A stretch of 64,000 bases of DNA from Zobellia galactanivorans (GTDB lineage Bacteria; Bacteroidota; Bacteroidia; Flavobacteriales; Flavobacteriaceae), in the NCBI RefSeq assembly GCF_000973105.1, contig NC_015844.1, positions 1-64,000 of the forward strand, in the 5' to 3' direction. A program made the translations under genes and the position numbers. Below, one piece after another: positions 1 to 64,000 of the stretch. The notes beneath the pieces were generated by a model. It was not told where the DNA came from and did not search any database. It was given only the letters and a program-made list of their open reading frames with translations. Every line of letters begins with the position of its first letter. Positions within the stretch are counted from its first letter, which is position 1.

Positions 1-138
1 GGGTAAATTCAATAGGGTTAGATTTTTTTTTTAGTTTTTTTGTTCACATATTTGCCTACCGAGAAAGTACGGATTATCCTCTAGACTTTCCGCCGACTTA
101 CGAAATCACTAACCAACAAAAATAAGATAAACTTTAAA

Positions 139-1563
139 ATGGGTGTTACTGCTATTTCCGTATGGAACAATTGTTTGACCTTTATCAAAGACAACATTCA
201 ACCGCAGGCATTCAAAACTTGGTTTGAACCTATCAAACCGGTTAAGTTATCTGACAATGCACTGAGCATTCAGGTACCTAGTAAATTCTTTTACGAATGG
301 TTAGAAGAACACTATGTCAAGTTGTTAAAAGTTGCACTCACCAAAGAATTAGGTGAGACCGCAAAATTGGTGTACATCATTAGAATGGAAAACACCTATG
401 GCAACAAGGAACCTTTTACCGAAAAGATACCCAGTTCCAACAGGGCGAACATGACGCCTCAGGAAATGGACGTTCCGATAAAATCAAAAAACCCAGAGCT
501 AAAGAATCCTTTTGTAATTCCAGGCATTCGAAATATTAAGATCGAATCGCAGCTCAACCCCAACTATAACTTTGATAACTTTTTGGAAGGAGACTCTAAC
601 CGTTTGGCCAGATCTGCCGGTATGGCCGTCGCCAACAAACCTGGAGGAACCTCGTTTAACCCCTTATTGGTCTTTGGCGGAGTAGGTTTAGGAAAAACTC
701 ACTTGGCCCATGCCATTGGAGTTGAGATCAAGGACAAATACCCTGAGCGTACCGTGCTGTATATTTCAGCCGAAAAGTTCACACAACAATATATTGAATC
801 GGTAAAGAAGAACACCCGAAACGATTTTATCCACTTCTACCAATTGATAGACGTGCTCATCATCGACGACGTTCAGTTCTTGAGCGGAAAATCGGGAACA
901 CAAGATGTCTTCTTCCATATTTTCAATCATTTGCACCAAAACGGGAAGCAGGTTATCCTAACCTCTGACAAGGCCCCCGTAGATATGCAGGATATCGAGC
1001 AACGCCTATTGTCCCGTTTCAAGTGGGGCCTATCGGCAGAGCTTCAGAATCCCGATTACGAAACACGAATTTCCATACTAAAGAACAAACTGTATAGAGA
1101 CGGTGTTGAAATGCCCGACGATATTATCGATTATGTAGCCAAGCATATCAAGAGCAATATTCGCGAATTGGAAGGCGCCATTATATCGTTAATAGCCCAA
1201 TCTTCTTTCAACAAAAAGGAGGTGACCCTAGAATTGGCACAACAGGTAGTCGAAAAGTTCGTAAAGAACACCAAGCGCGAAGTATCCATAGACTACATTC
1301 AAAAAGTAGTTTCCGATTATTTTGAAATGGATGTCGCCACACTTCAGTCGAAAACGCGAAAGCGACATATCGTACAAGCAAGACAGCTTGCCATGTTCTT
1401 TGCGAAGAAATTCACCAAAGCCTCATTGGCCAGCATTGGCTCGCAAATCGGAAAAAGAGACCACGCCACCGTACTACACGCCTGTAAAACGGTCGATAAC
1501 TTGGCTGAAACCGACAAGCAGTTCAGAAAATACATCGAAGACCTTACCAAGAAATTCTCTTAA
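139..1563 (+). CDS. dnaA: Chromosomal replication initiator protein DnaA
   Basis: DnaA is the ATP-dependent initiator that binds DnaA boxes and opens oriC. The 474-residue product is normal length. It has the N-terminal helicase-loading domain (about 1-85), a variable linker, and an AAA+ core with Walker A GGVGLGKTH at about 180-188 and Walker B LIIDDVQ at about 240-246. The C-terminal DNA-binding domain carries the DnaA signature around IGKRDHATVLHA near residue 440. The ATG at 139 gives the usual flavobacterial N-terminus (MGVTAISVWNN). Only 138 bases precede it in the window, and I cannot identify an origin there with confidence. The phosphatase gene follows after 6 bases, suggesting cotranscription. 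Confidence 0.98.
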   Translation: MGVTAISVWNNCLTFIKDNIQPQAFKTWFEPIKPVKLSDNALSIQVPSKFFYEWLEEHYVKLLKVALTKELGETAKLVYIIRMENTYGNKEPFTEKIPSSNRANMTPQEMDVPIKSKNPELKNPFVIPGIRNIKIESQLNPNYNFDNFLEGDSNRLARSAGMAVANKPGGTSFNPLLVFGGVGLGKTHLAHAIGVEIKDKYPERTVLYISAEKFTQQYIESVKKNTRNDFIHFYQLIDVLIIDDVQFLSGKSGTQDVFFHIFNHLHQNGKQVILTSDKAPVDMQDIEQRLLSRFKWGLSAELQNPDYETRISILKNKLYRDGVEMPDDIIDYVAKHIKSNIRELEGAIISLIAQSSFNKKEVTLELAQQVVEKFVKNTKREVSIDYIQKVVSDYFEMDVATLQSKTRKRHIVQARQLAMFFAKKFTKASLASIGSQIGKRDHATVLHACKTVDNLAETDKQFRKYIEDLTKKFS

Positions 1564-1569
1564 TCCCTT

Positions 1570-2016
1570 ATGGAAACCAAAGTTTTAATGGTCTGCCTTG
1601 GCAATATTTGCAGGTCGCCATTGGCCGAAGGTATTCTTCAAAGCAAAGTCGACCCTAAAAAGGTCTTTGTCGATTCTGCAGGAACCGGAGGTTACCATAT
1701 TGGTAACGCCCCCGACCCTAGATCCATAGCGGTTGCCCGAAAATACGGACTGAACATCGAAAATCAGCGCTGTCGCCAATTCCAGAAATCGGACTTTAAA
1801 AAATTTGACGTAATTTATGCTATGGACCGTAGCAACCTCAATAACATTTTAAACTTGGCCGATACCCAAGAGGAAGCCGAAAAAGTGAAATTGTTGCTTA
1901 CGGAAGTGGAATTGCCCGTTATTGAAGTACCCGACCCGTATTGGGACGACAATGGATTTGACAAGGTATTTCACCTTATTGACAAAGCTTGTACGTCTAT
2001 CGCCAAAAAACTCTAA
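1570..2016 (+). CDS. Low molecular weight protein-tyrosine phosphatase
   Basis: A 148-residue cytoplasmic phosphatase of the LMW-PTP family, which hydrolyses phosphotyrosine or small phosphoesters through a cysteinyl-phosphate intermediate. The P-loop is at the N-terminus: C9-X5-R15 within VCLGNICRS. The general-acid DP motif lies in VPDPYW near the C-terminus. It starts 6 bases after dnaA and ends 13 bases before the next gene, so the three genes look like one transcription unit. Its substrate cannot be deduced; no tyrosine kinase or polysaccharide export gene is adjacent. Confidence 0.93.
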   Translation: METKVLMVCLGNICRSPLAEGILQSKVDPKKVFVDSAGTGGYHIGNAPDPRSIAVARKYGLNIENQRCRQFQKSDFKKFDVIYAMDRSNLNNILNLADTQEEAEKVKLLLTEVELPVIEVPDPYWDDNGFDKVFHLIDKACTSIAKKL

Positions 2017-2029
2017 TGCAATCACAATT

Positions 2030-2755
2030 ATGGCCAACAGAATCGAGAACCAGGGAAAGTTATATCTCATACCCACTACGCTTGGCGATAACGAACCCTT
2101 AGAGGTCTTACCTATTTCCATAAAACAGGCGATCGAACAAATTGACCATTATATTGTTGAAAACGAAAAAACGGCCAGACGCTTCATTAAAAAGATCAGC
2201 CCTCGGAAATCACAGCCGGACCTTCATTTATCGGTATTGAATAAATACACCCAGATTGAAGAAATACCCAGCTTTTTACAGCCCTGCCTAGAAGGCTTTC
2301 ATACCGGAATCTTATCCGAAGCAGGCTGCCCCGGCATTGCCGACCCAGGAGCGGAAGTCGTAAAGATCGCTCACGAAAAAAACATTCAGGTAGTGCCTTT
2401 AGTCGGCCCCTCCTCTATCGTACTAGCCCTTATGGCCAGTGGAATGAACGGGCAGAGTTTTGCCTTTAACGGCTATTTGCCCATAGATGCCCCAGAGCGC
2501 AAAAGTGCCATCAAACGATTGGAAAAACTTTCAAAAGACTACGGACAATCACAGCTATTTATAGAAACCCCCTATAGAAACGACAAGCTTTTTGCCGAGT
2601 TGCTCAAAACACTACACCCCAACACGAGGGTATGTATCGCTTGCGATGTCACCCTTCCTACGGAATACATCCTCACCAAGACCGTTGCCGACTGGAAACG
2701 GACCAAAGTGGAACCCCTTCACAAGCGGCCCGCTATTTTTATTATCCAAGGGTAA
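2030..2755 (+). CDS. SAM-dependent methyltransferase, tetrapyrrole-methylase fold (RsmI-like)
   Basis: A 241-residue tetrapyrrole-methylase-fold protein related to RsmI, the 16S rRNA C1402 2'-O-methyltransferase. It has the family motif SEAGCPGIADPG and the GPSS motif that follow the cofactor-binding start, here KLYLIPTTLGDN. It is shorter than E. coli RsmI (about 286), and the segment after the first motif diverges, so the substrate may differ. The reading frame is open upstream to 1922, inside the phosphatase gene, but MANRIENQGKLYLIP at 2030 is the natural start. Likely cotranscribed with dnaA and the phosphatase. Confidence 0.85.
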   Translation: MANRIENQGKLYLIPTTLGDNEPLEVLPISIKQAIEQIDHYIVENEKTARRFIKKISPRKSQPDLHLSVLNKYTQIEEIPSFLQPCLEGFHTGILSEAGCPGIADPGAEVVKIAHEKNIQVVPLVGPSSIVLALMASGMNGQSFAFNGYLPIDAPERKSAIKRLEKLSKDYGQSQLFIETPYRNDKLFAELLKTLHPNTRVCIACDVTLPTEYILTKTVADWKRTKVEPLHKRPAIFIIQG

Positions 2756-2916
2756 ACTTTCCTATCTGTATCATTTTTAAGAATATTACGGAAGCCCAAG
2801 GCAATACGCCGCAATTTCAATGAAAAGGAATATTCCTTAGATTTGAATAAAAGGCCATACCCTTAAATTGCATTTATTATATAACTGTAGCCCACAAACC
2901 AATACCCATTTAATAA

Positions 2917-3462
2917 ATGAACCGTTTTAAAAATATCGAATACCTGAAACTTGGCAACAAAAGGCAAAACCAAGCCTACAAAGAGCTTAAGGAACTGAAT
3001 ATTTTTGAAAAACTTAAAAAGTACAATCCCATCTTAACAGGAACGGTCCCTATTGATATCGACGTGCCCGAAAGTGATTTAGATATTATTTGCGAGTGCA
3101 AAAACCACAGAGAATTTTCCGCAGAACTTTTATCCCTATTTGGTAAGAAAACCGATTTTGAATTAAAATCATATAAGGAAAACCAAATTCAATCTACAAC
3201 CGCAAAGTTCAAGACCGATACTTTTGAAATTGAGATTTTCGGACAACACATACCCACCGAAAAACAGAATGCTTACCGACATATGGTAATTGAAGACAAA
3301 ATCTTAAACTCGAAAGGCCCTGAATTTAGGGCCGAAATAAGAAGCCTCAAATCGGGGGGATTAAAAACAGAACCCGCATTCGCCAAACTCTTGGGATTAA
3401 ACGGAAACCCCTATACCGAACTACTAAAGTTTGAAGCAACAATACAAGCAGAAGAAGAATAG
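2917..3462 (+). CDS. DUF4269 family protein, nucleotidyltransferase-like
   Basis: A 181-residue cytoplasmic protein matching DUF4269 as I recall the family (opening with YLKLGNKRQNQAYKEL). The stretch LTGTVPIDIDVPESDLDII resembles a minimal nucleotidyltransferase core, G(T/S)-x8-12-D-x-D, with the acidic pair in SDLDII. A second acidic segment, TFEIEIFG, could supply a further metal ligand. Function is unknown in the family. It stands alone: 160 bases separate it from the previous gene, and the downstream gene is convergent. The nucleotidyltransferase reading is inference from the motif only. Confidence 0.75.
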   Translation: MNRFKNIEYLKLGNKRQNQAYKELKELNIFEKLKKYNPILTGTVPIDIDVPESDLDIICECKNHREFSAELLSLFGKKTDFELKSYKENQIQSTTAKFKTDTFEIEIFGQHIPTEKQNAYRHMVIEDKILNSKGPEFRAEIRSLKSGGLKTEPAFAKLLGLNGNPYTELLKFEATIQAEEE

Positions 3463-3567
3463 GCTTCCCGCAGAGGCTCAACTTCCATCAAACACCAACG
3501 TATAGCGAGGCGACTGAAAGACTTCTTTAAAAAAAAGGCGAATACACACAAATACGTAAAAGGTATA

Positions 3568-3598
3568 AAAAAAACAAACCCCAATAGTACTATTGGGG
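3568..3598 (-). terminator. Intrinsic terminator of the lysozyme-like gene (minus strand)
   Basis: A perfect 10+10 bp palindrome (3579-3588 / 3589-3598, half-site CCCCAATAGT). Read on the minus strand it is followed by a long T-rich tract. The plus strand has no T run after it, so it acts on the minus-strand gene ending at 3642. Confidence 0.8.
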
Positions 3599-3641
3599 CC
3601 TGCTCATCTTCATATGTACATTAGATCTTAAATATAAGATG

Positions 3642-4271
3642 TTATACTTTAGGGTTACGTTTAGGGGAAACATGGGAAATATCATAGCCCGAAAACTTTT
3701 TCATGTATTCCGCTATGGTCGTGCCATAACTGTCCGACACATCAAAAGCCCCCCAAGAACGCAAGTATTTCTTAACGTTTCCTGCTCCGGCCAAATGCGC
3801 CGCGGCCAACATTCCCGATTCCGTTATCTCTACCCCACCTATTCGTTTTCCAACGAAACGTGCGATATCTCTTCGCAGAATCCATTTGTTACGGGCTATA
3901 TTCGTGTGAAAAGCCCGTTCTTGCAACACTGGATCGTTCAAGAAACGTGTTGCGTTATAAACACCCATAAGCTGTAAGGTACCGATACCAAATTGGTATT
4001 TTCCCAAATACCCTAGAGTATTCGTTGTAAAATAATTCCCTTGCGATTCTTTGAACGCAAGAGCTTCTTTAAAGCCGATATACGAACTCCCCAAAAAGGG
4101 CGGAGCCAATAATATCGAGCTATTAACGGTTTTGTTTTTGGGGAACAAAACCTCAGTAGGTTGAGTTACTTTAAGGGTTTCGGGCACTTTCACCTCTTTA
4201 GGTTCAAAACCGAAACTCAATAAAATAAAGGTAATGATCAGGGGGCTTGTAAAACTTAGCCACTTTCTCAT
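3642..4271 (-). CDS. Lysozyme-like/transglycosylase-fold exported protein
   Basis: A 209-residue exported protein with an N-terminal hydrophobic segment (about 8-22). The C-terminal two thirds look like a lysozyme superfamily domain. FKEALAFKESQGNY contains a likely catalytic Glu in KESQG, followed by GYLGKYQFGIGTLQLMG, the usual substrate-binding stretch of SLT-type enzymes. A later HLAGAGNVKKYL helix also fits lytic transglycosylases. It is downstream of the mltG-GNAT-dapF cluster on the same strand, 146 bases after mltG, with its own terminator. Related flavobacterial proteins are often labelled peptidoglycan-binding, but no LysM is visible. Enzymatic activity is inferred. Confidence 0.75.
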   Translation of the reverse strand: MRKWLSFTSPLIITFILLSFGFEPKEVKVPETLKVTQPTEVLFPKNKTVNSSILLAPPFLGSSYIGFKEALAFKESQGNYFTTNTLGYLGKYQFGIGTLQLMGVYNATRFLNDPVLQERAFHTNIARNKWILRRDIARFVGKRIGGVEITESGMLAAAHLAGAGNVKKYLRSWGAFDVSDSYGTTIAEYMKKFSGYDISHVSPKRNPKV

Positions 4272-4417
4272 ACATTAAATTTCCTAAGACTTACGAAAAA
4301 AATAACCTGCTTAGATTTCGAAGGGCAAAGATAAGCCTGAATTAAAGTTTGAACCTAGAAGGCTTTGTTAAAAAAAACCATATTTAGTTAACAAGTCATA
4401 AACAATGGACAAAATAC

Positions 4418-5461
4418 CTACCTTTTTATCTTTTGTGAATTGATCCACTGGACATATTGTGCCTTATTTCGGTTGTGTTGGGCCAGAGTTTTCGCAAACT
4501 TATGGTAACCGAAATTCTCTACGTTAGCCACAAAATACAGATAGTCGTGCTTTTCAGGATTGAGTACGGCATCAATGGCGGAAATGTCGGGCATAGCAAT
4601 GGGGCCGGGAGGTAGGCCCGCATATTTATAGGTATTGTAAGGCGAATCCAACTCAAGGTCTTTGTACAAAACCCTCTTGATAACCGCCTTAAAATTACCC
4701 GTATGCTTTTTTAACGCATATATTACGGTAGGATCGGCCTGTAATAAAATTCCTCTTTGCAATCGGTTCAGGTACACCCCTGCCACACGTGGTCGCTCGT
4801 CTACTTTTGCGGTTTCCTTGTGCACTACCGAAGCCAATGTTATCACTTCTTCAGGCGAAAGTCCCAATTTTTTGGCCTTGGCCAAGCGTTCTTCCGTCCA
4901 AAAGCGCCTATATTCCTTAAGCATACGATCGCGAAATTCTTCAGCGGAAGAATTCCAAAAGAACTCATAGCTGTTGGGGATATACATGGCCAATCGCGTT
5001 TCTTCGCCAAAACCGTTCGCTTTTAAAAATGCCTCATCCGTAAAAGCTTCCAACAAGGTCAAACTATCGGGCTCGATCTGCATGGCTATTCTTCCCGCCA
5101 AATCGGCAATCGTTTCCTGATTGTTAAAGGCCACCCTTACCGGAACGTTTTTGCTGCGTAAGGAATTAACGATATCATTGTTGTTCATTCCTTTTACAAT
5201 AGCATACTTCCCCCCTTTTACATTGGCCGCATACCCTTTGCGGATAGCGATTTGCTCAAATGATTCGGGATTTTTCAAAAGGGGCTCCACAAGCTCCTTT
5301 ACATCGCCAAAACTGGCATCCGACGGAACGAACACATATGCCTTTTCATTATTAAAGCTTGTATTCGGGCTAAATACGGCGTTATAGACCTTATACGCAA
5401 AAACTCCCCCGCCAACAAGACCGGCAAGCACTATGATCAAAAGAATTCGTCTGATATACAT
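4418..5461 (-). CDS. mltG: Endolytic murein transglycosylase MltG
   Basis: A 347-residue YceG-family enzyme that cleaves nascent glycan strands and is thought to terminate peptidoglycan polymerisation. An N-terminal transmembrane anchor (about 5-24) is followed by a LysM-like region and the catalytic YceG domain. The catalytic Glu is E216 in SVVHKETAK, followed by the conserved RPRVAGVYLNRL segment and the DSPYNTY and GLPPGPI motifs. Its start overlaps the GNAT stop by one base, so it is translated in a dapF-GNAT-mltG operon, linking cell-wall precursor synthesis to glycan processing. Confidence 0.95.
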   Translation of the reverse strand: MYIRRILLIIVLAGLVGGGVFAYKVYNAVFSPNTSFNNEKAYVFVPSDASFGDVKELVEPLLKNPESFEQIAIRKGYAANVKGGKYAIVKGMNNNDIVNSLRSKNVPVRVAFNNQETIADLAGRIAMQIEPDSLTLLEAFTDEAFLKANGFGEETRLAMYIPNSYEFFWNSSAEEFRDRMLKEYRRFWTEERLAKAKKLGLSPEEVITLASVVHKETAKVDERPRVAGVYLNRLQRGILLQADPTVIYALKKHTGNFKAVIKRVLYKDLELDSPYNTYKYAGLPPGPIAMPDISAIDAVLNPEKHDYLYFVANVENFGYHKFAKTLAQHNRNKAQYVQWINSQKIKR

Positions 5462-5985
5462 TAAGCGTTTATTTTTTGGAACAAAATTTCATTTTTATAT
5501 CCTCCTTCGGAAAAAATCCAATCTTTTTTCAAGCCCACTTCTTTAAATCCCATTTTTTTGAACAAATGGATACTAGCATCGTTCCCTTCCATCACATTAG
5601 CGTACAACTGATGCAAAGCCAACGTCCCGAAGGCATAGTCACAAAGTAGCTGTAAGGCCTCGGAACCTATCCCCTTATTCCTATCCCCTTTATCAAGAAC
5701 AACGATACCTACGCCGGCCCTGCCATTTTTGGGGTCAAAATCGAAGAGGTCTATAAAACCGATGGCCAGATCGTCTTGGTTGCAGATACAAAGACGCAAC
5801 TGTTTTACATCGTATATATCGCGATAGGCATTATCTAAATAAAGTTTTAAGACGTGTTTTGAGTATGGGGTAACCGTTCCGCTGATTTCCCATATTTCCG
5901 GATTGTTCTCCAATTCGTACAGAAAATCAAGGTCTTCAGGCTCGAGGGCCCTTAAACTTACATGTTCCCCTACAAGACTCAACAT
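5461..5985 (-). CDS. GNAT family N-acetyltransferase (RimJ/RimL-type)
   Basis: A 174-residue acetyltransferase of the RimJ/RimL-like GNAT branch. It opens with LVGEHVSLRALEPEDLDFLYELE, typical for this branch. The acetyl-CoA pyrophosphate-binding loop is DRNKGIGSEAL in the middle, and the C-terminal motif HLFKKMGFKEVG fits. The acceptor is unknown. It overlaps dapF by 7 bases upstream and mltG by 1 base downstream, so translation is probably coupled. A protein or small-molecule amine are both possible targets. Confidence 0.9.
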   Translation of the reverse strand: MLSLVGEHVSLRALEPEDLDFLYELENNPEIWEISGTVTPYSKHVLKLYLDNAYRDIYDVKQLRLCICNQDDLAIGFIDLFDFDPKNGRAGVGIVVLDKGDRNKGIGSEALQLLCDYAFGTLALHQLYANVMEGNDASIHLFKKMGFKEVGLKKDWIFSEGGYKNEILFQKINA

Positions 5986-6755
5986 TCTATCTCTCCTTTG
6001 AACACCTGTTCGGCAGGACCGATCAAGTGAATGTTTTGATACACTCCATTCCGCTCTTCGAGCTTCACCTGAAGTTCGCCCCCTTGTGTCTGTATCTTGA
6101 CGGTATCAGTAGCAACCTTTCCCGCACGATGCATGGCAATGGCCACCGCGGTAACGCCCGTACCACACGACAAGGTCTCGTCTTCAACGCCCCGTTCGTA
6201 AGTTCTTACGGCAAAACCGGCATCATTTAGCCCCTCTACAAAATTGATATTGCTACCGATTTGCCCGTAAAGGCCATACCTTAATTTCTTTCCTTCCTTA
6301 AAGACTTGAAAATCCTTAATATCATCTACCATCTGCACGTGATGCGGTGAGCCGGTATCCAAAAAGACGTAATCGGGTTTTTCCTTTATTTCTGAAACAT
6401 CTTGCATTTGCAAGCTAACGATACCGCCTTCAACTTTTGCCCGATGCTTACCATCGGCCGCATTGAACAAGGTCTCTTTATCGATAACCCCTAGAAACTT
6501 CGCAAAAGCCACCGTACAACGACCTCCGTTACCACAAAGACTTCCTTCGTTTCCATCGGCATTGTAGTAGACCATCCGAAAATCTGTCAGTTCGTCATTC
6601 TCCAATAGGATAAGACCGTCCGCCCCTATGCCAAACTTTCGATCACACAAACGCGCTACGAGTTTGGTATCATTTTTGGGAAACAACAACTGTCGGTTGT
6701 CTATCATTACAAAATCATTCCCTGTGCCCTGATATTTGAAAAATTTGAGTGTCAT
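5979..6755 (-). CDS. dapF: Diaminopimelate epimerase
   Basis: DapF converts LL- to meso-diaminopimelate for lysine and peptidoglycan synthesis. The 258-residue protein carries both catalytic cysteines, C74 in GSLCGNGGRC and C197 in SCGTG, which act as acid and base without PLP. I chose the ATG at 6755 (MTLKFFKYQGTGNDF). An in-frame ATG at 6773 lies inside a perfect TANNTTTG promoter element at 6773-6780 and would not be transcribed. First gene of the dapF-GNAT-mltG cluster. Confidence 0.96.
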   Translation of the reverse strand: MTLKFFKYQGTGNDFVMIDNRQLLFPKNDTKLVARLCDRKFGIGADGLILLENDELTDFRMVYYNADGNEGSLCGNGGRCTVAFAKFLGVIDKETLFNAADGKHRAKVEGGIVSLQMQDVSEIKEKPDYVFLDTGSPHHVQMVDDIKDFQVFKEGKKLRYGLYGQIGSNINFVEGLNDAGFAVRTYERGVEDETLSCGTGVTAVAIAMHRAGKVATDTVKIQTQGGELQVKLEERNGVYQNIHLIGPAEQVFKGEIEC

Positions 6756-6772
6756 ACGTATATTTAAAGGCA

Positions 6773-6780
6773 CAAATATA
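6773..6780 (-). promoter_or_regulatory. dapF promoter, -7 element
   Basis: On the minus strand this reads TATATTTG, a perfect match to the Bacteroidota sigma-A -7 consensus TANNTTTG. It predicts a transcript start near 6766, about 10 bases before the dapF ATG. The -33 TTTG element is only approximate. Confidence 0.55.
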
Positions 6781-6940
6781 GGGTTTTATCATCTTTGAAA
6801 TGAACGGGACAATGCAGTAGTTATAGGCCTGTATTTCTTTGGATTAAGATTTATTTGGCAGTTAAAAAGTAGTTAAAGCAAATTTAATACTCTTTAAAAA
6901 CGACTAATTTTAACATATCAAAAGATTAAAACACAATAAA

Positions 6941-8332
6941 ATGAAGAAAATTGCCAGTACCTTTTTTATCGCCCTGATTGCTGGAGCAATTACCTTGGGC
7001 AGCTACAAACTATTTTTTGAGAATACTAATTACGCCGTTATCTCCCACAACGAAGGGGAGTCGGTTTTCAATACAAGTTTAACCCCTACCTCGCCGAAGG
7101 GCTCCGGAATCAACGAAGTCGATTTTACGGTCGCGGCCGAAACCACGGTAAACGCCGTAGTTCACGTCAAGAACGTAACCATAGACAGGACCCCTCATAG
7201 TTTTATGGATTTTTTCTACGGAAGCGGAGGAAACCAAAGACCACAAGTAGGCACGGGATCAGGTGTAATCATCTCTCAAGACGGATATATCGTGACCAAC
7301 AATCACGTTATTAGCAAAGCTACCAAGTTACAGGTGACCCTGAACAACAACAAGACCTACGATGCCGAGCTAGTAGGAACCGACCCTAATTCAGACATTG
7401 CCCTGATCAAAATAGATGCCGGAAAGAACCTGCCTTACTTGGCTTTTGGGGATTCCGACCATGTAAAGATCGGAGAATGGGTTTTGGCCGTTGGCAACCC
7501 CTTTAACCTTACATCTACGGTTACCGCAGGTATCGTTAGCGCCAAGGCCCGTGACTTAGGAAGAAATCAATCGTTTATTCAAACCGATGCCGCAGTAAAC
7601 CCTGGTAACAGTGGCGGCGCCCTAGTGAACACCAATGGGGACCTTGTTGGAATCAATACTGCAATCACCTCACAAACCGGAAGTTATGTTGGATATTCAT
7701 TTGCGGTACCCAGCAATATTGCAAAAAAGGTTGTCGACGATATTCTTGAATACGGTAACGTTCAAAAAGGGATACTAGGTATTTCGGCCTTAAACGTAAA
7801 TACGCCTTACGCCATTGAAAACGGCCTTAATGAAATAGAAGGGGTTTATGTATCAGGTGTGGAAGAAGGAACCGGCGCCGAGGAAGCCGAACTTCAAGAA
7901 GGTGACATCATCAAAAAAATAGATGAAATCAAAGTTCGCAAATTTGCCGACCTTACAGGTTACCTATCCGCAAAACGCCCCGAAGATACCGTAGAACTTA
8001 CGATTGACAGAGATGGGGAAATATTTACGGTACCGGTGGTACTTAAGAAAAGACAAACGGTAATTGTTCCCGTCATGGGCCTTGAAGTCAAAAACCTCAC
8101 CAAGGAAGACATGAAAAAATTCAAAACCAAAAAAGGAGTAAAAGTAGTCGGCGTACCTGAAACCTATAGAGGAAACGGTCTTGAAAACAAGGTACTATTA
8201 TCGGTAAACGACAATGAAATCAACGATATCGAAGAAGCCCGCGCCCTATTTGGAAGTATTTCGAGATACGGAAGAACAAGTATTACCATGGTTAATGAAA
8301 AAGGAGAAAGGGAACGCCTCATATTTCAATAA
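6941..8332 (+). CDS. Periplasmic serine protease, HtrA/DegP (Do) family
   Basis: A 463-residue trypsin-like protease/chaperone for misfolded envelope proteins. An N-terminal hydrophobic segment (about 4-20) acts as signal or anchor. The catalytic triad is H122 (TNNHV), D152 (NSDIALIKI) and S224 (NPGNSGGAL). Two PDZ-like regions follow (about 275-370 and 375-460), the second divergent. It is transcribed alone, with 185 bases upstream and a strong terminator downstream. A DegP/DegQ-like role is expected. Confidence 0.95.
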   Translation: MKKIASTFFIALIAGAITLGSYKLFFENTNYAVISHNEGESVFNTSLTPTSPKGSGINEVDFTVAAETTVNAVVHVKNVTIDRTPHSFMDFFYGSGGNQRPQVGTGSGVIISQDGYIVTNNHVISKATKLQVTLNNNKTYDAELVGTDPNSDIALIKIDAGKNLPYLAFGDSDHVKIGEWVLAVGNPFNLTSTVTAGIVSAKARDLGRNQSFIQTDAAVNPGNSGGALVNTNGDLVGINTAITSQTGSYVGYSFAVPSNIAKKVVDDILEYGNVQKGILGISALNVNTPYAIENGLNEIEGVYVSGVEEGTGAEEAELQEGDIIKKIDEIKVRKFADLTGYLSAKRPEDTVELTIDRDGEIFTVPVVLKKRQTVIVPVMGLEVKNLTKEDMKKFKTKKGVKVVGVPETYRGNGLENKVLLSVNDNEINDIEEARALFGSISRYGRTSITMVNEKGERERLIFQ

Positions 8333-8354
8333 TCCATTAGAATATTCAATTTAC

Positions 8355-8382
8355 AAACGCCCTTTTTGAGGGCGTTTTTTTG
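8355..8382 (+). terminator. Terminator after htrA-type gene
   Basis: Stem AAACGCCC / GGGCGTTT with a 7-base loop, followed by a T run. It sits 22 bases past the stop codon. Confidence 0.9.
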
Positions 8383-8448
8383 TTTTAATCTGTTCTAAAT
8401 GACACAAAATAACTAGTTTTACACCAAAAATATAACCCAACCCAACAG

Positions 8449-9897
8449 ATGAAATCAAACGCCTCTTATGAAAAAGAATTGGCCTTTCAAGCGGACAGAA
8501 GAAAGGCTACTACGGAATTCATTAAACTTGTCAGCGACCTTTGGTATGACAAGACCATAGAAATCGTGCTTTTCAAAAACCAGGTCATCGACAAAAATGT
8601 GAGCGACATTATCAATTTGCACGAATACGCCGGGGAGTTTGTACAAAAACCGATCTCGATTTTCGACTCGACGGAAATCTTACGGGCCATAAACGACATT
8701 AAGCTCCCTCCTGCCAAACTTGATATCGGCAAATTGACCTACGAGTACCATTCCGACAACAATGATTTTGACGACATCAAAGCCTTTGTTTACAACAAGC
8801 TTAAAGATGCCGATGAAGCCATTCCCTTTAAACCCAAAGACATCGTGCTATATGGTTTTGGTAGGATAGGCCGAATTTTAGCCCGTGAACTGATGGCCAA
8901 AACAGGCCAAGGCAACCAACTACGACTTAGGGCCATTGTCACCCGCGACGCCCAAGACGAGGCTTTATTGGAAAAAAGGGCGAATTTGCTCCGTATCGAT
9001 TCGATCCATGGTAAATTTTCGGGCACCGTCGAAGTCGACGCCAAAAACAAGGCCCTTATCATCAATGGAACTACGGTATATATGATTAGGGCCGACCGTC
9101 CCGAATCAATAGACTATACGAAATACGGCATCAACAACGCCCTAATCATTGACAATACGGGAGCCTTCAGGAACAAGGAAGAACTTTCACGCCATTTAAA
9201 GGCCGAAGGGGTTTCCCAAGTATTGTTGACCGCACCGGGCAAGGAAGTCCCCAATATTGTACACGGTGTCAACCATAAAATGTACGACCCCGACGCGATA
9301 GATATTTTTTCCGCCGCATCGTGCACAACAAATGCCATCACCCCCATACTCAGCATCATAGAAGACAGCCTGGGCATCGTAAAAGGACACTTAGAGACCA
9401 TACATGCTTACACCAACGACCAAAACTTGGTCGACAATATGCACAAAAAGCACCGACGGGGCAGAGCCGCCGCATTGAATATGGTCATTACCGAAACAGG
9501 CGCCGGCCAAGCCGTGGCAAAGGCCCTACCCCAATTAAAGGGCAAATTAACCTCAAATGCCATACGTGTACCGGTACCCAATGGTTCCTTGGCCATATTG
9601 AACCTTGAGATCAAGAACAAGACCTCGGTTGAAGGCATCAACACCATTCTAAAAAAATACGCCCTTGAAGGCGATTTGGTAGAACAGATCAAGTACTCCC
9701 TGAGCAAAGAGCTGGTTTCATCGGATGTGGTCGGCACCAACGCCCCTTCGATCTACGACAGCAATGCCACCATTGTCAGTGCAAATGGAAAAAACATCAT
9801 ATTATATGTGTGGTACGATAACGAGTACGGATACTCACATCAAGTGATTCGCTTGGCCAAATATATAGCCAAGGTCAGACGCTACACCTATTATTGA
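8449..9897 (+). CDS. Glyceraldehyde-3-phosphate dehydrogenase, long form
   Basis: A 482-residue GAPDH with an N-terminal extension of about 125 residues before the Rossmann domain. The nucleotide-binding loop is GFGRIGR at 136-142. The catalytic cysteine is C292 in SCTTNAITP. The C-terminal helix WYDNEYGYSHQV is typical of GAPDH. The extension has no recognisable domain but is characteristic of a long GAPDH subfamily common in Bacteroidota, which usually coexists with a standard GapA of about 335 residues. Direction (glycolytic or gluconeogenic) and NAD/NADP preference cannot be read here. It is monocistronic. Confidence 0.93.
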   Translation: MKSNASYEKELAFQADRRKATTEFIKLVSDLWYDKTIEIVLFKNQVIDKNVSDIINLHEYAGEFVQKPISIFDSTEILRAINDIKLPPAKLDIGKLTYEYHSDNNDFDDIKAFVYNKLKDADEAIPFKPKDIVLYGFGRIGRILARELMAKTGQGNQLRLRAIVTRDAQDEALLEKRANLLRIDSIHGKFSGTVEVDAKNKALIINGTTVYMIRADRPESIDYTKYGINNALIIDNTGAFRNKEELSRHLKAEGVSQVLLTAPGKEVPNIVHGVNHKMYDPDAIDIFSAASCTTNAITPILSIIEDSLGIVKGHLETIHAYTNDQNLVDNMHKKHRRGRAAALNMVITETGAGQAVAKALPQLKGKLTSNAIRVPVPNGSLAILNLEIKNKTSVEGINTILKKYALEGDLVEQIKYSLSKELVSSDVVGTNAPSIYDSNATIVSANGKNIILYVWYDNEYGYSHQVIRLAKYIAKVRRYTYY

Positions 9898-10046
9898 TTT
9901 TTAAACAGTTACAGGGATATCGTTTTACCCAATTATTGGGGTATTTCTCAATGAATACCAACCTTATCCTTGATTTTTTTTATTAATTGATATTATTGGA
10001 TTACTTTAGTCGCCTCTAAATCATTAATTCAAAGATTCACTTCAAC

Positions 10047-10673
10047 ATGAAAGGTTTTAGAATACTTTTACTTATTACCGCTTTAATGGCGTTCAACCTA
10101 CAATTCGCCCAAGAAGAAGAAACTGGGGCGCAAGATGAGCTATCGCTTGAAAAAGGGCCCATAGACAGTCAGTTTGAATATATATTCACAAAATCGGGCA
10201 ATTATAGGGCCGACGGAAAAAAATACGAAGTCGTTCGTACTATTTCCTTAGACAAACTACGTCAAAACGTGTTGGATACCCTTAGTGGCTACAATAAACG
10301 GGCCGCTGAATTAAAAGCTACCATTGCAGGGCACGAATCTACTATCGGTTCACTTAACAAGAAATTGGAAGAGACCACCAATAACCTTGCAGCGGTAACC
10401 GAAGAAAAAGACAGTATGTCGTTTTTAGGCATTATGGTATCAAAAAGTACTTATAACGGTATTCTTTGGACCGTTATCGCTTCACTTTTGGCCTTGTTGC
10501 TTTTCTTTATCTACAAGTTCAGGAACAGCAACTACCTAACCCAAGAAGCCAAGACCAATCTGGCCGAGCTGGAAACGGAATACGAAGATCACAGACGTCG
10601 TGCTCTCGAAAGAGAACAAAAGATAAGCAGGCAACTGCAAGACGAAATCAATAAGTACAAAAAACAGAAATAA
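10047..10673 (+). CDS. Exported/membrane coiled-coil protein of unknown function
   Basis: A 208-residue protein with a signal peptide (about 1-21, ending LQFAQ), a short extracytoplasmic part, a coiled coil (about 85-125), one transmembrane helix (about 140-158, ILWTVIASLLALLLFFIY) and a charged C-terminal coiled coil of about 50 residues. With the signal cleaved, the topology would put the C-terminal coil in the cytoplasm. No enzyme motif is present. Relatives next to trmD in Flavobacteriia are sometimes labelled tRNA methyltransferase, which the sequence does not support. It has its own terminator and lies 267 bases upstream of trmD. Confidence 0.8.
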   Translation: MKGFRILLLITALMAFNLQFAQEEETGAQDELSLEKGPIDSQFEYIFTKSGNYRADGKKYEVVRTISLDKLRQNVLDTLSGYNKRAAELKATIAGHESTIGSLNKKLEETTNNLAAVTEEKDSMSFLGIMVSKSTYNGILWTVIASLLALLLFFIYKFRNSNYLTQEAKTNLAELETEYEDHRRRALEREQKISRQLQDEINKYKKQK

Positions 10674-10703
10674 AAAAAAGCTCCTCACGGAGCTTTTTTT
10701 TTT
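10673..10703 (+). terminator. Terminator after coiled-coil membrane protein
   Basis: Stem AGCTCC / GGAGCT (10679-10684 / 10689-10694), loop TCAC, extended by A and T tracts on both sides. It overlaps the stop codon region. Confidence 0.9.
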
Positions 10704-10906
10704 GGGGAATAAGCCAAGTGATTTTCGCCGGCGCACTTCCAACTATCCCATCAAGGAGAAGGCCCTTTTTCCGTGGGAAGCCCTATTGAGCCTCCCCTCC
10801 TTTCGCTACAAAAGGCACCAAGCATTAAGCTTGGGGAATCGCCCAAGTCAATCCGTACAAAAATGACATAGGGTGTTTTGGATAAAAAAATTCGCCCTCT
10901 TTTCAC

Positions 10907-10914
10907 TACTTTTG
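10907..10914 (+). promoter_or_regulatory. trmD promoter, -7 element
   Basis: TACTTTTG is a perfect TANNTTTG match 26 bases before the trmD ATG. No good TTTG is found at the expected 19-base spacing, so the assignment rests on the -7 element alone. Confidence 0.4.
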
Positions 10915-10940
10915 CCCACTAATTCATTTCAAAAATCAAA

Positions 10941-11615
10941 ATGCGCATAGACATCATAACCGTTTTACCAGAATTGCTCGAAAGTCCCTTTGGCGCATCT
11001 ATTATGAAACGGGCCGTTGAAAAAGGCCTAGTGGAAGTGCATATGCACAATTTAAGGGACTATACCGACAAGAGTTATAATCAGGTAGATGATTATCAAT
11101 TTGGAGGTGGAGCAGGTATGGTACTCATGATCGAACCTATAGACAAGTGCATTTCCCAACTGAAATCGGAAAGAGATTATGACGAGGTCATTTATATGAC
11201 TCCTGATGGGGAGACCTTGAACCAGCGTATGGCCAACGGATTATCGCTATTGAACAACGTAATCATTTTATGTGGCCATTATAAAGGTGTTGATCAAAGG
11301 GTGCGCGATGCTTTTATCACTCGGGAAATATCGATAGGAGATTACGTTCTTTCAGGAGGCGAATTGGGGGCCGCCATACTTTGTGATGCGGTCATTCGGT
11401 TAATTCCCGGCGTACTCAACAACGAAACCTCTGCCCTAACCGACACCTTTCAAGACGACCTTCTAGCGCCACCGGTTTACACCAGACCATCGGAATACAA
11501 AGGAATGAAAGTACCCGATATCCTACTGAGCGGCAACTTTCCCAAAATAGAAAAATGGCGCGAAGACCAAGCCCAGAAAAGAACGGAGAAACTACGCCCC
11601 GATTTGCTGAAATAA
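10941..11615 (+). CDS. trmD: tRNA (guanine-N1)-methyltransferase TrmD
   Basis: TrmD methylates G37 of tRNAs with a G36G37 pair, preventing +1 frameshifts. The 224-residue protein has the SPOUT trefoil-knot elements: [17 protein letters not shown] at the start, the [11 protein letters not shown] segment, [12 protein letters not shown], and the knot loop [16 protein letters not shown]. The C-terminal RP(S/T)[23 protein letters not shown] is diagnostic. rplS follows 139 bases downstream and has its own promoter, preserving the widespread trmD-rplS order. Confidence 0.97.
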
Positions 11616-11654
11616 GGCCATTTTGCCCTATACCACAAAAAATCAGTAAAATAT

Positions 11655-11685
11655 ATTGCAAATTCTAATTTATAGACTATTTTTG
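11655..11685 (+). promoter_or_regulatory. rplS promoter
   Basis: A -33 like element ATTG/TTGC near 11655-11658 and a perfect -7 element TATTTTTG at 11678-11685, about 19-20 bases apart, matching the Bacteroidota sigma-A architecture. A leader of about 60 bases precedes rplS. Confidence 0.6.
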
Positions 11686-11754
11686 CACCCTGTTAAATCA
11701 ACCTCTGACGAAAATCGTGAATGTTGACCATAACATAATCATTAAAACCATATC

Positions 11755-12105
11755 ATGGAAGCATTATTAAAATTCGTAGAAGACGAGTTTGTTCCAAAAA
11801 AAGAATTTCCTGAATTTTCAGCTGGTGATACCATTACGGTATACTACGAAATCAAGGAAGGTGAAAAAACACGTACGCAGTTTTTTAGAGGCGTCGTAAT
11901 CCAAAGAAGAGGTTCTGGTTCTACCGAAACCTTTACCATCCGTAAAATGTCAGGTACTATAGGTGTTGAGCGTATCTTCCCTATCAACATGCCGGCCTTA
12001 CAAAAAATCGAAGTGAACAAAAGAGGTAAAGTACGTAGAGCTCGTATCTTCTACTTTAGAGGCCTTACCGGTAAAAAAGCACGTATCAAAGAGATTCGTT
12101 CTTAA
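11755..12105 (+). CDS. rplS: 50S ribosomal protein L19
   Basis: A 116-residue ribosomal protein at the 30S/50S interface. Characteristic segments are FSAGDTITVYYEIKEGEKTR, QFFRGVVIQRRGSGSTETFTI and RIFPINMPALQKIEV near the middle. Length is normal for the family. It has its own promoter in the trmD-rplS gap and a strong terminator 19 bases downstream. Confidence 0.98.
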   Translation: MEALLKFVEDEFVPKKEFPEFSAGDTITVYYEIKEGEKTRTQFFRGVVIQRRGSGSTETFTIRKMSGTIGVERIFPINMPALQKIEVNKRGKVRRARIFYFRGLTGKKARIKEIRS

Positions 12106-12124
12106 ACCGAAAAACATATGTTTT

Positions 12125-12153
12125 AAGAATCCCGCAATAGCGGGATTCTTTTG
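12125..12153 (+). terminator. rplS terminator
   Basis: Perfect 11-bp stem AAGAATCCCGC / GCGGGATTCTT with loop AATA, followed by TTGTT. Confidence 0.92.
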
Positions 12154-12634
12154 TTATAAACAATTGTTAATAGCCCCGGTTCATAACATGTTGATTTTAA
12201 ATATGTTAAATATTTAGGCCAGAGCAATCTTTTTTACTAAATTTATAGAACAATAACAAAACAGCTCTGTCGAATGAGAGGTTTTAAAATTGTTATAGAG
12301 TTAGCGTTCTTTATATTGTTGTTTAGGTTTTGTGAATATTTGAACATTCGATCGGCGTAGACCGAAAGACGTTCAATAAGCAAAACGAGCATATCTTCAA
12401 AGGGCTGTCGCCTTTTGACCACGGATAATGTGATCGTAATAATCCAGAAGGGAAGACACTGATCCAAACTTAGGATGCCATGCGAGTAAATAACAAGAAG
12501 GGTGTTTCAATTGTAGCTTGGTCGCAAACCGTAGTACAATTAGACCCCAAACGTTGAAATTGTGAAGCGAACGCAATCAATGGTTGCCGATCTGTCGAAA
12601 GAACAGGGAAGAAAGTTTGCAATACCAATTTCTA

Positions 12635-12680
12635 AAAAGCCATGTCAATGTACACGTACAATGATATGGCTTTTGTTTTG
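12635..12680 (+). terminator. Second terminator-like hairpin downstream of rplS
   Basis: Stem AAAAGCCAT (12635-12643) / ATGGCTTTT (12666-12674) closes an inner hairpin TGTAC-AC-GTACA; a T-rich tract follows. No reading frame ends just upstream of it. Confidence 0.6.
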
Positions 12681-12757
12681 TCCTTTTATTACATAATTCT
12701 TAATCTTTTTGTTAAAATACAATTAAGAGAGGCCCATACCACAACAAGCCCCTATCT

Positions 12758-12791
12758 TTTGCTCGCAAGATTACATAAAATCGTATATTTG
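12758..12791 (+). promoter_or_regulatory. icd promoter
   Basis: TTTG at 12758-12761 and a perfect -7 element TATATTTG at 12784-12791, 22 bases apart, 28 bases before the icd ATG. Confidence 0.6.
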
Positions 12792-12807
12792 CTCCGCTTT
12801 AAATTAA

Positions 12808-15039
<2,232 letters not shown>

Positions 15040-15061
15040 TTTCAATAGCATAACAACTAAC

Positions 15062-15096
15062 AAAGGCCCCTACGTTAATAGGGGCCTTTTCTTTTT
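15062..15096 (+). terminator. icd terminator
   Basis: Stem AAAGGCCCC / GGGGCCTTT with a 10-base loop, followed by TCTTTTT. Confidence 0.9.
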
Positions 15097-15162
15097 AAAA
15101 TACTGTTAACATTTTCCTTACAGCTATTTTTCTGGTTACATTTATCAAAAATTGTGCTTTAA

Positions 15163-17562
15163 ATGCTCCCATTCAACAAAGTCGTTTTCTCGGTTTTATT
15201 ACTTTTTTCCTTTTCAACCTTCGCCCAACAGCGATACACCTTAAGCGGAACCATTTCGGAAGCTTCCAGTAACGAAACCCTCATCGGGGTTACCGTAGTT
15301 TTTCCCGAACTCCAGACCGGTGTCACTACCAATGAATATGGTTTTTATTCCATTACATTGCCCGAAGGTAAATACAAGTTACAAGTAAGCTATCTGGGCT
15401 TTCAGGATATAGTGGAGACCATTACCCTGGACAGTGACCGCAAAATGAACTTTTCCTTAGAGGAAAGCGCCGAACAACTGCAAGAGGTAATCGTTACCGA
15501 AGATGTCGAAAAAATGGATATTCGCAAACCCCAGATGAGCGTAAACTCATTATCGGTAGGTACCATAAAAAAGATTCCCGTCATCTTGGGCGAAGCCGAT
15601 GTCATTAAATCCATTCTACTGCTTCCGGGCGTCACCAATGCCGGTGAAGGGGCCTCAGGCTTTAATGTCCGTGGCGGTGCCGTTGACCAGAACTTAATTT
15701 TGTTGGACGAGGCCACCATCTTTAACTCATCGCATTTATTCGGGTTCTTCTCCGTCTTTAATCCCGATGCCATAAAAGACATCAAGCTTTACAAAGGGGG
15801 AATCCCCGCGCGTTACGGAGGAAGGCTTTCTTCCGTTCTTGACATTTTCCAAAAAGAAGGCAACAGTAAAAAAATAAAAGTCAACGGAGGCATAGGCGCC
15901 GTGGCAAGCCGCTTATTGGTAGAAGGCCCTATCGTAAAGGACAAGGCCGCCTTTCTCGTAGGAGGTCGGGCTTCATACGCCCACCTTTTCCTCCCGCTTT
16001 TTGACGTAGACAATTCGGCCTACTTCTACGACCTGAACACCAAACTGAGTTACAACATCAACGACAACAACAGTATCTTCCTTTCGGGTTATTTTGGTCG
16101 CGATGTGTTCGGCATTAGCGATAGCTTTGTAAATACTTATGGAAACGCCGTGGGGAATTTCAGATGGAACCACTTGTTTTCCGACAAACTATTCTCTAAC
16201 CTTTCATTGATCTATTCTAACTATTACTACGGGCTAAAGCTCGATTTTGTCGGGTTCGATTGGAATTCAGGTATAGAAAATTTCAATATTAAATACGATT
16301 TGAAACATTATGTCAACGACAAATTTCAAGTCAATTACGGAATCAACAATATTTATTACCGCTTTAACCCCGGAAAAATACAGCCTAGCAATGCCGATTC
16401 GGGTATTGTAGAAGAACAGCTTACCCAAAAATACGCCAACGAGTTTGCCGCTTACATCGATATTGAGCATGACCTTACCAAAAACCTAAGCCTAAACTAC
16501 GGTTTACGGTTCAGTAATTTTGTCCGTTTGGGCCAAGATGAAGTCAACGTATACTTTAATGATAATCCCGTCAATTTTGACCCGGTTTTAAACGTGTACC
16601 AAGAAGCTCGGCCTATTGATAGTTACAGTGTTGAAAAAAGTGGCAGCCTAGCTACCTTCAATAACTTCGAACCCCGTATTTCACTAGCCTATACCCTTAA
16701 CAACAACAGCTCTTTCAAGGCGAGCTACACCCGCCTTGCCCAATACCTACACCTTCTTTCAAATACCAGCTCCCCTACTCCCTTGGATGTATGGACACCT
16801 AGCGGACCATTTATAAAACCCCAGCTTTTGGATCAATATGCCGTAGGCTATTTTAAAAATTTAAAGGAAGGTGACTATTCCGTAGAAACGGAACTGTTTT
16901 ATAAGGATATACAAAATCGAATCGATTATATCGACGGGGCCAATTTAATTGCCAACGATGCCATTGAGCAAGTTATTCTTAACGGGGAAGCAAGGGCCTA
17001 TGGTTTGGAGTTTTTGTTCCGAAAGAACGAAGGCAGGTTTCAGGGCTGGCTCGCCTATACCCTATCGAAATCGGAACAAAGAACCCCTGGAAGGACGGTT
17101 CAATTGCCCGACGGCACTTCCTTTACCGAATCGGGCATCAATTCCGGGGCCTGGTACAACACCCCGTATGACAAAACCCACGACATATCGGTCTATGCCA
17201 GTTACGACCTGAATGACAAATGGAACTTCAATACCAATTTTGTATTTCAGACCGGGCAACCTACCAACTACCCCATCGGCCAATTTAGCTTTCAAGGGTT
17301 GACCATACCTTACTATGGCCCAAGGAACGAAGAACGATTGCCCTCCTACAACCGTATGGACGTTTCCGCTACCCTTACCCCACGAAAAAACAAGAATCGA
17401 AAGTGGCAGGGCGAATGGGTGTTCAGCATTTACAACGTGTACAACCGAAGAAATGCAGCCTCCATAAGCTTTAGCCGTAACCAAGATACCGGCGTCAATG
17501 AAGCCGTACGTACCTCTATCTTTGGTGTAGTGCCCGCCGTAACCTATAATTTCAAATTTTAG
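15163..17562 (+). CDS. TonB-dependent receptor with carboxypeptidase-regulatory-like domain
   Basis: A 799-residue outer-membrane receptor for an unknown ligand. In order: signal peptide (1-21, ending TFAQ), CarboxypepD_reg-like beta domain (about 23-105), a plug with VNSLSVGTIKKIPVILGEADVIKSI and the FNVRGGAVDQNLILLDEATIFN stretch, then a beta barrel ending in an aromatic residue (TYNFKF). The DUF4249 lipoprotein gene begins 3 bases after its stop. This receptor plus DUF4249 pair is recurrent in Bacteroidota; its substrate is generally unknown. Confidence 0.93.
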   Translation: MLPFNKVVFSVLLLFSFSTFAQQRYTLSGTISEASSNETLIGVTVVFPELQTGVTTNEYGFYSITLPEGKYKLQVSYLGFQDIVETITLDSDRKMNFSLEESAEQLQEVIVTEDVEKMDIRKPQMSVNSLSVGTIKKIPVILGEADVIKSILLLPGVTNAGEGASGFNVRGGAVDQNLILLDEATIFNSSHLFGFFSVFNPDAIKDIKLYKGGIPARYGGRLSSVLDIFQKEGNSKKIKVNGGIGAVASRLLVEGPIVKDKAAFLVGGRASYAHLFLPLFDVDNSAYFYDLNTKLSYNINDNNSIFLSGYFGRDVFGISDSFVNTYGNAVGNFRWNHLFSDKLFSNLSLIYSNYYYGLKLDFVGFDWNSGIENFNIKYDLKHYVNDKFQVNYGINNIYYRFNPGKIQPSNADSGIVEEQLTQKYANEFAAYIDIEHDLTKNLSLNYGLRFSNFVRLGQDEVNVYFNDNPVNFDPVLNVYQEARPIDSYSVEKSGSLATFNNFEPRISLAYTLNNNSSFKASYTRLAQYLHLLSNTSSPTPLDVWTPSGPFIKPQLLDQYAVGYFKNLKEGDYSVETELFYKDIQNRIDYIDGANLIANDAIEQVILNGEARAYGLEFLFRKNEGRFQGWLAYTLSKSEQRTPGRTVQLPDGTSFTESGINSGAWYNTPYDKTHDISVYASYDLNDKWNFNTNFVFQTGQPTNYPIGQFSFQGLTIPYYGPRNEERLPSYNRMDVSATLTPRKNKNRKWQGEWVFSIYNVYNRRNAASISFSRNQDTGVNEAVRTSIFGVVPAVTYNFKF

Positions 17563-17565
17563 TCC

Positions 17566-18423
17566 ATGAAAAAACTGATCTATATACTTTGTATGCTTCC
17601 TTTTTTCACGGCCTGTGAAGATGTGGTCGAAATAGATGTCCCCACCGACAAACCCCGGTTGAGTGTCGACGCCCTAATGCGTATCAATACTACAGAAGCC
17701 TCTACCTCCTATACGGCCGAAGTAAGGGTAAGTGCCTCCAGTAACTTTTTTGAATCTATAGAACCCGTAGAACTCGACCTGATCAGCCTTACCAATGTAG
17801 AGACCCGAGAAACCATAAATCTTTTTAATACGTACAACGGTAGCGGTATTTACCAAGGTGATACCACTATTGATTTTATGACCTCGGGCGAACTTATCCT
17901 TTATATGGAATACCAAGGCGAACAATATGCAGCACGCACCACCTATGTCCCAACAGTACCCATAGACAAGCTCGTACAAGGTGACGCTACGCTTTTTTCA
18001 GGAGACGAGACCGAAATTATCGTAGCTTTTAAAGACCAGCCCGATCGTACCGATTTTTATCTGTTCGACTTTGATTTCAACGAATACCTGGTCACCGAAG
18101 ACACTTTTTACCCTGGCCGTACCTTTGAATTCTCTTATTTTTATGATGACAATGTAACCGACGGCATGAATATAGAGGTCAGTATTATGGGTGTGGATCA
18201 GTCGTTCTATAATTATATGAACCAATTGATCGTTCAATCGGGCGGTGACCAAGGTCCCTTTCAAACACCATCGGCCACGGTTCGCGGCAATATCGTGAAC
18301 GTCACGGGAATTGAAGACCTTTCGGAACTAGACGACCTTGCCTCAATTGTTGACCAAGACAATTTTGCACTGGGATACTTCGCCGTATGCCAGACCTTTA
18401 CCAATACCATTGCAGTTGAATAA
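17566..18423 (+). CDS. DUF4249 family lipoprotein
   Basis: A 285-residue lipoprotein with a type II signal peptide and lipobox ending at the Cys of PFFTACED. The mature region matches DUF4249 as I know it (VDVPTDKPRLSVDAL-type start, then beta-rich Ig-like segments). It is probably surface exposed or periplasmic and acts with the TonB receptor immediately upstream, with which it is certainly cotranscribed (3-base gap). The role as a ligand-binding partner is inference. Confidence 0.88.
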   Translation: MKKLIYILCMLPFFTACEDVVEIDVPTDKPRLSVDALMRINTTEASTSYTAEVRVSASSNFFESIEPVELDLISLTNVETRETINLFNTYNGSGIYQGDTTIDFMTSGELILYMEYQGEQYAARTTYVPTVPIDKLVQGDATLFSGDETEIIVAFKDQPDRTDFYLFDFDFNEYLVTEDTFYPGRTFEFSYFYDDNVTDGMNIEVSIMGVDQSFYNYMNQLIVQSGGDQGPFQTPSATVRGNIVNVTGIEDLSELDDLASIVDQDNFALGYFAVCQTFTNTIAVE

Positions 18424-18458
18424 AATAGTTTACAGAACCTAAAGAAGCCCCCCTACAC

Positions 18459-18701
18459 ATGTCTCAAAAGAGAACGGACAAAGAATTACTCGTAAAGGGT
18501 ATTAAACACATCGCCTACACCATTGCTTTGATGTTTCTGGCCCCCGGTGTTATTTACCAAGCCTTTAAAAACCAAGGACACCCTTTGTACTGGCCTGTTC
18601 TTATATTAGGGTTTATTTTTGCAATTGCCGCTATAGTCATGGCTTTTTACAGCCTCAAACTTATTATGGAATCGCTTTTCGGGAAGAAAACAAAAAAATG
18701 A
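18459..18701 (+). CDS. Small membrane protein, DUF6095-like
   Basis: An 80-residue protein with a basic N-terminus and two predicted transmembrane helices (about 17-33 and 43-66) with the loop FKNQGHPLYWPVL between them. This agrees with the flavobacterial DUF6095 family as I recall it. Function unknown. It follows the DUF4249 gene by 35 bases and is convergent with the DUF4294 gene, whose stop lies 4 bases away. Confidence 0.8.
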   Translation: MSQKRTDKELLVKGIKHIAYTIALMFLAPGVIYQAFKNQGHPLYWPVLILGFIFAIAAIVMAFYSLKLIMESLFGKKTKK

Positions 18702-18705
18702 GCAT

Positions 18706-19389
18706 CTAATGCTTATTACCTACTTTGCCCCATTTATTGCTCAACTGGGCGTAGTCATAGTCCAGTACCGATTCTTGGCGTTCAAGCCTAAAATCGGAAA
18801 AGGCACGCTGCAGGATATCCTCTATCAAGTAATCTTCATGTACCTTATCGGGCTGAAACCTTTCCTTTAGGCTTATACTGAACATACTAGCGGTAGTGTT
18901 GTACCAAAATGCGCGCCAACCGCTTCTCAGCTCCTTGACCAGATCGAATGCCGTTTCCCCGGTTTGGCGGTATATCAATTTTACCAAAATTTGACCTTCG
19001 GTTCGGGTGAGTTTTTTTAGTTCTTCAGAAAACTCCTCTTCAATAAACTTCTGCACCTCTTTGGTGTACCTCTTCTGATGTCTCTTTTTTTTGATTTTGG
19101 TGATACTATCGGTAAGTTCAACCAAACGTTCGGCGGCCAATTTAGCGTACGGATATACTTTTATGGTTTTTCTCCGCAATATATAATACCGTAGTTTATC
19201 TTGATAAGAAGAGAATTTTAGTTTTCCGAACAGATATACTTCATCAAGATCGATGGAATTCCGAAAAATAGAGTCACCTTCCAGTATAATCATCTTTTCG
19301 GTAACCGAGTCCAATGGCTGTTCTTCCACTTGGGCATACCCCAAAAAAAAGAGGTTGATCAAAAATAAAGTTAGAATCGTATTTTTCAT
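18706..19389 (-). CDS. DUF4294 family exported protein
   Basis: A 227-residue exported protein with an N-terminal signal peptide (1-19, ending LGYAQ). The mature part is rich in Lys, Arg and Glu and helical; the block RYYILRRKTIKVYPYAKLAAERL followed by RTEGQILVKLIYRQTGETAFDLVKELRSGWRAFWYN-type segments marks DUF4294. No catalytic motif is apparent. It is divergent from the M42 peptidase gene, a common flavobacterial neighbour. Function unknown. Confidence 0.85.
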   Translation of the reverse strand: MKNTILTLFLINLFFLGYAQVEEQPLDSVTEKMIILEGDSIFRNSIDLDEVYLFGKLKFSSYQDKLRYYILRRKTIKVYPYAKLAAERLVELTDSITKIKKKRHQKRYTKEVQKFIEEEFSEELKKLTRTEGQILVKLIYRQTGETAFDLVKELRSGWRAFWYNTTASMFSISLKERFQPDKVHEDYLIEDILQRAFSDFRLERQESVLDYDYAQLSNKWGKVGNKH

Positions 19390-19491
19390 GGCACGCTATA
19401 AACAAAAGCCCTACAAAATTAACGATAATTAAGACCGCTTATTATTAATTAAAAGTGAATATTAGTAAATTCGTATTTAAATATAAACTTA

Positions 19492-20580
19492 ATGGCTACA
19501 AAGAAAATACTTACCAAAAAATCACTCGATTTTTTTGAAAAATACCTGAACAACGCGGCCCCTACAGGCTACGAATGGGAAGGTCAGAAAATATGGATGG
19601 ATTACCTAAAACCCTATGTCGACACTTTTATTACCGACACTTACGGTACGGCGGTCGGCGTCATCAACCCTGATGCCAAATTCAAGGTGGTCATCGAGGG
19701 GCATTCCGATGAAATCTCTTGGTATGTAAACTACATTACCGACAATGGTTTGCTCTATGTTATCAGAAACGGTGGAAGCGATCATCAGATAGCCCCATCA
19801 AAATGGGTAAACATCCACACCAAGAACGGAATGGTCAAAGGTGTCTTCGGATGGCCTGCCATTCACACACGCGACAAAGGAAAGGAAACCCCTCCGAAAC
19901 TAGATAATATCTTTATAGACATAGGGGCCAAGGATAAAGAGGAAGTAGAAAAAATGGGCGTTCATGTAGGATGCGTCATTACCTACCCCGACGAGTTCCA
20001 GATACTGAACGGTGACAAATTTGTCTGTCGCGCCATCGACAACCGGGCCGGTGGTTTTATGGTTGCCGAAGTGGCCCGCCTACTTCACGAGAACAAGAAA
20101 AAACTACCTTTCGGCCTTTACATTACCAATGCCGTTCAGGAAGAAATAGGCCTTCGTGGTGCAGAAATGATTACCCAGACCATAAAACCGAACGTTGCTA
20201 TCATTACGGATGTCTGCCACGACACCACTACCCCGATGATCGACAAAAAGACCCAAGGTCATACCGAAATCGGTGCAGGCCCCGTAATTTCTTACGCCCC
20301 GGCCGTTCAGAACAAATTGCGCGAACGCATCTTGGAAACCGCGGAAGCCAACAAGATTCCGTTTCAACGTATGGCCGCCTCCAGGGCTACCGGAACCGAT
20401 ACCGATGCTTTTGCCTACAGTAACGGCGGCGTAGCTTCGGCCTTGATCTCTTTACCCCTGCGCTATATGCACACCACGGTAGAAATGGTTCACAAAGACG
20501 ATGTTGAAAACGTAATCAGGTTGATTTATGAAACCCTCTTGAATATTAAGGACGGGGAAACTTTCAGCTATTTCGATTAA
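19492..20580 (+). CDS. M42 family metallopeptidase (aminopeptidase)
   Basis: A 362-residue dinuclear-metal aminopeptidase of the M42 family (often misnamed endoglucanase). Metal-ligand motifs are visible: His in VIEGHSDEISW, bridging Asp in RAIDNRAGG, the catalytic/ligand Glu pair in AVQEEIGLRGA, Asp in ITDVCHDT, and the C-terminal His in LRYMHTTVEM. No signal peptide is present, so it is cytoplasmic. It likely trims peptides for amino-acid recycling. Monocistronic with a strong terminator. Confidence 0.94.
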   Translation: MATKKILTKKSLDFFEKYLNNAAPTGYEWEGQKIWMDYLKPYVDTFITDTYGTAVGVINPDAKFKVVIEGHSDEISWYVNYITDNGLLYVIRNGGSDHQIAPSKWVNIHTKNGMVKGVFGWPAIHTRDKGKETPPKLDNIFIDIGAKDKEEVEKMGVHVGCVITYPDEFQILNGDKFVCRAIDNRAGGFMVAEVARLLHENKKKLPFGLYITNAVQEEIGLRGAEMITQTIKPNVAIITDVCHDTTTPMIDKKTQGHTEIGAGPVISYAPAVQNKLRERILETAEANKIPFQRMAASRATGTDTDAFAYSNGGVASALISLPLRYMHTTVEMVHKDDVENVIRLIYETLLNIKDGETFSYFD

Positions 20581-20589
20581 ACAAACTAC

Positions 20590-20622
20590 AACCCTCCTTG
20601 AAAAAGGAGGGTTTATTTTTTT
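20590..20622 (+). terminator. Terminator after M42 peptidase, abutting the NUDIX start
   Basis: Perfect 10-bp stem AACCCTCCTT / AAGGAGGGTT with loop GAAA and a T-rich tail to 20622. The NUDIX ATG begins only 5 bases later, and the stem's right arm contains AAGGAGG. Confidence 0.9.
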
Positions 20623-20626
20623 GGTT

Positions 20627-21175
20627 ATGGACGAATTAATAGATATTCTTGATTCCGAAGGAAAGCCTACGGGCAAAACAGCAATGAAATCGGAGGCCCA
20701 TCGTAAAGGATGGTTTCACCCCACCGTGCATATTTGGCTCTACACCGCCAACGGACGCCTTCTCCTGCAGCAAAGGGCCAGAACCAAGGACATACACCCC
20801 TTGCTCTGGGACGTCTCCGTCGCGGGCCATATAGGGGCAGGCGAAGCTATTGAGATTTCGGCAATTCGGGAAATTCAAGAAGAAATCGGACTTACCGTAC
20901 CACCGGAAGCACTCGAAAAAATAGGCGTCTTTAAATCCATGCAAAAACCTTCCGACGAGCTCATGGATTATGAGTTTCACCATACGTTTTTATGCGAACT
21001 CAAAGAACCCCTCCACCACCTTAAGAAGCAAGAGAGCGAAGTAGAAGACCTCAAGCTGATATCCTTGATCCAATTTTCCCAGGAGACATGGGGACTCGCC
21101 AACTTGGGCAAATACGTTCCCCACAGCATTGAATACTACAAAACCGTTATAAAGGAAATCAAAAAACGCTTATAG
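20627..21175 (+). CDS. NUDIX hydrolase
   Basis: A 182-residue NUDIX enzyme of the YfcD/IPP-isomerase-like branch (start MDELIDILDSEGKPTGKTAMKSEAHRKG-type). A complete Nudix box is present: G-HIGAG-E-AIEISAI-REIQEEIGL. The FHPTVHIWLYT and LLLQQRA segments are typical. Its substrate is unknown; the nearby IDI-like features do not prove isopentenyl diphosphate isomerase activity. The ATG at 20627 is preferred over the in-frame TTG at 20621. Its stop overlaps the convergent hisS stop by 6 bases. Confidence 0.9.
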   Translation: MDELIDILDSEGKPTGKTAMKSEAHRKGWFHPTVHIWLYTANGRLLLQQRARTKDIHPLLWDVSVAGHIGAGEAIEISAIREIQEEIGLTVPPEALEKIGVFKSMQKPSDELMDYEFHHTFLCELKEPLHHLKKQESEVEDLKLISLIQFSQETWGLANLGKYVPHSIEYYKTVIKEIKKRL

Positions 21176-22546
21176 GCCCGCTACAAAATCACCTACGGCA
21201 TCAAGGGCATAGGTTTGCTGGTCACCGCTTTCCATGTGCTTGACGACAAAGGAATTTTCCTCCAGCTCTTTTTCACCTATCAAGATCACATAAGGTACGT
21301 TGCGGTTATTGGCGTATTTAAATTGTTTCTGGATTTTTGCCTTTGAAGGATACACATCGGCTTTCACTCCTTTTTTTCGCAGGGCGGACACCAGTTTTAA
21401 TGCGGCCAAGGCTTCCTTGTCCCCAAAATTCAAGCAAAGTACCTGTAACGACCTGTCGATGCTCTCGGGAAAAAGTCCCAATTCCTCCAACACCAAATAA
21501 ATACGGTCGAGTCCAAAGGAAATACCGACGCCGCTCACATCCTTTAAACCAAAAATACCGGTAAGGTCGTCGTAGCGGCCACCGCCACCTATAGATCCCA
21601 TTTTAACACCCTTTGGCGCCGCTACCTCAAAAATAGCACCGGTATAATAGTTTAGTCCGCGCGCCAAGGTTACATCAATAGAAAGATTGGCGGACTGAAG
21701 TCCCATTTCTTCAATGGTACTCACAATGAAAGTAAGCTCTTCCACCCCTTTGCTTCCGGTTTCCGAATCTTTCAAGAGTTCTTTTAAGGCCTGAAGTTGA
21801 TCGAGGTTACTTCCTGAAAGTGAGAAAAGTGGCTCTACCTTGGCTATGGCCTCGGGAGTGAGTCCCCTTTCCGCCATTTCCTTCTTCACGCCTTCTTCCC
21901 CTATCTTATCAAGCTTGTCCAAAGCCACGGTAAAGTCGATTAAAAGGTGCTGTGCCCCGATCACCTCGGCGATACCCGAAAGAATTTTTCTGTTGTTTAA
22001 TTTGATATTGACACCCTCTAACTTCAATTCGGTAAAAACGGCATCGTACAGCTGCACCAGTTCTATTTCCTGCAATAGGGAATCAGACCCGACCACATCG
22101 GCATCGCACTGGTAAAACTCGCGAAAACGGCCTTTTTGGGGCCTATCGGCACGCCAAACCGGCTGAATTTGGTACCGCTTGAACGGGAAATCAATTTCAT
22201 TCTGATGCATGACCACATAGCGGGCAAAGGGTACGGTCAAATCGTATCGAAGGGCCTTTTCCGAAATCTTGGGTGTCAATGCACCTGAATTTTTAGAACT
22301 ATAGGTAACATCATCGACCTTGCTAAGATAATCCCCTGAATTCAAAATCTTAAAAATCAAGCGATCCCCTTCATCGCCGTATTTTCCCATAAGGGTATCT
22401 GAATTTTCAAAAGAAGGCGTTTCAATTGGCTGAAAACCAAAGGTCTGAAAATGCTTTTTTACAATGTCAAAAATATAATTCCGTTTGATGACTTCGGAAG
22501 GGGTAAAATCCCTTGTTCCCTTAGGTATGCTTGGTTTTTGTGCCAT
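21170..22546 (-). CDS. hisS: Histidyl-tRNA synthetase
   Basis: A 458-residue class II aminoacyl-tRNA synthetase charging tRNA-His. It opens with PSIPKGTRDFTP. Motif 2 is around QPVWRADRPQKGRFREFYQCDAD, the histidine-A motif region is LARGLNYYTGAIFE, and motif 3 is GVGISFGLDRI. The C-terminal anticodon-binding domain is present (about 360-458). It is transcribed alone from a TATATTTG promoter and ends tail-to-tail with the NUDIX gene. Confidence 0.97.
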   Translation of the reverse strand: MAQKPSIPKGTRDFTPSEVIKRNYIFDIVKKHFQTFGFQPIETPSFENSDTLMGKYGDEGDRLIFKILNSGDYLSKVDDVTYSSKNSGALTPKISEKALRYDLTVPFARYVVMHQNEIDFPFKRYQIQPVWRADRPQKGRFREFYQCDADVVGSDSLLQEIELVQLYDAVFTELKLEGVNIKLNNRKILSGIAEVIGAQHLLIDFTVALDKLDKIGEEGVKKEMAERGLTPEAIAKVEPLFSLSGSNLDQLQALKELLKDSETGSKGVEELTFIVSTIEEMGLQSANLSIDVTLARGLNYYTGAIFEVAAPKGVKMGSIGGGGRYDDLTGIFGLKDVSGVGISFGLDRIYLVLEELGLFPESIDRSLQVLCLNFGDKEALAALKLVSALRKKGVKADVYPSKAKIQKQFKYANNRNVPYVILIGEKELEENSFVVKHMESGDQQTYALDAVGDFVAGL

Positions 22547-22563
22547 TGGATGTAGTTGTGGTG

Positions 22564-22571
22564 CAAATATA
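22564..22571 (-). promoter_or_regulatory. hisS promoter, -7 element
   Basis: Minus-strand TATATTTG, a perfect TANNTTTG match 17 bases before the ATG; the -33 element is weak. Confidence 0.5.
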
Positions 22572-22659
22572 AAATTTTAGAAAGAGCAGTGCCGTTTTAT
22601 CTAGACATTCCCTACCCGCCTCTTTCCGGAATTGGAGTGTTCTTAAAATGTTGGTCAGC

Positions 22660-23133
22660 TTAAACCTCTATAAGCTTATCGAACCATTGGTACAGTTCTC
22701 CCTTGGTAATAACGGCCCCTTGCTGAATCAGCTTGAATTTATCTAAGTTCTTATCTTCGGAATAGGCCTTTGATGCTGCAAGGTATTCCACAAAATCGGA
22801 CTGCCAGTTTTTCTTGAACCAAGAAAAACCGAGACTCGTGGTCAAATCGATTTCAGGGTTCATGACCTTTACCGACAATAGCTTCATTTCCTTTTCCGTC
22901 AAATGAAACAGATGCATCTGTTTTTCGGAAATATTCTCTAAATACTCCACTTTGGTCAATACGCCTTCCCAGACCAAATCGCTAAAGACATCAATTTCAT
23001 CTTCGGCCACTTGGGGACGGTTCGTTTTAATATCTTGCCATTCATCGGCGGTAATCGATTGTGTTGCCAAAAAGTTGATAAACTCTTGATGCAGCTCTTC
23101 TAATTGCTGCTTGGTAAGCCTCATGTATTTCAT
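22660..23133 (-). CDS. DUF6495-like cytoplasmic protein
   Basis: A 157-residue soluble, acidic, mostly helical protein starting MKYMRLTKQQLEELHQEF. It matches a conserved flavobacterial family (DUF6495 to the best of my recall). It contains a tryptophan- and acid-rich core (ITADEWQDI, VFSDLVWEGVL) and no catalytic motif I recognise. Always-small size and conservation suggest a housekeeping role. An internal ATG three codons later (MRLTKQQ) is an alternative start. Confidence 0.7.
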   Translation of the reverse strand: MKYMRLTKQQLEELHQEFINFLATQSITADEWQDIKTNRPQVAEDEIDVFSDLVWEGVLTKVEYLENISEKQMHLFHLTEKEMKLLSVKVMNPEIDLTTSLGFSWFKKNWQSDFVEYLAASKAYSEDKNLDKFKLIQQGAVITKGELYQWFDKLIEV

Positions 23134-23139
23134 GCTGCA

Positions 23140-23172
23140 AAAATAAAAAGGCCGTACGAAACGTACGGCCTA
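23140..23172 (-). terminator. Terminator of an upstream-reading minus-strand transcript
   Basis: Perfect 10-bp stem AGGCCGTACG / CGTACGGCCT with loop AAA. On the minus strand it is followed by TTTTATTTTT, so it terminates transcripts arriving from the TonB receptor gene ending at 23196. Confidence 0.88.
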
Positions 23173-23195
23173 AATCTTATAAATCTTAAGTTAAT

Positions 23196-26100
23196 TTAGA
23201 AAATATAACGTAAACCGAATTGCATCTGCCACCTAGAGAACAAACTTGAGTCATACCCGAAGGATTCGGTAAGTTGTTCATTGAACGTATACGTAGGCAC
23301 ATTGTCGGCATCTACCGATACGGATAGCGGGTTGAGACTGTTCGGTTGCTGAATTACGCCCCAATCACTGTTCAATAAATTACCAAAGTTTAAGATATCG
23401 ATACTGAACTGAATGGTATGCACCTTATCTTCAGACACATTGAAACGGTAATCTTGCAAGAATTTCACATCCCACTTTCCACGCCATGGAGCAAGAGCGG
23501 CATAACGATCAAAATACTGCCCCCTATTATCGCTCATGTAATCATCTTGATGAATAAAACTCTCAAAAGCCTCAGCTTGCCCGGCACCGGTAAATTGCAT
23601 TTGTTGAACTTCTGCAGCCGTTGGAATGTAAATCAAGTCATTGTTCTGAAACGAACTATCATTATTGATGTTACCCGCATAGGTATAATTGAACCTACCT
23701 CCTTGGGCATATTCAAAGAAAGTAGAAATCGTAGTAGACCACTTGTTATTGCTACCATAGTTAAACTGCTTGGCCGCAGCACCGATAACCCTATGGGTAT
23801 CTCCATATTTCGAATAAGACAATACATCTTGGTTGGCATCCCCTAGGTTGGGGTTGAAATCAAAGGCATCGCCCGTAATCTCAGCCTCTATGGAATTCAC
23901 ATCTTGCGCGTTCAGATAGTTATAGGCAACACTTGCAAACAGTCCGTTATCCCATGTTTTCTGGGCCTTTAATGAAGCATTCCAGATTCTACCTTTATCG
24001 GAATTGGTGAACACATAGGCATTGTTTCCTTTGTCGGCAGCCGTATAAACGGGTCTGTTATCGCCAGGTGCATCTAAAGTTGCGGAAGGATTTCGCAATC
24101 CCCAGTTCTGAACATGGGCCCCGTTAAGGTCTTTGGTGTACGAAATATCGGCCGTCAAAATAACGCCACTATCAAACCTATGGTCAGCACCGATATTGGT
24201 ACGCCATACTTGTGGCCATTTGAAATCAGGATCAACAATCTGGTAGAAAAACGAATCCAATCCCTGAACTTGGTTTCCTAACCAAACGAATGGGAAACGA
24301 CCGGTAAAAACCCCACTACCCCCTCGAATCTGGGTAGTTTGACTTCCATTGACATCCCAGTTAAAACCTACTCTTGGAGAGATTAGGAAATCATTGTTCG
24401 GTAATGTCTCCGAATCCAATAAAGTTTCCTGACCGGTCTGTGGATTAAAATATGAAATCGTAGGATCAAAGGTAAAAGGCTTCCTTGCAATATTCTCTTG
24501 AATCTTGTCATCCGTATCAAAATACAAGGGCTTGTCAAAACGTACACCATAGGTCAGTTTAAAATCCGGGGTAATACTCCAATCATCCTGTACATAAAAA
24601 GACAATTGCCCCACATTGGTTTCAGCCAAGGCCCAACCGCCCGCATTACCAACACCTGCAGCATTGCTATTCGTAAAAATATTCTGTGCATTGGCCAAAG
24701 CCGCAGCCAAAGTACCGTCGTTTATATCGGTTTGAAAGGCCGCTAAACTAGGGTAAGACGCAAAAGCTCCCACCTCTTGAACAAAGTCACCATTTTCATC
24801 ATATCCGTAAGCCCCAAGGTTAAAAGAGTTGTCAAATTGAAATTTCTCGAACGAAACCCCTGCGGTCAAGGTATGGTTCCCCACAAAGTAGTTGAAGTTG
24901 TTCGTAAGCTGAAATACCTTTTGATCTAACGTATTGTTTATAGAAAAGGGTTCATGGCCTGCAATAATATAATTGCTTCCCGCCCCATCTTGGATCGTAA
25001 TGGCGGGAATTGGCGCAGAAAACGGATTTCTAAAATCGTCAAAATGCGAATAACCTACCTGAAGTTTGTTTGTAGCATTATCCCCAAAAGTAGAGTTCAG
25101 CTCCAACTGAAAAGACTGAAGGTTGTTGTTGATTTCATAGCCCGAATTTTCGAACTGCAACACTTGGGCACTAGGTCCGCGAACACCCAAGGCAGTAGGG
25201 TGGGCAGGTTTCTCTTTGGAAGAATCCAAAAAGTTGTAAATCACCGCCAAGCGATGATCGTCGCTTATGTTCCAATCTAATTTCAATATCCCCTTTGTAG
25301 ATTCGGCTCCATAAGTAAAACCTTCATATCTACCGGTATCATACCCCAATCCTGCAAGTGCAGATTGTACGGATATCAAATCACTTTCAAGCACCCTAGA
25401 TTCGTTAATGGCCCCCGAACCCGTATTGGGTACCCAACCGTTAGTCCCTAAATCATCGCGTTGATCGCGCTCAAAGTTGGCAAAGAAAAAGAGTTTGTTC
25501 TTTATAATAGGCCCGCCGATGCTTACACCATATTGATTTTGTTTTAGGTCTGGCTTCACCACTTCTTCTCCCCTAATCTTGCCTCCCGTTAGACTCTCGT
25601 TTCTAAAGAAACCGTAAACAGATCCGTGAAACTCATTGGTTCCGCTCTTGGTCACCGCATTGACGGTAGCTCCGGTAAAACCTGATTGGGTAACGTCGTA
25701 AGGAGCCAATGATACTTGAATTTGATCGATGGCATCCAAGGAAATAGGTTGAGAACTGGTTTGTCCACCTGGCCCGGGAGCATCAAGACCGAAAGGATTT
25801 CCAAAAAAAGACCCATCTAAGGAAAAGTTATTGTACTGGTCGTTACGACCTCCAAAAGACAAGCCTCCCGTACCCGGAGTTCCCGACGCACTCGGTTCCA
25901 ATCGAGTAAAATCTTCTGCCGACCTTGAAATGGTAGGTAATTTGGTAAGCTCCCTTCTTCCGACACTGGTTTCCGAACCGGTACGGTCGCTTCCGAAGGT
26001 ACCACCACGATCTGAAATGACTACAACTTCGTCTAAAGCTTGGCTTTCGGTCATTAGGTTGACATCTAAAGTAAAGGTTTTTCCTAGACTTAAAAATATG

Positions 26101-26381
26101 TCGTTCAAGGTCTGTTCCTTAAAACCTATGTACGAAACGGTTACCGTATACGGACCGCCCACCCTAAGGTTCAAAATTTTAAAAAGGCCGTCTTCGTTGG
26201 TAATTGCCCCGTATTTGGTACCTGTAGGTGTATGCACCGCTACAACATTGGCCCCCAGCAAGGGTTGATTTTGATCATCGACCACCGAACCTGACATGTT
26301 CGAAGTAGTCACCTGAGATACTGCCGTAAAAAACGAAAAGAGCAGCAAAAAGCTAAAATGGAGTTTGTAAGACATAATCAT
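23196..26381 (-). CDS. Oar-like TonB-dependent receptor
   Basis: A 1061-residue outer-membrane protein. It has a signal peptide (to about 24, ending AVSQ), a carboxypeptidase-regulatory-like domain (about 28-115), a plug beginning near VVISDRGGTFGSDRTG with VNAVTKSGTNEFHGSVYGFFRNE, and a long barrel ending in LRYIF. This arrangement matches the Oar group, larger than ordinary siderophore receptors. The ligand is unknown; in other bacteria Oar-like proteins have been tied to adhesion and protein export. Start is either the ATG at 26381 or that at 26375. It has a TATTTTTG element at 26400-26407 and its own terminator. Confidence 0.92.
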   Translation of the reverse strand: MIMSYKLHFSFLLLFSFFTAVSQVTTSNMSGSVVDDQNQPLLGANVVAVHTPTGTKYGAITNEDGLFKILNLRVGGPYTVTVSYIGFKEQTLNDIFLSLGKTFTLDVNLMTESQALDEVVVISDRGGTFGSDRTGSETSVGRRELTKLPTISRSAEDFTRLEPSASGTPGTGGLSFGGRNDQYNNFSLDGSFFGNPFGLDAPGPGGQTSSQPISLDAIDQIQVSLAPYDVTQSGFTGATVNAVTKSGTNEFHGSVYGFFRNESLTGGKIRGEEVVKPDLKQNQYGVSIGGPIIKNKLFFFANFERDQRDDLGTNGWVPNTGSGAINESRVLESDLISVQSALAGLGYDTGRYEGFTYGAESTKGILKLDWNISDDHRLAVIYNFLDSSKEKPAHPTALGVRGPSAQVLQFENSGYEINNNLQSFQLELNSTFGDNATNKLQVGYSHFDDFRNPFSAPIPAITIQDGAGSNYIIAGHEPFSINNTLDQKVFQLTNNFNYFVGNHTLTAGVSFEKFQFDNSFNLGAYGYDENGDFVQEVGAFASYPSLAAFQTDINDGTLAAALANAQNIFTNSNAAGVGNAGGWALAETNVGQLSFYVQDDWSITPDFKLTYGVRFDKPLYFDTDDKIQENIARKPFTFDPTISYFNPQTGQETLLDSETLPNNDFLISPRVGFNWDVNGSQTTQIRGGSGVFTGRFPFVWLGNQVQGLDSFFYQIVDPDFKWPQVWRTNIGADHRFDSGVILTADISYTKDLNGAHVQNWGLRNPSATLDAPGDNRPVYTAADKGNNAYVFTNSDKGRIWNASLKAQKTWDNGLFASVAYNYLNAQDVNSIEAEITGDAFDFNPNLGDANQDVLSYSKYGDTHRVIGAAAKQFNYGSNNKWSTTISTFFEYAQGGRFNYTYAGNINNDSSFQNNDLIYIPTAAEVQQMQFTGAGQAEAFESFIHQDDYMSDNRGQYFDRYAALAPWRGKWDVKFLQDYRFNVSEDKVHTIQFSIDILNFGNLLNSDWGVIQQPNSLNPLSVSVDADNVPTYTFNEQLTESFGYDSSLFSRWQMQFGLRYIF

Positions 26382-26399
26382 CTGTTTGTGTTAGTCTTA

Positions 26400-26407
26400 C
26401 AAAAATA
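26400..26407 (-). promoter_or_regulatory. Oar-like receptor promoter, -7 element
   Basis: Minus-strand TATTTTTG, a perfect TANNTTTG. The expected -33 position falls within the rplI terminator hairpin and lacks TTTG. Confidence 0.4.
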
Positions 26408-26412
26408 GGGCA

Positions 26413-26443
26413 AAAAAAAAGAGCTATGCAGGCATAGCTCTTT
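26413..26443 (-). terminator. Terminator of the rpsF-rpsR-rplI operon
   Basis: Stem AAAGAGCTATGC / GCATAGCTCTTT (26418-26429 / 26432-26443); on the minus strand it is followed by a run of nine T. Confidence 0.9.
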
Positions 26444-26468
26444 GAAGTTATCATGGTGTTATTAACCG

Positions 26469-26921
26469 TTATTTCTTGTCGGCAACCACCTCAAAAGGGA
26501 AATCTACAACCACTTCCCTATGTAATCTGATCTGTGCATTGTAAGGACCTGTACGTTTTACGGCACCACCTTGAATGCTAATGAACTTTTTATCGATAGC
26601 GTGACCTTCTTTCTCAAGGGCTTCAGCAAGATCGATGGTAGTAACAGAACCGAACAATTTGTCGGCTGCACCAGTCTTGGCAGAAATTTTCATCTCAAGA
26701 GCCTTAAGCGCTTCAGCAGTTTTAGTGGCCGCGTCAACAATTTTCTTCTCTTTGTGAGCTCTCTGTTTCAAGTTCTCTTCCAATACCTTTTTTGCAGAAG
26801 GTGTAGCCATAGTAGCCAAACCTCTCGGAATAAGGTAATTTCTTCCGTAGCCATTCTTTACGTCTACGATATCATCTTTAAAGCCTAAATGCTCTACGTC
26901 TTGTTTTAGTATAAGTTCCAT
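26469..26921 (-). CDS. rplI: 50S ribosomal protein L9
   Basis: A 150-residue ribosomal protein with the N-terminal globular L9 domain (MELILKQDVEHLGFKDDIVDVKNGYGRNYLIP), a long connecting helix and the C-terminal domain. Length is normal. It is the last gene of rpsF-rpsR-rplI, 12 bases after rpsR, and is followed by a strong terminator. Confidence 0.98.
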   Translation of the reverse strand: MELILKQDVEHLGFKDDIVDVKNGYGRNYLIPRGLATMATPSAKKVLEENLKQRAHKEKKIVDAATKTAEALKALEMKISAKTGAADKLFGSVTTIDLAEALEKEGHAIDKKFISIQGGAVKRTGPYNAQIRLHREVVVDFPFEVVADKK

Positions 26922-26933
26922 CTTGCCTTAAAT

Positions 26934-27230
26934 TTATTTTAATAGATCGCCTACGTACGGCATCAAAGCCAAATGACGTGCTCTTTTGACCGCTTGAGCC
27001 ACTTTGCGTTGGTATTTCAAAGAAGTACCGGTAAGTCTTCTAGGTAACAATTTACCTTGCTCGTTTACCAACTTCATTAAAAAGTCCGCGTCTTTGTAAT
27101 CGATATATTTAATACCTGATTTCTTGAAACGGCAATACTTCTTTTTAGTATTGGTCTCAATGTTCAATGGGGTCAAATAACGGATTTCACCGTCTTTTTT
27201 TCCTTTTGCCTGTTGTTGTAATGTTGCCAT
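26934..27230 (-). CDS. rpsR: 30S ribosomal protein S18
   Basis: A 98-residue S18 with the conserved core YRKFKKSGI-like [17 protein letters not shown] and [22 protein letters not shown]. The N-terminal extension of about 25 residues is usual in Bacteroidota. It lies between rpsF (6 bases) and rplI (12 bases). S18 pairs with S6 in the 30S platform. Confidence 0.98.
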
Positions 27231-27236
27231 AATTCC

Positions 27237-27575
27237 TTAAGCTTTAGCTTTTAACCTTGTTCTTCTTTTCTCAGCCCACTCAATAGCGTGCTTGTCCAGT
27301 TTAACCGTCAAGAAGCGCATGATACGCTCATCCCTTTTGAACTCTTGCTCGTAAGGAGTAATGACTTCACCAGGAGCGGTAAATTCGAACAAGTGGTAAA
27401 ACCCACTTTTTTTGTGCTGTATGGCATAGGCCAATTTTTTAAGCCCCCAGTTTTCTTTGGAGACCATTTTGGCGCCATTCTTAATTAAGAAATCCTCAAA
27501 TTTCTTAACTGTTTCCGCTATCTGATCATCAGAAAGCACGGGATTCAAAATGAAAACAGTTTCGTAATGGTTCAT
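27237..27575 (-). CDS. rpsF: 30S ribosomal protein S6
   Basis: A 112-residue S6 starting [18 protein letters not shown], with the conserved [20 protein letters not shown] stretch. It is the first gene of the rpsF-rpsR-rplI operon, driven by a well-formed promoter at 27598-27629. In other phyla an S6:S18 binding leader exists; I do not see a clear equivalent in the short leader here. Confidence 0.98.
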
Positions 27576-27597
27576 AAATGTATATTTTTTAGGATCG

Positions 27598-27629
27598 CAA
27601 AAATAAGAATATTTATCAGACTTTACAAG
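27598..27629 (-). promoter_or_regulatory. rpsF operon promoter
   Basis: Minus strand: CTTG (27626-27629), 20 bases, then TATTTTTG (27598-27605), a perfect TANNTTTG. The ATG follows about 22 bases downstream. Confidence 0.65.
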
Positions 27630-27804
27630 AAAATGGAAATTTCTTCGTTATAGATTGATAAACCTAACATCTTACATAACCAAATCTTAACCTAATGTCA
27701 TTGCAAATAACACAAAAAAGGAGGTCAAGTTTACAACAATGTTGTATTTTCGACGGATTTTTTAGTATTTTGTCGATGATTTAACCCCACAAATCGACCC
27801 ATTT

Positions 27805-28497
27805 ATGAAATTAAGAAGTATTATCGTAGACGATTCGTCCATGCAGCGAATGGCGGTCGCGAAACTGGTAAACAGCCATCCCAACCTTGCTATGGTGGCC
27901 GAATACAGTAATGCGATCGAAGCCAAAAATGGTATTAAGAACAACGAGATCGATCTTATTTTTCTTGATGTTGAAATGCCTATTATTAGTGGATTCGACC
28001 TACTCGAATCCCTAGAAAATAGTCCGCAAGTAATTTTGATTACCGGTAAACCCGATTATGCCCTAAAGGCATTCGATTACGATGTAACCGATTATTTACA
28101 CAAACCTATTACACTTGCCCGATTTGATGCCTCCGTTAAAAGAGCAGTTGCCAAATACGAGCAAATGAACCAGGTACAGGAAGACGAAGAACATATTTTT
28201 GTCAAAAGCAACCTTAAGAAACGCAAGGTAATCTTAAACGATATCAAATGGATAGAAGCCCTTGGCGACTACATAAAACTGGTAACCGACGAAGCGAACA
28301 TCGTTATCTTGTCTACCATGAAATCATTTGAGCAACAATTACCGGAAGACAAATTCCTTCGTATTCACAAATCGTATATTGTGAATTTGGAGAAAATAGA
28401 AAAATTCAACAGTAAAAACGTTGAAGTTAGTGGAAGGTCCATTCCTCTTAGTAGGAACAAGAAGACCGAATTGGCAGAAGCACTGAGCAATGTCTAG
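27805..28497 (+). CDS. LytTR-type response regulator
   Basis: A 230-residue two-component regulator with an N-terminal receiver domain and a C-terminal LytTR DNA-binding domain. The acidic pocket is D9/D10, the phosphoacceptor D55 in LIFLDVEMP, the conserved Thr is in ILITGKPDY, and the Lys is in YLHKPI. The LytTR domain spans about 130-228 (FVKSNLKKRKV ... IHKSYIVNLEKIE). No histidine kinase is adjacent, so it is an orphan regulator. It is divergent from the rpsF operon and monocistronic. Targets are unknown. Confidence 0.95.
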   Translation: MKLRSIIVDDSSMQRMAVAKLVNSHPNLAMVAEYSNAIEAKNGIKNNEIDLIFLDVEMPIISGFDLLESLENSPQVILITGKPDYALKAFDYDVTDYLHKPITLARFDASVKRAVAKYEQMNQVQEDEEHIFVKSNLKKRKVILNDIKWIEALGDYIKLVTDEANIVILSTMKSFEQQLPEDKFLRIHKSYIVNLEKIEKFNSKNVEVSGRSIPLSRNKKTELAEALSNV

Positions 28498-28522
28498 CAC
28501 TTCTACTTTTTAAAATATCAGT

Positions 28523-28556
28523 CCCGAACATTCTTCAATGTTCGGGATTTTTTTTG
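28523..28556 (+). terminator. Terminator after LytTR regulator
   Basis: 10-bp stem CCCGAACATT / AATGTTCGGG with loop CTTC and an eight-base T run. The convergent priA stops 9 bases beyond. Confidence 0.92.
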
Positions 28557-28564
28557 CTTTCCGA

Positions 28565-31018
28565 TTAAATATGGTCCACATTGTATATAACCCGTACACT
28601 GCGGTATTGACCAACGGAGTGGAAAGATTTTTCAATTCTTTTGATAGCCGCCTTGGTCTTTACCGCCGATTGGGCATGTGGTATCTTTATCAGCACATTC
28701 TTCAAATACAGATTGCGCACTCGTGCCACCGGTGGATATTCAGGACCGAGTACATTACCCCCCAAAGTGGTTCGCAACGCTTTGGCAAACCACTCGGTGG
28801 CCTCGTTTAGCTTATTGTATTCCTTATGCTTAAAAGTAATGCGAATGACCCGATTGTTGGGCGGATATTTATATTGCTCACGCTCGTATAGCTGTTCTTT
28901 GAACATACTATCGTAGTCATGGGTAGACACTTGCTGTAGTATCTGATGGTAGGGGTTATAACTCTGGATCAAAACCTTGCCCCTTTTCTTGGTCCGGCCC
29001 GCGCGACCGGCCACTTGGGTCAACAGTTGAAAACAACGTTCGTGGGCCCGGTAATCCGGGAAGTTCAACAATGAGTCGGCATTCATGATACCCACCAAGC
29101 TCACATTTCTAAAATCCAAGCCCTTTGTCAACATTTGGGTCCCTACAAGAATATCCATCTCCTGCTGCTCAAAAGCGGTAATGATTTTTTCATAGCCATG
29201 CTTGCCCCGGGTCGTATCTAAGTCCATACGCCAAGTCTTGGCATCAGGGAACAAGGTCTCCAGCTCTTTCTCCACCTGTTCGGTCCCAAAGCCTTTGGTA
29301 TCCAAGGTAGGGCTTCCACACGCCTGACAACTCTTTTGCAATGCCATATGATAGCCGCAATAATGACACCTCAATTGTTTTTTATACTGGTGATACGTTA
29401 AGCTGACATCACAGTTAGGACATTGTGGGGAATGGCCACAGGTAGTACATTCCACTATAGGCGCATACCCTCTTCTATTCTGGAACAGTATAACCTGCTC
29501 CCCGGCCTCAAGGGCTTCTTGTATACCGAGAAACAAGCGTTCCGAAAAATGCCCCTTCATCCGGCGTTTTCGGCTCTGCTCCTTTAAATCTACCAATTCT
29601 ATATCGGGCATAAGTACATTGCCATAACGCCGACTGATCTCGGCATAGCCGTACTTACCGATTTTCGCATTGTAAAAACTCTCTATACTGGGCGTAGCGG
29701 ACCCCAATAAAATATTGGCCTTGTGCAGTTTGGCCAAAACTACGGCCGCATCCCTTGCATGGTATCTCGGTGCGGGATCAAACTGCTTGAACGAACTCTC
29801 GTGCTCTTCATCTACAATGATCAGGCCCAAATCGGAGAAGGGCAAGAACAAGGCCGAACGCGCCCCAATCACAATCTGGGCCTTGTTTTCCTTTAGCAGG
29901 ACATTATTATACACTTCCACCCGCTCTTGAACACTATATTTAGAGTGAAAGACCGAAACCAGCTCGCCAAAATATTCTTGCAGACGTGAAATCAATTGGG
30001 TCGTCAACGCTATTTCCGGCAAGAGGTACAGGGCCTGTTGCCCCCTTTGCACACATTCCTCTATCAACCGTACATAGACCTCGGTTTTCCCCGAAGACGT
30101 AACCCCGTGCAGCAGGGTAACCTTATCCTCTTTAAAACTTTCGGAAATATCATCAAAGGCCTTTTGCTGATATTCGTTCAATGCCTTGAGCTCACCACCC
30201 TCATCCCCTTCATAGTTGACACGGTCGGTCCTTATAAAATACTCTTCTAAAATACCTTTGTTGACAAGAGACTTTATAACCGATTTTGAGCCCCCACTTA
30301 TGTTTTCGAGTTCAGTGACCTTGATCGGTTTTTTACTGGTAGCCTGCAATTGAAAGAGGGACAACACGACCTGGCTTTGCTTAGGGGCCCGCGACAGATC
30401 GTTCAGAAGGGCTTCCAATTTCGCCTCCTCGAGGTATACTTTCCCCAACTTTACATACCGTATGAGTTTAGGCTTGTACTGTTCGTACATTTCCTCTTTT
30501 AGAAGAACGACATTCTTTTCTATAAGTCGATTCAATACGGGCAAGATATTCTTTCGGTCGACAATGGCGCTTACCTCTTGGACCTTTAGCGCCGATTGAT
30601 GCTGCAAGGCCTCGTATACCAAGAATTCATCATCCTCCAAAGTAGACTCATCTACCTCCTCCTTATCATTACGAAGGATAAGGGTTTCGCTCTCCAATAA
30701 AAATGCACCGGGCACCGCACTTCGGAACACCTCCCCAATGGTACACATATAATAATCCGCAATCCACTGCCAGTGTTTAAGTTGAACCGTATTTACGATA
30801 GGGTGCTCGTCAAGTATACGGTCGATTTCCTTTGCCTCATAAAGCTTTGGCGCATCGGTATGCACCTGGTACACCAAAGCTGTATAAATTTTAGATTTTC
30901 CAAAGGGAACCCCTACCCGCATGCCCGGGCACAAAAATTCCGCCTCTTCTTTGGAAACGGCATAGGTAAAAAGTTTCTCTAAAGGAATCGGTAAGATTAC
31001 ATCGATAAAATACTGCAT
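28565..31018 (-). CDS. priA: Primosomal protein N' (replication restart helicase PriA)
   Basis: An 817-residue helicase that reloads the replisome at stalled forks. The N-terminal 3'BD domain is followed by a DEAH-type helicase core with Walker A GVTSSGKTEVY and Walker B IIVDEEHE. Eight zinc-binding cysteines occur in CTTCGHSPQCPNC and LRCHYCGYH/CQACG. The C-terminal helicase motif QVAGRAGR is present. It is the last gene of nadC-yihY-DUF2147-priA; 15 bases separate it from DUF2147. Confidence 0.97.
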   Translation of the reverse strand: MQYFIDVILPIPLEKLFTYAVSKEEAEFLCPGMRVGVPFGKSKIYTALVYQVHTDAPKLYEAKEIDRILDEHPIVNTVQLKHWQWIADYYMCTIGEVFRSAVPGAFLLESETLILRNDKEEVDESTLEDDEFLVYEALQHQSALKVQEVSAIVDRKNILPVLNRLIEKNVVLLKEEMYEQYKPKLIRYVKLGKVYLEEAKLEALLNDLSRAPKQSQVVLSLFQLQATSKKPIKVTELENISGGSKSVIKSLVNKGILEEYFIRTDRVNYEGDEGGELKALNEYQQKAFDDISESFKEDKVTLLHGVTSSGKTEVYVRLIEECVQRGQQALYLLPEIALTTQLISRLQEYFGELVSVFHSKYSVQERVEVYNNVLLKENKAQIVIGARSALFLPFSDLGLIIVDEEHESSFKQFDPAPRYHARDAAVVLAKLHKANILLGSATPSIESFYNAKIGKYGYAEISRRYGNVLMPDIELVDLKEQSRKRRMKGHFSERLFLGIQEALEAGEQVILFQNRRGYAPIVECTTCGHSPQCPNCDVSLTYHQYKKQLRCHYCGYHMALQKSCQACGSPTLDTKGFGTEQVEKELETLFPDAKTWRMDLDTTRGKHGYEKIITAFEQQEMDILVGTQMLTKGLDFRNVSLVGIMNADSLLNFPDYRAHERCFQLLTQVAGRAGRTKKRGKVLIQSYNPYHQILQQVSTHDYDSMFKEQLYEREQYKYPPNNRVIRITFKHKEYNKLNEATEWFAKALRTTLGGNVLGPEYPPVARVRNLYLKNVLIKIPHAQSAVKTKAAIKRIEKSFHSVGQYRSVRVIYNVDHI

Positions 31019-31033
31019 ACTCTATTTGGAATT

Positions 31034-31474
31034 CTACCCGTCTACACGAATCCAAGTCTGGGTGCGATAAATAAAGGCCAAGTAGCCCCTTACTTTGAGT
31101 TCATCAGGATTATCGGGATTGAGCCAAATTTTACATCTAAAGGTCATGGCCTGCTGGGGATCAAAGAGCTTATCTCCCTTATAGACACCATTTCCATGGT
31201 GCTCCGCCCCTTCAATGATGGTCATACCCAATACAGGCTTATCTTTTAGCTCACCTTCACATTTGGTACACACGAAATTCTCCTTGCCCTCTTCTACGAT
31301 TTCGATCACCTTTCCGTGCATCTTCCCATCCTCTTCATAAATCTCTATGATCGCCTTTGGTTTGCCCGTACGGTCATCAATGGTCTTCCATTTACCGAAA
31401 ACCCCTTGTGAGCGCCCCATTGGGCATAGCATGATAAAAAATATAAAAAAACTTAAAATTGCGTTCGTACTCAT
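31034..31474 (-). CDS. DUF2147 family exported protein
   Basis: A 146-residue protein with a signal peptide (about 1-22) and a DUF2147 lipocalin-like beta domain: GVFGKWKTIDDRTGKPKAIIEIYE, GKVIEI, and CxxC in FVCTKCEGE. The final block GYLAFIYRTQTWIRV is typical. The function is unknown; related proteins are periplasmic. Its start overlaps the yihY stop by 4 bases, so translation is coupled. Confidence 0.88.
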   Translation of the reverse strand: MSTNAILSFFIFFIMLCPMGRSQGVFGKWKTIDDRTGKPKAIIEIYEEDGKMHGKVIEIVEEGKENFVCTKCEGELKDKPVLGMTIIEGAEHHGNGVYKGDKLFDPQQAMTFRCKIWLNPDNPDELKVRGYLAFIYRTQTWIRVDG

Positions 31475-32439
31475 TTCTTAGTATATGTTTTTCTTAACGA
31501 GTTCAACGAAGCATTAAGCTCGAACCCTAACAGCAATATATTGGAATTTAACCAGATATATACCATAAGAATCAACAAACCTCCCAAAGCTCCGTATAAT
31601 TCGTTGTATCTGGCGAATTTTTCAACATAAACCCCAAATAAATACGAGGTCAACATGAACAACAAAGTGGTCATAAGCGCCCCAACCGAAAAAAATCGGG
31701 CGTGCCTACCCTCGGTAGTCCCAAAATAATACAATATAGCCGTGGTAAAATAAGATAAAAGAACAAAAAACAGCACCTTACCTATTTTCGCACCGACAAT
31801 ATCATTCTGGGTGAGGTCGTACCCCCTAGTTTTAGCGGCCCACACACTAAGATAATCAATTATATACAATTCGAAATAGCCATAGACCACAGCCCCAACG
31901 ATCAACAATATTGACAAAATCAACCCCACCATAAGGGCATAGATATACTGGCGGAAGAAATTTCGTGTCAACTCTACATGGTACGAATTCTCAAAGCCCC
32001 CAAAGATGGCATTGACCCCATTAGCCATTAAAAAAATGGAAAAGAAAAAAGCGGAAGACAAGAGCCCTCCCTGTTTTTGGTCTTTGATCTGCTGGTAAAT
32101 CTCCCCAAAATAGTCACTCGTGGCCGAGGGCAAAAAAGACTCCAAAAAGAGCAGGAACTGGGAATCGAAATTTTCATTGCCCACACTCACATAGGGCAAG
32201 ATAAAAGGGATTAGGGTAATTAGAAATATCAACAAAGGAAACAATGCCAAAAATAGGCTAAACGCAATAGAACTGGCCCGTGTTGAAATAGCACCTTGAA
32301 TGATGCCATGAACATACATTTCCAACAAGTCGTACAGAGATAGCCCTTCAAACCCAGGCAGCTTAACCCCTTTAAAAAAGCGCGCCAACCAATTGATTAT
32401 CGGAATTTTATCGATTTTCTCTTCTATCTCTTGCGACAT
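31471..32439 (-). CDS. YihY/BrkB family inner-membrane protein
   Basis: A 322-residue membrane protein with about six transmembrane helices and the family signature ARASSIAFSLFLALFPLLIF-like segment near residue 55, plus the C-terminal YGALGGLLILMVYIWLNSNILLLGFELNA. It was once thought to be RNase BN, which is wrong. Its transport role is unproven. Gene follows nadC with no gap and overlaps DUF2147 by 4 bases. Confidence 0.93.
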   Translation of the reverse strand: MSQEIEEKIDKIPIINWLARFFKGVKLPGFEGLSLYDLLEMYVHGIIQGAISTRASSIAFSLFLALFPLLIFLITLIPFILPYVSVGNENFDSQFLLFLESFLPSATSDYFGEIYQQIKDQKQGGLLSSAFFFSIFLMANGVNAIFGGFENSYHVELTRNFFRQYIYALMVGLILSILLIVGAVVYGYFELYIIDYLSVWAAKTRGYDLTQNDIVGAKIGKVLFFVLLSYFTTAILYYFGTTEGRHARFFSVGALMTTLLFMLTSYLFGVYVEKFARYNELYGALGGLLILMVYIWLNSNILLLGFELNASLNSLRKTYTKK

Positions 32440-33297
32440 TTATACCGCTTTTAGGCTTAAATCCTTATTAAACACCGAATGGGTAAGCGCTCCAGAAGAA
32501 ATATAGTTCACCCCACACTCGGCATACTTACGAAGGGTATCTTCATTGATACCTCCAGAAGACTCGGTCAAACAGCTATCACCTATCATAGCAACGGCCT
32601 TACGTGTATCTTCATAATTAAAGTTATCGATAAGAATGCGATATACACCTCCGGCCTCTAGAATTTGCTTTATTTCATCCAAATCGCGTGCCTCCACTAT
32701 TATTTTTAGATCTCGACCGGTTTCCCGTAAATAGTCTTTCGTTTTCTGAATGGCCTTAGCAATTCCCCCGGCAAAATCAATATGGTTATCCTTGAGCATA
32801 ATCATATCGTAGAGTGCAAACCTATGGTTTTCACCCCCGCCAATCTTAACGGCCCATTTCTCCAATGCACGAATACCCGGAGTGGTCTTTCGGGTGTCCA
32901 AAATTTTAGTACCCGTTCCTTCCAATAACTTAACGAAGGAATTTGTTTTGGTCGCAATGGCACTCATGCGCTGCATGGCGTTCAAAACCAAGCGCTCCGC
33001 TTTCAAAATACTTTGGGACCTTCCGGAAACATAAAAGACAATATCCCCATATTTCACCGGCGACCCATCGTTTATCAGTGTTTCCACCTCCATATCGGCA
33101 TCTACGTACTTAAAAACCTGCTTGGCAAACTCCACTCCCGCAATAATACCTTCATCTTTCACCAACAACTTGGCCTTCCCCGTAGCCGTATCGGGAATAC
33201 AGGCCAAGGAGCTATGGTCGCCATCGCCCACATCTTCTCGAATGGCATTGGCTATAATATTATCTATTTCTTTTTGAAACTGTTCTTCGGAAATCAT
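32440..33297 (-). CDS. nadC: Nicotinate-nucleotide pyrophosphorylase (carboxylating)
   Basis: A 285-residue quinolinate phosphoribosyltransferase that forms nicotinate mononucleotide in de novo NAD synthesis. Visible elements are the N-terminal DVGDGDHSS segment, AERLVLNAMQRMSAIAT, the substrate-binding Arg/Lys region LDTRKTTPGIRALEKWAVKIGGGENHR, LKDNHI, and the C-terminal ESSGGI. It is the first gene of the four-gene minus-strand operon. nadB and nadA are not in the window. Confidence 0.97.
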   Translation of the reverse strand: MISEEQFQKEIDNIIANAIREDVGDGDHSSLACIPDTATGKAKLLVKDEGIIAGVEFAKQVFKYVDADMEVETLINDGSPVKYGDIVFYVSGRSQSILKAERLVLNAMQRMSAIATKTNSFVKLLEGTGTKILDTRKTTPGIRALEKWAVKIGGGENHRFALYDMIMLKDNHIDFAGGIAKAIQKTKDYLRETGRDLKIIVEARDLDEIKQILEAGGVYRILIDNFNYEDTRKAVAMIGDSCLTESSGGINEDTLRKYAECGVNYISSGALTHSVFNKDLSLKAV

Positions 33298-33392
33298 GCT
33301 TGGAATTTTACTTAAAGCTAAATTAGTAAATTGTTCGGGGTTTATTGACCTTGTCCCAAGGCTTATTTATTTGTATTGCCATACGTCCTATT

Positions 33393-33422
33393 CTTGAAGT
33401 TTATTATTTCAAATTATATTTG
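33393..33422 (+). promoter_or_regulatory. rlmH promoter giving a possible leaderless mRNA
   Basis: CTTG at 33393-33396, an 18-base spacer, and TATATTTG at 33415-33422, a perfect TANNTTTG. The rlmH ATG at 33427 is only 4 bases further, so the predicted transcript start coincides with the start codon. Confidence 0.65.
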
Positions 33423-33426
33423 CCCC

Positions 33427-33900
33427 ATGACCATAAAACTTATAGCAATAGGAAAAACGGATAGTAAGTCCCTATTACAGCTCATATCGGAGTACGAGAA
33501 CAGACTAAAGCACTATGTAAAGTTTGAACTTGAGATTATTCCCGACATAAAAAACGCAAAAAACCTCACGGAAGCCCAACAAAAGGAAAAAGAAGGCCAG
33601 CTGATCCTAAAAAAGCTCGGCCCGACCGATGCACTAGTGTTGTTGGACGAAAATGGAAGACAGCATTCTTCGGTAGAATTCTCGGCCTATTTACAGAAGA
33701 AAATGAATTCAGGCCTAAAACAGCTTGTATTCGTAATCGGTGGTCCTTATGGCTTCAGTCCTGAAGTTTACGCAAAGGCCAAGGGAAAAATAAGCCTATC
33801 TAAAATGACTTTTTCACACCAAATGGTACGCTTGTTCGTGGTCGAACAAATCTATCGAGCCTTCACCATTTTACGGAACGAACCCTACCACCACCAATAA
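33427..33900 (+). CDS. rlmH: 23S rRNA (pseudouridine-1915-N3)-methyltransferase RlmH
   Basis: A 157-residue SPOUT methyltransferase modifying pseudouridine 1915 in helix 69 of 23S rRNA. It begins MTIKLIAIGKTD, has the cofactor loop FVIGGPYGFSPEV, and ends RLFVVEQIYRAFTILRNEPYHHQ, the highly conserved tail. Length is exact for the family. The ATG at 33427 is chosen by family length; an upstream in-frame ATG at 33376 precedes the promoter. Divergent from nadC. Confidence 0.97.
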   Translation: MTIKLIAIGKTDSKSLLQLISEYENRLKHYVKFELEIIPDIKNAKNLTEAQQKEKEGQLILKKLGPTDALVLLDENGRQHSSVEFSAYLQKKMNSGLKQLVFVIGGPYGFSPEVYAKAKGKISLSKMTFSHQMVRLFVVEQIYRAFTILRNEPYHHQ

Positions 33901-33902
33901 AA

Positions 33903-33938
33903 AATAAAAACGGCCCTCGTAAAAGAGAGCCGTTTTTT
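33903..33938 (+). terminator. Bidirectional terminator between rlmH and serA
   Basis: Stem AAAAACGGC / GCCGTTTTT with an imperfect inner CTC/GAG pairing; A and T tracts flank both sides, serving the two convergent genes. Confidence 0.88.
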
Positions 33939-33965
33939 ATATAACATCTGTATCAGTATCAACGA

Positions 33966-35858
33966 CTAGTACAAAACCCTAAACTTAATAGTGTTCTCTA
34001 CTTTTTTGAGCGCTTTGATAACATCTTTATTGTACTCCTTATCTAAATCGGTAATCACATAGCCTACCTCGCTATCCGTAGACAAATATTGTCCGGAGAT
34101 ATTCAAGCCGTATTTGGCCAATACCTCATTGATCTTAGCCATAATGCCCGGTACATTCTTGTGTATATGCAAGAAACGGTGTGCGTTCCGTTGTTTTGGC
34201 AAACGGATATTCGGGAAGTTCACCGCATCAACAGTATTCCCTGAATTGATATAATCCATAATCTTGTTCGGAACGAAATCGGCAATATCGCGTTGCGCTT
34301 CTTCGGTACTACCACCAACGTGGGGCGTAAGTATTACATTTTTCAAACCTTGAAGCGGCGTATAAAACTCACCGTTGCTACGCGGCTCTTCTGGATATAC
34401 ATCTATGGCGGCACCGGCAAGTTTACCTGATTTCAAGGCATTGGCCAAGGCATCGATATCGACAACGAAGCCTCTTGACAAGTTAATGAGCATGGCGCCA
34501 TTTCTCATCTGGCTTATTTCACGCTCACCGATAAAATTCTTATTGGCCTTGTTATCATCGATATGTAAGGTAACTACATCGGAAACATTCAATAAATCTT
34601 CTAAGGTATTGCATTTTTTAGCATTACCCATTGACAGTTTATCGTCAACATCATAATAATAAACACGCATACCCACGGCTTCCGCTAAAATGGAAAGTTG
34701 CTTCCCTATGTTACCATAGCCGACAATTCCGAGGTTCTTACCACGCACTTCCCTTGACCCTTCGGCCGTTTTTTGCCATTGCCCGTTGTGGATCTCACTA
34801 CTTCTGGCAAAAACACTTCGCATCAGCATGATGATCTCACCAATGGCCAACTCGACCACGGAACGGGTGTTGCTATACGGCGCATTGAACACTACCACCC
34901 CCTTTTTCTTGGCGTACTGCAAATCTATCTGGGTAGTACCGATACAAAACGCACCGACCACCATAAGTTTGTCGGCCGCATCCAATACCTTTTGGGTCAC
35001 TTGCGTTTTAGAGCGAATACCCAATACGTGTACCCCCTTTATTCTCTCTATCAGTTCGTCTTCCGGTATACTGTGTTTTACAAGTTCTACCGAAAATCCT
35101 TCTTCAGACAAATTCTTAAAAGCGGCTGGGTGGACATTTTCAAGAAGCAATATCTTGATTCTGTTCTTTGGGTATGATATATTACGTGGCAAATCGTTCA
35201 CAAATAAAAATTCATCCATATTAGGAGTTATATAGTCAGCGTTCTGGGCTGCTTTTTCGCGATGTACATTTTCGGTATAAGCAAAGAATTTATCGGCAAT
35301 TCCGGCTTCGCGCATAACGTAATCGCTATAACCATCACCAATAACCTGAACCTCGCCTTCAAGGTTCATTTGCTTAAGACATTCAATTTTTCCGTTATGC
35401 TGTGAAAGTACGTTTTTTGAATCAAACCCGACAATATTTCCTTCTTCATCAAATTCAAAGGTATTGGCATAAACCCTTTCGGATGGAATATTGTACTCCT
35501 TGACGATAGGATCGATAAACTCTTTGAATCCACAAGAAATCACATAAATATCATCTGAAAATTTCTCGAAAAAATCTTTATTGGCAGCAATAGACTTCGA
35601 TATCTTATGACGCAACTCCTCTACTAAGGGGCCTAAATCGTCTTTATGGGCGTTCAACAACTTTATACGTTGCTCCAAGGATTCGGTAAACGATATATCG
35701 CCATCAATTCCCAAATTTGTAATCTCCTGAATACGACGAACGATTTCGTCTCGATCCGACTTGCCTTCCAAGGTCATTTCGGCCAGCACATCTAAAGCTT
35801 CGACCCTTGTTAAGGTACTATCAAAATCGAATATGTATTTCCTACCTGTCTCTACCAT
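33966..35858 (-). CDS. serA: SerB-SerA fusion: HAD phosphatase plus D-3-phosphoglycerate dehydrogenase
   Basis: A 630-residue fusion. Residues 1-225 form a SerB-like HAD phosphatase: D11/D13 in FDFDSTLT, S108 in ISCG, K157 in HNGKIE and GDGYSD at 174-179. Residues 232-550 are a D-isomer dehydrogenase: GYGNIG at 380-385, R462 (LSRG), E490/491 (YPEEP) and H513 (TPHVGG). An ACT domain follows (about 560-630), the usual serine feedback site. Steps 1 and 3 of serine synthesis are thus on one chain; serC is not in the window. All HAD motifs look intact. Monocistronic, with TATTTTTG at 35882-35889 upstream. Confidence 0.94.
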   Translation of the reverse strand: MVETGRKYIFDFDSTLTRVEALDVLAEMTLEGKSDRDEIVRRIQEITNLGIDGDISFTESLEQRIKLLNAHKDDLGPLVEELRHKISKSIAANKDFFEKFSDDIYVISCGFKEFIDPIVKEYNIPSERVYANTFEFDEEGNIVGFDSKNVLSQHNGKIECLKQMNLEGEVQVIGDGYSDYVMREAGIADKFFAYTENVHREKAAQNADYITPNMDEFLFVNDLPRNISYPKNRIKILLLENVHPAAFKNLSEEGFSVELVKHSIPEDELIERIKGVHVLGIRSKTQVTQKVLDAADKLMVVGAFCIGTTQIDLQYAKKKGVVVFNAPYSNTRSVVELAIGEIIMLMRSVFARSSEIHNGQWQKTAEGSREVRGKNLGIVGYGNIGKQLSILAEAVGMRVYYYDVDDKLSMGNAKKCNTLEDLLNVSDVVTLHIDDNKANKNFIGEREISQMRNGAMLINLSRGFVVDIDALANALKSGKLAGAAIDVYPEEPRSNGEFYTPLQGLKNVILTPHVGGSTEEAQRDIADFVPNKIMDYINSGNTVDAVNFPNIRLPKQRNAHRFLHIHKNVPGIMAKINEVLAKYGLNISGQYLSTDSEVGYVITDLDKEYNKDVIKALKKVENTIKFRVLY

Positions 35859-35881
35859 GGCTTTGCTAAAAAATTAAGGGA

Positions 35882-35889
35882 CAAAAATA
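35882..35889 (-). promoter_or_regulatory. serA promoter, -7 element
   Basis: Minus-strand TATTTTTG, a perfect TANNTTTG match about 24 bases before the ATG. Confidence 0.5.
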
Positions 35890-36021
35890 AAGATTATTTC
35901 TGTCCGAAGTCCACTAAAATGCCTAAAAGTTACTCCTATAACTAATCTAGCTTTTTTTGATAGGGAATTTCATGTTTCCAAGGAGGAAAAAACACGGTCG
36001 AAAGCAAGCAAGAAAGCCGGT

Positions 36022-36822
36022 TTAATCTAAAAATGAGACCACGGCTTCGGAAAAGGCCTTTGTTTTGTAGGTGCCGTTATGATCACCTTCAACAATGACA
36101 AATTCACTTTTGGGAATCGCCTTATGCAGTTCTTCGGGACTACCATTATCGGTATCCCCATCCCCCGCAATGACCAGTACTTTGGCCTTCACATAGGCCA
36201 AATGGCTTTTTCTGGTGTAAGGTTGGTAGCGCTGTTGTAGATAGAGACTTCTAAAGTCGGCACCTACCGATTTCGCATAGGCTACGGCCTCTTTCGTTTC
36301 TTCGGTGACCCTTCCGGCAAAGGCTTTCATAAATTTAATTTTCCTAGGCCACATATAGTCGGTAAAATCGATGCCCATACCCCCTAAAACCGCCTTTTTC
36401 ACCCGCTTGTCGCGCAACAAAAGTTTTGCCAGCACAATACTGCCCCGAGAATACCCAATGGCCATATATTTTTTTTGCCGCAAGTGCTGCATAAGAAACA
36501 TAACATCCATTACCTCGGCATCAAAATCGTAGCCTTCCTCGGTCTGGGGCTTGTCCGACTCCCCATTACCCCGAAGATCAAGGGCGACGACCCTAAACCC
36601 TTCTTTCAGCAACTGTTTCTTTAGTTCGGTTTTCTGCCAAGATTCCTTGGTATTGATAAACCCATGAATAAGTAAAACTACCTTTCCCTCACCCTCATCG
36701 GTATAAGCAATTTTTGTATCGTCGAAAGAAGTAAAGAATTTGGTCTGGCACCGTGCCGTGACCATTGACAACAAAAAAACGAACGGCAGAAGCAGCCGTA
36801 TCCTTAATTTACGCATTGACAT
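36022..36822 (-). CDS. Exported alpha/beta hydrolase
   Basis: A 266-residue alpha/beta-fold hydrolase with an N-terminal signal peptide (to about 25). The oxyanion segment is LLIHGF, the nucleophile elbow GYSRGS, the acid is probably in AGDGDTDN and the His in VEGDHNGT near the C-terminus. RVVALDLRGNGESDKP is a standard family motif. The substrate is unknown; an esterase role is the default. Its start overlaps the DUF3307 stop by 14 bases, so it belongs to the SatD-DUF3307-hydrolase operon. MRK at 36816 is an alternative start. Confidence 0.9.
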   Translation of the reverse strand: MSMRKLRIRLLLPFVFLLSMVTARCQTKFFTSFDDTKIAYTDEGEGKVVLLIHGFINTKESWQKTELKKQLLKEGFRVVALDLRGNGESDKPQTEEGYDFDAEVMDVMFLMQHLRQKKYMAIGYSRGSIVLAKLLLRDKRVKKAVLGGMGIDFTDYMWPRKIKFMKAFAGRVTEETKEAVAYAKSVGADFRSLYLQQRYQPYTRKSHLAYVKAKVLVIAGDGDTDNGSPEELHKAIPKSEFVIVEGDHNGTYKTKAFSEAVVSFLD

Positions 36823-37507
36823 AAATGATTCCTGTAATTATGGCAAGTCCGAAACTCAACAAGGTTCCTATTAAAATATACTCGGTAAGTTTACGGTTAT
36901 TGCTTTCCTTTAAATCGTTGAACCTAAAAACCGATTTGGCCCCTATCAGAAGACCTATAGCTTCCCACCTTCCCATAATAATGAACATAAGAACGAACAA
37001 CCGCTCTATTATGCCTATATACTTTCCGGCGTTGGGCAATGATTTATGATCCAATTCAATTTTGTCCGACATGGCTTCCAGCAATTTCCCCATGATAATC
37101 GCGGCAGGAGAACTGACGAATACGATCGCAGTGACCAAAGGCCAATCCAACCCTTGAAAAAGAGCCATTGTATGTTCGGTCAGATTTCCGTAATACACAC
37201 AACAATACAACACCAATATATGAAGCACCTGATCTAAAAAGAACGGAACACTTTTAAGCCTGAACCTAGGCGTAACGTACAATTTGGCCAAGTCGATAAC
37301 ATAATGTGAAGCCGCAATGATCAAGGCTATTTTCCAATATTGCAAATCCCACACCAATAGCATGATCAACGCAAAGTGAAGCAAAACATGCAGGTAAAGG
37401 TATCTCGACTTTTCCCTATTTGCTTCCTTATGAATTACCCAACGGCTCGGTTGCAACAAAAAATCGCCAATCAAGTGGGCCAGTAAAAGTTTAGTGAACA
37501 GAACCAT
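36809..37507 (-). CDS. DUF3307 membrane protein
   Basis: A 232-residue integral membrane protein with about six hydrophobic helices. It starts TKLLLAHLIGDFLLQP, with later HVLLHFALIM and ASHYVIDLAKLY, which together define DUF3307: His and Asp residues lie within membrane segments and could bind a metal. It follows the SatD-like gene directly (stop of one and start of the other adjoin) and overlaps the downstream hydrolase. Recurrent association of DUF3307 with SatD is known; its function is not. Confidence 0.88.
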   Translation of the reverse strand: MVLFTKLLLAHLIGDFLLQPSRWVIHKEANREKSRYLYLHVLLHFALIMLLVWDLQYWKIALIIAASHYVIDLAKLYVTPRFRLKSVPFFLDQVLHILVLYCCVYYGNLTEHTMALFQGLDWPLVTAIVFVSSPAAIIMGKLLEAMSDKIELDHKSLPNAGKYIGIIERLFVLMFIIMGRWEAIGLLIGAKSVFRFNDLKESNNRKLTEYILIGTLLSFGLAIITGIIYVNA

Positions 37508-38116
37508 CTAACTTAATTCTTTTAAAGTTTTTGAATAATACGCAAGTAATTCCTGTACCAAATCCAGACGAGCCCGTTTTTGACGTTGGCTTACCGCCGA
37601 CTGCTGAATATTGAGCCTTTCGGCAATTTCGCGTTGCGAAGCATCAGGATAATCTAAAGCCAACACAATAATCTCTGCCGATACAGGACTCCAGTCATCC
37701 ATAAAGTGCAGCGCCAACTTTAACATGAGATTTAAGGTCTCATCAATAAAACCGTTTCCGGTAGCAATGGTCAAATTAAGCTTCTCTTCCTTAAGGGACT
37801 CAAAAGTTCTACCCGACCGATGATAAGCCGGACCGTTGGACTCACTCACTCCGACCCCCTTAAAGGTTTCACTGCCCAAACCAATGCCCATACGAACATC
37901 CAAGCCCTTTACCGTTTTTATCAAGGCCTTTATATGTATGGCCGCACGCAAGGCATCTTCCTTGGCTATTTTCAACTGAAACTCATCACCCCTATAGACC
38001 TCCCAATCGATGGGCGAACTACCAAGCCTAGACAGGTAAGCCTTGAGAATGCCCAACCACTCCGACGAGTTGTGGTTTTCTGAATTAATGATGTCTCCCG
38101 TAATTATTGCTACCAT
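37508..38116 (-). CDS. SatD-like protein with C-terminal HTH
   Basis: A 202-residue protein of the SatD type. The N-terminal 125 residues resemble a class III nucleotide cyclase core: IITGDII (D8), YRGDEFQL (GDEF at 43-46, D44), RMGIGLG, and NGPAYHRSGR with R103 where cyclases carry the transition-state Arg (H99 replaces the usual Asn). Residues about 158-183 (ASQREIAERLNIQQSAVSQRQKRA) form a helix-turn-helix. The cyclase resemblance is my reading, not established knowledge. Its start lies 5-7 bases from the first of three palindromic repeats. It heads an operon with DUF3307 and the hydrolase. Confidence 0.8.
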   Translation of the reverse strand: MVAIITGDIINSENHNSSEWLGILKAYLSRLGSSPIDWEVYRGDEFQLKIAKEDALRAAIHIKALIKTVKGLDVRMGIGLGSETFKGVGVSESNGPAYHRSGRTFESLKEEKLNLTIATGNGFIDETLNLMLKLALHFMDDWSPVSAEIIVLALDYPDASQREIAERLNIQQSAVSQRQKRARLDLVQELLAYYSKTLKELS

Positions 38117-38120
38117 AACT

Positions 38121-38199
38121 ATATAAGCTAAAACGCTAATATATTAAAATATAAGTCAAAAAGCTAATATTTTTAATTATAAGTCATATCGCTTATACA
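38121..38199 (-). repeat. Three palindromic repeats at 28-bp period (candidate operators)
   Basis: Imperfect palindromes of about 20 bp start at 38123, 38151 and 38179, an exact 28-bp spacing. Each has left half TATAAGY and right half GCTWATA around a 6-bp centre; copy 3 is the best dyad (TATAAG ... GCTTATA). The array fills the whole gap between the methyltransferase stop and the SatD-like start. On the minus strand a TTTG in copy 2 and TAGCGTTT in copy 1, about 18 bases apart, could be the promoter, overlapped by the repeats. This fits cooperative repression by an HTH protein, perhaps SatD-like itself. Confidence 0.7.
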
Positions 38200-38652
38200 T
38201 CAGAACCACCTCCGAACATTGAGACAATACTGTCTGTACTCCTTACCAAAAAGCTCTAAAAGCGCCGTTTCTTCAGGAATGATCTGAAATCGGTTCATAT
38301 AGGCCACAAAACCCGCCGCCAACAAAGTATTGAATGCATTCCCCAACCAAATACCCCAAACCAGTAACACCATCAACAAAGCCAAGTACATCGGATTTCT
38401 AGAATAGGCAAAAATACCCCCCCGAACCAACCGACTTGCCTTTGAAGGCGCCGTAGGATCAATAGTAGTGCGCAGCCTGAAGAATTGAAAAAGGGCCCAA
38501 GCCGCGACTATAGCCGCAAAGAACAACAATACCCCCATCAGGTAATATCGGCCGAAAAAATCAAAATACCCGAAAGGCAAAAATGAAGCCAGTAAATACA
38601 TCAAACCGGCAAAAACCAAAAAAACAACCGCGGGAGGTATCTTCAACTCCAT
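38200..38652 (-). CDS. Isoprenylcysteine carboxyl methyltransferase/phospholipid methyltransferase family protein
   Basis: A 150-residue membrane protein with about four transmembrane helices. The C-terminal YSRNPMYLALLMVL and EETALLELFGKEYRQYC match the ICMT/PEMT superfamily, which methylates lipids or cysteine carboxylates with SAM. The acceptor is unknown. The frame is open upstream to 38763, but MELKIPPAVVFLV at 38652 is the natural start; the longer version would overlap rdgB. It is divergent from rdgB. Confidence 0.85.
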   Translation of the reverse strand: MELKIPPAVVFLVFAGLMYLLASFLPFGYFDFFGRYYLMGVLLFFAAIVAAWALFQFFRLRTTIDPTAPSKASRLVRGGIFAYSRNPMYLALLMVLLVWGIWLGNAFNTLLAAGFVAYMNRFQIIPEETALLELFGKEYRQYCLNVRRWF

Positions 38653-38682
38653 AATAACATATTTATAGCTTTTCAAAATTAC

Positions 38683-38690
38683 TATTTTTG
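38683..38690 (+). promoter_or_regulatory. rdgB promoter, -7 element
   Basis: TATTTTTG, a perfect TANNTTTG match, 50 bases before the ATG; no convincing TTTG at -33. Confidence 0.45.
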
Positions 38691-38739
38691 CCACCACTAA
38701 AAGCATCCTACTAAAAACAATCTCAAATTTCAACCTTAT

Positions 38740-39309
38740 ATGAAACTGGTTTTCGCAACGCACAACAAGAACAAACTCGACGAGGTAAAGGCACTCGTAC
38801 CCTCACATATCGAACTGGTTTCATTGACCGATATCGGCTGTTTTGACGAAATACCCGAAACTGGAAGCACCTTAGAGGAAAACGCCCAACTAAAAGCCGA
38901 TTACGTTACCGAAAATTACGGCTTACCGTGCTTTGCAGACGACACCGGCCTTTTAGTAGACGCATTAAACGGTGAACCCGGGGTCTTCTCCGCAAGATAT
39001 GCCGGTGAAGGCAAAAATGCCGACGACAACATGAACAAACTTTTGACCAAGTTAAAAGACCACCCTAATCGTTCTGCACACTTTAAAACAGCAATAGCCC
39101 TAAACCTAAACGAAAAAAAATACATGTTCGAGGGCATAGTGGAAGGCCATATAACCTCGCAAAAAACAGGGGGTGGCGGTTTTGGCTATGATCCTATTTT
39201 TCAACCCAAGGGATACAAAAAGACCTTTGCCGAAATTCCCTTGGAAACCAAAAACCGTATCAGCCACAGGGGCCTAGCCATTCAAAAATTATTAGATTTC
39301 CTTCGATAA
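38740..39309 (+). CDS. rdgB: Non-canonical purine NTP pyrophosphatase (RdgB/HAM1)
   Basis: A 189-residue enzyme that hydrolyses dITP/XTP to monophosphates, cleansing the nucleotide pool. Family motifs are MKLVFATHNKNKLDEV at the start, CFADDTGLLVDALNGEPGVFSARYAGE and GGGFGYDPIFQP, ending in SHRGLAIQKL. Length is normal. The promoter of the DEAD-box helicase lies just after its stop. Confidence 0.97.
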   Translation: MKLVFATHNKNKLDEVKALVPSHIELVSLTDIGCFDEIPETGSTLEENAQLKADYVTENYGLPCFADDTGLLVDALNGEPGVFSARYAGEGKNADDNMNKLLTKLKDHPNRSAHFKTAIALNLNEKKYMFEGIVEGHITSQKTGGGGFGYDPIFQPKGYKKTFAEIPLETKNRISHRGLAIQKLLDFLR

Positions 39310-39331
39310 TCGCTATCTCGATAATTAAACG

Positions 39332-39339
39332 TACCTTTG
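39332..39339 (+). promoter_or_regulatory. DEAD-box helicase promoter, -7 element
   Basis: TACCTTTG is a perfect TANNTTTG match that predicts a transcript start near 39345 and a leader of about 105 bases before the helicase ATG at 39451. Confidence 0.6.
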
Positions 39340-39344
39340 CACCT

Positions 39345-39450
39345 TAATTTTAACGCCGCCGGTATGGCAGGTGTTGCTCCGAGTACTAAGGTTATATACG
39401 ATAATCGCTCTATGCAACACACCTATTAGCGATTTAAGTATACCTTTTTT
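39345..39450 (+). promoter_or_regulatory. Structured 5' leader with possible H-type pseudoknot
   Basis: GTGTTGC (39371-39377) pairs perfectly with GCAACAC (39414-39420), extendable by AG/CT across a 2-base bulge. AATCGCT (39403-39409) pairs perfectly with AGCGATT (39428-39434). The order A-B-A'-B' is a pseudoknot topology, or two exclusive helices. The leader is more GC-rich than typical intergenic DNA here and ends in a pyrimidine run at the start codon. It could control helicase synthesis, for example by temperature or by helicase feedback. Confidence 0.5.
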
Positions 39451-41241
39451 ATGACAAAATTTGAAGCATTAGGGCTAAGTCAGCCCCTATTGGACGCTGT
39501 GAAGGACATGGGTTTTGAAAGCCCTTCCGAAGTACAGGAAAAAGCAATCCCAATTTTATTGGAAAGCGAAACGGACCTCGTGGCGCTTGCACAAACAGGA
39601 ACCGGTAAAACGGCCGCCTTTGGTTTTCCGTTAATTCAGAAACTCGACAGCAACAGCAGAACTACCCAAGGGTTGATACTCTCCCCTACCCGCGAACTTT
39701 GTTTGCAGATTACCAACGAGATTCAGGCTTACTCCAAGTTTGTAAAAGGTTTGAACACCGTTGCAATTTATGGTGGGGCCAGCATCACCGATCAGGCCCG
39801 ACAAATCAAACGTGGCGCACAGATCGTTGTGGCAACGCCCGGTAGAATGAAGGACATGATCAGCCGTGGCCTAGTCGATATTACAAAAATCGACTACTGT
39901 GTTCTCGATGAGGCCGATGAAATGCTCAACATGGGCTTTTTTGAAGACATAAAGGATATTCTTTCGAATACCCCTAAAGACAAATCTACTTGGTTGTTTT
40001 CAGCTACTATGCCCAGGGAAGTAGCTACAATCGCCAAAAAATTCATGCATAGCCCTATTGAAATTACGGTAGGAGCAAAAAATGCAGGAACCTCTAACGT
40101 ACAGCACGAATATTACGTAGTTGGCGGAAGAGATAGATACCCCGCCCTTAAGCGACTTGCAGATGCCAACCCCGATATTTTCTCGGTAGTTTTCTGTAGA
40201 ACGAAAAGAGACACACAACGCGTTGCCGAAAAGTTAATCGAAGACGGATACAACGCAGGAGCATTACATGGCGATTTAAGCCAGAACCAACGAGATTTGG
40301 TAATGAACTCCTTCCGTAAAAAACAAATACAAATGTTGGTCGCTACCGATGTAGCGGCTCGTGGTATTGATGTCGATGACATTACCCATGTTATCAACTA
40401 CCAGCTTCCCGATGAAATCGAGACCTATACCCACCGTAGTGGCCGTACAGGTAGAGCCGGTAAATCCGGTATTTCAATGGTTATCGTAACCCGAAGTGAA
40501 ATGCGGAAGATCCACGCCATAGAGAAAAAGATCCAACAAGATTTTATCTCTAAGAAAATTCCAACGGGTATAGAGATTTGCGAAATACAACTTTACCACT
40601 TGGCCAACAAAATAAAGGAAACCAAGATAAACAAAGACGTAGAGAATTACCTTCCCGCCATTAACGATGTTCTTGAAGGAATAGACCGTGACGAGCTTAT
40701 CAAAAAAATCGTATCGGTTGAGTTTACGCGTTTCTCTAACTATTACAACAAAACCAAAGACCTCAATTCATCCGGTTCTGACGACCGCGGAAGGGAAAGA
40801 GGCGAAAGAGGTGAAAGAAATACGCACGCCCCATCTAATGGTTCGGTACGTTACTTTATCAATGTAGGGGAAAAAGACGGTTACGACTGGATGTCATTAA
40901 AAGACTTCCTTCGAGACACCTTGAATCTAGGTAAAGAAGACGTTTACAAAGTTGATACGAAAGACTCGTTTTCTTTCTTCAATACCGAAGCGGAACACAC
41001 CGAACAGATCCTTCAGTTTTTTACCGACTTCAAATTAGAAGGCAGGTTCATAAACGTTGAAGTATCTAAAAACCCCGGCGGAAGCGGCGGCGGCAGAGGA
41101 AGAAATGACCGAGGCAGAAAAAGAGATCGCGATAACGATCGAGGTGGCAGGTCTAGAGGTAGGGACAGAAGTTCCTCTAAAGGAAAACCCAGCCATTCGG
41201 GAAAAAGAAGAAGTTCAAAAAGCAGAAGCGACTTCTTTTAA
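39451..41241 (+). CDS. DEAD-box ATP-dependent RNA helicase with DbpA-type RNA-binding domain
   Basis: A 596-residue RNA helicase for ribosome assembly or RNA remodelling. Motifs: Walker A AQTGTGKT, PTRELC, VLDEADEM, FSATMP and HRSGRTGRAG. A DbpA-like RNA recognition domain follows (about 465-535, RYFINVGEKDGYDWMSLKDFL). The tail from about 540 is low-complexity, rich in Arg, Gly, Ser and Asp, as in CsdA/DeaD-like proteins. The structured leader and long C-terminal tail suggest control at low temperature. Monocistronic, with a UUCG-loop terminator. Confidence 0.95.
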   Translation: MTKFEALGLSQPLLDAVKDMGFESPSEVQEKAIPILLESETDLVALAQTGTGKTAAFGFPLIQKLDSNSRTTQGLILSPTRELCLQITNEIQAYSKFVKGLNTVAIYGGASITDQARQIKRGAQIVVATPGRMKDMISRGLVDITKIDYCVLDEADEMLNMGFFEDIKDILSNTPKDKSTWLFSATMPREVATIAKKFMHSPIEITVGAKNAGTSNVQHEYYVVGGRDRYPALKRLADANPDIFSVVFCRTKRDTQRVAEKLIEDGYNAGALHGDLSQNQRDLVMNSFRKKQIQMLVATDVAARGIDVDDITHVINYQLPDEIETYTHRSGRTGRAGKSGISMVIVTRSEMRKIHAIEKKIQQDFISKKIPTGIEICEIQLYHLANKIKETKINKDVENYLPAINDVLEGIDRDELIKKIVSVEFTRFSNYYNKTKDLNSSGSDDRGRERGERGERNTHAPSNGSVRYFINVGEKDGYDWMSLKDFLRDTLNLGKEDVYKVDTKDSFSFFNTEAEHTEQILQFFTDFKLEGRFINVEVSKNPGGSGGGRGRNDRGRKRDRDNDRGGRSRGRDRSSSKGKPSHSGKRRSSKSRSDFF

Positions 41242-41277
41242 GCCCCTAACAACTTATATTTAAAGTTAATTGTATAT

Positions 41278-41306
41278 TAAAAAATACGCTTCGGCGTATT
41301 TTTTTG
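41278..41306 (+). terminator. Terminator after DEAD-box helicase
   Basis: Stem AAAATACGC / GCGTATTTT closed by a TTCG tetraloop and followed by a T run. Confidence 0.92.
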
Positions 41307-41328
41307 TTTTGTTTAGTACATTTAAACT

Positions 41329-42117
41329 ATGCTTAAAGTAATGAAACCAATTGTATTCTTTTTCTTCTTGTTTTCAACCCTTTCCATTTTTGCGCAAGAC
41401 GACGAAGAAACCGAAGTAAGAGATATAACAGCCATCGTTGTTAACGCACAAACCGACGCCCCCATGGAGAGTGTCCACATTGTAAACCTCAACAAGGTGG
41501 TGGGTACCATTACCAATGGTGAAGGTCAGTTTACCATTACCGCCTCCGTCAACGACACCCTTTATTTTTCATTTCTCGGATTTAAGTCGCAAAAAATCAG
41601 GGTTACCAATGACATGTACAAGTTCAAGAATACAAAAATTGCCCTTACCGAGCTGGCATACGCCCTTGAAGAAGTAATCGTCAAGCCCTATCAGCTTACC
41701 GGCTACCTTGAAATCGATGTCAAGAACGCCCCTATAAACAACGCATACCAGTATAGTATTTCAGGACTTTCGGTAGGTTACGAGGGCGGAAATAAGAATC
41801 CGAGTGCCGTAACCAAGGTATTGGGCGCCATTTTAAACCCCGCCGATTTACTGCGCAACCTCTTTGGGAAACAGCCCAATCAAATGCGAAAGCTGAGAAA
41901 AATGAAGGAAGATGACCAAATCCGCGATCTTTTGGCATCGAAATTCGACCGAGAAATCCTTACCGAACTCCTTCAAATAGAGAAGGTTGACATACAAGAC
42001 ATCCTCAACAACTGCAACTATTCAAAATCGTTTATCACCACGGCCAACGACCTACAGATCCTTGACGCAATAAGCAGCTGCTACGAAGAATTCAAGGTCT
42101 TAAATCGTAAAAAATAA
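41329..42117 (+). CDS. Exported carboxypeptidase-regulatory-like domain protein
   Basis: A 262-residue exported protein. A signal peptide (ending SIFAQ near residue 24) precedes a CarboxypepD_reg-like beta domain (about 35-115) with ITAIVVNAQTDAPMESVHIVN and YFSFLGFKSQ. The C-terminal half is helical with LRKMKEDDQIRDLLASKFDREILTELL and no barrel, so it is not a TonB receptor itself. Such proteins are widespread in flavobacteria without known function. An ATG at 41341 (MKPIVFFFF) is an equally good start. Confidence 0.82.
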   Translation: MLKVMKPIVFFFFLFSTLSIFAQDDEETEVRDITAIVVNAQTDAPMESVHIVNLNKVVGTITNGEGQFTITASVNDTLYFSFLGFKSQKIRVTNDMYKFKNTKIALTELAYALEEVIVKPYQLTGYLEIDVKNAPINNAYQYSISGLSVGYEGGNKNPSAVTKVLGAILNPADLLRNLFGKQPNQMRKLRKMKEDDQIRDLLASKFDREILTELLQIEKVDIQDILNNCNYSKSFITTANDLQILDAISSCYEEFKVLNRKK

Positions 42118-42167
42118 ATTTTCTATTTCCCATAGCATTTTATAGCTTTAGGGAAAATAGATTTCAT

Positions 42168-43883
42168 ATGAAAAGACTGCTCTACGCGGTTGTTGTTTTT
42201 TCGATTTTTATCGCTTGTAAGGAAGAGCGAAAAGAAATTATAGAAGAGGTACCCGTTAAGACCGATTCGATAGCCACCCATGTTGAACCGGTAAAAAACC
42301 TTCCATTCTCCTGGGAAGCGGCCAATATCTATTTTTTATTGACGGACAGGTTCAATAACGGGACTACCGAAAACGACCTAAACTACGACAGAACGGAACC
42401 TACGGGCCCCTTAAGAGGGTTTATGGGAGGTGACATACAGGGCATCACCCAAAAAATAGAGGAAGGTTATTTTTCCGACCTCGGCATCAATGCCATTTGG
42501 TTTACGCCCGTAGTAGAACAAGTTCACGGAAGTACCGATGAAGGCACCGGCAACACCTATGCCTATCACGGCTACTGGACCAAGGATTGGACAGCCCTTG
42601 ACCCCAATTTTGGCACGCGAAAAGACCTGGAAAAAATGGTAAAAGCGGCCCATAAGCACGGTATTCGTGTATTGATGGACGTTGTGCTCAACCATACCGG
42701 CCCGGTTACCGACAAAGATGAGGCGTGGCCCGAAGAATGGATACGAACCTCGCCCACATGTGACTTTACCTCTTACGAAACCACGGTCGAGTGTACACTG
42801 GTAGAAAATCTACCCGACGTTCGAACCGAATCGAACGAAGCGGTCGAACTCCCCGATGCCCTTTTGGCCAAATGGAAGGAAGAAGGCCGACTTAGCCAAG
42901 AACTAGACGAACTTCAACTTTTCTTTGAACGTACGGGATACCCAAGGGCGCCCCGTTACTACATCATCAAATGGCTCACCGATTACGTAAACCACCTCGG
43001 TATAGACGGTTTTAGGGTAGACACCGTAAAACACGTAAACGAAAACGCTTGGTCGGAGCTCTATAAAGAAGCTTCCTTTGCCTTTGAGAATTGGAAAAAA
43101 ATGCACCCCGATAAAGTGCTGGACGACCAGCCCTTCTATATGGTAGGCGAAGTGTATAACTACGGGATTTCCAACGGAAGGGAATTCGACTTCAAAGACA
43201 AAAAAGTAGATTACTTTGCCCATGGCTTCAAAAGCCTTATCAACTTTGAACTAAAGGAAGATGCCAAGAAAGATTATGAATCGATTTTCCGTAAGTATGA
43301 CAAAATACTACGCTCACAACTAAACGGAAAAAGTGTGGTCAACTACCTGACCTCCCATGATGACGGACATCCATACGACATTGAACGTAAAGACCCTATC
43401 AGGGCCGCGAATATCTTAATGCTTACACCTGGGGCTTCCCAAATTTATTACGGAGACGAAACCGCCCGTAGCCTCACCGTAACGGGCACTGAGGACACCC
43501 CCGTACAAGGCGATGCCTCATTGCGTTCGTTCATGAATTGGGAAGAGCTCGACAGTCTGCCCAAAACCAAAGAAATCTTTGAACATTGGAAGAAATTGGG
43601 TACGTTCAGAAGGAAGCATTTGGCCGTCGGGGCGGGCATTCACAAAAGACTGGGAAAAAGCCCTTATGTCTTTAGCCGCAGTTACTCCGAAGGCGATATA
43701 AAGGATAAAGTGGTTATCGGACTCGACCTCCCCAAAGGCAAAAAATCACTTTGGGTCAAAGGCTTTTTCGGAGATGGGACCAAACTATACGATACCTATT
43801 CCGATACCGAAGTCGTGGTACAAAACGGAAAAGTGATTCTTGAAAACGACTACAACATCGCACTTTTAGAACACAAAGAATAA
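42168..43883 (+). CDS. GH13 alpha-amylase family lipoprotein
   Basis: A 571-residue glycoside hydrolase family 13 protein acting on alpha-glucans. A lipoprotein signal peptide ends at the Cys of FIACKEE (C17). The catalytic residues are D285 (GFRVDTVKH), E328 (MVGEVYN) and D398 (TSHDDG). DVVLNHTG and NAIWFTPV are conserved barrel motifs. It lacks neighbouring sus genes; the preceding regulatory-domain gene is not obviously related. It probably sits on the periplasmic side or cell surface. Maltodextrinase versus amylase cannot be decided. Confidence 0.93.
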   Translation: MKRLLYAVVVFSIFIACKEERKEIIEEVPVKTDSIATHVEPVKNLPFSWEAANIYFLLTDRFNNGTTENDLNYDRTEPTGPLRGFMGGDIQGITQKIEEGYFSDLGINAIWFTPVVEQVHGSTDEGTGNTYAYHGYWTKDWTALDPNFGTRKDLEKMVKAAHKHGIRVLMDVVLNHTGPVTDKDEAWPEEWIRTSPTCDFTSYETTVECTLVENLPDVRTESNEAVELPDALLAKWKEEGRLSQELDELQLFFERTGYPRAPRYYIIKWLTDYVNHLGIDGFRVDTVKHVNENAWSELYKEASFAFENWKKMHPDKVLDDQPFYMVGEVYNYGISNGREFDFKDKKVDYFAHGFKSLINFELKEDAKKDYESIFRKYDKILRSQLNGKSVVNYLTSHDDGHPYDIERKDPIRAANILMLTPGASQIYYGDETARSLTVTGTEDTPVQGDASLRSFMNWEELDSLPKTKEIFEHWKKLGTFRRKHLAVGAGIHKRLGKSPYVFSRSYSEGDIKDKVVIGLDLPKGKKSLWVKGFFGDGTKLYDTYSDTEVVVQNGKVILENDYNIALLEHKE

Positions 43884-43981
43884 GCCTTACATATAATATA
43901 TCGGTTGTAAATTATATACAATAAAAAAGGTCGCTTCTACCGAGAAAAAGGAAGAAGCCTCCCCTTAGCTTATATATTTTA

Positions 43982-44638
43982 TTAGCCCTCCACTTCGTAC
44001 CGCTTTAAAATATCGTCAATACTTTTAATCGATTTTTTCGTCCAGTCAAGACGTTTTTCCAGTTTTTCGGCATCGCTCAGCTGCCATTGCAGGTCGGTAG
44101 CCCTAAGTTTTACGGCCAAATGCTGTAAAATAATGGCCGCGGAAACCGATATATTCAAACTTTCGGTAAAGCCCAACATCGGTATCTTTAAAAAACCGTC
44201 ACTCTGCTCCATAGCCTCTTGACTCAAGCCTGTGCGCTCCGTACCGAACAAAAATGCCGTCTTTCCCTCTATTTCAAAATCTTCCAAAAAACGGGAATCG
44301 TTGTGGGGGGTAGTCGCAATGACCTTGTACCCGTCCGATTTCAGCCTTTGGATACACTCGTTCGTACTTTTATATCTATGTACATCTACCCACTGCTGGG
44401 CCCCCATAGCGATTTTATCATCTAATCGCTTACCATACCTAGATTCTATTACGTGCGCCTCTTGAATGCCGAACACCTCACAACTGCGGATGACGGCACT
44501 GGTATTGTGTAATTGGTACACATCTTCAATAGCTACCGTTAGTAATTTTGTTCGGTCTTCCAATATTTCCAAAAACCGTTGTTTTCGTTCTTCTGAAATA
44601 AAATTTTCCAGATATTCGAGAAGTTCTTCCTTAACCAT
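43982..44638 (-). CDS. TrmH family RNA 2'-O-methyltransferase
   Basis: A 218-residue SpoU/TrmH methyltransferase. Family motifs: NTSAVIRSCEVFGI (motif 1), FLFGTERTGLSQEAMEQSD (motif 2) and IPMLGFTESLNISVSAAIIL (motif 3). The size and C-terminal helices agree with tRNA Gm18 methyltransferase TrmH, which is the best guess. A rRNA target cannot be ruled out. It is divergent from the sirtuin gene 35 bases away. Confidence 0.93.
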   Translation of the reverse strand: MVKEELLEYLENFISEERKQRFLEILEDRTKLLTVAIEDVYQLHNTSAVIRSCEVFGIQEAHVIESRYGKRLDDKIAMGAQQWVDVHRYKSTNECIQRLKSDGYKVIATTPHNDSRFLEDFEIEGKTAFLFGTERTGLSQEAMEQSDGFLKIPMLGFTESLNISVSAAIILQHLAVKLRATDLQWQLSDAEKLEKRLDWTKKSIKSIDDILKRYEVEG

Positions 44639-44673
44639 ATATCGAATATAATAAAAACTCTATTTTTATAACG

Positions 44674-45366
44674 ATGAAGAAAAAAATTACGATTTTGACC
44701 GGTGCCGGAATGAGTGCGGAAAGCGGCATAAATACCTTTAGGGATGCAGGAGGACTATGGGAAGGGCATGACGTTATGGAAGTCGCTTCACCCGAGGGTT
44801 TTGCCAAGAATCCGGAACTCGTTCTCAATTTCTACAACCAAAGGCGACGACAACTTCAACAGGTAAAGCCCAACCTGGCCCATAAGGCCTTGATCGAACT
44901 TGAAAAACTATTCGATGTCACCATCGTTACCCAAAACGTAGATGATCTTCATGAAAGGGCAGGCAGCTCAAACATAATTCACCTTCACGGGGAATTACTC
45001 AAAGTACGAAGTACCGGAAATGAAAATCGCGTCCTCGACTGGACCAAGGACCTCAATTTAGGGGACCGCTGTGAACAAGGCCATCAATTGCGTCCGCATA
45101 TCGTTTGGTTCGGTGAAGCCGTTCCCCTTTTGGAACAAGCGGCCATTGCCACCCAAAATGCCGACATCCTTATCATTATCGGTACATCAATGCAAGTATA
45201 TCCCGCAGCAAGCCTTATCGACTATGCGCAGGGGCATGTACCTATTTATTTTGTCGACCCAAGACCCAGTGTTTCCGAAAACCACTACAACCATCTCACC
45301 GTTATAGCCAAAACCGCGGTAGAAGGGGTTCCCGATTTGGTGCGTGACCTTATCGAATCGATTTAA
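44674..45366 (+). CDS. NAD-dependent protein deacylase, sirtuin
   Basis: A 230-residue class III sirtuin removing acyl groups from lysines with NAD. GAGMSAESGIN (10-20), TQNVDDLHERAG (86-97) and HLHGE with catalytic H105 are present. Y54-x-x-R57 in NFYNQRR matches the succinyl/malonyl-binding pair of SIRT5-type enzymes, so desuccinylation is plausible. Only one cysteine (C133) exists in the protein, so the classical four-Cys zinc site is missing. The symbol cobB is often used but not proven here. It is followed by a helical protein and purB. Confidence 0.93.
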   Translation: MKKKITILTGAGMSAESGINTFRDAGGLWEGHDVMEVASPEGFAKNPELVLNFYNQRRRQLQQVKPNLAHKALIELEKLFDVTIVTQNVDDLHERAGSSNIIHLHGELLKVRSTGNENRVLDWTKDLNLGDRCEQGHQLRPHIVWFGEAVPLLEQAAIATQNADILIIIGTSMQVYPAASLIDYAQGHVPIYFVDPRPSVSENHYNHLTVIAKTAVEGVPDLVRDLIESI

Positions 45367-45390
45367 CTACACTAACGCCTACCATCGAAA

Positions 45391-45978
45391 ATGACTGAAA
45401 AGGAACTGTACCAATCGTTAGACTACGTAAACCACTCACGCGAGAAACGGGCTGAAATGGCACTCCTGGTCACTACAAATCCTCAATTGGTAAGGCCTTT
45501 GCTCAAAATTGCCTTTGAGGTAGACAACCCCATATCCAATAAGGCCTGTTGGGTCTTGGAATTTACGGCTAAGGAAAACCTTCCCTTTCTTTACCCCCAT
45601 TTAGATGTTTTTACCGCCAATCTCGGCAGGGTACATTTTGACTCCGCCGTACGGCCCCTTGCCAAAATTTGCGAGTTTTTGACCAAGACCTATTTCTCAA
45701 AACAAAAAAACGAACTACAGGCGATTATGACCGAAACGCAACTTGAACGCCTAACCGCGGCATGTTTCGATTGGTTGATAGGAGAGCACAAAGTAGCGGC
45801 CAAAGCCTATTCCATGACCTCATTATGGCTACTCGGCCAGAGGTATCCATGGGTCCACCCCGAACTAAAAATGATCTTAGAACAAAATTATCCAGAGGGA
45901 AGTGCCGCTTATCAAGCTAGGGCGAGGGAAATTTTGGCCAAGTTAAAGAAGTTGTCGGCCCAAAAAACGAGTTATTAA
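45391..45978 (+). CDS. HEAT-like helical protein of unknown function
   Basis: A 195-residue soluble, all-helical protein without a signal peptide. Repeated helix pairs and the WVLEF-TAKENLPFLYPHLDVF segment suggest a HEAT-type solenoid. It has no catalytic motif. Relatives in databases sometimes carry the name adenylosuccinate lyase because they sit before purB; the sequence is unrelated to PurB. It lies 24 bases after the sirtuin gene and 104 before purB, which has its own promoter. Confidence 0.75.
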   Translation: MTEKELYQSLDYVNHSREKRAEMALLVTTNPQLVRPLLKIAFEVDNPISNKACWVLEFTAKENLPFLYPHLDVFTANLGRVHFDSAVRPLAKICEFLTKTYFSKQKNELQAIMTETQLERLTAACFDWLIGEHKVAAKAYSMTSLWLLGQRYPWVHPELKMILEQNYPEGSAAYQARAREILAKLKKLSAQKTSY

Positions 45979-46020
45979 CTTTTTAACTACAACTTTTTAG
46001 TACAAGACACCTAAAAACCT

Positions 46021-46051
46021 TTTAAAACTAGCCATCATAAGGTATCTTTGC
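46021..46051 (+). promoter_or_regulatory. purB promoter
   Basis: TTTA at 46021-46024, a 19-base spacer, then TATCTTTG at 46044-46051, a perfect TANNTTTG, 31 bases before purB. Confidence 0.6.
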
Positions 46052-46082
46052 TTTTTTTCGAAAATCAACCTTATACAACATT

Positions 46083-47426
46083 ATGTCGCTAAACGCTTTG
46101 AACGCTATTTCGCCTATAGATGGGCGCTACAGAAGTAAAACTGAACCATTGGCACCATTTTTTTCGGAGGAAGCCCTTATCAAGTACAGAGTACGGGTTG
46201 AAATCGAATATTTTATAGCCTTGTGCGAAATTCCATTACCCCAACTTTCAGGGTTCGACCACGGCAAATTTGAGGCGCTACGCGAAATCTATATCAATTT
46301 TGATACGGCCGACGCACAAGAAATCAAAGAAATAGAGAAAACCACCAATCACGACGTAAAAGCGGTGGAATATTTTATCAAGAGTGCTTTTGATAAATTA
46401 GGCCTATCGGCCCATAAAGAGTTCATTCACTTCGGACTAACCTCCCAAGACATCAATAACACGGCCATTCCGCTCTCTATCAAAGAGGCTACCAATGAAG
46501 TATACGTACCCGAATACACGGCCTTATTGAACAAAATCGAGGAGTTGGCCAAAGAATGGGCCGACATCCCCATGTTGGCACGAACACACGGACAACCGGC
46601 ATCGCCAACCCGTCTCGGTAAGGAAATAGAAGTTTTTGCCGTACGTTTAAAAGAGCAGTTCAACCTCTTGAACGATATCCCCAGTGCCGCCAAGTTTGGA
46701 GGGGCTACAGGAAACTATAACGCACACAAGGTCGCCTATCCTTCTATTGACTGGAAAGCTTTTGGAACCCGATTTGTACAAGAAAAACTAGGGCTGCATC
46801 ACTCCTTCCCTACGACACAAATTGAACACTACGACCATATGGCCGCCTTGTTCGATACCTTAAAAAGGATCAATACCATAATTCTTGATTTAGACCGGGA
46901 TTTTTGGACCTATGTTTCAATGGATTATTTTAAACAACGCATCAAAAAAGGTGAAGTTGGATCATCGGCCATGCCGCACAAGGTAAACCCCATAGATTTT
47001 GAAAATTCCGAAGGTAACCTAGGTATAGCAAATGCCCTCTTTGAGCACCTATCGGCCAAATTACCGGTTTCCCGTTTGCAACGCGACCTTACCGACAGTA
47101 CGGTTCTTAGAAACGCCGGAATGCCCTTTGCCCATACGGTAATCGCATTTCAGTCAACATTAAAAGGATTGAACAAACTCTTGTTGAACAAAGAGAAATT
47201 TGAGCAAGACCTTGAAAACAACTGGGCCGTAGTAGCCGAAGCCATTCAGACGATCTTACGAAGGGAAGGCTACCCCAACCCTTACGAAGCATTAAAGGGA
47301 CTCACCCGTACCAATGCCAAAATAGACCAGAATTCCATTGCCGATTTTATCGATACACTTGAGGTTTCTGAAGAAATCAAACAAGAGCTTAAGGTAATTA
47401 CCCCGAGCAACTATACCGGAATTTAA
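46083..47426 (+). CDS. purB: Adenylosuccinate lyase
   Basis: A 447-residue fumarase/aspartase-superfamily lyase acting twice in purine synthesis (SAICAR and adenylosuccinate). It begins SLNALNAISPIDGRYR and has the superfamily signature GSSAMPHKVNPIDFE, the flexible serine loop. TSQDINNTAIPL and ARTHGQPASPTRLGKE are also diagnostic. It is driven by its own promoter and ends in a bidirectional terminator shared with the convergent mscS gene. Confidence 0.98.
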   Translation: MSLNALNAISPIDGRYRSKTEPLAPFFSEEALIKYRVRVEIEYFIALCEIPLPQLSGFDHGKFEALREIYINFDTADAQEIKEIEKTTNHDVKAVEYFIKSAFDKLGLSAHKEFIHFGLTSQDINNTAIPLSIKEATNEVYVPEYTALLNKIEELAKEWADIPMLARTHGQPASPTRLGKEIEVFAVRLKEQFNLLNDIPSAAKFGGATGNYNAHKVAYPSIDWKAFGTRFVQEKLGLHHSFPTTQIEHYDHMAALFDTLKRINTIILDLDRDFWTYVSMDYFKQRIKKGEVGSSAMPHKVNPIDFENSEGNLGIANALFEHLSAKLPVSRLQRDLTDSTVLRNAGMPFAHTVIAFQSTLKGLNKLLLNKEKFEQDLENNWAVVAEAIQTILRREGYPNPYEALKGLTRTNAKIDQNSIADFIDTLEVSEEIKQELKVITPSNYTGI

Positions 47427-47447
47427 AAATTCAATAAATCCCTTAAC

Positions 47448-47476
47448 AAAAAAAGGCCGCAAATTGCGGCCTTTTT
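47448..47476 (+). terminator. Bidirectional terminator between purB and mscS-type gene
   Basis: 10-bp stem AAAAGGCCGC / GCGGCCTTTT with loop AAATT and A/T tracts on both sides. Confidence 0.9.
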
Positions 47477-47507
47477 GGGGGGATAATGGTTAGTGTTTAA
47501 GTAGCGA

Positions 47508-48323
47508 TTATCCTTTTCTTTGTATTTCAACCTGATGTGGGTAAGGAATTTCAATTCCAGCCTTATCAAGAGCAAGCTTACAGTTTTCCAAAGTTCCGAA
47601 ATATACATCCCAGTAATCTTCTGGCTTACAGAACGGACGCACTGCAAAGTTTACAGAACTGTCGGCCAGTTCCGAAACGTTCACCGATGGTGCCGGATCT
47701 TTTAGAACCTTGGGGTCTGAGGTAAGTACATTGAGTAAAACCTCTTTTGCCGTTTTTATATCTTCCCCATAACCTACTCCTATGGTCGTATCAACCCTCA
47801 TTTTACCTTCTGCGGTGTAGTTGATGATATTTCCGTTAGCCATTGCCCCGTTGGGTATAATGGCCAATTTATTGTCTGGCGTTATAATTTTGGTCGTGAA
47901 AATTTCTATTTCTTTCACTACGCCCAATAAACCTTGCGCCTCGATCAAATCCCCTATACGATAGGGTTTGAATATGATAAGCAAAACCCCTCCTGCAAAA
48001 TTCGATAATGACCCTTGCAAGGCAAGACCTATGGCCAAACCGGCAGCGGCTATAATGGCTGCAAAACTGGTTGTTTCAACCCCCAATTTGGAAATTACCA
48101 TGATGATCAAGAAAATAGTCATGGTCCATTTGACCAAGCTCAACAAAAACTGTTGCAACGACTCGTCATAACTTTTACGGGCCATACCTTTTCTCAGTAC
48201 TCCCATAATCTTCTTAATGACCCATGAGCCGATAAGGTAAATTAATATTGCGCCCAATACCTTTGGCCCGTATTCGACGGCAAAATCAATGCCTTTGTTC
48301 ATCCATACTTCCGCTTGTTCCAT
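47508..48323 (-). CDS. Small-conductance mechanosensitive channel, MscS family
   Basis: A 271-residue channel that releases solutes on hypo-osmotic shock. Three transmembrane helices precede the pore helix AAAGLAIGLALQGSLSNFAGGVLLIIFKPYRIGD, the MscS hallmark. The beta domain follows with IPNGAMANGNIINYT, then a C-terminal alpha/beta domain. Size equals E. coli MscS. It lies downstream of the DUF4252 cluster on the same strand but behind a likely terminator. Confidence 0.95.
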   Translation of the reverse strand: MEQAEVWMNKGIDFAVEYGPKVLGAILIYLIGSWVIKKIMGVLRKGMARKSYDESLQQFLLSLVKWTMTIFLIIMVISKLGVETTSFAAIIAAAGLAIGLALQGSLSNFAGGVLLIIFKPYRIGDLIEAQGLLGVVKEIEIFTTKIITPDNKLAIIPNGAMANGNIINYTAEGKMRVDTTIGVGYGEDIKTAKEVLLNVLTSDPKVLKDPAPSVNVSELADSSVNFAVRPFCKPEDYWDVYFGTLENCKLALDKAGIEIPYPHQVEIQRKG

Positions 48324-48410
48324 AATAGTTTCTCTTTATCTTAGGTTAGTGCTATATTCTGTAAGACACTCCATTTTTCTAAAAGTCACTTAAAATTTTA
48401 AATTTTGACC

Positions 48411-48448
48411 AAAAAAAAAACAAACCATGGGTTTTGGCTTGTTTTTTT
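48411..48448 (-). terminator. Probable terminator of the ECF/DUF4252 operon
   Basis: Imperfect stem CAAAACC / GGTTTG and outer AACAA/TTGTT pairing; on the minus strand it is followed by a run of ten T. Confidence 0.65.
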
Positions 48449-48468
48449 GATGAATCTGTTTGCTTTTT

Positions 48469-49011
48469 TTACTTCATAAAGTCGGCTATCTTTGAGAGTT
48501 CTCCCCCTTGGTAATCAGACTTTTCCAAGACCTTTACGAACTGGACCATTCTAGCGGGATTCATATTTTTACCCAAAACGCGAACGACCACAAAACCTTT
48601 GTCTTCATTGTCTCCATAAATAACCACCTCATCAATGGCATCGTCATCACCGAGGTATTTTATGGTAGCCTTACCAAATTCAGTGTTCATTTTCATAAGC
48701 TCGGTAAAGTCTTCATTTTTCAAAATGGACTTTATCACCGCCTTCTCTTTCTGAAAATCGACCGCATTGGCATCGGTTTTTTTAAAGGCCAGTACGTTCA
48801 ACTTTTTTAAGGAACCTAATCCCTCCTTTTGTTCTTCGGTCAATTGGGCTTTCTCAATGTTCAACAAGCCTACAGGCAGATCCAAGGTCAAAAAATTGGG
48901 ATTTTCCGAATTTGCAACATAATACTGTTGCAGGCTAGGTGTGGAAGTGCAAGCACTTGTAATACCTAGGAGCAGTACCGCTATAACCCATGTTATTTTT
49001 CTCATGTACAT
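48469..49011 (-). CDS. DUF4252 family lipoprotein
   Basis: A 180-residue DUF4252 protein with a lipoprotein signal peptide (lipobox ending at C of ITSACTS). Mature features: LTEEQKEGLGSLKKLNVLAFKK, EDFTELMKM and the C-terminal GKNMNPARMVQFVKVL. It is the third and most divergent of three paralogues, and the only one with a lipobox. It is downstream of the ECF sigma operon. Function unknown. MRK at 49005 is an alternative start. Confidence 0.85.
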   Translation of the reverse strand: MYMRKITWVIAVLLLGITSACTSTPSLQQYYVANSENPNFLTLDLPVGLLNIEKAQLTEEQKEGLGSLKKLNVLAFKKTDANAVDFQKEKAVIKSILKNEDFTELMKMNTEFGKATIKYLGDDDAIDEVVIYGDNEDKGFVVVRVLGKNMNPARMVQFVKVLEKSDYQGGELSKIADFMK

Positions 49012-49065
49012 ATTTTTTAGAATATTGAATTGTATTTAGGTATTCCCTTAGCAGGTGCTACCTTA

Positions 49066-49611
49066 CTACCTCTCCCCTACCTCGTTTAGTTCTTTCGGAA
49101 GATCCATCTTTTTGGTCAGGGCCCCGATTTTGTTCAGGTCGATATCGCCTGTCATAGATACCAGTACACTTTCAAATTTTCTATTATCGACACCTAGCTC
49201 ATCGCTATTGATGTCGGATACGAACAACAAAAGCTCACTTACATGGTCTTCGTCCCTACCTTGTTTAATATAAAATTTGACCGTGGCATCTTTGTCCCTC
49301 ACCTTCATCAACTCCTCCAATGAAGATGAGTTCAAGTATTTTTTTACGGTTTTGCCCATATCCTCGGAGATCCGGGCATCTTCCGTAATAAATATCTTAA
49401 TCCCCTCTAAGCCTTGGGCGATATCGGCAAAATCTTGGGCATCTTGGTCGCTTTCGTCAAAGGCGGCAATATTGCCAGCCAATCGAATCATACCCTTGTT
49501 TATGGTGACAGAGCCTACATCTTTCATATTATCGTACTTATCGAAAATAGATTGAGAGCTGCCGAGAAACGGTAATACTGCCAGTACTAGAAATACACTT
49601 AGTTTTTTCAT
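49066..49611 (-). CDS. DUF4252 family exported protein (paralogue 2)
   Basis: A 181-residue exported protein with a signal peptide ending near LGSSQ. Mature motifs are SIFDKYDNMKDVGSVTINKGMIRL, GLEGIKIFITED, LMKVRDKDATVKFYIKQGRDEDHVSELLLFV and SMTGDIDLNKIGALTKKMDLP. It is strongly similar to the paralogue upstream. Membership in DUF4252 is clear; its role is not. It is in the minus-strand run of sigma, anti-sigma-like and three DUF4252 genes. Confidence 0.87.
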   Translation of the reverse strand: MKKLSVFLVLAVLPFLGSSQSIFDKYDNMKDVGSVTINKGMIRLAGNIAAFDESDQDAQDFADIAQGLEGIKIFITEDARISEDMGKTVKKYLNSSSLEELMKVRDKDATVKFYIKQGRDEDHVSELLLFVSDINSDELGVDNRKFESVLVSMTGDIDLNKIGALTKKMDLPKELNEVGER

Positions 49612-49670
49612 GATTGTTCGTTTTAAGATTAATGATCGTTTTTGATTATTGATTGATGATGATTGATTTA

Positions 49671-50213
49671 TTATCTGTTTTTGCCCGCTTCGTTCAATTC
49701 TTCGGGCAGGTTCATTTTTTTCGTCAAAGAACCTATCTTGTTCAAGTCGATATCGCCAGTAAGGGATAACAGTACCGTTTCGAATTTTCTTCCGTTTACA
49801 TCTATATCGTTCTTCATACCGGTCACGAACATCAAGAGCTCGCTCACGTGGTCGTCATCTTTACCGCTACGGATGTAAAACTTTACGTTGGCATCTTTAT
49901 CCTTTACCCGCATAAGTTCTTCCAACTTGGCCGATTTAAGGTATTTCTCTACCGATAGTTTCATATCTGCAGAAATCGCCTTGTCTTCGGTAATGAACAC
50001 TTTTAGGTTGTTAAGGCTTTTGGCGATATCCATAAAGTCTTTTGCCTCGGGATCATCAACCTCAACGTCTATTTTACTCAAGAGGTTGAACATACTGCGG
50101 TTCACGACCACGGCACTGACTTTGTCCAGGTCTTCATACTTATCGAACAGGGACTGTGAAAAGCCCATAACCGGAAACACTGCTACTATTAGTACTATTA
50201 ATATTTTTTTCAT
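49671..50213 (-). CDS. DUF4252 family exported protein (paralogue 1)
   Basis: A 180-residue exported protein with a signal peptide (ending VMGFSQ). Motifs parallel paralogue 2: SLFDKYEDLDKVSAVVVNRSMFNL, LNNLKVFITEDK, VSELLMFVTGM and SLTGDIDLNKIGSLTKKMNLPEELNE. The frame is open upstream to 50267, but the Lys/Arg-rich stretch there is not a signal peptide; MKKILIVLIV at 50213 is. It follows the anti-sigma-like gene by 16 bases. Confidence 0.87.
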   Translation of the reverse strand: MKKILIVLIVAVFPVMGFSQSLFDKYEDLDKVSAVVVNRSMFNLLSKIDVEVDDPEAKDFMDIAKSLNNLKVFITEDKAISADMKLSVEKYLKSAKLEELMRVKDKDANVKFYIRSGKDDDHVSELLMFVTGMKNDIDVNGRKFETVLLSLTGDIDLNKIGSLTKKMNLPEELNEAGKNR

Positions 50214-50229
50214 CTTTCGGATTTTTATT

Positions 50230-50679
50230 TTAATTCTTATTGTAAATTTTATCTTTCGCCTCAACAAATTCGTTTAAATAGGCCATCTTCTCCGTGCCCC
50301 TCTCCATATTTTGGGCCAATAGGTCTAAGGCTTTTTTGGTTTCGTTATAGGCATATTGGGCCTGTTGCTGTTCCAGTTCCTTTTCATCATAATAGGTTTT
50401 TCCAAAATAAACACCGAGCATCAGCACTGCCGCCGCCGCTATCGACAACCATTTATACAGGCTACTTCCTCCTAGTTTCTTTTCAGGGCCCAAATCAAGG
50501 GGTTTTGCAAACCTTTCTTTTTTGGCCTTGGCGACAAAACCGAACAAAGGAGCGTATGGCTTTAGGTCGTCAGGTATGTTCTCTTTAGAGAAATAGTCTC
50601 TCAACACCTCTTCTTCGGCCACCGTTGTATCGGCTTCAAAGTATCTTTCGAGCAATTTTTTTACGTTATCCAATTCCAT
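50230..50679 (-). CDS. Membrane anti-sigma-like protein
   Basis: A 149-residue protein with a soluble N-terminus (about 1-72), one transmembrane helix (about 75-93, WLSIAAAAVLMLGVYFG) and a periplasmic coil. The N-terminus has the LERYFEADTTVAEEEVLRDYF pattern seen in Bacteroidota proteins that accompany ECF sigma factors. Its start overlaps the sigma stop by 14 bases, so stoichiometric, coupled production is likely. Anti-sigma function is inference from position and topology. Confidence 0.75.
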   Translation of the reverse strand: MELDNVKKLLERYFEADTTVAEEEVLRDYFSKENIPDDLKPYAPLFGFVAKAKKERFAKPLDLGPEKKLGGSSLYKWLSIAAAAVLMLGVYFGKTYYDEKELEQQQAQYAYNETKKALDLLAQNMERGTEKMAYLNEFVEAKDKIYNKN

Positions 50680-51175
50680 AACTGTGTTTTTGCATTAATT
50701 TTTCCCTAACGGTCTTTCTCGCCCGAGATAGGGCCACCCGTACTGCCGTTGGCTTCATCTCTAACATATCGGCAATTTCATCGTAATCATATTCTTCAAC
50801 ATCGCGCAACTGCAAGACCATTTTTTGTTGCTCCGGTAAATCTTCCATAATTTTCTGTACCCAAGAGACACTATCTTTGGCCTCTACTTTTTTCTGTAGC
50901 GAACTACCGCCCTCCTTATAATTGGTATGAACCAGTTTCAAGTTTCCGGCCTGTTTCGATTTTAGACGATCTAAACAGAAATTCTTTGTCATGGTCATCG
51001 CAAAAGCCTCAACGTTCTTGTACTGCCCCATATTCTTTTTCTTCGCCCATAGCTTCAACAGAATCTCTTGGGTGGCATCCTCAGCCTCTTCCCTAGAAAC
51101 CAGCAAACGTTTTGCCAAACGATAGAGCTTGTCTTGAAAAGGACCGACAATCTTTAAAAAATCTGCCTGTTGCAT
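50666..51175 (-). CDS. RNA polymerase sigma-70 factor, ECF subfamily
   Basis: A 169-residue ECF sigma factor. Region 2 contains LYRLAKRLLVSREEAEDATQEILLKLW and AFAMTMTKNFCLDRLKSK; region 4 contains LPEQQKMVLQLRDVEEYDYDEIADMLEMKPTAVRVALSRARKTVREKL. ATG at 51175 (MQQADFLKIV) is preferred; an upstream ATG at 51202 would add 9 residues. An ECF-type promoter motif at 51225-51253 precedes it, suggesting autoregulation. Divergent from the S41 protease genes. Confidence 0.93.
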   Translation of the reverse strand: MQQADFLKIVGPFQDKLYRLAKRLLVSREEAEDATQEILLKLWAKKKNMGQYKNVEAFAMTMTKNFCLDRLKSKQAGNLKLVHTNYKEGGSSLQKKVEAKDSVSWVQKIMEDLPEQQKMVLQLRDVEEYDYDEIADMLEMKPTAVRVALSRARKTVREKLMQKHSYGIG

Positions 51176-51224
51176 TGTTTTGGTCGGGTTACTATTGAAC
51201 ACTTTATAATGAGGTCTTCATAAT

Positions 51225-51253
51225 CAAGACGAGACACTTCTGGTTATGTTACA
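51225..51253 (-). promoter_or_regulatory. ECF-type promoter before the sigma operon
   Basis: Minus strand: TGTAACATAACC (51242-51253) and CGTCTTG (51225-51231). GTAAC and GTC are 17 bases apart, matching the general ECF pattern of an AAC -35 and a CGTC -10. Predicted leader about 45 bases to the ATG at 51175. Confidence 0.55.
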
Positions 51254-51414
51254 AATATTTTTTAATTTTCGCTTTGTAAGCTATTACTACAACTTTTTAC
51301 TAACTGTTTACGTATACTAACTTAAACGATTTAAAATAAACTCCCCCATTATATTATCATGCCTTTTTTGGAACGGTAATTGATTCGGTAGTTTTACTTC
51401 ACAACAAAAAAGCT

Positions 51415-52905
51415 ATGAAAAAGTACCTCTTATTATTGTTGTCCGCAGGGCTATTCTTTACCAGTTGCAAAAACGATGACGATATTTTCCCCGATGACAA
51501 TGGAGATGAAACCCAAAAAACGGCAAACGATTACCCCGTACAAAATTTCATGTACCAAGTAATGAATTCATTTTACTTCTGGCAAGAAGATGTTCCCAAT
51601 CTGGCCGATAGCAAATTTAAAAGTCTTGATGACCCGGATTATATTTCTTTTTTGGCTTCCGAATCTGATCCCGAAGCCTTTTTCAATAGCTTATTATTTG
51701 AAGATGATCGTTTTAGTTTCTTAAGGGAAGACTATCACGATCTGGTAAATAGCTTTCAAGGGATATCAAAAAGTAATGGCCTTGAATTCGGTCTTTCTTT
51801 ATTTGGTGACAATAGAGATGTTTTCGGATATGTACAATACGTTGTAAAAGATTCCGATGCGGATAAAAAAGGCATGAAAAGAGGCGATATTTTTCTTACC
51901 GTAGATGGAGAGCAACTTTTTTACAACTCTGCAACGGACAACAACTTCCACTTGTTCAACGAAGATAGTTACACCTTGGGAATGGCCGATATTATCGACA
52001 AGACCATTACGCCTAACAATAAAAAAGTCACCTTGACCAAAGAAGAGGGCCTAACGGAGAACCCTATTTATTTATCTACCGTTATCGAACATAATGGCGT
52101 AAAAGTCGGCTACATTATGTACAATTCCTTTATAGCCAGTTATGACGATGAACTGAACGAGGTCTTCGGAAACCTTAAAGCCGAGAATATAGATGAACTT
52201 GTGCTCGATTTCAGGTATAATCCCGGTGGACGAGTTACATCGGCAATACAAATTGCCAGTGCCGTGTACGGTACCAACACCGATGAACTTTTTCTTAAGG
52301 CCCGTTACAACGAAAAGATCATGGAAACATTCGACCCTGGCGATGGAGAAGAAAATTTTGTGGACACGACCTTTGACAGCAAGACCCCACTCAACACCTT
52401 AAACCTAAAGCGTGTATTTGTCATAGCAACAGGAGCCACGGCTTCGGCCAGTGAATTGGTAATGAACGGACTTGCACCCTATGTTGACGTGGTCCACATT
52501 GGTGAGAATACCGTTGGAAAAAACGAATTCTCGAATACCTTCGTCGATGATCCCGAAAACAACTATTTCTACAATGAAGATTACGAAGATAGAATAAACC
52601 CTGACAATCAATGGGGCATACAACCATTATTGGGCCGCAATGAAAATGCCGATGGTTTTTTAGATTACACCAGTGGCCTGGTTCCAGACTATGAACTAGA
52701 TGAGGACGCTGGCAATCTAGGCGTTTTAGGCGATGCCGATGAACCCCTACTTGCCCTTGCCCTATCGGTGATTTCAGGAGAAACCGCAAAACGAAGTTTC
52801 GAACCTCTTATATCGGTCGATTTCGTTTCTAGTTCAAAAATGTTCAAGCCCGGCGCGAACAAAATGCTGATGGATGGCTTGATAAAACCGTTAAAATCAA
52901 AATAA
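51415..52905 (+). CDS. S41 family peptidase, PDZ lipoprotein (copy 1)
   Basis: A 496-residue C-terminal-processing-type serine protease. A lipoprotein signal peptide ends at C18 (FFTSCKN). A helical N-terminal region with VQNFMYQVMNSFYFWQEDVPNL precedes a PDZ domain (about 120-200). The S41 core has catalytic Ser in TASASE (344/346) and Lys in TVGKNEF (K369). DLVLDFRYNPGG is a family motif. Substrate unknown. It is divergent from the ECF operon and is followed by a paralogue. Confidence 0.92.
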   Translation: MKKYLLLLLSAGLFFTSCKNDDDIFPDDNGDETQKTANDYPVQNFMYQVMNSFYFWQEDVPNLADSKFKSLDDPDYISFLASESDPEAFFNSLLFEDDRFSFLREDYHDLVNSFQGISKSNGLEFGLSLFGDNRDVFGYVQYVVKDSDADKKGMKRGDIFLTVDGEQLFYNSATDNNFHLFNEDSYTLGMADIIDKTITPNNKKVTLTKEEGLTENPIYLSTVIEHNGVKVGYIMYNSFIASYDDELNEVFGNLKAENIDELVLDFRYNPGGRVTSAIQIASAVYGTNTDELFLKARYNEKIMETFDPGDGEENFVDTTFDSKTPLNTLNLKRVFVIATGATASASELVMNGLAPYVDVVHIGENTVGKNEFSNTFVDDPENNYFYNEDYEDRINPDNQWGIQPLLGRNENADGFLDYTSGLVPDYELDEDAGNLGVLGDADEPLLALALSVISGETAKRSFEPLISVDFVSSSKMFKPGANKMLMDGLIKPLKSK

Positions 52906-52989
52906 TACAAATAAAGCTCACTAATTTTACGTTGTGATATAAGGGTGGATGCGGTCGTTCACCCGTAAAACACTATTTGTTGTCTTATT

Positions 52990-54480
52990 ATGATGAAAAA
53001 ATTGAATTTAGGACTGCTCCTATCTGTATTTCTTATCGTTTCCTGTTCTAAAACCGATGACGACTTCACTATACCCGATACCGTGGATCCCGATCCCGAT
53101 GCAGGGGTACATGTACAAGACTTTATGTGGAAAGCCATGAACTTTTGGTATTTCTGGCAATCGGATGTGGAAAACCTATCCGATACGAAATTTCCAAATA
53201 CAGAGGAGGGATCCCTAGCCTATACCCAATTTCTGGCATCTGAACCGGACCCCGGAAAATTTTTCGACGATAAGCTATTGTTTTCGGAAGACCGTTTTAG
53301 CTTTTTTTCAGATAATTACGTAGAACTTGTACAATCATTGGCCGGTATTTCTAAAAGTAACGGAGTCATATTCGGACTGGTAAGACAAAAGGAGAACAGC
53401 AGTGAAATCTATGGCTATGTGCAGTATATTATTCCTAATTCAAACGCGTCAACCAAAAACATCAAACGCGGAGATATCTTTACGGGAGTAAACGGCACCA
53501 CCTTGACCGACCAAAACTACAAAACCCTTCTCTTTGGGGATAGTGACACCTATTCTTTGGACATGGCCGATATTGAAGGTGAAAATGCGGAACCGAACGG
53601 AACGCAAATACAATTGACCAAAGAGGTAGGCCTTCGCGAAAACCCCATACTCCTAGACGAAATCATTGAAATACAGGACAAAAAAATTGGCTACTTGGTC
53701 TATACCGGGTTTACCAACGAATATGACGAAGAATTGAACCAAGTCTTCGGTCGGTTTAAATCGAATGGGGTAAACGAACTGATACTTGACCTTCGATATA
53801 ACCCAGGAGGCTCTGTCAACACCGCCGTTCTCTTGTCAAGTATGATATATGGCACCAACACCGAGGAAGTCTTTCTCAAGGCGCGATATAACGAGAAGTA
53901 TCAAAAAATACTTGACGACAATGATACCGAGCTAAGACGCTTTTTTGCGGAAAAGACCAGTAAGGGCACTGCCATAAACTCCCTAAACCTCAACAAAGTC
54001 TATATATTGACCACCACGAGCACAGCCTCGGCGAGCGAATTAGTGATCAACGGCCTGACTCCTTATATCGACGTGGTTCAAATAGGGGACAAAACCCGAG
54101 GAAAAAACGAGTTCTCGGTAACTATGGTAGACGACAGAGGAAACAACTACGTCTATAACCAAGAACGAACGAACAAAATAAACCCCAAAAACAAGTGGGC
54201 CATACAACCCTTATTAGGCAGAAATGAAAACTCGAAAGGGTTTTCAGCTTACACCAGTGGCTTGGTACCCGACATAGTCTTACCCGAAGATTTAGCAAAT
54301 TTGGGTGTATTAGGCGACCTTAACGAACCACTGCTTGCCAAGGCCATAGAACAAATAACGGGATCCCCGGCCAAAGGCAGCCATACCGTCGAACTTCCTA
54401 TAGAGACCATGACCAATTCAAAAATGTTCTCGCCTTTAAAAGATAACATGTACGTTAGCGACCCGCCTATAGTTTGGTAG
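52990..54480 (+). CDS. S41 family peptidase, PDZ lipoprotein (copy 2)
   Basis: A 496-residue tandem paralogue of the preceding gene. It has a lipoprotein signal peptide (C20, LIVSCSK), the VQDFMWKAMNFWYFWQSDVENL segment, a PDZ domain and an S41 core with STASASE and RGKNEFS. Both catalytic motifs are kept, so both copies are probably active. The 84-base gap holds no obvious terminator. The pair probably arose by tandem duplication and has since diverged considerably. Confidence 0.92.
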   Translation: MMKKLNLGLLLSVFLIVSCSKTDDDFTIPDTVDPDPDAGVHVQDFMWKAMNFWYFWQSDVENLSDTKFPNTEEGSLAYTQFLASEPDPGKFFDDKLLFSEDRFSFFSDNYVELVQSLAGISKSNGVIFGLVRQKENSSEIYGYVQYIIPNSNASTKNIKRGDIFTGVNGTTLTDQNYKTLLFGDSDTYSLDMADIEGENAEPNGTQIQLTKEVGLRENPILLDEIIEIQDKKIGYLVYTGFTNEYDEELNQVFGRFKSNGVNELILDLRYNPGGSVNTAVLLSSMIYGTNTEEVFLKARYNEKYQKILDDNDTELRRFFAEKTSKGTAINSLNLNKVYILTTTSTASASELVINGLTPYIDVVQIGDKTRGKNEFSVTMVDDRGNNYVYNQERTNKINPKNKWAIQPLLGRNENSKGFSAYTSGLVPDIVLPEDLANLGVLGDLNEPLLAKAIEQITGSPAKGSHTVELPIETMTNSKMFSPLKDNMYVSDPPIVW

Positions 54481-54500
54481 TCTAAAAACATTCAATACGA

Positions 54501-54541
54501 ACAAAAAAGCGGCCCGTTTTAAAAACAGACCGCTTTTTTTT
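54501..54541 (+). terminator. Bidirectional terminator between S41 copy 2 and BtuF-like gene
   Basis: Outer stem AAAAAAGCGG / CCGCTTTTTT (54503-54512 / 54530-54539) with inner GTTTT/AAAAC pairing. Confidence 0.85.
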
Positions 54542-54555
54542 GAATTTATAATTTC

Positions 54556-55482
54556 TCAGAACTCGTAGAACCTTTGATACTTACGTTTTAATCGCGAAGG
54601 AACAGAAATTGCTTCCGGATGAAACAACCCGGCCAACAACTCTATGCCATCGACCAAGGTGGCAGCGGATGATTGCGTAAACAAATCAAAATCGGCTACA
54701 TATACTTTTTGGTCCTTGACCGCCTTTAAGTTGGGCCAGCCCTCTTTTAAAAGCAATAGATGCATCTCCTTTAAGGTTCTTTTAATACTGAACCCACAAG
54801 GCGCTACTATAATTACCTCCGGATCGTACTGCTTTATTTTATCCCATGAAAGCACACCACTATTCCCCGAAGGATTAGAAAGCATGTCTACCCCACCGGC
54901 AAAACCGATTTGATGGGGAATCCAATGTCCGCAATTATAAATAGGCTCTATCCATTCCAACAACAGCACTCTCTTTGTAAGAACTCTAGCTGCTCTTAGT
55001 TGGTCCACTACATAATCTATTCTTTCATTCAGTTTTCCCAAATACTCATAAGCCACCTCTTCCCTACCCAATGCCTTGGCAATAGTAATGGCATTTTCAA
55101 AGACATCATTAAAACTAGAAGGACTAATTGAAATAAGTTCCGGTTGTTTCTCAAGGTTTGCAACAGCAGCGGCCGTACATTCCGTATCGATTTGACAAAC
55201 ATCACACATATCTTGTGTAAAGATGATGTCTGGAGCGATTTCGGCAAGGGCCTTTTCGTCTACATAGTAAAGCTTCTCCCCTTCCTTTTTGCTTTCCGAG
55301 AAAAAGGTGTCGATTTCTTGGCTTGTATAGTTCTTCCCTTCCAAAATGCAACGCACTATCGGTTTTTTCTCTTGCAATGCCATAGGGGGGCATTCAAACG
55401 TAATACCATGCAAGTGTTCTTGCAACCCCATATCATAGAGCATTTGGGTAACGGCAGGCATAAAAGAGCAAACTTTGAGCAC
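54556..55482 (-). CDS. BtuF-like corrinoid-binding-fold protein without signal peptide
   Basis: A 308-residue protein with the class III periplasmic-binding fold (PF01497-type). It starts MLKVCSFMPAVTQML directly in the fold, without a signal peptide, so it is probably cytoplasmic. It has a cysteine cluster C93-x2-C96 plus C102 (IFTQDMCDVCQIDTEC), and YNCGHWIPHQIGFAGG. A known group of signal-less cobalamin-binding proteins shares the TQ-x-CxVC pattern. It lies 11 bases after btuB and is therefore under the cobalamin riboswitch. Candidate roles: B12 handling, reductive processing or trafficking. Confidence 0.85.
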   Translation of the reverse strand: MLKVCSFMPAVTQMLYDMGLQEHLHGITFECPPMALQEKKPIVRCILEGKNYTSQEIDTFFSESKKEGEKLYYVDEKALAEIAPDIIFTQDMCDVCQIDTECTAAAVANLEKQPELISISPSSFNDVFENAITIAKALGREEVAYEYLGKLNERIDYVVDQLRAARVLTKRVLLLEWIEPIYNCGHWIPHQIGFAGGVDMLSNPSGNSGVLSWDKIKQYDPEVIIVAPCGFSIKRTLKEMHLLLLKEGWPNLKAVKDQKVYVADFDLFTQSSAATLVDGIELLAGLFHPEAISVPSRLKRKYQRFYEF

Positions 55483-55493
55483 GTTTTTGTTTT

Positions 55494-57368
55494 TTAGAGA
55501 TTGAGACTAAAACCGATCATAACATTCCTTCCTTTGGTCGTAAAACCAAGGGCTTCGGTATATTCTTGGTTTAAAATATTATTGACATTTAAAAATACCT
55601 TTAACCGGTTTTCTATACATTCGTGCGAGAGGTACAAATCTACCAAGGAAAAACTGTCCAAAGGTACAATAGTAGATGGGAAAGTACTAAAATCAGAATC
55701 TGTTCTACTTCCTGTAAGGCTATAGTTTAACGAGGCAAAAGCTCTATCTGAAAACGCATAGCCCAAATTCGCATTTATCTTATGTTTGGGAATACGAACG
55801 GCATCGTCTCCCTTTCTCTCCGTAAATGTATAATTGGCATCGAAATTTAATTTGTCGGCAGCTTTCCAACTAAGCTCTACCTCCACTCCTTGTGCATCAA
55901 TTGTATTCAGTGCATTTTTATAACTACTCGTTGCATTATCATAAAACACAAAGTTTTCTTCTTTTCTATTAAAATAAAGGGCACTAGCTCTAAAGTTACC
56001 TTTACCGGCAAATTCTAAACCTCCCTCAATAGTTCGGTCATCTTCTGGTTCTAAATCTGGGTTAGCCCCATAATTCCCGAACAACTGAGTTAATGACGGT
56101 GTTATATAAGACGTTGCATACGATGTCAAGAACTTAAGATAACTGCCATCCATTTTAAGAGTAAAAGATGGGTTTATATTGTAAACAAAGTTGGTTCCGT
56201 ACTCCGTATGGTTGTTTAAGCGTGCACCGGCATTCAAGTTCAATCCAAAATCAGATACATAGACTACGTTCGCATATGGATCGGTAATCTCAAATTTTTC
56301 CTTGGCTAAAAAATCGGTTTCATCGGCTAAATAATTCAAACCGACAACACTGTGAAATTGATCATTAAAATTGTATTTATGATATACATCTACCACATAG
56401 TTGTTACCCTTAAACGTAGACGGAAAATCCGTGATATTTTCAGAATCATAACTACTGTATCCTGCATTTGCCCGTAAAGAACCCCTACCATAATCATAGG
56501 TGGCCGCAACCCCTGCTCTTTCTTGCTTACTTATAAACTGATTGGGCGCATCCGTTGGACCGTAAGAGTTATCAAAATTTGTATTTACCTTTGTTTGGTT
56601 TCCATAAACCGAAACCTTCAGTTTATCCGAAAAATCATAGCCCAAACGCAAATTCGTCGAAATGTTTGAAAACGGATCTTCTTCATTCGCAGGCGTTATA
56701 TTTGCCGAAATACCTTCCGCATATCGGTTCGAAAAACTACCCGAATAATTGAATTTATTCAACGTACCGCTTATTTGAGCACTGTTAGACGACCTTGATA
56801 CATTGTAATTTTGGTCATCTTGGGTTTGATTCGTACCTACACTTGACTGTACACTCAGGGAAATAGGTTTTACCGAAGCTTTTTTAGTAGTAATATTTAT
56901 AACTGCAGTGGCCGCATTGGTACCATAAAGCGTACTAGCGGCACCTTTAATGATCTCTATAGATTCTACACTAGCGGCAGAGAGTAAACGCAAATCGTAT
57001 ACCTCAGAAAAAGACGACGGATCTAGAACTCGAACCCCATCGACTATAACAAGTACTTGACGCCCTCTTCCTCCTCGGGCATAAACACCAAAAACAGAAC
57101 CTTCTGGGCTACGGCTTCCCGATATTTCGATACCGCTCTGGTTATTAATGATTTCAGTGATGTTCTTACCTTGGTAACGCTCTAATTCTTCTGCGGTAAT
57201 CTTTATCACCGTTTTACCTGAATTTTCACGTTTCAACTCAAATTTAGAATCACTGACCACAACCTCATCTAGTTGTCTCACTTTTGTAGAATCGCCTTCT
57301 ACATTTTGCGCAATCATACTGGTGCTTGCCAATAGGGCAGCACAAACTCCATAAAAATTTTTGTTCAT
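55494..57368 (-). CDS. btuB: TonB-dependent cobalamin receptor BtuB
   Basis: A 624-residue outer-membrane receptor. Signal peptide (1-20), plug domain with VVSDSKFELKRENSGKTVIKITAEEL and IEIIKGAASTLYGTNAATAVINI, then a 22-strand-type barrel ending in IGFSLNL. Length (about 600-650) and plug sequence fit BtuB. The cobalamin riboswitch 80-290 bases upstream, on the same strand, strongly supports vitamin B12 as substrate. Cotranscribed with the BtuF-like gene. Confidence 0.94.
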   Translation of the reverse strand: MNKNFYGVCAALLASTSMIAQNVEGDSTKVRQLDEVVVSDSKFELKRENSGKTVIKITAEELERYQGKNITEIINNQSGIEISGSRSPEGSVFGVYARGGRGRQVLVIVDGVRVLDPSSFSEVYDLRLLSAASVESIEIIKGAASTLYGTNAATAVINITTKKASVKPISLSVQSSVGTNQTQDDQNYNVSRSSNSAQISGTLNKFNYSGSFSNRYAEGISANITPANEEDPFSNISTNLRLGYDFSDKLKVSVYGNQTKVNTNFDNSYGPTDAPNQFISKQERAGVAATYDYGRGSLRANAGYSSYDSENITDFPSTFKGNNYVVDVYHKYNFNDQFHSVVGLNYLADETDFLAKEKFEITDPYANVVYVSDFGLNLNAGARLNNHTEYGTNFVYNINPSFTLKMDGSYLKFLTSYATSYITPSLTQLFGNYGANPDLEPEDDRTIEGGLEFAGKGNFRASALYFNRKEENFVFYDNATSSYKNALNTIDAQGVEVELSWKAADKLNFDANYTFTERKGDDAVRIPKHKINANLGYAFSDRAFASLNYSLTGSRTDSDFSTFPSTIVPLDSFSLVDLYLSHECIENRLKVFLNVNNILNQEYTEALGFTTKGRNVMIGFSLNL

Positions 57369-57444
57369 TTTGTAATCTCTGTTCGAGCGAATAGTATGTC
57401 TGTACCCATACGTAAACCTTTATCCCGAAAGTTTAACATTAGTT

Positions 57445-57652
57445 GTTTGAATCCGGCAGGTCTCCTGACTTGTCCAATGTTGTTTTACCTTCCCATCTTT
57501 ATGGCAGACAGTGGTTTTGAAGAAAGCAACACCCTCTTAAGAGGCACCAAGCGTAGCTCGGCATGAACTTACAGTTGCGGGAACAGTTCCGGACTTTCAC
57601 CGGATTCCCTTTTAATCAACAAGGCCATAACGACCCTGTCGAACCTAAATTC
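57445..57652 (-). ncRNA. Cobalamin (AdoCbl) riboswitch
   Basis: On the minus strand the conserved core is clear: CCGGTGAAAGTCCGGAAC followed by CCCGCAACTGTAA, and near the 3' end the B12 box AGTCAGGAGACCTGCC (57455-57470). It lies between a TACCTTCG -7-like element (57657-57664) and btuB. Cobalamin binding would repress btuB and the BtuF-like gene. This interval (57369-57740) is otherwise free of genes. Confidence 0.96.
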
Positions 57653-57740
57653 GCGGCGAAGGTACATAATTTGTGAAAAGATTGCACCTGAAAAATGTTT
57701 CGGTTTTGAAGCTGTAAAAGAAAAACCTTTTTTTGTGAAA

Positions 57741-58190
57741 TTACTCTACGGCAATAAGCTCTACTTCAAAAACAAGTACAGACCCGCCGGGTATACCCCT
57801 TCTATCTGAATTTCCGTAACCCAAGGCTGCAGGTACCAATAGCAAGCCGTTACCGCCTTCCTTGAAATAGGTGATACCTTCCGTCCATCCGGCGATAACC
57901 TGTGATAGGTTGAATGTGATGCCTTCCGCTTCACTTTCATCAAAAACTTCTTTATCGGTAAAATAGCCCTTATAAGCCACGGTGACATTTGAGGTTGCCG
58001 TAGGCCGAAAGCCTGTACCCTCTTCTTCTACCACATAGTAAAGACCGCTAGCGCTTCTCTTGGCGTCAAGATTGTTCTCTTCAATGTATTCCTTGATTTC
58101 CTGTTCATTTTTTGCTACATAATCCACTTTTTCATCATCGCTACAGGAAGCGAATACGGCCAAGACCAAAACCAATAAGATTTTTTTCAT
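57741..58190 (-). CDS. FKBP-type peptidyl-prolyl isomerase lipoprotein
   Basis: A 149-residue prolyl isomerase/chaperone exported as a lipoprotein: signal peptide MKKILLVLVLAVFASC with lipobox Cys 16. The FKBP fold is seen in VAYKGYFTDKEVFDESE, VIAGWTEGITYFKEGGNGLLLVPAALGYG and PGGSVLVFEVELI. The frame is open upstream to 58379, but the signal peptide and a TATATTTG element at 58208-58215 decide for 58190. It is downstream of btuB's riboswitch only by position, divergent from the next gene. Confidence 0.92.
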   Translation of the reverse strand: MKKILLVLVLAVFASCSDDEKVDYVAKNEQEIKEYIEENNLDAKRSASGLYYVVEEEGTGFRPTATSNVTVAYKGYFTDKEVFDESEAEGITFNLSQVIAGWTEGITYFKEGGNGLLLVPAALGYGNSDRRGIPGGSVLVFEVELIAVE

Positions 58191-58207
58191 ATCATTTTTT
58201 TGAAAGT

Positions 58208-58215
58208 CAAATATA
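58208..58215 (-). promoter_or_regulatory. FKBP gene promoter, -7 element
   Basis: Minus-strand TATATTTG, a perfect TANNTTTG match, 17 bases before the ATG. Confidence 0.5.
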
Positions 58216-58405
58216 GCGAACAATTGACGTTGTCCAGACGAATTTCCCTTATAAACTGTCCCTTCTCCTTTTACTTCCTCAGAATCAATTGATAGATAGA
58301 AAATAAATAAAATTCCATTTGTCTTTTTTTCTTGGAAAAGAAAGACTGTACCTTTAGCCCATTGATACATTTCACCCATTCTTGAGACCCATAAGACAAA
58401 AAAAA

Positions 58406-59554
58406 TTGAAGAAAATTGTTTTCATTGCCCTATGCGCCTTGGTTGTTTCCTGTAAAAGGGAGAAGAAAGAAAGCACCTCGATTACCACTAGCTTACCTGC
58501 CATAACCAAGATTACGCATGCTACTGGTTTTTCCATTGAAAAAGCAGCCGAAGGGTTTACCGTTATTACCGTATCATCGCCATGGCCAGGCTCGGAAAAA
58601 ACCTTTAAATACGCCTTGGTCGACAAAGAAAAGATGGCCTCCATCACCTTGAACAGCGAAGCATACGACGCTATCGTGGCCGTTCCGATAGAACGTTTGG
58701 TGGTTACCTCCACGACCCATATTCCCTCACTTGAAGCCCTAGGGGTGGCCGACAGGCTGGTGGGCTTTCCGAATACGGATTTGATTTCTTCTGAATATAC
58801 CCGTAAACGGATATTGGATGGTAGTGTAAAGGAGTTGGGGAATAATGAAAGTATCAATACGGAAATCACCATCAGCCTTAATCCTGAAGTCGTTATAGGC
58901 TTTGGCATGAACAATAGGAACAAGGCCTATGAAACCATAGCCCATTCCAACATTCCCGTGGTCCTCAACGGGGATTGGACCGAGGAGTCCCCTCTCGGAA
59001 AAGCGGAATGGATCAAATTTTTCGCACCTTTTTTTCAACTTGAGGCCAAGGCCGATAGTATTTTTAATGCGATTGAAAATTCATATCAAAAAACCAAGGC
59101 CCTTGTAGCCAAGGTCAAAACAAGGCCTACCGTACTTACCGGGGGACTCTACAAAGATGTTTGGCACGTAGCAGGGGGCAAAAGTTGGATGGCCCAATTT
59201 CTAGAAGATGCAAAAGCCGATTACCTCTACAAAGACGACACCGAAACCGGAGGGATTTCACTTAGCCTAGAAGCCGTTCTGGCCAAATCACAACAGGCCG
59301 ACTACTGGCTCAACCCCTCAATGATCACCTCCTATTCTGAAATGGAAAAAGCCAACGCCCACTATACACAATTCAAGGCCTTTAAGAATAAAAATATATT
59401 CTCGAACACCTTGGCAAAGGGCAGTACAGGGGGGCTCCTATATTACGAAATGGCACCGATGAAACCCGATTTGGTCTTAAAAGACCTTATTCACATTTTC
59501 CATCCCGAATTGCTTCCCGATTACGAACCCTTCTTTTTTAAACCTCTTGAATAA
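58406..59554 (+). CDS. ABC transporter substrate-binding lipoprotein (FecB/BtuF type)
   Basis: A 382-residue periplasmic-binding lipoprotein, PF01497-type (VVTSTTHIPSLEALGVADRLVGFP, LNPEVVIGFG, AGGKSWMAQFLEDAKADYLY). No ATG is available; TTG at 58406 gives MKKIVFIALCALVVSC, an ideal lipoprotein signal, while the TTG at 58382 adds 8 residues. A TACCTTTA promoter-like element lies at 58349-58356. Its stop touches the GTG of the permease gene. Ligand is probably a corrinoid, haem or siderophore, given the btuB neighbour; not proven. Confidence 0.88.
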   Translation: MKKIVFIALCALVVSCKREKKESTSITTSLPAITKITHATGFSIEKAAEGFTVITVSSPWPGSEKTFKYALVDKEKMASITLNSEAYDAIVAVPIERLVVTSTTHIPSLEALGVADRLVGFPNTDLISSEYTRKRILDGSVKELGNNESINTEITISLNPEVVIGFGMNNRNKAYETIAHSNIPVVLNGDWTEESPLGKAEWIKFFAPFFQLEAKADSIFNAIENSYQKTKALVAKVKTRPTVLTGGLYKDVWHVAGGKSWMAQFLEDAKADYLYKDDTETGGISLSLEAVLAKSQQADYWLNPSMITSYSEMEKANAHYTQFKAFKNKNIFSNTLAKGSTGGLLYYEMAPMKPDLVLKDLIHIFHPELLPDYEPFFFKPLE

Positions 59555-60586
59555 GTGCAAGTCCAAAAAACATATCGCACTTCCTTTTTACTCCTACTGC
59601 TTGTTTTGGTAATTACCTTTATTATCAACATCTGTTTAGGGTCGGTTTCCATTCCCGTTTCCAAAACCTTACATTCCATTTTCGGAGGAAGCTTGGAAAA
59701 CACGGCCTGGGAGTACATCATTTGGAACTATAGACTGCCCAAGGCCTTTACGGCCCTATTGGTGGGCAGCGGACTCGCCTTGAGCGGATTGCTGATGCAA
59801 ACCTTGTTCAGAAACCCTTTGGCAGGCCCCTTCGTACTAGGTATCAGTTCCGGTGCCAGTTTGGGCGCGGCCATCTTAATAATGGGATCGGCCACTTTTA
59901 CTTCGTGGCTCGGTATTACCCTGATCAACGATGTTTCCCTTGCCCTTGCCTCTAGCACGGGAAGTTTTTTAGTGCTGTTCTGTGTTCTTCTTATCGCCCG
60001 AAAGGTAAAGGATAGTATGGCCCTTTTGATCATAGGCCTTATGTTCGGTAGCATTACTGCAGCCATTGTAAGTGTTTTGTCTTATTTTACCCAAGCTGAA
60101 AAACTGCAACAATTCGTCTATTGGTCCTTTGGTAGCGTAGGGAATCTTTCTTGGCACCAATTGCTCCTATTACTGACCTTGGTCTGTTTGGGCATATTTC
60201 TAAGTGTGCTTTCCATTAAACCTTTAAACGCCTTCTTGCTAGGTGAAAATTACGCCCGTAGCCTTGGCATCAATTTGGTGAGTTCTCGGTTCAAGATCAT
60301 TGTTGCGACCGGACTCTTGGCCGGCGGCATTACCGCTTTTGCCGGGCCCATTGCATTTATCGGCTTGGCAGTTCCCCATTTGACCCGTCAGGTTTTCAAT
60401 ACTACGGAGCATCGCATCTTGGTTCCGGCCGTATTGGCCTATGGTGCCATCTTAATGCTGGTTTGTGATACCATAGCCCAACTGCCAAACAATGCCAATG
60501 TTTTGCCTATAAATGCCATTACCAGTATTTTTGGTGCCCCAGTGGTAATCTGGTTATTGTTAAGAAAAAGAAAAATGGTGTTTTGA
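59555..60586 (+). CDS. FecCD/BtuC-type ABC transporter permease
   Basis: A 343-residue permease with about ten transmembrane helices. LPKAFTALLVGSGLALSGLLMQTLFRNPLAGPFVLGISSGASLG and AGPIAFIGLAVPHLTRQVF are the family hallmarks; the second contains the coupling helix contacting the ATPase. The start is GTG at 59555, abutting the SBP stop. The ATPase gene is separated by an intervening DUF1080 gene, which is unusual for a FecBCD set. Confidence 0.94.
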   Translation: MQVQKTYRTSFLLLLLVLVITFIINICLGSVSIPVSKTLHSIFGGSLENTAWEYIIWNYRLPKAFTALLVGSGLALSGLLMQTLFRNPLAGPFVLGISSGASLGAAILIMGSATFTSWLGITLINDVSLALASSTGSFLVLFCVLLIARKVKDSMALLIIGLMFGSITAAIVSVLSYFTQAEKLQQFVYWSFGSVGNLSWHQLLLLLTLVCLGIFLSVLSIKPLNAFLLGENYARSLGINLVSSRFKIIVATGLLAGGITAFAGPIAFIGLAVPHLTRQVFNTTEHRILVPAVLAYGAILMLVCDTIAQLPNNANVLPINAITSIFGAPVVIWLLLRKRKMVF

Positions 60587-60728
60587 CCCAAAACACAACA
60601 TAATAAACTTTACATTATACAGATATGATCATATGTTATACCCCAAAGAGGGGCAATTAGATAGTTTTACGTTCAACAATTATTTTAAAACCTATTTTTT
60701 ACAAACTATTTATAGTAAACCCAACCCT

Positions 60729-61604
60729 ATGCAAACCAAATTGACTTTTCTTTTTCTTCTTTTAAGCAGTGTTGCCATTAACCTAAATGCGCAAAAAAAT
60801 GACAAAGGTTGGGAGATGCTTCTCGACAAAGACCTATCTAACTGGGACGTTTTTATAGGGGTACCGCACACATCGCTCGACCTTGAAGGCTACGAAAAAG
60901 GTGATGGAATGCACGGAACACCGATCGGACTCAACAACGACCCCTTGAATGTCTTTACCACAAGCCAAGAAAACGGGGAGACTATTCTCAATGTAAGCGG
61001 CCAGATCTATGGGGGCTTAAGCACCAAACAAGAATACGAAAACTACCACTTGGTCTTTGATATCAAATGGGGCTCCAAAAAATACGAACCCCGCCTTAAA
61101 GACAAGAGGGACAGTGGGGTTCTTTACCATGCCCAAGAACCACACGGACAATTCTGGAACGTTTGGATGAAGGCCCCGGAAATGCAGGTACAAGAAACCG
61201 ATTGTGGCGACTTTTTCCCTTTAGCCGGTGTAAGTATGGATATCAAAGCTTCAAAACGCAAGGAAAACGGAAAAGAATTTTGGTTCTACGATCCAAAGGG
61301 AGAAGTACATACTTTTAAGACAGGGGCCGACGGACGTTGCAGGAGAATGGCCAATTTTGAAAATCCCCATGGGGAATGGAGCCGCCTAGAACTTATTTGC
61401 ATAAACGACAAAGCCTACCATATTGTTAATGGAAAGGTGGTAATGGTACTCGAAAATGCAAAGGAATATAACAAAAATGGTGTTGCAAGCGCACTGACCA
61501 AAGGAAAGATCCAATTTCAATCGGAGGCCTGCGAGGTGTATTACAAGAACATCAAGATCAGAAGCATCTCTAAATTGCCTAAATACATCAAGAAACAACT
61601 TTAA
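60729..61604 (+). CDS. DUF1080 (3-keto-disaccharide hydrolase-like) exported protein
   Basis: A 291-residue exported protein with a signal peptide (ending NLNAQ) and a concanavalin-like DUF1080 domain: GWEMLLDKDLSNWDVFIG, YGGLSTKQEYENYHLVFDIKWG, DSGVLYHAQEPHGQFWNVWMKAPEMQVQE. Some family members hydrolyse 3-keto-glycosides. The frame is open upstream to 60633, but MQTKLTFLFLLL at 60729 begins the signal peptide. It sits between permease and ATPase of one ABC transporter, with 142 AT-rich bases before it. Its link to uptake is unclear. Confidence 0.9.
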   Translation: MQTKLTFLFLLLSSVAINLNAQKNDKGWEMLLDKDLSNWDVFIGVPHTSLDLEGYEKGDGMHGTPIGLNNDPLNVFTTSQENGETILNVSGQIYGGLSTKQEYENYHLVFDIKWGSKKYEPRLKDKRDSGVLYHAQEPHGQFWNVWMKAPEMQVQETDCGDFFPLAGVSMDIKASKRKENGKEFWFYDPKGEVHTFKTGADGRCRRMANFENPHGEWSRLELICINDKAYHIVNGKVVMVLENAKEYNKNGVASALTKGKIQFQSEACEVYYKNIKIRSISKLPKYIKKQL

Positions 61605-61708
61605 CACCTACTGTCGTCGCCTATACAACCAAACATACTACGCTTCTCTCGAAAGACCTTGCCATTGGTTACGGAACCCATGTAATAGCAAAAGGCATCA
61701 ACTTTGCC

Positions 61709-62398
61709 TTGGTACCAGGCGAGTTAACCGCCATCGTGGGGATCAACGGTATCGGCAAGTCTACCTTGTTACGGACCCTGGGCAACGCCCAACCCCTTCT
61801 TTCAGGGCAATTGATCATCAAAAAAAAACCTTTGGAAGCCTATGCCCCCTTAGAGTTATCGTCTGAAATAAGCATGGTCTTAACGGAGCCCATCGCCTCT
61901 AAAAATTTGTCCGTTCTAGAATTGGTAGCATTAGGCAGGCAACCCTACACCAATTGGCTGGGCAAACTGACCGATATCGACAAAAAAAAGATAAGCGAGG
62001 CCTTTGAAGCGCTAGAGTTGAGCGACTTAAAAGACAAAAAATGTTTTGAACTGAGCGACGGACAGTTACAACGGGTCATGATCGCCAGGGCCTTGGCCCA
62101 AGACACCGATATCATTCTCTTAGATGAGCCTACGACCCATTTAGACCTCTACCATAAGGTGCAAATATTAAAATTACTGCGCACCATAGCGCACACCACA
62201 AAAAAAACAGTGGTTTTTACCACTCATGAAATTGAGATGGCGATTCAACTTTGCGACAAAATGCTTCTCTTAGATGGGAAGTCGAACCATTTCGGACAAC
62301 CTTGCGAACTTATCACACAAAAGGCCTTTGAATCTTTGTTTCCTTCCGACACTGTTGTTTTCGACCCAAAAACGGGATCTTTTAGAATAAAAAAGTAA
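61709..62398 (+). CDS. ABC transporter ATP-binding protein (FecE/BtuD type), start uncertain
   Basis: ATPase of the FecE/BtuD class. Walker A GINGIGKST, Q-loop region MVLTEPIASKN, signature ELSDGQLQRVMIARALA, Walker B IILLDEPTTHLDL and the switch His in FTTHE. From the TTG at 61709 it is 229 residues. Coding similarity clearly continues upstream in frame to at least 61643 (TTLLSKDLAIGYG, with the A-loop Tyr), but no ATG, GTG, TTG or CTG is in frame between the stop at 61580 and 61709. Initiation is therefore at ATA/ATT, at the internal TTG, or there is a sequence error. Confidence 0.88.
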   Translation: MVPGELTAIVGINGIGKSTLLRTLGNAQPLLSGQLIIKKKPLEAYAPLELSSEISMVLTEPIASKNLSVLELVALGRQPYTNWLGKLTDIDKKKISEAFEALELSDLKDKKCFELSDGQLQRVMIARALAQDTDIILLDEPTTHLDLYHKVQILKLLRTIAHTTKKTVVFTTHEIEMAIQLCDKMLLLDGKSNHFGQPCELITQKAFESLFPSDTVVFDPKTGSFRIKK

Positions 62399-62463
62399 CC
62401 CAAGGGCAGTGTTCCGTTTTAATACCAATCTCGTATCTTTACCCTGAACATTTTACCAGGAAG

Positions 62464-63810
62464 ATGAACGTTTACCTTATTTACTTATTAATCGGATTAC
62501 TATGCCTTGCCATAGGCTATTTTTTAGGAAATTATATTCAGAACCTAAAGACGAAGTCGAGCCAGAGTGCCCTTGAAGAACGGGAGCAACAACTGCATGC
62601 CAACCTCAATGTATTGGAGGCGCGATTGAAAGATAGCGAAGCGCACAAAACCCGTTTACAGGATGAAAAGGAACAATTAGGCAACCAAATTGTCCGTTAT
62701 CAGGCCGATCTGGAGAATCTTCAGCTGAAAAATAGGGAGCAAAAAGAAGAGGTTGAAAAACTACAGGAAAAATTCACCAAAGAATTCGAGAACCTCGCCA
62801 ATAAAATTTTAGAGGAAAAAAGCCTAAAATTCACCGAACGCAACGAGAAGAACATTAAGGATATTTTGACGCCCCTCAATGAGAAAATACAGCTTTTTGA
62901 GAAGAAGGTAGAAGAGAGCCAAAAAGAAAATATCAGCATACATTCCGCATTAAAGGAGCAACTTTTAAATCTTCAGAGCCAAAACCTGAAAATCACCCAA
63001 GAGGCCGAAAACCTTACCAAAGCCTTGAAAGGCGACAGTAAAATGCAAGGGAATTGGGGCGAGTTGGTACTGGAACGCGTGCTTGAAAAATCAGGATTGG
63101 AAAAAGACCGCGAATATACCGTTCAGCAAAGTTTTACCAGGGAAGATGGTTCGAGGGTGCTTCCCGATGTGATCATACACCTTCCCGATGGCAAGAAAAT
63201 GGTGGTCGACTCCAAAGTATCGTTAACGGATTACGAGCGGTTTGTAAATGCCGAAGACGATTTACGTGATAAATTCCTAAAAGACCATATCAATTCCCTA
63301 AAAAGACACGTCGACCAGCTTTCCGCCAAAAAATACGAAGACCTTTACGCCATGGAGAGTCCGGATTTCGTACTCATGTTCGTGCCCATAGAACCCGCTT
63401 TTGCCATTGCCATCAATAATGACAGTACACTTTACAGCAAGGCCTTCGAACAAAATATCGTCATCGTTACGCCATCGACCTTATTGGCTACATTACGTAC
63501 CATTGACAGTATGTGGAACAATGAAAAACAACAGCGTAACGCCTTGGAAATAGCTCGACAGGCCGGGGCCCTATATGATAAGTTCGAAGGTTTCGTAAAC
63601 GACCTGACCAAAGTGGGCAAGAAAATGGACGAGGCCAAATCGGAATACAAAGGCGCCATGAACAAACTGGTCGAAGGCCGTGGAAATATTGTCATCAGTA
63701 TTGAAAAATTGAAAAAAATGGGAGCAAAAGCAAAAAAATCGATTCCCGAACCCATACTTAAACGCGCTCAAGAAGATGACTTTGAAAGCGACCTAAAACT
63801 AGAAACATGA
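62464..63810 (+). CDS. rmuC: DNA recombination protein RmuC
   Basis: A 448-residue RmuC-family protein limiting inverted-repeat recombination. An N-terminal transmembrane helix (about 4-22) precedes a long coiled coil (about 30-190) and a PD-(D/E)XK-like nuclease domain with GNWGELVLERVLEKSGL, LPDVIIHLPDGKKMVVDSKVSL and DFVLMFVPIEPAFAIA. The following gene overlaps its stop by 4 bases. Confidence 0.94.
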   Translation: MNVYLIYLLIGLLCLAIGYFLGNYIQNLKTKSSQSALEEREQQLHANLNVLEARLKDSEAHKTRLQDEKEQLGNQIVRYQADLENLQLKNREQKEEVEKLQEKFTKEFENLANKILEEKSLKFTERNEKNIKDILTPLNEKIQLFEKKVEESQKENISIHSALKEQLLNLQSQNLKITQEAENLTKALKGDSKMQGNWGELVLERVLEKSGLEKDREYTVQQSFTREDGSRVLPDVIIHLPDGKKMVVDSKVSLTDYERFVNAEDDLRDKFLKDHINSLKRHVDQLSAKKYEDLYAMESPDFVLMFVPIEPAFAIAINNDSTLYSKAFEQNIVIVTPSTLLATLRTIDSMWNNEKQQRNALEIARQAGALYDKFEGFVNDLTKVGKKMDEAKSEYKGAMNKLVEGRGNIVISIEKLKKMGAKAKKSIPEPILKRAQEDDFESDLKLET

Positions 63811-64000
63811 AAAAGTCGCTCTTTATTAGCTTGGGCATTATTTTAGCCCTATTCGCCATAGTGTACGCATTCATTTACTTCGTACCCTATAGCAACGGAA
63901 TACGTTCGGGCGAGCTTATCAAAATCAGCCACAAAGGTGTTATCGTCAAAACTTGGGAAGGAGAGATCAGTCAAGGCATATCAGGTGCCCAGATCTTTTC
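63807..64000 (+). CDS. Membrane-anchored protein of unknown function (partial, runs off the window)
   Basis: The first 64 codons of a gene overlapping the rmuC stop (ATGA). The product starts MKKSLFISLGIILALFAIVYAFIYF, a signal anchor, then YSNGIRSGELIKISHKGVIVKTWEGEISQG. This is a conserved flavobacterial protein, sometimes labelled 6-phosphogluconate dehydrogenase without visible justification. Cut by the window edge. Confidence 0.8.
   Translation, partial: MKKSLFISLGIILALFAIVYAFIYFVPYSNGIRSGELIKISHKGVIVKTWEGEISQGISGAQIF

Follow-up and report, generated by a model that had tools for sequence, protein, structure and literature searches.

Why should a small protein from a family named after secretion and acid tolerance join cyclase-like motifs to a helix-turn-helix, and why should it be encoded beside a membrane protein? 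The gene in question, satD of Zobellia galactanivorans, lies at 37508-38116 on the minus strand of the window, by which we mean the whole stretch of 64,000 nucleotides analysed here (contig NC_015844.1, positions 1 to 64,000). Its open reading frame starts with ATG and encodes 202 amino acids, which match the Pfam family SatD (PF16264) at 31.9 bits, above the curated cut-off of 29, and whose closest named relatives come from Zobellia species at up to 98% identity; no NCBIfam family exceeds its cut-off for SatD or for the partner protein encoded behind it. The name SatD comes from an operon and reflects no demonstrated function, and the gene was singled out in S. pyogenes as accessory yet essential, according to the passages of PMC11323703 that treat it. 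Published mentions, as far as the relevant parts of PMC11323703 and PMC10326533 go, give SatD as an acid-tolerance name or as a listed gene. Our search of the open-access literature turned up no paper that treats SatD as a cyclase-fold regulator or as a defence gene, which does not prove that none exists. The reading that we consider best, and hold with middling confidence, is that SatD would be a switch that regulates itself, responds to a nucleotide and controls a membrane effector.

The fold of the N-terminal domain was approached by structure prediction and fold search. An AlphaFold2 model built from a 65-sequence alignment (pLDDT 95.4, pTM 0.92) places strand 2-10, helix 21-31, strands 38-41 and 45-51, helix 52-67, strand 73-81, helix 96-111 and strand 115-118 in order, followed by a linking helix and the helix-turn-helix. 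In a Foldseek search of the PDB, the top match of this model is the adenylyl cyclase Ma1120 (4wpa; best E 1.2e-3), and the 50 matches listed include GGDEF domains, Rv1900c, GTP cyclohydrolase III, Cas10 (Csm1 and Cmr2) and PycC, together with 3onq, a seemingly unrelated regulator. Both the topology and these neighbours agree with a cyclase fold, at weak E-values: none reaches E<=0.001, and the TM-scores of the 50 listed span 0.26-0.44 when taken by query length and do not exceed 0.54 when taken by target length. A viral structure library gave a best match of E 0.022, to a phage diguanylate cyclase.

Profile comparisons point the same way. With hhalign, whose E-values here refer to single comparisons, a combined SatD alignment (63 sequences, 58 left by filtering) was set against 30 class III cyclases, 20 of 30 GGDEF and 28 of 30 ACT sequences (12 left out), ACT being a ligand-binding family with a ferredoxin-like fold. 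The class III set gave the best score (E 5.7e-5, probability 66%, residues 2-103), with D8 aligned on the first-strand Asp and D44 on the hairpin GD, and the GGDEF set followed (E 2.9e-4, probability 41%, residues 2-114), its alignment taking in a GDEF-like hairpin. The controls for the combined alignment gave E 0.23 for ACT and 0.035-0.64 for reversed alignments; ACT ranged over 0.095-0.47 across four forward SatD sets, and ACT and reversed controls together over 0.035-0.64 across all sets. Single SatD subfamilies gave E 0.00063 to 0.3, two of the six comparisons (0.2 and 0.3) being no better than controls, and class III and GGDEF compared with each other reach only 0.012-0.025. A cyclase/palm-like domain over residues 1-120 (37757..38116, minus strand) is thus supported as a prediction by the AlphaFold2 model, Foldseek, hhalign and residue invariance. 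Could the resemblance be convergent, SatD having a ferredoxin-like fold devoid of nucleotide chemistry that binds an amino acid or another protein? The low TM-scores and an hhalign probability of 66% at best would suit such a case, but the same two Asp align with class III catalytic positions and ACT gives no signal, and we hold convergence to be very improbable.

Is SatD then a class III nucleotide cyclase, as an earlier note on this DNA proposed? The motifs named there are all where it put them: D8 (IITGDII), D44 (YRGDEF), RMGIGLG, and NGPAYHRSGR with H99 and R103. Within the predicted palm domain, D8 stands near the end of strand 1 and D44 in the turn between strands 2 and 3. Among 144 SatD sequences, 139 of them distinct, D8, S12, G43 and D44 are identical in 139/139, and G95 (138), Q47 (137) and K109 (130) are nearly constant. 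The proposal that both metal Asp are kept is thereby confirmed, at positions that align with the class III catalytic ones, and their invariance indicates strong constraint on both acidic residues. The other two residues to which weight had been given fared differently. Position 103, offered as the transition-state Arg, is Arg in just 62 of the 139 distinct homologues, Glu in 45 and Lys in 17, and in two subfamilies, within loci L031-L060, Arg is usual one residue earlier, at 102 (28 of 139). Position 99, where His was thought to replace the usual Asn, is His in 17 of 139, and Asn is absent from the eight residues listed for that position, which cover 132 of the 139 sequences. In the A4 and A5 subfamilies an invariant Arg occurs in the last helix, the place of a phosphate-binding Lys in GGDEF domains.

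Pfam gives no match of the window SatD to PF00211 or PF00990 at E up to 10, and no protein of the whole Zobellia genome matches either family at E<=0.001, so SatD may be the only protein of this genome near both. The hairpin of the homologues mostly reads RGD[ES]F or LGDEF, and the GG[DE]EF signature is absent; one homologue (L019, 1441-2046, minus strand) has GGDSF, nearer to that signature than the others. The class III proposal therefore survives in its fold and its two Asp and falls in its Arg and Asn positions and in the absence of a PF00211 match; we reject the idea that SatD is a genuine class III cyclase because R103, on whose conservation the earlier note had itself made the claim depend, is not conserved, and nor is H99.

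An active enzyme of another kind would still be conceivable: SatD might be a nucleotide cyclase or oligonucleotide synthase whose product gates the membrane partner, with DNA binding serving autoregulation only. There is precedent for either sign of such gating, since in Pycsar the cyclase product activates the effector. In Panoptes the product inhibits the membrane partner, according to the portion of PMC12657230 that describes it. The invariance of D8, S12, G43 and D44, the adenylyl cyclases, PycC and Cas10 among the Foldseek neighbours, the membrane location of the partner, and one SatD pair that adjoins a Pycsar operon all speak for catalysis, but the positions of the class III Asn and Arg vary, and the partner has neither a cyclic-nucleotide-binding family in Pfam nor a PADLOC match. 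We regard this possibility as rather unlikely, and keep to a nucleotide-responsive regulator as the preferred reading.

What does SatD regulate? The C-terminal helix-turn-helix that the earlier note described is borne out by a Pfam Sigma70_r4 match (E 6.1e-8, residues 147-184), and the sigma70-region-4-like domain as a whole, residues 144-201 (37514..37687, minus strand), is predicted from Pfam, from the AlphaFold2 helices and from a recognition helix that varies with the operator. Upstream of satD in the window stand three 20-bp palindromes spaced 28 bp, putative operators on the minus strand: TATAAGCGATATGACTTATA at 38178..38197, TATTAGCTTTTTGACTTATA at 38150..38169, 28 bp from each neighbour, and TATTAGCGTTTTAGCTTATA at 38122..38141, 5 bp before the ATG.

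This spacing recurs widely. We scored pairs of similar palindromes at periods 18 to 60 in the 160 bp upstream of 145 satD genes (143 distinct), a set that leaves out near repeats (L001, L007, L008, L010, L030) and the contig-cut L035. A period of 28 or 29 scored best in 119 and its double (56-58) in 18, together 137 of 145 loci, with 8 having neither; 117 upstreams beat all 25 of their own dinucleotide shuffles (28 did not), and 116 of these have that period. The same set of periods, which was named after the data had been seen, was best in 74 of 725 shuffles and in 41 of 314 upstreams of other genes, these last drawn from L061-L140 only; as the loci are related, the counts are not independent trials. 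By group, the period is found in 52/55 Zobellia/Maribacter loci and the window, in 25/25 Flavobacterium and 24/25 other Flavobacteriaceae loci, in 10/10 of L031-L041 and 17/19 of L042-L060, and in 3/4 viral and 5/6 plasmid loci. Eight further plasmid loci, scored against plain shuffles, have it in six cases, including Agrobacterium, Sphingomonas parapaucimobilis and two haloarchaea; it was not found at the Fusobacterium and Sphingomonas insulae plasmid loci.

The palindrome sequence varies by lineage and the spacing is constant. Here the pattern is TATTAGC-N6-GCTTATA; elsewhere the half-sites include GTAATA, GGAAT, CGATA, AGATA, GAAACA and GTTGAA, with GTTCGCC in haloarchaea. Read by eye from a table, the half-site tends to change with the recognition helix: QSAVSQR is mostly paired with CTTATA or CTAATA, AAVSRR mostly with GTAAT or GTAAC, and IWKRR mostly with GAAACA or GATACA, and QSAVNQR, in a divergent subfamily 32-35% identical to the window SatD, also goes with a CTTATA half-site. 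A scan of the 5.5-Mb genome with up to 2 mismatches gave 33 operator matches, vs 65 for a backward-pattern control, and two sites within 300 bp of each other occur only at satD in the whole genome; SatD thus has the look of a regulator devoted to its own operon. DNA recognition by SatD is, from these sequence comparisons, well supported and in our view highly probable. Because the array touches the start-codon region in Zobellia and lies further upstream in Flavobacterium, repression is not certain.

The gene that directly follows satD, at 36809-37507 on the minus strand, encodes a DUF3307 protein whose N-terminal half (37148..37507) is the His/Asp-rich, helical DUF3307 domain (PF11750, by Pfam), and whose C-terminal domain (36809..37060), recognised by a C-terminal HMM, carries the motif GxxIGxxER...AKSxFR...EYxxIGT common to the SatD partners seen. 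An alpha/beta hydrolase gene (36022..36822, minus strand) shares 14 bp with the end of the partner gene; it is accessory, being present in 25 of 80 related loci. The membrane partner beside satD that the earlier note reported adjoins the gene both in the window and in related loci: a membrane-protein gene stands behind satD in all 80 GTDB loci, and 59 of 60 genome-search loci have the partner behind satD on the same strand, L035 ending at the contig end. Some of these partner frames are irregular, starting 254 bp late in L040 and 72 bp late in L025 and falling in two pieces in L020. The partner is likewise behind satD in 4/4 viral contigs, with the L144 frame running off the locus, and in 6/6 and then 8/8 further plasmid loci by the C-terminal HMM. 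The partner HMM used for the 60 genome-search and 4 viral loci was iterated on those same loci; the C-terminal HMM used for L031-L060 and the plasmid loci was not trained on them. An overlap of 4 bp between satD and the partner gene is the commonest arrangement, seen in 50 of the 82 loci (viral loci among them) at which it was measured; starts were chosen mechanically, and L091 and L114 were missed in this count, the partner being found by tblastn in both.

How exact is the association of SatD with DUF3307? DUF3307 occurs in 77 of 296 genomes, and the best 30 of those 77 loci all have SatD upstream. Conversely, an HMM of the last ~80 partner residues matches 29/30 of L031-L060 (E 7e-23 to 6e-3; L035 is cut by the contig end), and an HMM of the DUF3307 half finds nothing below E 0.28 in the same loci. 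The partners of L031-L041, L035 again being cut, give no DUF3307-half match (best E 8), in agreement with Pfam on L031 and L032. The co-occurrence of SatD and DUF3307 named in the earlier note holds in the window, and the partner is better defined by its C-terminal domain. As an exact rule it was rejected, since the 19 loci L042-L060 have a short partner with the C-terminal domain only. At ~105-145 aa, these short proteins make for a minimal form of the module, and five of them gave no Pfam family over cut-off when scanned. Nor does the C-terminal domain itself reach a Pfam cut-off, the best being DUF4153 at 16.5 bits vs 27.

Across 31 diverse long partners, H11, D15, Q19, Q93 and H96 are invariant and H44, H68, D72 and D92 nearly so, and the C-terminal domain adds the invariant G161, G165, E168, R169, K191, R195, E209, Y210, G214 and S218. 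AlphaFold2 predicts an all-helical partner of 11 helices and no strand (pLDDT 89), for which Foldseek found nothing convincing in the PDB (best E 0.69). The DUF3307 half shows a weak likeness to YdjM-like membrane metal hydrolases, hhalign giving E 0.013 for it, 0.29 for its reversed control, and 0.22 and 0.18 for the partner C-terminal half and its reverse.

Where is the pair found? In the family, 43 of 149 genomes have a PF16264 match, and in the phylum 66 of 296, a patchy distribution. These counts are too low, since all 30 DUF3307 loci examined had SatD, and some of their genomes (e.g. G313 and G340) have no PF16264 match in the phylum survey. One carrier of the pair is pEC34A, an E. coli plasmid of 3770 bp, where the two genes fill ~45% of a tiny mobilizable replicon (L145, 1792-3481), a large load for its size; SatD at 94-100% identity is in 6 Klebsiella plasmid records, and the pEC34A pair has no DNA match in complete E. 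coli genomes. Among the plasmid loci examined (14 of 25 matched records), further carriers are plasmids of Pseudomonas fragi, Segatella, Vibrio, Enterobacter, Salinivibrio, Agrobacterium, Sphingomonas and haloarchaea; in Pseudoalteromonas and Fusobacterium the pair is on large replicons that are recorded as plasmids. Four predicted viral contigs of IMG/VR carry it among phage-like neighbours, judged by eye from translations; no match was confirmed in viral-contig scans with the A4 and A5 alignments. The window SatD has no match at E 0.01 in a phage collection in which Acinetobacter phage SH-Ab 15599 has a DUF3307 protein, and Ralstonia phage RsoM2USA also carries DUF3307, according to the relevant section of PMC8504454.

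Some neighbours of the mobile copies are worth recording. On a Sphingomonas insulae plasmid (L302, 2234-6685) the pair directly adjoins a Pycsar operon, the one such case, identified by PADLOC through PycC (E 4e-183), a 2TM effector (8e-74) and E2 (1e-97). DUF4365-domain genes lie near the pair on the Enterobacter (L150) and Agrobacterium (L299) plasmids, the latter also with genes annotated as nucleotidyltransferase-HEPN and antitoxin.

Chromosomal copies keep steadier company. In Zobellia and Maribacter, PGDH behind and RdgB in front are each constant in 54 of 55 loci, and in Flavobacterium the nearest flanking genes of one locus recur in 23 of 24 others. In the window, a 630-aa protein is encoded at 33966-35858 (minus strand), which from its motifs we take to be a HAD-type phosphoserine-phosphatase-like N-terminus joined to D-3-phosphoglycerate dehydrogenase and an ACT-like end; its ACT match (E 3.3e-4) is below the cut-off, and a gene matching it stands behind satD in 54 of the 55 Zobellia/Maribacter loci. 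Clade-constant surroundings count against a purely mobile role of the pair, and the constant place within these two clades resembles that of a housekeeping operon, which speaks against a switch. Might SatD, then, sense a nucleotide or metal without any catalysis, in an operon that serves an ordinary response to envelope or acid stress? The chromosomal constancy would fit, as would the family name and the acid-tolerance association in S. mutans, retold in passages of PMC11323703 and PMC10326533, but the pair is also on a 3770-bp plasmid, on predicted viral contigs and on haloarchaeal plasmids, and we find this explanation unlikely.

In the mechanism that we prefer, the self-regulated switch, satD and the following gene would be a module of two genes that is complete in itself and includes an operator array of its own. 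SatD, probably a dimer, would bind two to four palindromes that follow one another every 28-29 bp ahead of its own start codon, the regular spacing suggesting that neighbouring dimers touch, and this binding would set the level of the operon. The palm domain with its two invariant Asp most likely holds a metal-nucleotide, with turnover or without, and the invariant Ser (S12) would stand where the phosphate loop is expected; nucleotide binding by SatD seems likely to us. The nucleotide state would determine if SatD keeps its hold on array and partner. Once released, the partner, a polytopic membrane protein, may be harmful or growth-limiting, and SatD would therefore work like an antitoxin or repressor. 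We infer the sign of this regulation; the fold class, invariant residues, pair, array, helix/operator agreement and mobility are read from sequence comparison. A harmful partner, argued from the form of the module and by analogy from S. pyogenes, strikes us as evenly balanced. In S. pyogenes, according to the part of PMC11323703 concerned with it, satD is an accessory gene, present in 178 of 249 genomes, and yet essential; an insertion there would probably also silence a gene behind it, and the essentiality may not transfer to this locus.

A wider reading, which we advance tentatively, is that SatD and its partner could be an as yet undescribed mobile system of the guard or abortive-infection type, present in bacteria and archaea alike, in which a palm-fold nucleotide sensor or enzyme doubles as a cooperative repressor on a DNA array and restrains a membrane effector until phage or another stress disturbs the nucleotide pool, as a DNA-binding counterpart of Pycsar and Panoptes. 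The findings suggest a switch that is complete in itself and that, with one membrane protein as its companion, occurs on chromosomes, plasmids and predicted phages in both bacteria and archaea. A cyclase/palm domain within a dedicated transcription regulator would, in our judgement, be an unusual use of the fold. The 28-29 bp array offers a direct binding assay and the invariant Asp pair a direct point mutant, the partner C-terminal domain is a new family to define, and, if the partner is toxic, the whole module would be testable for phage defence.

How does SatD compare with known systems? With class III cyclases (PF00211; Ma1120, Rv1900c) it shares the order of strands and helices, the strand-1 Asp, the Asp of the GD hairpin and the top Foldseek match (4wpa), whereas its Asn and transition-state Arg positions are not conserved, PF00211 does not match and a helix-turn-helix is fused. 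GGDEF diguanylate cyclases (PF00990) resemble it through the hhalign alignment over residues 2-114 and the GDEF-like hairpin, but there is no PF00990 match, usually one G precedes the hairpin Asp, and the output domain is a helix-turn-helix. In working manner the closest are Panoptes, Pycsar and autoregulated toxin-antitoxin pairs, membership being shown in none; PADLOC matches neither SatD nor its partner, and its 2023 library may be without Panoptes models. Type II toxin-antitoxin systems have overlapping or abutting genes, a DNA-binding first gene, palindromic operators and mobility. The SatD pair appears to share these features, the DNA-binding first gene and a putative autoregulatory palindromic operator among them, but it differs in the cyclase-fold domain of its first protein, in a phased array of up to four palindromes and in a partner that is a membrane protein of putative toxicity. 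Pycsar (PycC and PycTM) likewise couples a cyclase-fold protein with a membrane protein, although no Pycsar model of PADLOC matched the pair. In Panoptes, which PMC12657218 also concerns, the passages of PMC12657230 that present it propose an antitoxin-like logic, in which a palm enzyme (mCpol) restrains a membrane toxin (2TMbeta); the SatD module departs from it in its helix-turn-helix and operator array and in a partner unlike 2TMbeta (11 helices, no strand), and has in common with it a small palm-domain protein encoded together with a membrane protein.
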